From contig JANXZQ010000518.1 of assembly GCA_025355445.1 (NCBI GenBank), forward strand, positions 1 through 35,896: DNA of 35,896 nt. The letters run 5' to 3'. Of the stretch, positions 1 through 35,896 are shown one piece after another. The translations under genes were made by a program, and so were the position numbers. The notes beneath the pieces are model-generated. The model searched no databases. It was not told where the DNA came from and was given only the letters and a program-made list of their open reading frames with translations. This stretch comes from Gammaproteobacteria bacterium. GTDB taxonomy: Bacteria > Pseudomonadota > Gammaproteobacteria > Steroidobacterales > Steroidobacteraceae. The number at the start of each line of letters is the position of its first letter. Within the stretch, counting starts at the first letter, position 1.

Positions 1-225
1 AATCACACATATTCAAAACACTTGTATTGGAAGGATGCCTCTTAAGTGATCCTGTTCAGCGTCTCCTTGGTTCCTTTCGCTGGTGACTAGATCTACTCGT
101 ATCACATATTGTTGGGCGATCGACCACAATTAGTTTAGTTACGTGACCGTGCTGAAATTGAGAATTGCCGACGCCAAATTCACCCACCACCTCCTCCGCC
201 CCACTCGCGGGGAGCAGCTGGCGTT

Positions 226-1278
226 TTGATCGTATTCGCCTTCCTTCTCTTCCTCGCCGCCAAAGCCGGTCTCGTGGGGATCCCGCTTGCCGCCATCGTG
301 ACCTCCTGGTTCTTCAAATACGCCTACGTACTCTTCGATCATACCGTCCGCGGCTTCGACGAGCCGCCGACGCTCGACATCCAAATGGTGAACCCCTTCA
401 ATGAGCAGCGGCCGCTCGCCCAACTCGCAATCCTAGGCCTGATTTGGCTCGCTGTGTATTTCGCGTATCTCCGCATCAGGCTGGCATCGGCTATCGTCCT
501 GGGGGTGGTCGCGCTTCTCGCACTGCCCGCCTCGGTCGCAGTACTCGGCATCGAAGGAAACATCTTCAAGGCGGCCTACCCCGTCGCCTGGGTGCGTGTG
601 ATCATTGGACTCGGGCCGATGTATCTCCTCGTTCTTGGCGTCATTGGCGGCTACTCATTACTTATCGCGATTCTGGCCCATTGGGAACTCTGGTTTCCTC
701 TGCAAATCGCGATATTCATGTTTTGCATTCTTTCCACATTCAGCGCGCTGGGCGGCGCCCTCTACGAGCGCCGTCACGAACTCGGGGTGGAGACCTGGGT
801 TTCGCCTGAGCGAGACCTGGAACTCAAAGACGCCAGCGAACTGCGCCAAAGCCATAGTGACGTCACCGAGGCGTACGGAAAAATGCGCGCCGGGTCGCAT
901 ATCGAATGCTGGCAGCAATTGCAGGATTGGCTAAGTAGACGCGGCCACGATCTCGAGGACTATCGCTGGCTCTGCGACCGGGTCGTCTCCTGGGGCGATC
1001 CCCGCTACATCACCCGCCTCTCCCAGGACTACCTCGAGCGCCTGCTTAAGGCGAAGCGCACCGGCGAAGCCCTCAACCTGGTGGCCCAGCGGCTTAAGCA
1101 GGACCCCACCTTCCGTCCCCAATCAGCGGCAACCACCCTGCAAATCGCCCGCCTCGCCGCCGCCGGCGGCGGAGCCCTGCGCGTAGCGCGCACCCTGCTG
1201 GCCGATTTCCCCACCCGCTTTCCCGGCGACCCCGCCATCCGCCTCGCTGACGAACTTGCCCGCACCCTAAGCGCCTAA
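226..1278 (+). CDS. Multi-pass membrane protein with a soluble C-terminal region (DUF4013-like, tentative)
   Basis: 350-aa ORF with several hydrophobic segments and a helical C-terminus. The ORF opens with TTG inside a hydrophobic segment, so the N-terminus is uncertain or truncated. Confidence 0.55.
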   Translation: MIVFAFLLFLAAKAGLVGIPLAAIVTSWFFKYAYVLFDHTVRGFDEPPTLDIQMVNPFNEQRPLAQLAILGLIWLAVYFAYLRIRLASAIVLGVVALLALPASVAVLGIEGNIFKAAYPVAWVRVIIGLGPMYLLVLGVIGGYSLLIAILAHWELWFPLQIAIFMFCILSTFSALGGALYERRHELGVETWVSPERDLELKDASELRQSHSDVTEAYGKMRAGSHIECWQQLQDWLSRRGHDLEDYRWLCDRVVSWGDPRYITRLSQDYLERLLKAKRTGEALNLVAQRLKQDPTFRPQSAATTLQIARLAAAGGGALRVARTLLADFPTRFPGDPAIRLADELARTLSA

Positions 1279-1372
1279 CCAGCCTGTCTCCGTGGACCAA
1301 ATACGCGCCTGCCGCGTGCGGGCCGCTTTCATTTGGTGCGCGATTGCAGCTTTAGGGCTCTTAAGTACATGA

Positions 1373-2848
1373 TTGGCTGCGACCCCTGTGCGTGGCATGG
1401 TATTCGCTCAACATTCTAACGAAGGGGGGTATTTGGTTAGCAACCCGTATAACGAAATGTACATGGGCGACAGCGCGGCCAGGCCGCACTACCAGCGCTA
1501 TGCTCAATGGCTCGCCGATCAAGCCCCCGAACGACTCGCCCAAAAGCGCGCCGAGGCGGACGCTCTGTTCCATCGTGTCGGCATCACTTTCGCCGTGTAC
1601 GGTCAAGAAGAAGGCGCCGAGCGCCTCATCCCCTTCGACATAGTGCCGCGCGTCCTGCCCCACGAGGAATGGATTCGGCTCGAGACCGGCCTCAAGCAAC
1701 GCGTGCGCGCGCTCAATGCTTTCATCCATGACATTTACCACGACCAACAAATTCTGAAGGCGGGCGTGGTCCCCGCAGAACAGGTTCTATGTAACTCTCA
1801 GTACCGCCCTGAGATGCAAGGCGTCGACGTGCCCGGCGGTATCTACGCTCACATCGCCGGCATCGACATCGTGCGCGACGGCGCCGGCGAGTTCCGCGTC
1901 CTGGAAGACAACCTGCGCGTCCCCTCCGGCGTCTCCTACATGCTCGAGAACCGCAAAATGATGATGCGCCTGTTCCCCGAACTCTTCTCCGGGCACCGCG
2001 TCGCACCCGTCGATCACTACCCCGACGTACTGCTCGACAATTTACGCAGCGTCGCCCCCACGGGCGTCGCCGACCCCACCGTCGTTCTCTTGACGGCTGG
2101 TGCGCACAACAACGCTTACTTCGAGCATGCCTTCTTGGCGCAGCAAATGGGTATCGAACTGGTCGAAGGCCAAGATCTCTTCGTCCGTGATGAAGCGGTA
2201 TTCATGCGCACCACTCAAGGCCCGCAGCGCGTCGATGTGATTTACCGGCGCATCGATGATGACTTCTTGGATCCCCTCGTGTTTCGTCCCGACTCCACGC
2301 TGGGCGTGCCCGGCTTGCTCACCGCCTACCGCGCCGGCCGCATCACCATCGCCAATGCCATCGGCACCGGTGTCGCCGATGACAAATCGATTTATCCCTA
2401 CGTGCCCGAAATGATCCGCTTCTACTTGGGCCAATCGCCCATCATCGGCAATGTGCACACCTGGATATTGCGGCGGAAAGAGGACCAGGAGTACGTGCTC
2501 GCCCACCTGCCTGAACTCGTGGTCAAGGAGGTGCACGGCGCCGGCGGCTACGGCATGTTGATCGGGCCCGCGGCCACCAAAGCGGAGATCGCTGTCTTTC
2601 GCAAGCAAATCATCGCCACTCCCGAACGCTACATCGCGCAGCCGACATTGGCGCTGTCCACCTGCCCGACCTTCGCCGATCGCGGTCTCGCGCCGCGCCA
2701 CATCGATTTGCGTCCCTTCGTGCTGTCCGGTCGCGATATCACCATCGTGCCCGGCGGCTTGACTCGCGTCGCCCTGCGCGACGGCTCGCTAGTGGTGAAC
2801 TCCTCCCAGGGCGGCGGCACCAAGGACACTTGGGTGCTGGAAACCTGA
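1373..2848 (+). CDS. Circularly permuted ATP-grasp family protein (DUF404/DUF407 type)
   Basis: 491-aa ORF with family-typical stretches (YNEMYMGD, FDIVPRVLP..EW, LKQRVRALNAFIHDIYHDQ, LEDNLRVPSGVSYMLENR, VVKEVHGAGGYGMLIGP). The true start is probably the ATG at 1397 or 1457. Confidence 0.93.
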   Translation: MAATPVRGMVFAQHSNEGGYLVSNPYNEMYMGDSAARPHYQRYAQWLADQAPERLAQKRAEADALFHRVGITFAVYGQEEGAERLIPFDIVPRVLPHEEWIRLETGLKQRVRALNAFIHDIYHDQQILKAGVVPAEQVLCNSQYRPEMQGVDVPGGIYAHIAGIDIVRDGAGEFRVLEDNLRVPSGVSYMLENRKMMMRLFPELFSGHRVAPVDHYPDVLLDNLRSVAPTGVADPTVVLLTAGAHNNAYFEHAFLAQQMGIELVEGQDLFVRDEAVFMRTTQGPQRVDVIYRRIDDDFLDPLVFRPDSTLGVPGLLTAYRAGRITIANAIGTGVADDKSIYPYVPEMIRFYLGQSPIIGNVHTWILRRKEDQEYVLAHLPELVVKEVHGAGGYGMLIGPAATKAEIAVFRKQIIATPERYIAQPTLALSTCPTFADRGLAPRHIDLRPFVLSGRDITIVPGGLTRVALRDGSLVVNSSQGGGTKDTWVLET

Positions 2849-2918
2849 TGCCCAACCAGTACCCACTGCCGAGCCTGTGCACAACGCCAAGCCCCCACCC
2901 AACGAATAGCCGCGCGAC

Positions 2919-3866
2919 ATGCTGAGCCGCACCGCCGACCACTTGTACTGGATGTCGCGCTACATCGAGCGCGCCGAGAGCCTCGCGCGTCTCGTCGACG
3001 CTCACTATCGCATGTCTCTGCTGCCGCACTCCGCCGACACCCTGGCGCAATCTTTGAGCTCTACGATGACGGCTCTGCAAATGGAGGAAGCGTACAAAGA
3101 CCGCCATGACTCCATCGAACCGCGCGCCGTTTTCGATTTCGTCAGCCTCGATCGCGACTATAGCGGCAGCATTTTCAGTTGCCTGCGCGCGGCGCGCGAA
3201 AACGCCCGCGCGGTGCGCGGCTCTTTGACATCGGAACTCTGGGAGACTCTGAACTCCACTTGGCTCGAAGTGCGGTCGCAGGTCTCGCGCCGCGCGACTA
3301 ACCCCGATATTGGAGAGTTCGTCGAGTGGGTCAAGGAGCGCTCGCACCTCACTCGCGGCGTCACCATCGGCACCATGATGCGCGACGAAGCCTTCCACTT
3401 CACGCGCATCGGCACCTTTCTCGAGCGCGCCGACAGCACCGCGCGCATTCTCACGGCGCATCAAAGCGACTTCGTTCCCGGAGCCGATGCCAGGGAAGTG
3501 CCCGATCCCTATGAATGGAGCGTGCTGCTGCGCGCACTATCCGCCTTCGAAGTCTATCGTCGCGTCTACCGCGACGTGATCACCCCGTTCAAGGTGGCAC
3601 AGCTGCTGATCCTGCGCGATGACATGCCGCGCTCGCTGCTGCGATGCTGCAAAGAGGTCTACAACAACCTTAAATCAGTCTCGAACGAGCAGTCGGCCGA
3701 AACCGAGCGCCGAGCCGGTGAAATGCACGCCATGCTGCATTTCACGCGCATGGAGGAAATCGTGGACGGCGACTTGCCGCGTTTCCTGGAACAGTTCCTG
3801 GCCCGCGTGCGTGATCTCGGCGACCGTATCGCCTCGGACTTTTTGTTACCCCCAGCGGAGGCGTGA
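2919..3866 (+). CDS. Alpha-E domain-containing protein (DUF403)
   Basis: 315-aa ORF beginning MLSRTADHLYWMSRYIERAESLARLVD, the hallmark start of alpha-E proteins, directly after the ATP-grasp gene. Confidence 0.93.
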   Translation: MLSRTADHLYWMSRYIERAESLARLVDAHYRMSLLPHSADTLAQSLSSTMTALQMEEAYKDRHDSIEPRAVFDFVSLDRDYSGSIFSCLRAARENARAVRGSLTSELWETLNSTWLEVRSQVSRRATNPDIGEFVEWVKERSHLTRGVTIGTMMRDEAFHFTRIGTFLERADSTARILTAHQSDFVPGADAREVPDPYEWSVLLRALSAFEVYRRVYRDVITPFKVAQLLILRDDMPRSLLRCCKEVYNNLKSVSNEQSAETERRAGEMHAMLHFTRMEEIVDGDLPRFLEQFLARVRDLGDRIASDFLLPPAEA

Positions 3867-3870
3867 ATCC

Positions 3871-4670
3871 ATGCAGATGCACATTCGGCACGAAACGCGT
3901 TACCGCTACGAGCGGCCCGTAAAATACAGTGTACAAAGTCTGCACCTGACCCCGCGCCGCGACCTCAGCCAGCGCGCGCTGTCATGGACCATCACCGCGC
4001 CCGGCCGGCGTCTCGAACAAGTGGATGCCTACGGCAATATTTCCCATCTGCTCACCATCGAAGAGCCGCACCGCGAAATTCAGATCGTGGTGCGCGGCGT
4101 GGTCGAGACCGCCGACACCGAAGCACGGCAGGATGACGGCCCTCTCTCGCCGCTCGCCTATCTCGCGCCGACGCAGCTCACCTCCCCAACGACGACCTGC
4201 GCGCGTTTGCACAACACGCGCTGCAAACCGTCACCGACCCCAAGGCCCGCGCCCTCGCATTGGCCGAAGCAGTCTTCGCTGCCGTGCGCTACAAGTCCGG
4301 CGCCAGCGACGTACAGGACAGCGCCGCGGTCGCATTCAAGAGCGGCGAAGGCGTATGCCAGGATCATGCTCATGTGTACATTGCCTCCGCCCGCGCCGTC
4401 GGCATACCCGCGCGCTACGTCAGCGGCTATCTGTACACCGGTGACGCCAGCGATGCGGCCAGCCACGCCTGGGTCGACGTCTGGCTCGGCGCCGAGATCG
4501 GCTGGCAGAGCATGGACGTCACCCACAAGCGCCCAGCGATACGCACTTACTGCCGGCTGGCCGTCGGCCGTGACTATCTGGACGCCGCCCCGGTTCGCGG
4601 TGTGCGACAGGGCGGCGGCGGCGAAAAAATGGAAGCCAATGTGCTGGTCGTAGAGTCCGCCCAACAGTAG
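3871..4670 (+). pseudogene. Transglutaminase-like family protein, frameshifted (real or sequencing artefact)
   Basis: N-terminal half MQMHIRHETRYRYERPVKYSVQSLHLTPR...LAPTQLTSP is in frame 1 (ATG 3871). The C-terminal half NDDLRAFAQHALQTVTDPKARALALAEAVF...GEGVCQDHAHVYIASARAVGIPARYVSGYLY...SHAWVDVWL is in the -1 frame. The switch is at about 4184-4190 (tccccaacgac). Confidence 0.88.
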
Positions 4671-4679
4671 AATCTCGCG

Positions 4680-5408
4680 ATGACTTACTGCGTCGGCTTA
4701 TTGGTCGACACCGGGCTCGTGATGCTGTCCGATTCGCGGACCAATGCCGGTGTCGATCAAATCAATACTTTTCGCAAAATGGCCACATTTCAGCGAGCCG
4801 ATGACCGCGTGCTGGTGCTGATGTCGGCCGGCAATCTCGCCATCAGCCAGGCCGTGATCAACCTGCTGCACGAGGCCCCAGAGGACCCGGAACAGCCGAC
4901 GCGCATTTTTCGCGCCGCCAACATGTTCAATGCGGCGCGCGTGGTCGGCGATGCTCTACGGGAAATTCACTCGCGCGATGCGAATTCGCTCGAGGAGCAC
5001 GGCCACGAATTCAACGGCACGTTCATTTTGGGCGGTCAGATCAAGGGCGAGGAACCGCGGCTGTTCTATATCTACTCCGCGGGTAATTTCATCGAGTCTT
5101 CGATCGACACACCGTATTTTCAGATCGGCGAAACCAAGTACGGCAAGCCCATCATCGATCGCATCATGTCCAGAAGCAGCAGCTTGGCCCAAGCCGCAAA
5201 GTGCGCGCTGGTCTCCATGGATTCGACCATCCGCTCCAACCTATCTGTGGGTCCGCCGCTCGACCTCGCCATGATTCGGCGCGACGAGTTCAAGCTCGCC
5301 ACTCATATAAGCCTCGATATGGACAACGAATACTTCACCATGATCCGCTCGCGCTGGGGCGCCGCGCTCAAGGAAGTCTTCAGCGAGCTGCCCAACCCTA
5401 ATTGGTAA
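4680..5408 (+). CDS. Anbu-type proteasome homologue (Ntn-hydrolase, peptidase T1-like)
   Basis: 242-aa ORF starting MTYCVGLLVDTGLVMLSDSRTNAGVDQINTFRKM, with Thr2, Asp18 and Lys33 in the proteasome-fold positions. It sits in the classic ATP-grasp/alpha-E/transglutaminase neighbourhood. Confidence 0.93.
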   Translation: MTYCVGLLVDTGLVMLSDSRTNAGVDQINTFRKMATFQRADDRVLVLMSAGNLAISQAVINLLHEAPEDPEQPTRIFRAANMFNAARVVGDALREIHSRDANSLEEHGHEFNGTFILGGQIKGEEPRLFYIYSAGNFIESSIDTPYFQIGETKYGKPIIDRIMSRSSSLAQAAKCALVSMDSTIRSNLSVGPPLDLAMIRRDEFKLATHISLDMDNEYFTMIRSRWGAALKEVFSELPNPNW

Positions 5409-6027
5409 CCGCCGGCTTCTCGCCTCGCGAACTCCCCATCTCGCGGCGCGGCGCTTCAGCATCGGTTGGACAGATTGTCTGCGGCAGCAGCGCGCCGGGC
5501 GCGAATGCGCTCGCTCCGGCAGTCGCAATCTGATAGCAGCTGGAATTGATCCAGACGATCCAATCGCCGCCCGACGTTCGGTACTGCTCACCGGCGAAAT
5601 GACGCCCATGCGGCCACCAACCATCCTCCGCCGCCGAGCCCGGCATGGAGTAATCGCTCTTCGGCCGGTGGCTGCGAATTTCGAACGCCTGCACAGCGCG
5701 GCGCGCCTCCGCCCTCCAGTCAACGCCCGTCCCGTTGCCATTCGATCCCGAAGCAGCGGCCTGTGGCGACGTCGACGTCGCATCGAGTACCGGTGGCGCT
5801 ATAGGAATTGCCGTATCCGCGCTCAAGCGCCGCGGTAAAGAATTTTCGGCACGAATAGTCGGCATCTTCGCCGGCGGTAAGTACATCAGCTCGACCGATT
5901 GATTCGCCGACGAGGCTTTATCAATCTTGCCCGAGCCCAGCAACAGCGCCGCCAGCAAGGCGACATGGGCGGCCAACACCACGCCCAGCGTGGCATACCG
6001 CCGCACCCCCCAGCGTGACTGATTCAT
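5398..6027 (-). CDS. Membrane-anchored hypothetical protein (N-terminal TM, Pro/Ala/Ser-rich linker, C-terminal domain)
   Basis: 209-aa ORF with one N-terminal hydrophobic segment (ATLGVVLAAHVALLAALLLGS), a low-complexity linker and a Trp/Cys-containing C-terminal domain. Its 3' end overlaps the Anbu gene by 11 nt. Confidence 0.7.
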   Translation of the reverse strand: MNQSRWGVRRYATLGVVLAAHVALLAALLLGSGKIDKASSANQSVELMYLPPAKMPTIRAENSLPRRLSADTAIPIAPPVLDATSTSPQAAASGSNGNGTGVDWRAEARRAVQAFEIRSHRPKSDYSMPGSAAEDGWWPHGRHFAGEQYRTSGGDWIVWINSSCYQIATAGASAFAPGALLPQTICPTDAEAPRREMGSSRGEKPAVTN

Positions 6028-6212
6028 GGCCAGGCTTCACCCGTATTGTGCCATTTGAGATCTGCCAGTGTGGACCTATAGCGACCCGCTTTGGTTCCTG
6101 ACGGCCGGCCAGTCGAACCAGCCACGGCCGAGGGACTACGGTATTATGGGGCTCCCGCACATCGGTCCGGCGGCCAGGCTACAACAACGACTCATTCAGG
6201 CAGGGAGATCTT

Positions 6213-6851
6213 ATGCGTTCACTCTTGGTCATCGCCGCCTTGGCGTGCGGTCTTCTTTCGATCACTACTCCAGCGGACGCCGCCGGTGTACGAGTGTTCG
6301 TCCGGCATGACGTGACGGACTATGCGACGTGGCGCAAGGGCTATGACGGCTTCCGCGCCACTCAGAGGCAACTGGGTGTTGTTTCGCAGTCGGTGTACCG
6401 GTCCGTAGATGATCCCAACGACATCACGGTCGTGCACGATTTCAAATCTGAGCTGGATGCCAAGGCCTTCGTAACGTCGGACAAGTTGAAGACCGCAATG
6501 CAAGGTAGCGGCGTCAAGGGCGCGCCGACGATCTGGTATACGACCATGACTCCTGGCGCGGCGGGCAAGCCGAACCATGTGAGACTGTTTGTGCACCATG
6601 AAGTGACCGACTACGCAGCCTGGCGCAAAAGCTACGACGCGTTTCAGACCACTGTCCGCAAGATGGGCGCCACCATGCAGGCCGTCTACCAGGTGACGGA
6701 TAACCCCAATGATGTGATCGTTACCCATGACTTTGCATCTGCGGAGAAGGCCAAGGGGCTGTTAGCCTCGGCCGAGCTCAAGGCCGCCATGCAAAACGCC
6801 GGCGTCAAGGGCCAGCCGCAAGCTTGGATTACCACCCGAGCTTTAAAGTAG
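6213..6851 (+). CDS. Exported protein with two tandem antibiotic-biosynthesis-monooxygenase / DUF1330-like ferredoxin-fold repeats
   Basis: Signal peptide MRSLLVIAALACGLLSITTPADA, then two similar ~85-aa repeats (GVRVFVRHDVTDYATWRKGYDGF... and HVRLFVHHEVTDYAAWRKSYDAF...). Confidence 0.8.
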   Translation: MRSLLVIAALACGLLSITTPADAAGVRVFVRHDVTDYATWRKGYDGFRATQRQLGVVSQSVYRSVDDPNDITVVHDFKSELDAKAFVTSDKLKTAMQGSGVKGAPTIWYTTMTPGAAGKPNHVRLFVHHEVTDYAAWRKSYDAFQTTVRKMGATMQAVYQVTDNPNDVIVTHDFASAEKAKGLLASAELKAAMQNAGVKGQPQAWITTRALK

Positions 6852-6951
6852 GCGCCTCGCTGCGAGAATGCTCGAGACTGCGGCCGTACCTGTACGCTCG
6901 CGGGCAATGCGTGCCCAAGAGAGGCATGGGCCCGGGAATCCTGACGGAAAC

Positions 6952-9567
6952 TCAACGGCAGCCCAAGAACCTCGCCAACAAGGACTCCTGCGTCGACGCC
7001 GCGACCGGCCCGACGCGAACCCATTCCAAAGCCAGCGCATCCAATTCGTCCGGCGCTACGCTACTTCCCTGCCCCATGTGTTTCATCAATCGTTGCACCT
7101 GGTATTCGCGGCGCAATGCTTGGTCTTCCGGCGGTGTCGGCTTTTCCTTAAGGATCTCGCTGCGAATGCACAGCATCCGCAGTGCTGTCTCATGGCCGGC
7201 CAAGTCGGCGCCGGTCGCCGCCTCGGCTTTTGCCCACGCATCTTTGAGCGCCGGCACGCTGCCCTTCGGCCACTGCTGAACACTGGCGATGTACGCCTCC
7301 GCCGCCAGCTTCAGTGCTGCGCGCTCGGCAGAGTCACTCTGCTGCGCCACCGCCCACCCATACGAACGTATTTGCCGTACGGCTTCGAGCATATGGTCGA
7401 ACGACTGTTCCTTGTCGCGCTCTCGTTGCTGCGACACGCGCGTCTGACATAGCTTGAGCGCCCGCTCGAAGCGGTCGTGCAACCCGCGCACATCGGCCCT
7501 CGGTACTTCTCCTAAACTCGCATAGGTAGCACGCCACTGCGAAACCTTCCCAAGCGCGTCGACTAACTCCGGCCCCGCAGCTGCCGCAGCCAGCTCGACC
7601 TCTTCACATAGCGCCAACGCCTGTCCCTTGTGCGTTTCGAGACCGGCTGTGTAGTCGGAATAAGCCTGCTGGCGCTTTTGGAACACCGCGTCGCACTGCG
7701 TTCGAAACTCATTCCACAATGCTTGCTCTTGATCACGCGGCGCCGTGCCAACGTCTTTCCACAGCGCCTGCAGACGCTTCACTCCATCCGTCGCCTCACG
7801 GCCGTCTTCTTTATCGAGCAACTGCTGCGCTCGCTGGATCAGGGATTTTTTCTCCACCACGTTTTGCGCATGCCAGGCATCGAGCCGATCCTGCAGCCGT
7901 CCCATCGCCGCGTCGAACTCCGCCTCGACGGCCCGCCCGGCCGCACGCTCTACCGGAGAATGCTGACGCCATTCGCGCGGCGCCTCACGCAACAAAGTCG
8001 CCATTGCGCGCCAGTCAGGGTGCTCGTCGCTCTGAGCACTCTCGAAGGCCCGCAGTCGTTCGACCACGACCTTGCGCTTCTCCACGTTCTCCTGCCGCAA
8101 CTTGGCCTGCGCCTCGAAGTATTGACGGCACGGCTGGTAGGCGGACTGCGCTGCCAGGTGAAAGCGCTGCCAATCCGCCTCCGAGTCGCTGACGATCCCC
8201 TTGCTGATCGTCTTCCATTGTTCTTGCAAATCCTTGATCTGATCCGCCAGCGCCTGCGGCGGCTCCGATGACCCGATCAGGCCCTCCATCTCCGCGATCA
8301 ACTCCGCGCGCTTCGGCGCCACGGCAAAATCCTTCCACTGCTTGAGTTCATTGAGTTTCGCGTCGAGCTGCTGCACCTGCTTTCCGAGATAGGCCGGCAC
8401 CACCGGAGCCGTCGGCAGCTTCTCATCGATGGCGCGACGCAATCCCGCCGCTCGCCCGGTATTGCCCTCGCGTATCGCGGTGTTCACCTGCCCGATCAGC
8501 CCGCCGATGCGACGCAATGCCGCCGCCTCCGCCGCCAATCGCTCGGCGCGCGCCTTCTCCTCTGCCTCGCGCACCTTCACCGCCTCCGCGGTGGCGAGAG
8601 CCTCAGCCGCACTTCGCCGCTGCGCTTCCTCCGCAGCTTGCACGACGGCCGCTTCCCGGCTCGCCTCCCGTGCCGCCAGCTGCGCCGCTTGGCGCGATGC
8701 CTCCGCAGCCTGCTCCGCCAACTGCTGCAGATGCCCGTCGATGACTCTTCGGCAGCGATCGATGGCCAGACGCGCACGCTCCTGGATCGCAGGCGCCGCC
8801 AGCGCTTCCACCTTGAGCCACTGCGCCTGGTAATACTCGAACGACGCCGCGTAGTTTGCGTCGTAGACCCGCTGACTGATGTGCTCTAGAGATGCGCAAG
8901 ACCCGTTGACATCGCTCTCGACCTGCGCGATTCGCTCCTGTTCGGCACGCAACGCGTCGGATTTCTGCTTGAGAATCTTGTAGACGCTCTTGTCCTTGTC
9001 GCGCGCCAACCTGAGCAGCCGTGTGAGTTCAGCGGGATCTTCGATACGCTGCGCCGCCAGCTGCCTTATCCGGCTCGAAGAGCCCTCGATGACCAGTGTC
9101 GCGACCTGCCGCAGATCAGTGATAGAACCCAACAGGTCCGCCAAGTACGCGGGATTCGCGCAAAGTCCCGCCACCGACAACACGGCGGGCTCGTTCCCCA
9201 TCGAACGCAGTTCCGCGAAGTTTATCGTCCCCCCATCGACGAACTGCGCCACCCGCTCCTGCGCGACGCGCTCGAGGATTGACGGTGTCCGTCCAACGTT
9301 CGACAGGGCCGGTGCTAACCCAGCGGATACCGCTGCAGCGCGCCCGTTCAATCTCGCCAGCCTTCTTAATACCTCTCCGTCCGGTAATTTGCGCACAGCC
9401 GCCGCGCGCAGCGCCTCATCAGCGTCCCCCAAAGCGGTAGCGACAATTAGCTCGAGAGGACCCGCTTCCAGCGCCGCGATTTGGTCCTCCAAAGTCAGGG
9501 GCGACGACGCGGCCGGGCGAAATATTTGTGAAAGCGGCTTCATGACGTTGATTGGCATGGAAACCAT
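6952..9567 (-). CDS. DUF349 domain-containing coiled-coil protein
   Basis: 871-aa ORF with repeated DUF349-like units (LWKDVGTAPRDQEQALWNEFRTQCDAVFQKR...). The likely start is MKPLSQIFRP, slightly downstream of the ORF start. Confidence 0.85.
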   Translation of the reverse strand: MVSMPINVMKPLSQIFRPAASSPLTLEDQIAALEAGPLELIVATALGDADEALRAAAVRKLPDGEVLRRLARLNGRAAAVSAGLAPALSNVGRTPSILERVAQERVAQFVDGGTINFAELRSMGNEPAVLSVAGLCANPAYLADLLGSITDLRQVATLVIEGSSSRIRQLAAQRIEDPAELTRLLRLARDKDKSVYKILKQKSDALRAEQERIAQVESDVNGSCASLEHISQRVYDANYAASFEYYQAQWLKVEALAAPAIQERARLAIDRCRRVIDGHLQQLAEQAAEASRQAAQLAAREASREAAVVQAAEEAQRRSAAEALATAEAVKVREAEEKARAERLAAEAAALRRIGGLIGQVNTAIREGNTGRAAGLRRAIDEKLPTAPVVPAYLGKQVQQLDAKLNELKQWKDFAVAPKRAELIAEMEGLIGSSEPPQALADQIKDLQEQWKTISKGIVSDSEADWQRFHLAAQSAYQPCRQYFEAQAKLRQENVEKRKVVVERLRAFESAQSDEHPDWRAMATLLREAPREWRQHSPVERAAGRAVEAEFDAAMGRLQDRLDAWHAQNVVEKKSLIQRAQQLLDKEDGREATDGVKRLQALWKDVGTAPRDQEQALWNEFRTQCDAVFQKRQQAYSDYTAGLETHKGQALALCEEVELAAAAAGPELVDALGKVSQWRATYASLGEVPRADVRGLHDRFERALKLCQTRVSQQRERDKEQSFDHMLEAVRQIRSYGWAVAQQSDSAERAALKLAAEAYIASVQQWPKGSVPALKDAWAKAEAATGADLAGHETALRMLCIRSEILKEKPTPPEDQALRREYQVQRLMKHMGQGSSVAPDELDALALEWVRVGPVAASTQESLLARFLGCR

Positions 9568-9716
9568 GCCGTAGCTCCAAGAATTTTCGAATTATATCGG
9601 CAAACGCGCCGTCGTGCCGATCGTGTCACTTAACGATTTCCCACCCGCCATCGTTCCACCGGAGCAGTGTCTGTGTCCCCTGAACCTGCTGAACATATTC
9701 CTCAGTCAGCCGCAAC

Positions 9717-10109
9717 CTACGCCACGATTTCAATTCGATTGCCATCCGGATCAAGGACCACGCTCTCGTAGTAGCCATCCCCGGTGCGGCGAGGGCCGTC
9801 CAACGCCTCATAACCGTCGCGCCGCAGGCGATTCGTCAGTTCATCGACGCCCGTCTCGGAGCCCACCGACACCGCCAAGTGCGTAAGTCCCATTCGCTGA
9901 GCACCGGGAGCGTGCGTCACCGCCGCGACCGTTGAACTCCTCATGACCTCAAGCCGCGGGCCACCCTCAAAACTCAGAAAGCGCGACTCGAAGCCTTTCG
10001 CGGGGTTTGCGTACTTCTGTCCGGCCGTCGCATTGAAATACTTGGAATAGAAGGCAACTAAACGCTCGATGTCCTCAGTCCATAGCGCGATGTGATCGAT
10101 TCGGATCAT
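9717..10109 (-). CDS. VOC family (glyoxalase-like) protein
   Basis: 130-aa ORF MIRIDHIALWTEDIERLVAFYSKYF...GLTHLAVSVGSE...SVVLDPDGNRIEIVA, typical of the VOC fold. Confidence 0.92.
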   Translation of the reverse strand: MIRIDHIALWTEDIERLVAFYSKYFNATAGQKYANPAKGFESRFLSFEGGPRLEVMRSSTVAAVTHAPGAQRMGLTHLAVSVGSETGVDELTNRLRRDGYEALDGPRRTGDGYYESVVLDPDGNRIEIVA

Positions 10110-10132
10110 GAGATCTCAGCCTGTTGAAGCAT

Positions 10133-10690
10133 TTACTTGTTGATCCTGCCAATAATGGCCTTGCGGGTCACGACCCCCCAAAATCGGCTATCGTTGCTGT
10201 TGTCCCGGTTGTCTCCCATCATAAAGAAACTGCCAGGTGGCACCTGAATCGGCGCCATGGACAGAGAATAGTCCTTGGTGACTTCCTCCGGGACTAGATA
10301 CGGCTCCGGCACCGGCTTGCCGTCCACGATTGAAACGCCCTGCCTGATCTCGACCGTTGAACCGCCGACGGCAATTACCCGTTCCGCAAATGTCGACGAT
10401 GGATTCTTGGGCCAGCGAAACACCACGATATCCCTGGGTTTTGGATCCTCGTGAACAAAGGGCCATGCCGAGACGAGAAAGAATTCGTTTTTTTTGATCG
10501 CGGGTGCCATGGCATTAGATGCCATCCTGTAAGGCGTGAATCCCAAGAGCCGGATTCTCGGATCCTCAGAGTCGGGACCCAACGGATTGAAGTAATAAGC
10601 TCCGAGCAGCAATGCTGCGACAGCGCAAATCGCCAGCAACAACACCCGGTCACTCACTCGCCACCTGTCGCGCCTTCGGCATACAGCCAT
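10133..10690 (-). CDS. Signal peptidase I-like protein (S26 fold), predicted catalytically inactive
   Basis: 185 aa with an N-terminal TM, S26-like box [24 protein letters not shown], box [25 protein letters not shown] and box [15 protein letters not shown]. The Ser and Lys of the catalytic dyad are Ala and Glu. Confidence 0.85.
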
Positions 10691-10881
10691 CTTGTGATGA
10701 GGAATAGAAATACTTGGCCAAAGAAAGCGGCAACCGCGAGCGCAATAGGCATGAACCTACCGGCACCCGGAATTCCCCTGATGTCGAGCGGCGACAGACG
10801 CATCAAAAGAAACAGCAGCCAGATCGCCGCCCAAATCACGAGGCAGGCAATTGACGCATTCCGCAACGATGTCTTGGCCAC
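10654..10881 (-). CDS. Small two-TM membrane protein
   Basis: 75 aa, GTG start, two hydrophobic helices. It overlaps the start of the signal-peptidase-like gene by 37 nt on the same strand. Confidence 0.55.
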
Positions 10882-10991
10882 GAAGAGACGCTACCTCTTT
10901 GATTCCTGTTCCACCACCAATAATTGCACCCAGCGCCGATTGATATCCGTACGTCGACTGTTCTAAAGTATCGGCACCCTGGTACCTATAA

Positions 10992-11427
10992 AAAGGGGAT
11001 GGGATTGCCGGCCTTGCGGCTGCCCGTGCGCTGTCGGATTCCTTCGAGCGTGTCATCCTTCTGGAGCGCGATACGCTCGCTGAGGATGCCTCGCCTCGAA
11101 TGGGCGTGCCTCAAGGCAAGCAACCTCACGCTCTGTTAGTTGGCGGACTACGCGCGCTGACGGAGCTGTTTCCGCGATTTGTGGAGCAGCTGGTCAAATC
11201 CGGCGCCGTCGCATACGACTATCGGATGGTCCGCTTTGAGATGGGCGGCTTTGATCCCCTTCCGCAACGCGATCTTGGGATTCCTGTTTATTCCGCCTCT
11301 GCTGCGTTTGGCTGTGCAAGATCCCGAAGTTCACAAGCTAATGACAGAAGTGCAGCAGTTGCTCAAACCGCCCAGCGTCTATAACGATCTCGATCTGCGT
11401 CGGCGGATTGCGCAAGTAATGACCTAG
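10992..11427 (+). pseudogene. FAD-dependent oxidoreductase (geranylgeranyl-reductase-like) remnant with a large internal deletion
   Basis: Frame A reads GDGIAGLAAARALSDSFERVILLERDTLAEDASPRMGVPQGKQPHALLVGGLRALTELFP...GGFDPLPQRDLGI (FAD-binding N-terminus preceded by an in-frame TAA). The shifted frame reads LRLAVQDPEVHKLMTEVQQLLKPPSVYNDLDLRRRIAQVMT* (C-terminus). Confidence 0.72.
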
Positions 11428-11465
11428 CGGAGTGCGCGGACCTAACGGAGCGCGCGCAGGGCCGC

Positions 11466-12668
11466 TTACGCCCTTGCCGCGCTCCCACTCGCCGCCTTCG
11501 CCCAATCGAGCTCCGCCAGCCGCGGCACCATCCATATCCAACCGATCAGGCCCAGCATGCTCACCCCTGCCGCCACCACGAAGGCATTCGTATAATGCCC
11601 GGTGCTCTGGATGATATAGCCCGTGAGCCACGGCGCGATAATGCCCGGCAGGTTGCCGAGCGAGTTTTGAATGCCCACCCATCGCCCCGACGCCGGCGGC
11701 CCCGCCAAGATCTCGCTCATGGCATAGACGCCGGGCGAAGAGGCGCCGCACAAGGATTGGTAAACGAACAAGCTGACCAATGCCACCGTCGGCGAACCCA
11801 ACGCCATGGCCAGCATGCATATCACCGAGCCCACGTGAGCCACCGCCATCACCGACTTGTAGCCCACGTTCGCCGATCCGCCGCGCGCCAGATACTTGTC
11901 GACCCCCCACCCCGCGAGGAACGCGCTCAAGGCATTGACCATGTACGCGCTGGTCGCCACCCACGCCATGTCGATGATCGAGAAGCCGCGCTCCGTCTGC
12001 AGATACGACGGCAGCCACGCCAGCATGAAATAGAACACATAGTTGCTGGAGAACAGCCCCAGCGACGTGCCCCACAGCGATGGCTGTTTCAAAATCATCC
12101 ACCAGGTCGGCGACTCCTCTTTACTGGCGAGCACCGCCGTGCGCACCTGCCCACCCACTCTTGACCAGGGCAACAGCCACAGCAGCGACAGTCCGCCGAA
12201 CACCCAGAACGCCGAGCGCCAGCCGAAGCTCGCCATCAACAAGCCGCCGGCGAGCGTGCCCACTACCGGACCGGACAAATACCCGAGCGCAATGATGCCG
12301 TTGGCCGTGCCGAGACCCTTGGCAGGTACGATCGCCGCCAGTATCTTGGCTACCCCAGGAAACCCTGCGCTCTCTCCCAACCCCAACAGCAACCGCAACA
12401 CCAGCAACATCGCGAATGAATGTGCGAATCCGATCAGTATGGTGGCCGACGCCCACAGCGTCAGTCCGGCCGCGAGTATCAGGTGTGCGCCATAACGCTC
12501 CGCCAACCAGCCCACCGGAATTTGCGTCCACGCATACGTCCACGAAAACGCCGACAGCAGTATCCCCATCTGCGTGTAGGTAAGACCCAGATCGCCCTGC
12601 ACCAGATGCGCCGCGGTGGACAAAGAACCGCGATCCACATAGTTGATGAACAGCAGCGTCGCCATCAA
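11466..12668 (-). CDS. MFS transporter
   Basis: 400-aa polytopic ORF with MFS signatures (MATLLFINYVDRGSLSTAAHLVQGDLGLTYTQMGILLSAFSWTYAWTQIPVGWLAERYG). The start may lie further upstream. Confidence 0.92.
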   Translation of the reverse strand: MMATLLFINYVDRGSLSTAAHLVQGDLGLTYTQMGILLSAFSWTYAWTQIPVGWLAERYGAHLILAAGLTLWASATILIGFAHSFAMLLVLRLLLGLGESAGFPGVAKILAAIVPAKGLGTANGIIALGYLSGPVVGTLAGGLLMASFGWRSAFWVFGGLSLLWLLPWSRVGGQVRTAVLASKEESPTWWMILKQPSLWGTSLGLFSSNYVFYFMLAWLPSYLQTERGFSIIDMAWVATSAYMVNALSAFLAGWGVDKYLARGGSANVGYKSVMAVAHVGSVICMLAMALGSPTVALVSLFVYQSLCGASSPGVYAMSEILAGPPASGRWVGIQNSLGNLPGIIAPWLTGYIIQSTGHYTNAFVVAAGVSMLGLIGWIWMVPRLAELDWAKAASGSAARA

Positions 12669-12727
12669 GAAAACGATGGGGCTGCGCGCGGCCCGCGCGG
12701 AATCTATCGCGCTTGGAACAACCGCGT

Positions 12728-13501
12728 TCAGCTCGCGTAATCCGAATGGCTGCGATCGAGCACGCGCTTCAAGGCATCGAAATGCAGTTCCGCACGATCG
12801 CGGCCGCCGACGCTGCCGCCGGCCGTAAACTGCGCCACTGTCATTTTGACGATGGCCTCTGGGATGACCTTCAAAGGCCGGCCGGTCGATAATGCCAGAA
12901 CCTGCGCCTGCGCCGCGCGCTCCAAGAAATACAGCCTCTCGAAGGCCTGTGGGATGTTCCGACCCACCACCAATACCCCGTGATTGCCCATCATCAGCAC
13001 CGACTTGTCGCCCAGCGCTCGCGCCAGGCGTTCACCCTCGGTTTCATCGAAGGCCAGGCCGTTGTAGCCCGGATCGTAGGCCACATCATTGTAAAAACCG
13101 AGCGCGCTCTGCACCGCCATCTCCAGCCGCGGATTCTCCAGCATGCACAGCGCCGTCGCGTACGGCATGTGAGTGTGCAGTACACAGCGCCCCTGCGGCG
13201 ACAGCCGATGCACCGGCTGATGAATGTACAGCGCCGTGTCCTCCACAGCTCCCTGCCCGCTCAATACCCTTCCCTTGAAATCCACCACCAGAAAATCGCT
13301 CGCCTTCACCTCCGACCAGTGCATGCCGAAAGGCGCGAGCAAAAATCGGTCCGTATGTCCCGGTACGAGCAACGTGAGGTGATTGTCGATGCCCTCATTT
13401 AGGCCGAAACGGTCGGCCAGCCGATAACACGCCGCCAGATTGATCCGGGCGCAGCGTTCGGCGTCGGCCGATGTCTGCACGGGCTTGAGACTCGCATTCA
13501 T
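12728..13501 (-). CDS. Class II aldolase/adducin family protein
   Basis: Contains VLHTHMPYATALCML and MGNHGVLVVGRNIPQAFERLYFLERAAQ. Start chosen at MNASLKP within the longer ORF (12728..13555). Confidence 0.92.
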   Translation of the reverse strand: MNASLKPVQTSADAERCARINLAACYRLADRFGLNEGIDNHLTLLVPGHTDRFLLAPFGMHWSEVKASDFLVVDFKGRVLSGQGAVEDTALYIHQPVHRLSPQGRCVLHTHMPYATALCMLENPRLEMAVQSALGFYNDVAYDPGYNGLAFDETEGERLARALGDKSVLMMGNHGVLVVGRNIPQAFERLYFLERAAQAQVLALSTGRPLKVIPEAIVKMTVAQFTAGGSVGGRDRAELHFDALKRVLDRSHSDYAS

Positions 13502-13573
13502 GGGGGTCGCCTCACGACTATCGATTCGGTTCGCTCCAGTATATGCCGGGCGCACAGGGACCGCGACACTCCA

Positions 13574-15334
13574 TCACTGCAGCAAACGATCCAGAACGGG
13601 TAAGGGCACCGCTCCCTGCTTGAGTGCGACCTCATGGAACTCCTTCAGGCTGAACGACGCCCCCCGCTTCGTCTGAGAATGCTCGCGCACCGCCAGCCAT
13701 CCCTTGTAGCCCGCGTAATACGTAGGCAGCTGGCACGATGACAGCTTGGCGCGCTGCAGCTTGGCCGTGGCCTCTTCCGTTTCCTGGTACGTGCTCTTGG
13801 TCATGAGGTCCATGGCTTGGCGGTCGGTCATCCCCATGGTCTGCATGCGCACGTCCAATATCGTATTGGCGAGCACCCGCAGCAGTTGTTTTTGCAGCGT
13901 CAGCCGATATCCCGGTGTATCGCCCAAGTATCCCTGCTCCGCCATCAACTGCTGCATGTACACCGCCCAGCCTTCGATGTACGGGCCGTTGCCGAAAATA
14001 TTTCGCAGCAAGCGCCGCGACCGCGGTTGCACCTCGTTCGCATATTCCGCCTGCACATAGTGGCCCGGCATGGCCTCATGCACCGTCAAATGCTGCGTGC
14101 CCGACTCGTTGTACTCGCGCAGCTTGGAATCGATGCGCGCCTGCGGCCACGTGCTCGGAATCGGCGTCACCCAAAAAAACGCCCCCAGTTTCGGCTCGAG
14201 CGCCGGCGCCGCATTGAAACCCCCAACCCCGTACACCCCACGCATGAAAGCCGGCGTCTCGATCACTTCCAAATTGCCGTTGGCCGGCAATGTCAGCAAA
14301 TCCTTCGCCTTGACGAACGCAGTCGCCGCCGCCAGCGCCTGCTTCGCCGAGGGAATGAAGGTCGCAGCAGTGGCATGCTGGCGCGCCACATCCGCCAGCG
14401 CCTGCTCCACCGTTTTCGGCGCCGCCAACCGCACGAGTTCCGCCTGCACTTTGTTGAGGTCGGTCTCCGCTTCCGCCAGCAACGCCTCCGGCGTCTTCCC
14501 AGTCGCCAGCACCAAGCGAAACTTCTTCGCGTATCTCTCCTTCCCCAACCGCCAGTCACTTGGCTTCTCCGAGAGGTTGTCTTCGAGCCATCGGTTGAAT
14601 CCATTCAATGCCGCAATCGCAGCCGCAGCGGATTGGTCATACCGCATTCGCAAGTCAGTAGGGCAGTCACCCCGTAAGGTCGCGTCGATGAGCGCGACGT
14701 TGCCCGCATTCTCTTCCCGCGCCACTTGATTCCAAATGTCGGGAGAATCCTGCAAATTGGCCTCAGCCTGGCGGATGACTTCAGGAATCTTGTTCATGCG
14801 GTTGATGATGTGCCGGTAGCGCTCCACCGCCGGCGCGTACTGCAGCACATAGGGTGTATACAGCCCGTTGCCCACCAGTTCCACGTAGGTCGTCGGATTG
14901 TGCCGATAGCCTTGGATCTCATCGAGCTCTAAGCGCGAAGCGCCGAGAGCGTCGTGCATGATGTCGATATCCGCCCGCTGCTCCGCGTCCAAAGCTGCCG
15001 ATTCCATCCGGCCGACCCGCGCTTCCATGTCGTGCAAAAAGGTTCGCGACGCCGCAATCCCCCCCGGAGTGAAATCATCCCACCCGTCATCCAGCTGCAC
15101 GTCGTGATGCACGTGATAGCCCACGCCGGTTGCGGTCGTCGGCGACAACGCCAAGGTGCCGAAAACGAAGTCATCCACCAGTTGCTCGAACTGGGTGTCG
15201 GCCGCCTCTTTGCCGGCGTTCGCCACTGGCTTGGCACCGGCAGGCGCCGCGGCGCCATTCCCCGCCCATACGCCGCAACTCCAGAGCGCGCCGGCAAGCA
15301 ACCCAGTAGCGCGAAACAATTGTATTTTGTTCAT
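13574..15334 (-). CDS. DUF885 family protein (putative metallopeptidase-like)
   Basis: 586 aa with a signal peptide and the LTVHEAMPGHYVQ motif plus FSLKEFHEVALKQGAVPLPVL, typical of DUF885 proteins. Confidence 0.92.
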   Translation of the reverse strand: MNKIQLFRATGLLAGALWSCGVWAGNGAAAPAGAKPVANAGKEAADTQFEQLVDDFVFGTLALSPTTATGVGYHVHHDVQLDDGWDDFTPGGIAASRTFLHDMEARVGRMESAALDAEQRADIDIMHDALGASRLELDEIQGYRHNPTTYVELVGNGLYTPYVLQYAPAVERYRHIINRMNKIPEVIRQAEANLQDSPDIWNQVAREENAGNVALIDATLRGDCPTDLRMRYDQSAAAAIAALNGFNRWLEDNLSEKPSDWRLGKERYAKKFRLVLATGKTPEALLAEAETDLNKVQAELVRLAAPKTVEQALADVARQHATAATFIPSAKQALAAATAFVKAKDLLTLPANGNLEVIETPAFMRGVYGVGGFNAAPALEPKLGAFFWVTPIPSTWPQARIDSKLREYNESGTQHLTVHEAMPGHYVQAEYANEVQPRSRRLLRNIFGNGPYIEGWAVYMQQLMAEQGYLGDTPGYRLTLQKQLLRVLANTILDVRMQTMGMTDRQAMDLMTKSTYQETEEATAKLQRAKLSSCQLPTYYAGYKGWLAVREHSQTKRGASFSLKEFHEVALKQGAVPLPVLDRLLQ

Positions 15335-15355
15335 GCGCTATCTTCCGGTAATTCC

Positions 15356-15401
15356 CACCTCTCAGTCCAGCGCCGCGACACCTCTCAGTCCAACTCCGCG
15401 A
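15356..15401. repeat. Two tandem 23-bp direct repeats in a divergent promoter region
   Basis: cacctctcagtccagcgccgcga followed immediately by cacctctcagtccaactccgcga (21 of 23 identical). Confidence 0.85.
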
Positions 15402-15475
15402 CGCCGGTACTTCTAAGGTGCCCGCTCCCATCCTTGGGTTAATATGCTGGCCGCCGTCATATCTAGGAAGCCAAC

Positions 15476-17026
15476 ATGAAGTGGAGCGCTGTCATCACCG
15501 CCTGTGGCACGTCGCTGCTCCTCCTTGCATTCACCACGCAGGCCGCCCATACCGCGCGCCCGACCGACCTTCAAGCCCAAGTCGATGCGTACCGCGCCCA
15601 ACATGAATCCGCCATCGTCGCCCGGCTCGATGAACTCGCCCGTTTCAAGAGCGTAGCCGCGGATCCGGCGGGCATTGCGGCCGCCGCCGATCGCCTCGAA
15701 GCACTACTGAAGGAGCGGGGCTTCGACGCGCGGCAGCTCTCCGCCGGCACCGGCGGCCCTCCTATCGTGTTCGGCACTCTTGAAGTCGCCAACGCCAAGC
15801 GCACGGTGATTTTCTACGCTCACTACGACGGTCAACCCGTGACTCCTTCGCAGTGGTCGTCCGATCCCTTCATCCCGCTCATGCGCAGCGGCCCGATCAA
15901 CGGCAGCGAACACGAGATCGACTGGAAGAACGCACATGGCGCCTTCGATCCGGAGTGGCGGCTCTTCGCCCGTGCCGTAAGCGACGACAAGGCATCCATT
16001 GCGGCATTCCTCACTGCCTTCGACGCGCTGCAGGCCACGCACAAATCGCCGTCGGTGAACATCAAGGTCCTCTGGGAAGGCGAAGAAGAAGCCGGCTCTC
16101 CGCACTTGGCCGAAATCCTGCGCAACAACCGCGGCCTGCTCGCCGCCGACCTCATTCTCGTTGGCGACGGCCCCGTGCATCAAACGCGGCGGCCCATGAT
16201 TTATTTCGGCGCGCGCGGCGTCACCGGCCTGGACGCAACCCTCTACGGACCGCTGCGCGCCCTGCATGACGGCCACTACGGCAACTGGGTTCCCAATCCC
16301 GCCGCCATGGCGGCCACGCTGATCGCGCAAATGCGCGACGACAGCGGCCGGATTCTCATTCCCGGATTTGCCGACGGCATCCGTGCGCTGACAGCTGACG
16401 AACAACTCGCGCTCCTGAATCTTCCACCCATCGACGATGATCTCAAGCGCGAATTCGGCATCGGCCGCTCCGAAGGCAACGAGCAGCTGGCCGAAAGTCT
16501 CATGCGCCCGGCACTCAATATCCGCGGCATCCGCTCAGGCCAGGTCGGCGAATCAGCGGCCAACGCCATTCCCACCACTGCCGTGATTTCCATTGATTTT
16601 CGCCTGGTGCCCGATCAAACGCCCGCCGCAGTCCGCACCGCCTTCGAACGCTTCTTGCGAGCGAACGCCTGGACCGTGGTCGACGGCGAGCCCGATCTCG
16701 CGACTCGCTTAAAGTATCCTCGCCTGATCAAACTACAATGGGAATCCGGCTACCCCGCCTTCCGCGCCGATCTGTCCGCACCCGTCAGCAAGGCCGTGAT
16801 CGCGGCTGCCGGCAAGGCCGCTGCCTCCCCGGTAGTCGTCGTGCCCATGGTGGGCGGCAGCGTACCGCTCTATGAGTTTGCCGACGTGTTGCAAATGCCC
16901 GTCATCGGCGTACCCATCGTCAATCACGACAACGGCCAGCACGCCGCCAACGAAAATCTCCGGCTCAAAAATCTCTGGGACGGCATCGACACCTACGCCG
17001 CCCTGCTCGCGCAACTGCAGTGGTAG
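15476..17026 (+). CDS. M20 family metallopeptidase, exported
   Basis: 516 aa with a signal peptide, VIFYAHYDGQPV, GRAVSDDKA-like (ARAVSDDKASIAAFLTAF) and WEGEEEAGSPHL motifs. Confidence 0.93.
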   Translation: MKWSAVITACGTSLLLLAFTTQAAHTARPTDLQAQVDAYRAQHESAIVARLDELARFKSVAADPAGIAAAADRLEALLKERGFDARQLSAGTGGPPIVFGTLEVANAKRTVIFYAHYDGQPVTPSQWSSDPFIPLMRSGPINGSEHEIDWKNAHGAFDPEWRLFARAVSDDKASIAAFLTAFDALQATHKSPSVNIKVLWEGEEEAGSPHLAEILRNNRGLLAADLILVGDGPVHQTRRPMIYFGARGVTGLDATLYGPLRALHDGHYGNWVPNPAAMAATLIAQMRDDSGRILIPGFADGIRALTADEQLALLNLPPIDDDLKREFGIGRSEGNEQLAESLMRPALNIRGIRSGQVGESAANAIPTTAVISIDFRLVPDQTPAAVRTAFERFLRANAWTVVDGEPDLATRLKYPRLIKLQWESGYPAFRADLSAPVSKAVIAAAGKAAASPVVVVPMVGGSVPLYEFADVLQMPVIGVPIVNHDNGQHAANENLRLKNLWDGIDTYAALLAQLQW

Positions 17027-17050
17027 CCCCACAATGACAGATACCGCGCA

Positions 17051-18508
17051 ATGACTACCCCATCGCGCAAAGTGCTGCTGCGCATCGCCGTCAGCCTGGC
17101 CCTCTTGCTGGCCGTGGTGCTGCTCGCAGTGTGGATCAAGCCGCCCGACATACTGCGGGTCGGCGCCAACTATTCCGCCAAAGTAATTTGCTCCAATGTG
17201 TTTCTCGCCGGCCGCGACCCCGAAGAAGTACTCCGTTCCGACGTGCAAGCCCCCGGCATTGCGCTGTTGCGCCTCATGCGTGTCTCCGTCGACAGAGAAC
17301 ATCGAGTGGTACGCGCCGGCCTCTTGGGCTTCATCGGTGACGGCCTTGCCGTCGCGCGACCCGGCGTAGGCTGCGCCTCCGTCCCCGACGGCGACCTCGA
17401 CTTCGCCACGCATGCCAGCGTGGCCGCGCCGCGCGCGGTAATTTCAGTGTCCAGCACTGCGTCCGTCTCCGCTACTGCGCCCACCGGCGCCGAAGCAGGC
17501 GCAGGCTCAAGCGCAGGCGCCTCCGAACTCTGGCCCGACGGCAACACCGTCGCCACCAGCAATGCGCTCAATCGCGTGCTCGCCGACGACTCCCTCGCCG
17601 GCCCCGGCATGCGCGCCATCGTCGTCGTCGAGCACGGCCGCATCGTCGCCGAGCGCTACACCGGCGGTTTCTCCGCAGCCGCGCCGCTGCTCGGCTGGTC
17701 CATGACCAAGTCCGTTCTCGCCGGACTCGTCGGCCTGCTCGTCAATGAAGGCCGTCTCACGCTCGAGCAGTCCGCCGGCTGGCCCGCTTCCGGCGACGGC
17801 CGCGATACAATTCGCATTGCCGATCTCCTCGCCATGTCGAGCGGTCTGCGATTCAACGAAGCCTACGGCGTCGTCTCGGACGTCACTCGCATGTTGTATC
17901 TGGAACGCGATATTGCCGGGTTCGCGCGCGCGCAGCCGCTCCTTCACCCGCCAGGTTCCTTCTGGAGTTACTCGAGTGGCTCTGCAAATATCCTGTCGCG
18001 CATCGTTCAGGACGCAGCCGGCAGCCTCGCCGCAGCATATCCCGCCGAAAAACTGTTCAAGCCCCTCGGCATGACCAGCGCCACCATGGAAACCGACGAA
18101 TACGGTACCCTCGTCGGCTCTTCTTACATGTATGCCACCGCCCGCGATTGGGCGCGGTACGGTCAGTTCCTGGTGCAAGACGGAATCTGGCGGGGCCAAG
18201 AAATGCTTCCACGCGGCTACGTCACCATGATGGCCACCCCCGCCACCGCATCCGGCGGCGAGTACGGACAGGGTCTCGTCTGGCTCTGGGGCGCCGACGC
18301 CATCGAGCCAGGCAAGAATCCCGACGCCACTTACGGAATTCCCGCCGATACTTTCTGGCTGGAAGGCCATGACGGCCAAAGCATGGCGGTCATCCGTTCC
18401 CGCGAACTGGTCATCGTTCGCCTAGGACTGACTCCGTCAAGCGATCACTACCAACCCGATTCCCTGGTGAAGGCCATTCTCGACGCCTCCAGCCAAAGTC
18501 GATACTGA
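17051..18508 (+). CDS. Serine hydrolase, beta-lactamase class C / S12 family
   Basis: 485 aa with the SMTKS nucleophile motif (GWSMTKSVLAGLVGLLVNEG), a YSSGSANILSRIV Tyr motif and EGHDGQSMAVI. Confidence 0.93.
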   Translation: MTTPSRKVLLRIAVSLALLLAVVLLAVWIKPPDILRVGANYSAKVICSNVFLAGRDPEEVLRSDVQAPGIALLRLMRVSVDREHRVVRAGLLGFIGDGLAVARPGVGCASVPDGDLDFATHASVAAPRAVISVSSTASVSATAPTGAEAGAGSSAGASELWPDGNTVATSNALNRVLADDSLAGPGMRAIVVVEHGRIVAERYTGGFSAAAPLLGWSMTKSVLAGLVGLLVNEGRLTLEQSAGWPASGDGRDTIRIADLLAMSSGLRFNEAYGVVSDVTRMLYLERDIAGFARAQPLLHPPGSFWSYSSGSANILSRIVQDAAGSLAAAYPAEKLFKPLGMTSATMETDEYGTLVGSSYMYATARDWARYGQFLVQDGIWRGQEMLPRGYVTMMATPATASGGEYGQGLVWLWGADAIEPGKNPDATYGIPADTFWLEGHDGQSMAVIRSRELVIVRLGLTPSSDHYQPDSLVKAILDASSQSRY

Positions 18509-18534
18509 ATTATCCAGCCTGTGGAGACATTGAT

Positions 18535-18915
18535 ATGCATCATTCCCGGCTCTGCGCATTGCTGATCGACTGCAACACGTCCGACGTCGATGCGGCGGCT
18601 CACTTTTGGGCCGAAGCCCTGGGCCGCCCGGTCGATCCCAAGCATCCGGGCACTCGCGGCAATTACCGCATGCTGGAGACCCCGCCCGGCGAACCCATCG
18701 TGCAGATTCAGCGCGTGGATCACGAAAGTCGCGTCCACATTGACATCGAGACCGATGACATCCCTGCCGAGGTCGGCCGCCTCGAGAAACTGGGCGCTAA
18801 GGTGGTAGACCGCTTGGAGCGTTGGGTCGTAATGCAGTCCCCCACTGGCCAACGATTCTGCATTGTGCGAATACAGCGTCCTGGCTACCCGAAAAACGCC
18901 CATCGTTGGGATTGA
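18535..18915 (+). CDS. VOC family (glyoxalase-like domain) protein
   Basis: 126 aa, LLIDCNTSDVDAAAHFWAEALGRPVDP...HIDIETDDIPAEVGRLEKLGAKVVDR...VMQSPTGQRFCIVR. Confidence 0.9.
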   Translation: MHHSRLCALLIDCNTSDVDAAAHFWAEALGRPVDPKHPGTRGNYRMLETPPGEPIVQIQRVDHESRVHIDIETDDIPAEVGRLEKLGAKVVDRLERWVVMQSPTGQRFCIVRIQRPGYPKNAHRWD

Positions 18916-18933
18916 TCAAAACGGAGTCTTCAA

Positions 18934-19017
18934 ATGCGAACTATTCTTCTGCTGCTCACCGCCGCGGTCCTATCTGCAGCCTGCGGCAACTCCACATCCC
19001 CTCCCGCGGCCCGCTAG
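18934..19017 (+). CDS. Micro-lipoprotein candidate (27 aa)
   Basis: Manual translation: MRTILLLLTAAVLSAACGNSTSPPAAR*. Short signal peptide and a lipobox-like Cys (non-canonical Ser at -3). Not in the ORF track because of its size. Confidence 0.5.
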   Translation: MRTILLLLTAAVLSAACGNSTSPPAAR

Positions 19018-19040
19018 ACACCAAACCTGCATTCGCCGGC

Positions 19041-19520
19041 ATGACTAACGTCCGCGCAGTCCTCGAGTCTCCTGATCAGCCGGAAGTCATTGCACTGATC
19101 AATGAACTCGATGCGTACCAAGATACGCTTTACCCTCCTGAAAGCCGTCACTACCTCGACCTGGATCACCTAAAACAAGCAAACACAATTTTTGTAGTGG
19201 CTCGTACTTTGGGCGCCCGAGCGGTGGGCTGCGGCGCCATCGTGCTGCACTCCCGCTACGGCGAGGTCAAACGCATGTACGTGCATCCCGAATCTCGTGG
19301 TCGAGGGATAGCACGGCAAATACTCGAGGTACTGGAATCCGCAGCGCTCTCGAGGGGCTGCCAAGAACTGATGCTGGAGACCGGCCCGCACCAACCTGCG
19401 GCTCTCGCCTTTTATGGGCGCAGTGGCTACCGGCTGCGTGGGCCGTTCGGCGCTTACACCGACGACCCCTTAAGCGTTTTCATGCAGAAGTCTCTGTCGC
19501 ACGCGCCCAACTCCACCTAG
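19041..19520 (+). CDS. GNAT family N-acetyltransferase
   Basis: MTNVRAVLESPDQPEVIALINELDAYQ...GAIVLHSRYGEVKRMYVHPESRGRGIARQILEVLESAALSRGCQELMLETGPHQPAALAFYGRSGY; the R-G-x-G-x-A acetyl-CoA motif is present. Confidence 0.93.
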   Translation: MTNVRAVLESPDQPEVIALINELDAYQDTLYPPESRHYLDLDHLKQANTIFVVARTLGARAVGCGAIVLHSRYGEVKRMYVHPESRGRGIARQILEVLESAALSRGCQELMLETGPHQPAALAFYGRSGYRLRGPFGAYTDDPLSVFMQKSLSHAPNST

Positions 19521-20923
19521 TTCTGCGCAGCGTAAATCTTCACCAACTCGTAGAGAAAATCCCGGCCGTCGTACAGCGACTGCACCCGAATGCGCTCATT
19601 CAAGCCATGAATATTGCTCAAGTCCGGATCGATGAACATGCCGCTCAGTCCATACGTCGGAGTCCCCGCCTCCGCCAGATAGATCGCGTCCGTCCCGGCG
19701 GCCTGCAGCACCGGCACCACTTCAATGCCGGGATAAATGCGCCGCATCACCTGCTCAATCGGTTTCAGGATGGCGCGGGTCAGCGCCGGTGGCAGCACCA
19801 TCGGATCGGATGGCTCTACGGTAGCTACAGCGATCTCTGAATCCGCCAGTATTCCGACGAGCGTCCGGCGTACCTCTTCGATGCTCACGCCGGGAAAAAT
19901 TCGGCAGTTCACATTGGCGCGAGCCCGTTGCGGCAGCGCATTGGTGGCATGCCCGGCATTGAGCAGGGTCGCGACGCACGTAGTGCGCAGCATGGCATTC
20001 AGTCGCGGGTCCTGCGACAAAACAGTCGCCGCGTTTGCGTCCGCAGCATCCTTGACCAACGCCTTCATCGCCGCGCCGCTCTCCCCGCCCACGATTCCGG
20101 ACATGCGGCTGAAGTAGGAGCGGGTGGTATCGTTCAATTGCACCGGAAATTCATACGCCCCAAGACGCGTAAGACCCGCCGCGAGATGATAAATGGCATT
20201 GTTCTGCACGGGCCGCGAACTGTGGCCGCCCGGGTTCTGCACTTCGAGTCGATAATCCTGATCCGTCTTCTCGCCTGCCTCGATCTCCATGACGACGCGG
20301 TGTCCCTGCGCGTCCAACACCCCATAGGCGAATTCGTTGAGCGCAAACGCCGCATCGATGAGTTGCCGCTCGTGTTGGACCAAGTACTGCGCGCCCACGA
20401 ATGCCGCGCCCGCCTCTTCCCCGCAGGTCAGCGCCATCTTGATGGAGCGCTTCGGCTGATAGCCTTGCTTGCGCAACCGCACCAAAGTGTCCACCCATAC
20501 CGCAGCCATCGACTTGTCATCGAAGGCGCCACGGCCGTAAAAGTACCCACCCTCCTCCACCAACGTAAATGGATCGCGCGTCCAATCCTCACGCCGCGCC
20601 TCCACCACATCCAGATGCGCCAGCAATAAAATCGCCTTTGCCGACCGGTCGCTCCCCGGCAGCACCGCCACCACCCCGCCGTCCTTCGGATGATCTGCTA
20701 TGGCAAAGGGATGAATATCCGAGTCCGGATATCCTGCCGCCCGCAGGCGCGCCGTCATTCTCTCCGCCGCCAAGGTGCAGCTGCCGATGGAGTGACTGGT
20801 GTTGGTCTCGATGAGCTCGCGGAACAGGTCCCGGAACTCCAGCTGATCAGGCCGCGGCGCGCCGGCCGCCAGCGTCGCGCTCGCCAACATCGCCACGCCC
20901 AATTTCGCCCGTGCCGCGCTCAT
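19517..20923 (-). CDS. M20/M25/M40 family metallo-hydrolase, exported
   Basis: LLAHLDVVEARREDWTRDPFTLVEEGGYFYGRGAFDDKSMAAVWVDTL and LTCGEEAGA. Signal peptide start at MSAARAKLGVAMLASATLAAGA. Confidence 0.92.
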   Translation of the reverse strand: MSAARAKLGVAMLASATLAAGAPRPDQLEFRDLFRELIETNTSHSIGSCTLAAERMTARLRAAGYPDSDIHPFAIADHPKDGGVVAVLPGSDRSAKAILLLAHLDVVEARREDWTRDPFTLVEEGGYFYGRGAFDDKSMAAVWVDTLVRLRKQGYQPKRSIKMALTCGEEAGAAFVGAQYLVQHERQLIDAAFALNEFAYGVLDAQGHRVVMEIEAGEKTDQDYRLEVQNPGGHSSRPVQNNAIYHLAAGLTRLGAYEFPVQLNDTTRSYFSRMSGIVGGESGAAMKALVKDAADANAATVLSQDPRLNAMLRTTCVATLLNAGHATNALPQRARANVNCRIFPGVSIEEVRRTLVGILADSEIAVATVEPSDPMVLPPALTRAILKPIEQVMRRIYPGIEVVPVLQAAGTDAIYLAEAGTPTYGLSGMFIDPDLSNIHGLNERIRVQSLYDGRDFLYELVKIYAAQN

Positions 20924-20931
20924 CCCCCGCC

Positions 20932-22269
20932 TCACCCCGTCCGCCGCCGCCGCGCCAGCCAGATGTACACCGGCGCGCATGCGATCAGCAGCACGGCGGC
21001 GTACACGCCCGACCACCAGTCCTGCATGATCGCCGCGATCCACAACGCCAAGCAGCCCAACAGCACGATCGCCGTTGTAAAAGGAAACCCGAACGTCCGA
21101 TACGGCCGCGGCACCACCGGCTCTTTTCGCCGCAGTACGAACAGCGCCAAGTACGCCGACACATAGTTAAGCAGGAACAGCACAGCCGCGATGGCCACAA
21201 TCTGCTCGAAGGAACCGCTCAAGATCAGCGCCACTGTGCCCAAGCTGGTGACCGCCAAGGCTAGTCGAGGTGTGCCGCCGGCGCTGACGTTGACGGCCTT
21301 CTGCGTAAAAAAGCCGTTGCGGCCGATGGCCAGCAGGATCCGCGGCGCCATGAGCAGCGTCGCATTGATCAAACTCAGCACCGTCATCAAGGAAATAATA
21401 GTCACCAATACATCGCCGCCGCGCGGCAGCACCAAGTGCGCAGCGTCGGCCGCCGGCAGCTTCGATGCCGCCAGCACCGGCAGGGGCAGCACCCGAAGGA
21501 TGGCGACATTGATCAACACATACATGGCCGCAACCAATATCGTCCCGCCGATGAGCGCGCGGGGCAGCGTCAGGGTCGGCTGCGTGCTCTCCTCCGCCAT
21601 GTAGATGGGTGAATACCACCCGTCGTAGGTGACGAACACCGCGCGTAGGGCGGTCACGACGGCAGCCAGCATGCCGAACGACAACAGCGGCAGCGCTGCG
21701 GCCGACGTCGCCGGGGGCGGCTCGCCGGATGCAGCGACCGACGGCGCAATGAAGCAAGCCACCACCAACACCATCATCATGAGGCCAATGGTGAGACTGA
21801 TGATGCGCGTCACCGTGCTGCCGATACGTAAACCCGCCCAATGCATCACTGTGAAGACGCAGATCACTGCGATGGCCATGGCGCGCGGCCACTCGGCGCT
21901 CGCCGGCCACAGCGTGGCGATGAACACGGACGCCGTCAGGGCGGCATAGGCAATGGCCGCCGCCTGGTTCAGCCAGTCGCTCCAGCCGACCACGAAACCC
22001 ACCCCGTTGCCGAAGGCCCGCCGCGCATACACGTAGAAGCCGCCCGCCTCCGGCAGCATGGCAGCGAGCTCCGCCACCGCCATCGCTCCGAGCAGCGCGT
22101 AGACACCGCCCAGAATCCAAAACAGCAGGATCAGCCGCGAATCGCCCAGTGCCTGAGCCAAGGTGCCCGGCAGCCGCAGGATACCCACTCCCACCGTGCC
22201 GCCGAAAACCATCGCCAGACCGAAACCGAGTCCCAAGATTCGCCGCAGCGGACGCGCTGGTTCATTCAT
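20932..22269 (-). CDS. APC family amino acid permease
   Basis: 445-aa polytopic ORF, MVFGGTVGVGILRLPGTLAQALGDSRLILLFWILGGVYALLGA, and LPEAGGFYVYARRAFG. Confidence 0.93.
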   Translation of the reverse strand: MNEPARPLRRILGLGFGLAMVFGGTVGVGILRLPGTLAQALGDSRLILLFWILGGVYALLGAMAVAELAAMLPEAGGFYVYARRAFGNGVGFVVGWSDWLNQAAAIAYAALTASVFIATLWPASAEWPRAMAIAVICVFTVMHWAGLRIGSTVTRIISLTIGLMMMVLVVACFIAPSVAASGEPPPATSAAALPLLSFGMLAAVVTALRAVFVTYDGWYSPIYMAEESTQPTLTLPRALIGGTILVAAMYVLINVAILRVLPLPVLAASKLPAADAAHLVLPRGGDVLVTIISLMTVLSLINATLLMAPRILLAIGRNGFFTQKAVNVSAGGTPRLALAVTSLGTVALILSGSFEQIVAIAAVLFLLNYVSAYLALFVLRRKEPVVPRPYRTFGFPFTTAIVLLGCLALWIAAIMQDWWSGVYAAVLLIACAPVYIWLARRRRTG

Positions 22270-22335
22270 TATTCGTTAGTCGCAGGCCGGGCACAGCCTT
22301 GAGCTTGCGGGAGAGCCGTGTTGATCGCAAGCGCC

Positions 22336-22814
22336 TCAAGGATCGAGCAGCCGCGGGCCGCAACCTTGTTCGCTCAACCGGTCCTCGGGATTACGCAGCG
22401 GGCACACCTTCAGGGACAGGCAACCGCACCCTATGCACCCTGTCAGGCTGTCCCGCAGGCGCGTCAACCGCTCGATCCGCTCGTCCAATCCCCGTTTCCA
22501 AAGCGCGGACAGTCTCCGCCAGTCCGCCGCTGTCGGCGCGCGCCCATTCGGCAAAGTCGTCAACGCATCGCGGATCACATCCAACGGCATGCCAATCCGC
22601 TGCGCCACCTTGATCACCGCCACTCGACGCAATATCTCCCTTGGATAGCGACGCTGATTACCTGCGTTGCGGCGGCTGCGGATCAATCCTTTCGATTCAT
22701 AGAAGTGAATTGCCGACACGGCAACCCGCTGCGTGCGGCCACGTCGCCGACGGTAAGCTCCCTGGCGGCCCTGAGTTCTTTGCCGACGCGCACAGACTCG
22801 ATGTTCCCGCTCAT
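22336..22814 (-). pseudogene. soxR: Redox-sensitive MerR-family regulator SoxR, frameshifted (real or artefact)
   Basis: N-terminus [30 protein letters not shown] in one frame. The remainder (V)[24 protein letters not shown]...DGLKR-like...[22 protein letters not shown] is in another. The CX2CXCX5C 2Fe-2S motif is intact. Frame break at about 22725-22730. Confidence 0.88.
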
Positions 22815-22819
22815 ACCCG

Positions 22820-22850
22820 TTGACCTCAAGTTAACTTGAGGTTGTATCGT
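22820..22850 (+). promoter_or_regulatory. SoxR-type promoter with perfect 18-bp SoxR box
   Basis: CCTCAAGTTAACTTGAGG (22824-22841), a perfect palindrome, lies between -35-like TTGACC (22820-22825) and -10-like TATCGT (22845-22850) with a 19-bp spacer. Confidence 0.88.
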
Positions 22851-22865
22851 AACCTTAGGTTCAAA

Positions 22866-24262
22866 ATGATTCACCACAACAACACTTGGCGAGGCCTGTA
22901 CGCCTCAGGCCTTCTGGGCCGATTCGTCGTGCTCTGCGTCGGGATCTGGCTGCACGCGGTCGATACCCTCGTCACCGCCACCATCGCACCGGCTATCGTC
23001 GATGACATCGGCGGCGTCGCCTACATCAACTGGACCGTGATCCTGTACGAGGTGGGCGCCATCCTGGCGGGAGCCGCAGTGCCCATGCTCGCGCAGCGAA
23101 TCGGCATCAAGCGACTGTTGCAGTTAGCCGCTGTCGCCTACGCCACCGGCTGCGTCATCGCGGGATTCGCATCATCCATGAGCTTTTTGCTGCTAGGCCG
23201 CCTTGCACAAGGCATGGGCGGCGGCATGCTGCTCACCCTGTGTTATCTGGCGATTCAAACGTGGTTCGACCCAACCTGGTGGAGCCGCCAGTTCGGCATC
23301 GTCGCAGTGATCTGGGGAATGGGGTCGCTGCTCGGCCCCTTGATCGGCGGCATATTTGCCGCCCTGCACTCCTGGCGCATGACCTTCTTTGCTTTCGCCG
23401 CCCAAGCCGCCGTACTTTGGGCGATGGCACTGCTGTGGTTGCCCGCGCAGACTCCGTCGCAATCCTCTGCCAGATCCTTCTCAGTGCTTCCCCTTCTGGT
23501 CCTCTCGGCCGCGACCATGCTCATTGCAGGAAGCAGCGTGGCGAGTGGCATCAGAATGTCCATCCTCGGATGCGTACTTGGCGCCCTCCTGCTGTACCTC
23601 GCGGCGCGACTGGATCGCCGCGCGAGCTCCCGGCTATTTCCGGCCCGTCTTTTGGATTTCCGCCATCCCGTGGGCGCAGGCCTCTTCATGGTATTCGCCC
23701 TGTCGGTCGCGACCACCGGATTCTGGGCTTACGGTCCATTGATCCTGAAGATTCTGTTCGGCACCCAGCCGATCATTGCCGGATACATTCTGGCCGGCGA
23801 AGCGGTCGCTTGGAGCCTTGCCACTGTCGCGGTCTCGAGGGCGCCGGTATCAGCCGATCGATGGCTGATTCGGTCGGGCGCCACCTTGGTCGCGCTCGGC
23901 GCCGGCGGCTTCGCCCTTGCGGTACCGGCAGGCCTGTTGGCAGGGATAATCTTGTGCGCGCTGTTGCAGGGATTGGGCTTTGGTCTGTGCTGGCCGTCGA
24001 TCGTGCATCGCATGGCGCGCTGCTCGGACGAAGGCGAACGACCGTTGGCGGTGACGTCGCCCGAGACCATGCAGCGAATCGGCTACGCGGTGGGAGCGGC
24101 CGCGGTGGTGCCGCCAACCTGTCCGGACTGGCCGCCGGCGTTTCAATCGCAGCCGCAAAGGCTGCCGCGTTCTGGGTATTTGCCGCCTTCGTGCCCATGG
24201 TCATCCTTGCCCTGATTTGCGCCTGGACTTTCACCCGCGAGGTCCTCGACCCGCCGCTCTAG
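22866..24262 (+). pseudogene. MFS (drug efflux-like) transporter, frameshifted near the C-terminus
   Basis: Polytopic MFS sequence reads in frame 0 to ...IGYAVGAAAV at about 24108, then continues in the -1 frame as GAANLSGLAAGVSIAAAKAAAFWVFAAFVPMVILALICAWTFTREVLDPPL*. Confidence 0.83.
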
Positions 24263-24721
24263 CTGCCCCATCGATCGCGCCAGCGCGGCGCTCGTGGCTA
24301 CGCGCCATTCCTCGATCATGTGAGCGTATGCCTCGAGCGACAGAAAGTGGCGCACGAAGGCTTCCGCCTCCGTACACAGCGGCGTCAATGTGTACGCCAC
24401 ACTCACCTCCGTACCTCCCGCCGCCGGCTCCGTGCAAGCCACATCGACCAGTCCGATGTTGGAGCCCTGCGCCAACCGGGCATAGCTCACGCGTCCTTCG
24501 AACGGCCGGTAATCAATCACGATCCAGGTGGTCTTTCGACCTTCATGGCTAAAGGTTTCGAATGCGCTGCCGCGCTTCTCGGCGCCGCTCAGCAGCTTAG
24601 GGTCCCAGCCTGGCGCCCATTCGCGCTCGCCGCTAGCCGTAAACAGCGGCGTGACCCTGGCAAGTGCCGCGTCCAAGTGAAAACTGCGAATCTGACTGTT
24701 TGGTTCTGCCGGCACGCTCAC
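24143..24721 (-). CDS. SRPBCC family protein
   Basis: 192 aa, GTG start; IRSFHLDAALARVTPLFTASGEREWAPGWDPKLL...FETFSHEGRKTTWIVIDYRP. Confidence 0.8.
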   Translation of the reverse strand: MSVPAEPNSQIRSFHLDAALARVTPLFTASGEREWAPGWDPKLLSGAEKRGSAFETFSHEGRKTTWIVIDYRPFEGRVSYARLAQGSNIGLVDVACTEPAAGGTEVSVAYTLTPLCTEAEAFVRHFLSLEAYAHMIEEWRVATSAALARSMGQLERRVEDLAGESPGANQGKDDHGHEGGKYPERGSLCGCD

Positions 24722-24737
24722 ACCTTAGGATTGTATT

Positions 24738-24761
24738 TGGTACATTGGTACCAACGTACCA
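24738..24761. promoter_or_regulatory. 24-bp near-perfect palindrome, candidate operator
   Basis: TGGTACATTGGTACCAACGTACCA; 11 of 12 symmetric pairs are complementary. Located between divergent SRPBCC and RHH-like genes. Confidence 0.75.
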
Positions 24762-24845
24762 CATGGGCCGGCGAGGCCGCAAACTTGGGTATACCGGCCG
24801 CAAACCTGCGATCATTGCCGTCAGGCCTGTGACCCGAGGATTTCC

Positions 24846-25136
24846 ATGACCGCCAAGAAGCCCGCGCCCAATCCGGCGCCGCGCGAAATCGAGCGCATAC
24901 AGACCGGCGTGCGGCTGGAAAAACGGCTGCTCAAGGTGCTTAAGGGCCTGGCGCAATACCTTGACCTATCCTTGGGCGACCTGCTCGAAGGGATTGCCCT
25001 GCACGCGTTGGAGAACAAGCCCCCGTTCAAACGGCAGACTTTGGACAAGATAGCGCAACTGCGGCGCGTCTACGGTTTCGACCTGGTGGCCGCGGACAGT
25101 CATCGGCTTCGCGAAACGGAGGGCGGTGGCGGATAA
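24846..25136 (+). CDS. Small ribbon-helix-helix-like putative DNA-binding protein
   Basis: 96 aa; basic N-terminus then ERIQTGVRLEKRLLKVLKGLAQYLDLSLGDLLEGIALHALENK, resembling a CopG/Arc beta-helix-helix unit. Confidence 0.6.
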   Translation: MTAKKPAPNPAPREIERIQTGVRLEKRLLKVLKGLAQYLDLSLGDLLEGIALHALENKPPFKRQTLDKIAQLRRVYGFDLVAADSHRLRETEGGGG

Positions 25137-25851
25137 TGCCGGCGGCCGATTCGATGGAGTTCATGTGCAATTAGCCACTCTCACGACCTTTCTGCTGGCG
25201 TTCGGAGCCCTGTTCTCCATCGTCAATCCGCTGTCCGGCGCGTTTATTTTCTTCGGCGCCACTCGCGAGCTTGATCCGCGCGTGCGCGCGCAAGTATCGC
25301 GCTGGGTCGCGATCTACTCCTTCTGCATCGTAAGCGTATCCCTGTACGTCGGCGCCTATGTGTTGAGTTTCTTCGGCGTCTCCATCCCGGTGCTGCGGGT
25401 TGCCGGCGGCATCGTCGTCGCCGCTGCCGGCTGGCGCATGCTGAACGAACCGGACGCCACTGAACAGCGCCGCAGCGAGACTCCGAGCCCACGTTCCATC
25501 GACGTGCCGCCAAGCCGCCTGGCCTTCTATCCCCTCACCATGCCCCTGACTACCGGTCCCGGCACCATCTCAGTGGCGATTTCCCTGGGAGCCAATCGAC
25601 CCCGCGGCTTTCATGCCTCCTCGCTCGAGTTCTTCGTCGAAACGCTGGCCGCGGTGGCGCTGCTTTCAATTCTGGTGTACCTCTTCTACCGAAACTCGGC
25701 TCGCCTCGCCGGATTGATGGGCGTAACGGGAACTACTATCGTGGTGCGGCTGTCAGCTTTCCTGTTGTTCTGCATCGGCATCCAAGTGTTGTGGAATGGC
25801 GCGGCAGAACTCTTAGGCTCACTGCCGTTAAGCCCGGCCGGCGAGAGTTGA
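25126..25851 (+). CDS. MarC family integral membrane protein
   Basis: 241 aa; FLLAFGALFSIVNPLSGAFIFFGAT and YPLTMPLTTGPGTISVAISLGA are MarC/YhgN signatures. Confidence 0.93.
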   Translation: MADNAGGRFDGVHVQLATLTTFLLAFGALFSIVNPLSGAFIFFGATRELDPRVRAQVSRWVAIYSFCIVSVSLYVGAYVLSFFGVSIPVLRVAGGIVVAAAGWRMLNEPDATEQRRSETPSPRSIDVPPSRLAFYPLTMPLTTGPGTISVAISLGANRPRGFHASSLEFFVETLAAVALLSILVYLFYRNSARLAGLMGVTGTTIVVRLSAFLLFCIGIQVLWNGAAELLGSLPLSPAGES

Positions 25852-25877
25852 AGAAAATAACCAAAGGTAAAATTATT

Positions 25878-28064
25878 ATGAAGATTGGATTCGACCGCCG
25901 TCAGTTCCTGATCGGCAGCACCGGCGCGTTGTCCATAACGCTGCTGCCCAAGGCCGCGTTGGCTGCCCCCGTACCCGCCGCCAACTCGGCCCCTCGCGCC
26001 GCCGCGACGCCTCCCGTGGCGCGCGTCGAGGTGGTCCGCGACACCTACTTTGGTGAGACCCTGAGCGACCCCTACCGCTGGATGGAGAACGACAAGGACC
26101 CCGACTGGCTGCCGTTCCTGAAGGGACAGAACGACCACACGCGGGCCGTGCTCGACAAGTTGCCGACGCGCGCATTCCTGCTCACTCGCATTCAACAGCT
26201 GTCCGGCGACACGGTGGCAACCAGCCGGGTGCAACGTGCGGGCGGACTGATTTTCTATACGCAGCGTCCGAAAGGCGCGGACAATTTCAAGCTCTTCGTA
26301 CGCCAAGGCGCACACGGCACCGACCGCGTGTTGGTCGATCCCACGCTGTCCAGCGGCGCCACGGGCCACGTGTCGCTCGACTGGTGGCGCGCATCACCTG
26401 ATGGCCGGCATGTGGTTTATGGCCTGTCGAAGAACGGCAGCGAAGATTCCATGCTGCACATTCTCACCGTCGCCGACGGCGGCCAGCTCACCGAACAAAT
26501 ACCCAACACGCAAGATGCGAATCCGCAATGGCTGGATGACAGCAGCGGCTTCTTCTACAACCAGCTCACCGGAGCGGTGGATACCCCGGAACGATTTCTC
26601 GACAGCCAGGCGCGCTTCCACCGCTTGGGAACGGACCCGAGCACTGATCCCGTGCTCATGAAGCGCGGACTCGTCGCCGCGATCGATTATGAGAAGATTC
26701 AAGCCCCCAACATCGTCACCTTTCGCGGCGCCCGTCACGCCATCCTGTTGCTCAGTGATGTGCGTCCGGAAGCCCGCGCCTATATCGCGCCGCTCACCGA
26801 CGTCATTGCAGGGCACGCGAAATGGGTTCCCATCGCCGCCTTCGACGACGAGGTCACCGACTTCGATCTCAACGGCGAGGATCTATACCTCTTGGTCAAC
26901 AAGGGCACACCCCGCGGACGTCTGGTCAAGACCTCGTCCACCGTCCCCAATATCGCAACCGCCGTCGAAGTCGTACCGCAGGGACCCTTCGTCATCGAGG
27001 GCACGGCGCGGGCGCGCGACGGCCTGTACTTGCAAATCATGGACGGCGGCATCAGCCGCCTGCACCGGCTCGGAGCAGACGGCAAAGTCACCGACATCGC
27101 GCTACCCTTCGAAGGCACGATCGGGGCAGTCTTTACGGTGGCCAACGAGGACGGCGTCCTGCTGGGCCTGACCGGCTGGCTGACACCCGCTGGCATCTAC
27201 TCGGTCGATCCCGCGGGACGAGTGCAAGACACCGGCATCACGCCGAAGCCGGCCATCGATGTGAGCGCCTACGAAGCCAAGCGCTTTTTCGCCACCGCCA
27301 AGGATGGGACGAAAATTCCCTACTCACTGATCTACCGCAAAGGTCTCAAACTCGACGGCAGCGCACCCACCTGGATTTCCGCGTACGGCTCCTACGGAAT
27401 CGCCGCCTATACGCCCGCCTTCGCCGGCCGATCGTTGGCCTTTGTCGATGCCGGCGGCATCGTCGGCTACGCCAATGTGCGCGGCGGTGGCGAATACGGC
27501 CGCGAATGGCATAAGGCGGGACAGCTCACCAATAAGCCCAATACCTGGCGCGACCTGATCGCCGTGTGCGAGGAGCTATGCGCCAAGAAGTACACTTCGC
27601 CGCAGCATCTGGCGATCGGCGGGCGTTCGGCGGGCGGCATCACCGTCGGCCGCGCGCTGACGGAACGGCCTGATCTTTTCGCCGCCGTCACCGACGGCGT
27701 GGGCTGGTCCAATCCCCTGCGCTACATGGTCGAGCAAAACGGCTATGGCGAAGAGCCCGAGTGGGGCGCCATCAACGACCCCGCGGGCTATCGCGCACTG
27801 AAGAGCATCGACAGCTATCAAGCCGTGAAAGACCATGTAGCCTACCCCGCGGTGCTGCTCACTACCGGTGTCACCGATCCACGCGTTGCCCCCTTCCACG
27901 TGGCGAAAATGGCCGCGCGTCTGCAGGCCGCCACCAGCTCGGGCAAACCCATCCTGCTGCGCGTCGACTACGACGCCGGGCACGGCATTGGCTCGACCCG
28001 ATCACAGCAGGACCGGGAGGCCGCCGACACCTACGCGTTTCTGCTGTGGCAGCTGCGCGGCTAG
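25878..28064 (+). CDS. Prolyl oligopeptidase family (S9) serine peptidase with Tat signal
   Basis: MKIGFDRRQFLIGSTGALSITLLPKAALA (twin-Arg), DTYFGETLSDPYRWMENDKDPDWLPFLKGQN, and IGGRSAGGITVGRALTERPDLFAAVTDGVG. ATG at 25878. Confidence 0.95.
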   Translation: MKIGFDRRQFLIGSTGALSITLLPKAALAAPVPAANSAPRAAATPPVARVEVVRDTYFGETLSDPYRWMENDKDPDWLPFLKGQNDHTRAVLDKLPTRAFLLTRIQQLSGDTVATSRVQRAGGLIFYTQRPKGADNFKLFVRQGAHGTDRVLVDPTLSSGATGHVSLDWWRASPDGRHVVYGLSKNGSEDSMLHILTVADGGQLTEQIPNTQDANPQWLDDSSGFFYNQLTGAVDTPERFLDSQARFHRLGTDPSTDPVLMKRGLVAAIDYEKIQAPNIVTFRGARHAILLLSDVRPEARAYIAPLTDVIAGHAKWVPIAAFDDEVTDFDLNGEDLYLLVNKGTPRGRLVKTSSTVPNIATAVEVVPQGPFVIEGTARARDGLYLQIMDGGISRLHRLGADGKVTDIALPFEGTIGAVFTVANEDGVLLGLTGWLTPAGIYSVDPAGRVQDTGITPKPAIDVSAYEAKRFFATAKDGTKIPYSLIYRKGLKLDGSAPTWISAYGSYGIAAYTPAFAGRSLAFVDAGGIVGYANVRGGGEYGREWHKAGQLTNKPNTWRDLIAVCEELCAKKYTSPQHLAIGGRSAGGITVGRALTERPDLFAAVTDGVGWSNPLRYMVEQNGYGEEPEWGAINDPAGYRALKSIDSYQAVKDHVAYPAVLLTTGVTDPRVAPFHVAKMAARLQAATSSGKPILLRVDYDAGHGIGSTRSQQDREAADTYAFLLWQLRG

Positions 28065-29404
28065 CGGGCGCCCGGGCTAGTGCGCCCCACGTAAATCACG
28101 CCTTCTTTCATGACCAGCACCGGATGCTCGGTTGCATGCATGTCACTTAAGGGGTTGCCGGCGACCGCCACGATGTCCGCAAACTTTCCGACGGTCAGCG
28201 TCCCTGTCTGATCGGCGATCCCCAATAAATCGGCGCCGTTCGCGGTGCCCGCGATCAGCACCTGCGGCGGCGCCAAACCGTTCTTCACCATCAACGAGAA
28301 CTCGCGCGCGTTCAAGCCATGCGGCTCAACCCCGGCGTCCGTGCCCATGGCCATAGGGACGCCGATTTTCACCGCGTGCTGAAACATCTGCTGGCTTTGC
28401 GCCGCCGCGGCTCGCGCCTTGACCGCAATCGCCGGCGGGAAGGTGTCGAGATTCTCACCCACCCACGCGCCCGCGAACAGCGTGGCCACCAAGTACACAT
28501 GCTTTTTCTTCATTTCCAGCAGCGTGTCATCCTGCAGGAAACTGCCGTGCTCTATTGAATCGACTCCGGCAGCAATGGCCATCTTTGCAGCACGATCCCC
28601 ATGACAATGCGCGGCAGCCTTGCGGCTCCAGGCATGCGCCTCCGATACAATGGCGTTCATTTCTTCCTGCGTCAGCTGCACATTGTCCACGGGATCCGAC
28701 AGCGACAGCACTCCGCCCGAAGGCATGAACTTGATGACGTCGGCGCCAAACTTGATTTGCAAGCGCACCGCGGCACGGCACTCGTCCGGGCCGTTGCACA
28801 CGCCCTGCTGGATTCCCGCGAGCGCAATGCGCTGCGGCGGGTAGGGGTCTTGATCGGCGTGACCGCCGCTCGATCCTACCGCATAGTTGGACACCAGCAT
28901 GCGCGGGCCCGGCACCTGCCCCGCCTTGATGGCATTGCGCATGCCGAGCGCAACGTAATCGCTCGAGCCTAAGTCGCGCACCGTGGTAATGCCCGCCTCC
29001 AGAGTGGCCTTGGCATAGTGCGCGCCGTACAGCGCCTGCTCGGCGGGGAACCGCATGATGCCGTCGAACCAATCGTGGTACCAATTCGGGCTCGACTCCT
29101 GCGACAAGTGCACATGCGCATCGATGAATCCCGGCAGCAGCGTCGCGTCGCCGAGATCGATGACCCGCGCGTTGTCGGGAATCTTGGCATCGCTGCCCAC
29201 GGCAAGGATCTTGCTGCCCGACACCACCACCACGCCATGCTCCACCAGCTTGCCCGACACCGAATCGAACAGATGCGCGGCCTTGAGCGCGATGGGACGA
29301 GTTGCTTCGGTGGCGGCATCCGCAAGAATCGGCTGCACCAAACATTGCGCGGCAATCGCCGCCGCTCCCAGTACCCAGGAACTGATCTTCGTATTCCGCG
29401 TCAT
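28061..29404 (-). CDS. Amidohydrolase family protein (imidazolonepropionase-like / M38-type), exported
   Basis: 447 aa; LLPGFIDAHVHLSQ, AGITTVRDLG, AAHCHGDRAAKMAIAAGVDSIEHGSFL, MGTDAGVEPHGLNAREF. Confidence 0.94.
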   Translation of the reverse strand: MTRNTKISSWVLGAAAIAAQCLVQPILADAATEATRPIALKAAHLFDSVSGKLVEHGVVVVSGSKILAVGSDAKIPDNARVIDLGDATLLPGFIDAHVHLSQESSPNWYHDWFDGIMRFPAEQALYGAHYAKATLEAGITTVRDLGSSDYVALGMRNAIKAGQVPGPRMLVSNYAVGSSGGHADQDPYPPQRIALAGIQQGVCNGPDECRAAVRLQIKFGADVIKFMPSGGVLSLSDPVDNVQLTQEEMNAIVSEAHAWSRKAAAHCHGDRAAKMAIAAGVDSIEHGSFLQDDTLLEMKKKHVYLVATLFAGAWVGENLDTFPPAIAVKARAAAAQSQQMFQHAVKIGVPMAMGTDAGVEPHGLNAREFSLMVKNGLAPPQVLIAGTANGADLLGIADQTGTLTVGKFADIVAVAGNPLSDMHATEHPVLVMKEGVIYVGRTSPGAR

Positions 29405-29560
29405 CTTCTCATCCCCTGATCCGGTTAGGACACGCAGAATAACCTACAATTCCGTCCACAGCCGCGGCAAATTATGGTAACGCACCAGGAATTCCGGGTC
29501 CGCCTTCGATTCCGTCAGCCGCTGAATGGTGCTGCCAAAATCGCTGTCGATGACGAGGAC

Positions 29561-30925
29561 CTAGCGGGCCCTTTCCAACTCAGCCCGGTAGACGTAGCCC
29601 CCCTTCATCACGAATCCCACTTGCTCGGTAACCTTGATGTCGGAGAGTGGGTTGCCCGGCACGGCCACAAGGTCCGCGAGCTTCCCCGCCTCCACGGTTC
29701 CGATGCGGTTCTGCCAATGAATGATTTCCGAATTGATGCGCGTCGCCGATACCAGGGAAGCCATGGGCTTCTCGCCCAACGCCACGCGCGTACGGAACTC
29801 GCGCGCATTCAGCCCATGGGGAATGACCGGCGCGTCCGTCGCCAATCCAATCGGCAGGCCGGCGGCCAACGCCCGGCGAAACGCAGTTTCGGCCATGGTG
29901 CGCAACTGCCGCATCCGCTCCATCTCTGCCGGCGGAATCACGGTCGTCCGGTTCTCATCCAGATTCGCGGCCAACAGCGCCAGCGTTGGTACATAGTAGG
30001 TATTGGGGTGCGATTTCAACAACGCGATCGCTTCGTCGTCGAGACCCGAGCCATGATCTATGGTGTGCACGCCGGCCCGGATCGCCGCCTTGATGCCCTC
30101 GGCGCCGTGCGCATGCGCCGCCACATCGCGGCCCCAACGAGTTGCTTCAACGACCGCCGCACGAATTTCCTCGTCCGAATACTGCTGCGCGCCCGGCGGG
30201 ATGCCCTTGGAGAGCACCGCCCCCGTCGCCAAAATCTTGATGAAGTCCGCCCCGTTCTTGAAATTCGTACGTACGGCTTTGGTGATTTCCTCCGGCCCGT
30301 CGGCGAGGTTTTGCACCAGAGGGACATGCACGTAAGGCGAGAACTGCAGCGCGTCTCCGGCGCCGCCGGTTGATGACACGTAAGCGCCGGCCACCAGCAT
30401 GCGCGGCCCCGGCACGGCTCCCGCGTCGATGGCATTGCGTAGCGCCACATCGGTGTACGGCCAGTCGGGACCCATGTCGCGCACCGTCGTAAATCCGGCC
30501 ATCAGAGTCACCAGCGCCCAATGTGCTCCCCACAATGCATCTTCGGCCGGCGTCGTTTTGACCAGCGCATCTTCCCAATGAACATCGCTGCGCCTCGTGA
30601 GATGGGTGTGCAGATCGATGAAGCCGGGGAGCAGGGTCGAGTCCCCGAGATTGATTTGCCGTGCGCCCGCAGGCACCGGCAAAGACGTACCCACCGCCAC
30701 GATTCTATCACCGTCGACTTGAACCATGGCCGGCGCCAACGGCTCCCCGCCCCGGCCGTCGATGAGCCGCGCCGCGCGAATGATGATGACGCCAGCCTTT
30801 TCACCGGCCCCGACAGGCCGGGCCTCGACAGGCCGGACCTCGACAGGCTGGGTCGTGGCGCCGATCACTGCCGAGTCGAGAGCCAAAAGGATTATCAACA
30901 CCCGAAGCACGGTCAATGAATGCAT
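29561..30925 (-). CDS. Amidohydrolase family protein, tandem paralogue, exported
   Basis: LLPGFIDLHTHLTRRSDVHW, AGFTTVRDMGPDWPY, AAHAHGAEGIKAAIRAGVHTIDHGSGL, LATDAPVIPHGLNAREF. Likely start at MHSLTVLRVLIILLALDSAVIGA. Confidence 0.93.
   Translation of the reverse strand: MHSLTVLRVLIILLALDSAVIGATTQPVEVRPVEARPVGAGEKAGVIIIRAARLIDGRGGEPLAPAMVQVDGDRIVAVGTSLPVPAGARQINLGDSTLLPGFIDLHTHLTRRSDVHWEDALVKTTPAEDALWGAHWALVTLMAGFTTVRDMGPDWPYTDVALRNAIDAGAVPGPRMLVAGAYVSSTGGAGDALQFSPYVHVPLVQNLADGPEEITKAVRTNFKNGADFIKILATGAVLSKGIPPGAQQYSDEEIRAAVVEATRWGRDVAAHAHGAEGIKAAIRAGVHTIDHGSGLDDEAIALLKSHPNTYYVPTLALLAANLDENRTTVIPPAEMERMRQLRTMAETAFRRALAAGLPIGLATDAPVIPHGLNAREFRTRVALGEKPMASLVSATRINSEIIHWQNRIGTVEAGKLADLVAVPGNPLSDIKVTEQVGFVMKGGYVYRAELERAR
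30811..30855. repeat. Three tandem 15-bp units inside the second amidohydrolase gene
   Basis: cgacaggccgggcct / cgacaggccggacct / cgacaggctgggtcg, encoding an RPVEARPVEVRPV-like repeat just after the signal peptide. Confidence 0.85.
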
Positions 30926-31062
30926 GGCTGTCCTCATATCGTTGGGCGATTCGCCGTCGCCGAGTGGTTCGCGAATGCGCAAGCTTACTCTGGCATTTTG
31001 CAGTAAACCGAGGCAACTGGAGTAAACTCAGGCACGAGGCGACCATCACACGAGGACCGGCT

Positions 31063-31722
31063 TTGAATGCGTTTTCAATTCGCTTCAGGACCTTCTCCGG
31101 TGGCTGCGCTGCGCTCTGTCTCTTGGGTTCGTTGGCGGCTGCGACACAGCCCGCGCCAGCACCGGCCGTGAAGATCGCGGTATTCGATTTCGAGCTCGAC
31201 GATCTAAGCGCCGCCTCAGTACTCCTCGGGCAGAGCACGACGAGCTCTGCCTCGCTGACTAAAGTCAGCGAAACCGCTCGCAAAGAGCTCGCCAAGTCGG
31301 GCCGCTACGTGGTCATCGATCCGGGCCAGGACGGCGCGGAGCTCGCGAAGGACAAAACCATCAAGGACTGCGACGGTTGCGATACAGCGGTCGCCGCGCG
31401 GCTCGGTGCCGATCAGTCGCTGATTGGGGTCGTCAGGAGGGTCAGCCAAACCGACTACTATGTGATCGTGCAAGTTCGAGACGCGCACTCAGGGAAAGTG
31501 GTCGCACAAGAGGCCGCTAATTTTGCCGGCGGCGAAGAAGGTTGGGCAAGCGGCGTTCGCATGCTGATCGATCACCAATTACTGCCGGTGACCGCCGCGC
31601 AACCTCAGGCCGAAGCCGCTTGCAAGATCGCCGATGTCAATCCGGTGAGCGGCCACGCCGAATGCGTCGATCCGCAAGGCGCGCCGGTTGACGCTCCGCC
31701 GCCCCGGGATGACAAGTCCTAG
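31063..31722 (+). CDS. DUF2380 domain-containing exported protein
   Basis: Probable TTG start giving MNAFSIRFRTFSGGCAALCLLGSLAAATQ, then VKIAVFDFELDDLSAAS...ADQSLIGVVRRVSQTDYYVIVQVRDAHSGKVV. Confidence 0.78.
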   Translation: MNAFSIRFRTFSGGCAALCLLGSLAAATQPAPAPAVKIAVFDFELDDLSAASVLLGQSTTSSASLTKVSETARKELAKSGRYVVIDPGQDGAELAKDKTIKDCDGCDTAVAARLGADQSLIGVVRRVSQTDYYVIVQVRDAHSGKVVAQEAANFAGGEEGWASGVRMLIDHQLLPVTAAQPQAEAACKIADVNPVSGHAECVDPQGAPVDAPPPRDDKS

Positions 31723-32775
31723 CTACCGATGGCCGTGGCGGTGATGCACGTCCGGATAATGCGGATGGTCGTGCGTGAGTGCATCGTGGCGATGCTCATG
31801 GGTATGCGACCCGATCCCAACCCAGGTTGATTCATGCTCGTGCTGGTGATGCGCGTCATGGGTATGCGCATGGCTATGATCAAGTACCTCGTGCGTGTGT
31901 TCATGCGTGTGGCGCTCAGTGATATGGAGCGCTACTCCAGCAGCCATCAATAGTGCCGAGACCCAAAGTCCCGGGTGGGTGGGTTCATGCAAGACGAGAA
32001 TGGCCATCGCGGCGCCGAGAAACGGCGCCGTGGAAAAATAAGCGCCCGCCCGCGCGGCACCCAGGCCTCGCAAGGCGACCACGAACAGCACCAGGCTCAC
32101 ACCGTAGCCCAGTAACCCAAGGACCATTGCGGACAACAGAATCGGCGGTGCCGGCAAGCCGGCACCCAGTACCATGGCAAGCGACAGATTCGTCATGCCG
32201 GCGGCCAAACCCTTCGTCCCCGCAATGAATCCGGCATCGGCGAGAGCGACTCTTCGCGTCAAGTTATTGTCGATCGCCCAGCAGGCGCACGCACCTGCGA
32301 CAAACAGCGCCCCCTGAACGCCAGCCAGTCCCGTCCGGCCCTGCGGCCACGCTAGCACCGCCCCGCCGGCAGCGATGAGCAGCATGCCGATCACCAGCCG
32401 GCGGTCCGTGTTCTCTCGAAATATCAGCCACGCCATGAGCGCCGTGAACACGGCCTCGAGATTCAGCAGCAGGGACGCACTCGACGCCGTGGTCTGCTTC
32501 AGGCCGGACAGCAACAACACCGGAGCGATCACCCCGCCGGCGGCTATGGCGCCGAGAAAGCACCACCAATCGCGCGCCGCCAGTCGCGGCAATCCCACGC
32601 GCCGCTCGCGCACAATCCGCCACGTCCAGAGCCCGAGGCCGCTCCCCAGATAGAGCAGCCCGGCCAGCTGCAGCGGCGACATGTCGCGGGCGAGAAGCTT
32701 GGCGAATGGAGTGGTGCCGCCGAACAGTAAAGCGGAAACCAGGGCAGCGAGAACGGCGGTGCGTGAAGGATTCAC
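31723..32775 (-). CDS. DMT/EamA family transporter with a C-terminal His-rich tail
   Basis: 350 aa; ten hydrophobic segments ending ...LMAAGVALHITE, then a ~65-aa His-rich tail (RHTHEHTHEVLDHSHAHTHDAHHQHEHE...HRHDALTHDHPHYPDVHHRHGHR). Confidence 0.93.
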   Translation of the reverse strand: MNPSRTAVLAALVSALLFGGTTPFAKLLARDMSPLQLAGLLYLGSGLGLWTWRIVRERRVGLPRLAARDWWCFLGAIAAGGVIAPVLLLSGLKQTTASSASLLLNLEAVFTALMAWLIFRENTDRRLVIGMLLIAAGGAVLAWPQGRTGLAGVQGALFVAGACACWAIDNNLTRRVALADAGFIAGTKGLAAGMTNLSLAMVLGAGLPAPPILLSAMVLGLLGYGVSLVLFVVALRGLGAARAGAYFSTAPFLGAAMAILVLHEPTHPGLWVSALLMAAGVALHITERHTHEHTHEVLDHSHAHTHDAHHQHEHESTWVGIGSHTHEHRHDALTHDHPHYPDVHHRHGHR

Positions 32776-32793
32776 AGGTCAGCTTCCGCCCCC

Positions 32794-34950
32794 TCAAAAC
32801 TGATACTGAAATCGCGCACGCAACGTGCGCGGCAAGCCGGGATGCACGACGTAGTCCGCTTGGGGGGTCGCTTCATTCTTGAGACGCGAAACATAGTAGT
32901 AGGTTATGTCGTTCCACCTGACGTCGGCAACATTGAAGATGTCGAGCGCCGCCAGCCAATGATCCGCGCTGCGATAGCCAATCTGCGCGTCGAGCGTGGT
33001 ATAGGCCGGCGATTTGGCACTATTGTCCTCGACTAGAGGCGACTCACCGAAATGCCGCGCGCGGACGGCTCCGAACCATCCTGACTCCCGCTTCGCCGTC
33101 AGGCCGGCGTCGATCACATTGGTCGGGCTGTTCGGAACATAACGCCCGACAATGCCTATTGACCCCGCACAAGGATGGCTCGGCGCCGCGTCACCGCAGC
33201 CGAGATCATCGGGCTCGGCATCCCTGTCAAAACGTGCTCGGGCAAACGTGGCGTTCAAATCAGCGGCCAGCCAGCTATTGACGTGGAAAACGTTGCCCCA
33301 TTCCAACCCCGTCCGGGTGGTCGAGCCATTGGGTTCTGTGACGCCCGCATCGCCGGAGAAGACCAGCTCGGATTTCAATTTGAGCTTGAATACGTCCAGC
33401 GTCGTTTCCCACTGAGGCAGCGGCTTGGCAGAAATCCCCAATTCACCGCTCCTTGCGCGCGTGAGCGGCGTCACCGCGGCCTGCTCCGGGTTCTGGCCGC
33501 TCCGGGTCACCCCCCGCGCATCATTGCTATGGTAGCCGTCGCCGGCGTTGATAAAGAACGTCGTGTTTGCCCAAGGGCCCAGCACGATTCCCAACTTTGG
33601 ACTAAAGATGGACGCACGCCGATGACCGCTGTCGCATCCCAAAGGGTCGCTGGCGAGAGTGCAGCTGCCGTCGGCGTTGCGCATCTTGTCGGTCACGTCA
33701 AACTCGAATTGGTCTTCCCGCACGCCGATTACGCTGCGCACATAGTCGCGCCACTGCACCGTATTCTCCGCATACACGGCGCCGCTTCCTTCCACGACGC
33801 CGGCATCTTGAGTCGTGCCTATGATTTGGCGCTCGAAGCTCGTAAAAATTCCCACGTCGCCGATATCGTCAACGCGCGCTTGAACCCCGATGAGGTTCGT
33901 CATCGGCATCGCCGCCAAAGTCGAGAACCAGGTCTTCGACGCCTTGAAGCCATACACCGTGCGATCGTCGTGCTGCAGCATTTGGTCGCCATAGGTTGGG
34001 TCCTTCAGAAAGCAAGTAAACGTCGACCAGAGATCGAGTTTGTAGTGCAGCACGTACGCCGACAGCTGCACCTGGTCGGTATCGGTGCGCTTGACTCGGC
34101 TGAACGTCAAGCTGGCACGGCTGGATTCGCCGCCGTCCGTGGAATTGAGGCTGCCGAAGCGGGTAATCACGCCCTCATCGATCGCGCGCTCCGGGACTTG
34201 ATCGGTGGAGTTCCACTTGCCGCTGTAAATCATGGCCGTGACGGTGAAGTAGTCCCGCGCGTCTCCCTGTGAATACCGCAAGGTGCCGTTCCAGCGGTTG
34301 TAATCGTCCGGCACTTCGAAGGGTCCATCGTTGTGATAGATCTCCGCCGCCCCGAGCAAGCTGCCGCCGGCGAGACTTGTCGTGCCCATGAACAAAGCCC
34401 GCCGATAGCCGTCCTCTCCGAATCCCAGTGTCACGGTGGTGGGCACTTGATTCACTAAACCGATACGCGCCGTTCCGGCGGTCGCGAAGTCGCCTTCATC
34501 CGCGTAATACGGACCCTTCTTGTAGTGCAGATCGGCAGCTACTTCCGGGATCAAGAAATTCAGATCCGCGTAGCCCTGTCCATGCGCGTGCGTGGGCATG
34601 TTGACCGGCATGTCGTCCACTTCGAGCGCCAGATCGGTGCCATGGTCCAAATTGAAGGCGCGCATGAAATATTGATTCGCCTTGCCCTCTCCCGAGTGCT
34701 GCGTGACGATGAGGCCCGGAACGTTTTCCAAGATGGCGGCCGGGCGCAGCAAAGGCTCGCTCATCATTTGTTCGCGGCCCACATCGCCCGCCGACGCAGC
34801 ATTCATATTGCTGACCCCGGCGGCAACCACGGTGATCGTGTCCAATACTCCTTCGGCGATCGCGCTCGAGCCGAGGCCAGCTGGCAATACCACGAACGCA
34901 AGCAGCGCAACGATAAAGCTCGAATCGCGCCGCGCGAATAGAGCATGCAT
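32794..34950 (-). CDS. TonB-dependent receptor
   Basis: 718 aa; signal peptide, plug domain (PAAILENVPGLIVTQHSGEGKANQYFMRAFNLDHGTDLALEVDDMPVN), beta-barrel repeats and terminal aromatic RARFQYQF. Confidence 0.95.
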   Translation of the reverse strand: MHALFARRDSSFIVALLAFVVLPAGLGSSAIAEGVLDTITVVAAGVSNMNAASAGDVGREQMMSEPLLRPAAILENVPGLIVTQHSGEGKANQYFMRAFNLDHGTDLALEVDDMPVNMPTHAHGQGYADLNFLIPEVAADLHYKKGPYYADEGDFATAGTARIGLVNQVPTTVTLGFGEDGYRRALFMGTTSLAGGSLLGAAEIYHNDGPFEVPDDYNRWNGTLRYSQGDARDYFTVTAMIYSGKWNSTDQVPERAIDEGVITRFGSLNSTDGGESSRASLTFSRVKRTDTDQVQLSAYVLHYKLDLWSTFTCFLKDPTYGDQMLQHDDRTVYGFKASKTWFSTLAAMPMTNLIGVQARVDDIGDVGIFTSFERQIIGTTQDAGVVEGSGAVYAENTVQWRDYVRSVIGVREDQFEFDVTDKMRNADGSCTLASDPLGCDSGHRRASIFSPKLGIVLGPWANTTFFINAGDGYHSNDARGVTRSGQNPEQAAVTPLTRARSGELGISAKPLPQWETTLDVFKLKLKSELVFSGDAGVTEPNGSTTRTGLEWGNVFHVNSWLAADLNATFARARFDRDAEPDDLGCGDAAPSHPCAGSIGIVGRYVPNSPTNVIDAGLTAKRESGWFGAVRARHFGESPLVEDNSAKSPAYTTLDAQIGYRSADHWLAALDIFNVADVRWNDITYYYVSRLKNEATPQADYVVHPGLPRTLRARFQYQF

Positions 34951-35209
34951 ATCCGATCCTCATGAGCGCGGCTCTTAATCTCACCATTCGTTCCGACGAT
35001 AAGGTTGGATGCACGGGCAGCGCGAATTTCTAATGGTAAATTTTTCAATTGGCCATCCTGGATCGCTTTAGCGCGGATGCTTTGTGCGGTCCTGTACATA
35101 GCACGCGCGCTTGCGCAAAAATTGTTTTTTATTTCTTTTCGCGTGCATCCATCTCCCGCTACGCCGCGAATTGCTCTTAACCAACACATCAATCCCGGGA
35201 GTTAGCCTT

Positions 35210-35896
35210 ATGAATCGACCATCACCATGGATCGCAGCGGCCGTCGGTGCGGCACTGCTGCCCATCACCGCTCTTGCCTCCAGCCATCGCGAAGCCCCTT
35301 TTATCACCACGCGCTCCAAGGTCGACGGCACCGATCTGTATCTGTTCAATAGCTACGAGGCGGGCCGCGCCGGCTACGTCACCCTGATTGCCAGCTATCA
35401 GCCGTTCGAAAATCCGCAGGGTGGACCGAACTACTACACTATGGATCCGAGCGCGCTCTATGAAATCTCCATCGACAACACGGGTTCCGGCAAAGAGGCA
35501 TTAACCTTTCAATTCCGCTTTACGACGGCGACGACTGGATTCACGGTGATGGCAGGCACGAAGTCCATTCCGGTTCCTCTGGTGAATATTGGACCAGTCA
35601 GCGCCAGCGCCTCCGCTGCGCAAAACGTCTTCGAAACTTACTCGCTGACGCTGGTCAAAGGCGATCGCCGTAGCGGAACGGCGCAGGCCGTCACCGATGC
35701 CGCGACCGGCAAATCCACGTTCAACAAACCGCTCGACAACATCGGCGCCAAGTCCATCGCCAACTATCCGGCGTATGCCGCGGCCTTTATCTATAACGTC
35801 ACGATTCCTGGCTGCAGCATGCCTGGCCGCGTGTTCGTCGGCCAGCGACAAGATGGTTTCGTCGTTAACCTGGGCGAGACATTCGACCTCGTCAAT
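35210..35896 (+). CDS. DUF4331 domain-containing protein, truncated by the window end
   Basis: Manual translation from ATG 35210: MNRPSPWIAAAVGAALLPITALASSHREAPFITTRSKVDGTDLYLFNSYEAGRAGYVTLIASYQPFENPQGGPNYYTMD... The SSHREAP start is typical. Absent from the ORF track because it has no stop in the window. Confidence 0.93.
   Translation, partial: MNRPSPWIAAAVGAALLPITALASSHREAPFITTRSKVDGTDLYLFNSYEAGRAGYVTLIASYQPFENPQGGPNYYTMDPSALYEISIDNTGSGKEALTFQFRFTTATTGFTVMAGTKSIPVPLVNIGPVSASASAAQNVFETYSLTLVKGDRRSGTAQAVTDAATGKSTFNKPLDNIGAKSIANYPAYAAAFIYNVTIPGCSMPGRVFVGQRQDGFVVNLGETFDLVN

Follow-up and report, generated by a model that had tools for sequence, protein, structure and literature searches.

A PA1303-like signal peptidase homologue in which both catalytic residues are replaced

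A minus-strand ORF in the window (the whole stretch of 35,896 nucleotides that was analysed) encodes a member by descent of the type I signal peptidase (SPase) family S26 in which the nucleophilic Ser of box B is replaced by Ala and the general-base Lys of box D by Glu (Table 1). We put the chance that its product is a dead, membrane-anchored, peptide-binding SPase homologue at about one in two (roughly 0.5). A first-pass annotation of the same DNA had reported the ORF with both substitutions and had proposed a pseudoenzyme rather than a decaying gene. Strand, frame and codons were borne out, and the gene is an SPase homologue without its catalytic dyad; the claim that it is maintained is favoured only indirectly, and the Ala/Glu pair was found in no homologue.

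Table 1. Features of the SPase-like gene and of its surroundings in the window
Feature	Position	Strand	Details
SPase-like ORF	10133..10690	-	185 aa from ATG 10690, or 174 aa from GTG 10657
Predicted N-terminal transmembrane helix	10592..10651	-	residues 3-22 of the 174-aa form; AlphaFold helix and hydrophobic sequence
Box B catalytic position, Ser replaced by Ala	10511..10513	-	codon GCC; context SNAM
Box D catalytic position, Lys replaced by Glu	10382..10384	-	codon GAA; context FAERV
Box E, fully conserved	10184..10216	-	sequence alignment
Glyoxalase-family gene	9717..10109	-	directly downstream of the SPase-like ORF
75-aa ORF with two hydrophobic segments	10654..10881	-	just upstream; stop overlaps the GTG start
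FAD-dependent oxidoreductase N-terminal fragment (GDGIAGLAAARALSD...GKQPHALLVGGLRAL)	10989-11380	+	PF01266 only 19 bits

Membership of the family is not in doubt. The ORF matched PF10502 (Peptidase_S26) with 119.4 bits (E=2e-34) and TIGR02227 (bacterial signal peptidase I) with 123.7 bits (E=6e-36), well above the curated cut-offs of 22.9 and 47 bits, and E. coli LepB structures were also matched at the sequence level; on the strength of these scores the homology is not due to chance. The AlphaFold model of the product has an SPase fold (mean pLDDT 88.6), and the best PDB matches in a fold search with it were SPases, including LepB, SpsB and the dead SipA (4n31; TMt 0.78-0.82). S26 proteins from viral contigs were only other members of the family and were used solely for structure alignment. 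The start of the gene is the uncertain part of its extent. The ATG at 10690 is possible and would place an extra basic stretch before the transmembrane helix, while the GTG at 10657 agrees with the family alignment and overlaps the end of the 75-aa ORF by 4 nt.

Both replacements were confirmed in an alignment with LepB and in a profile alignment of the S26 frames that we collected. In the latter, 144 of the 158 distinct frames carry Ser and Lys at the dyad columns, and the Ala/Glu pair occurs in the query only. The Ser nucleophile and the Lys general base are required for signal-peptide cleavage by SPase I. Since the query has equivalents of neither LepB Ser90 nor Lys145, cleavage by the Ser/Lys mechanism is ruled out, and judged from its sequence the product is unlikely to be an active signal peptidase. 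The boxes are altered beyond the catalytic residues themselves: the family consensus of box B is IPSxSMxPTLxxGD, and box D of the query reads ERVIAVGGS. Thus, boxes C and E bear out the view that the fold motifs are preserved, and B and D do so only partly; an intact box E and membrane anchor, also claimed, are seen in the alignment and in the model, respectively. E. coli LepB shares boxes C and E and the fold with the query, but it is active and longer, with two transmembrane helices and an extra domain.

The nearest relatives of the query are not housekeeping LepB proteins but short, single-TM accessory SPases. The best match is WP_003082673.1 of P. aeruginosa (annotated lepB), which is 43% identical across 82% of the query sequence; five other short single-TM SPases (L116-L120) are 32-37% identical to the query, and targeted searches recovered further short members of the group. 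Query and short relatives have in common a stretch before box B, YxxNPxGTxxxDPRxRxxG. WP_003082673.1 differs from the query in that it keeps Ser and Lys, and its gene neighbours are an S9 peptidase and HxuC. We take this protein to be PA1303 from its HxuC neighbour. The paper that characterises PA1303 is reportedly Waite 2012 (J Bacteriol 194:4521). The neighbour supports the assignment because PA1302 is HxuC, and PA1303 is described there as a signal peptidase, both genes being quorum-repressed (PMC5767178). A P. aeruginosa record (L218; NZ_CP133752.1), labelled a plasmid, carries the PA1303-like gene with hxuC, rnd and phnW and resembles a stretch of chromosome. With its short single-TM form, its motif before box B and its closest sequence match, the query looks like a descendant of a PA1303-like accessory SPase rather than a copy of its own genome's LepB, and it departs from that group in its dyad.

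Nearly all relatives of the query keep Ser/Lys. Among the short PA1303-like members, two have lost the Lys with the Ser retained, one to Ser (L120, in G441) and one to Gly (L157, in G877). In longer or other forms we found Ser replaced by Gly with Lys kept (L122, in G405, for which a box E sequence was also recorded), Lys replaced by Gln (L135), and Lys replaced by Arg (VRRLIALPGD) in homologues of ~330 aa from two related genomes (L125 and L134, in G614 and G714). One frame on a Candidatus Zymogenus MAG contig (L049) has both dyad residues replaced, by Gly and Leu; the same small contig also carries a normal SPase gene at 591-1289. A tree of 25 rows requires a minimum of four dyad losses. The end branch of the query is among the longest in that tree (1.45), and the tree does not fix its exact place; the fork with the short forms (91/95, drawn open) takes in canonical SPases too. 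Because the query lost both residues and L120 and L157 lost the Lys, one could suppose that short PA1303-like SPases of Gammaproteobacteria repeatedly turn into non-catalytic membrane proteins, which would imply a cleavage-free function of the subfamily; we consider this generalisation doubtful.

No orthologue of the query was found in 22 other genomes of the genus or in 216 other genomes of the family (217 with its own), and fixation of Ala/Glu therefore cannot be shown. An Ala/Glu homologue was likewise absent from samples of the order (396), the class (369) and the phylum (399, by profile search), and from the GTDB contigs, phages and plasmids searched. The first-pass annotation had itself said that its reading would fail if homologues keep Ser and Lys, the loss then being merely recent, and the relatives come close to that.

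Two further SPases, both with Ser and Lys, are encoded in the same genome, a draft MAG of 548 contigs (84% complete, 6.2% contamination estimate). Their motifs are FRIPSDSMMPTL/YIKRLVG (L001, on C488) and FRIPSASMMPGL/FIKRLIG (L002, on C287). Both look active, and as far as sequence can tell the cell need not rely on the query gene for cleavage. In lacking the dyad, in its predicted SPase fold and in having intact SPases elsewhere in its genome, the query matches pseudo-signal peptidases of the SipA/SpsA kind.

SipA/LepA of Streptococcus pyogenes (PDB 4n31, 4k8w) resembles the query in having an SPase fold without the Ser/Lys dyad. It has Asp48 and Gly85 at these positions, keeps the peptide cleft and shows no detectable peptidase activity; it is essential for pilus polymerisation, and mutating the former dyad residues has no effect (PMC4049620). 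Unlike the query, it comes from a Gram-positive bacterium, is only ~26% identical, and is encoded within pilus operons relying on a class B sortase (PMC4049620). Among the inspected neighbours of the query gene (glyoxalase, DUF349, MFS, aldolase and DUF885) there is no pilus, sortase or secretion gene, and nothing in this neighbourhood marks the query as a SipA orthologue or pilus assembly factor. The parallel drawn earlier, SpsA of S. aureus, is indeed listed as inactive, and as dispensable (PMC12445088). It stands beside an active SPase I, as the query does, but it belongs to a Gram-positive lineage and is likened to the query by description, not by sequence. If the query is functional, its likeness to SipA and SpsA suggests that it would act by binding rather than by cutting. 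A short accessory SPase of the PA1303 kind would have been the ancestor, which lost both cleavage residues and retained the predicted fold, the membrane anchor and box E. The most probable mode of action would be non-catalytic, that of a chaperone, scaffold or decoy similar to the role proposed for SipA in pilus assembly: the product would hold, or compete for, exported or membrane-proximal segments of the sort that the active ancestor bound, and cleavage itself would be left to the two intact SPases.

The main, serious rival is that the gene is young and non-functional: selection on an accessory SPase would have been relaxed, the dyad would then have been lost, possibly via two single-nucleotide steps, and the gene would now be becoming a pseudogene. 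We hold this to be a real prospect, somewhat short of an even chance. A single nucleotide change is enough to turn Ser (TCN) codons into Ala (GCN) codons, and likewise Lys (AAR) codons into Glu (GAR) codons; the query is known from a single genome among those searched, and the lack of any Ala/Glu orthologue counts against maintenance, as do the long branch, the additional changes in boxes B and D near the active site, the lack of a pilus, sortase or secretion neighbour and a GC3 (0.66) below that of the neighbouring genes (0.70-0.82).

The slot in which the gene lies points the same way. Flanking genes are syntenic and 76-95% identical with a same-genus genome, and in the closest same-genus relative at the locus (G014; MFS 95%, aldolase 91% identical) the SPase is absent between DUF349 and MFS. 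There (L179, about 2280-2780) the three-gene segment seen in the window gives way to a short unrelated ORF and a remnant of 47 bp from the 3' end of the glyoxalase gene. Because of this remnant and the other sequence in the slot, we rejected a clean insertion into a site that was empty before; the history of the slot is one of deletion or replacement. In the window, the FAD-oxidoreductase fragment, which lies between the SPase-like and MFS genes, seems to be what is left of a gene, and the 75-aa ORF looks internally shortened, as its homologue in G008 is 33 residues longer internally. Together with the absence of the SPase and the glyoxalase remnant in G014, these features mark the slot as unstable, and the presence of gene fragments in it counts against a maintained gene. 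The 75-aa ORF is probably not a functional partner of the SPase-like gene: we considered it as an operon partner and rejected it because the G008 homologue does not stand beside an SPase, so that the pairing is not conserved.

Decay accords less well with the state of the gene itself. Despite the long end branch, the frame is open over 174-185 codons with no stop or frameshift, and the fold is predicted with confidence. Among 20 dyad-intact sequences, 30 columns are conserved at at least 85%, and the query differs at 10 of them, mostly in boxes B and D. At the 17 strictly invariant columns it loses two, exactly the dyad, and keeps 15 of the 15 others. The chance that random mutation of invariant codons would hit the dyad first is ~0.008, or 0.004 if nonsense changes are avoided (about 0.4-0.8%); this test concerns one gene and was conceived post hoc, after the two losses had been seen, and gives moderate support. 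The open frame, the 15 retained non-catalytic residues and the intact predicted fold thus favour, indirectly, a maintained pseudoenzyme over random decay.

Two other explanations are far less probable. The first, that the protein is still a hydrolase with a relocated catalytic apparatus, could draw on S47, the equivalent of LepB Ser88 two residues before the lost nucleophile, which is kept (SNAM); we regard it as very improbable, since the general-base position holds Glu, no Lys or His is found there or nearby in box D, and SipA function is unaffected by mutation of residues at or near its lost dyad, which speaks against a relocated site in SipA (PMC4049620). The second, an assembly or sequencing error or MAG contamination, is suggested by the fragmented draft and its contamination estimate and is less probable still, as the flanks are syntenic with a same-genus genome and two errors would hardly have struck exactly the two catalytic codons while the rest of the frame stayed open.

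Dead signal peptidases have been described mostly from Gram-positive bacteria. The query looks like a Gram-negative case, derived from the PA1303-like accessory group. That a signal peptidase which does not cut can be essential is shown by SipA (PMC4049620). A Gram-negative dead SPase, together with the separate losses of Lys, suggests that the short enzymes of this group may serve in binding, in a role that can be separated from their proteolysis, and the repeated loss of dyad residues within the PA1303-like group is a broader hint.
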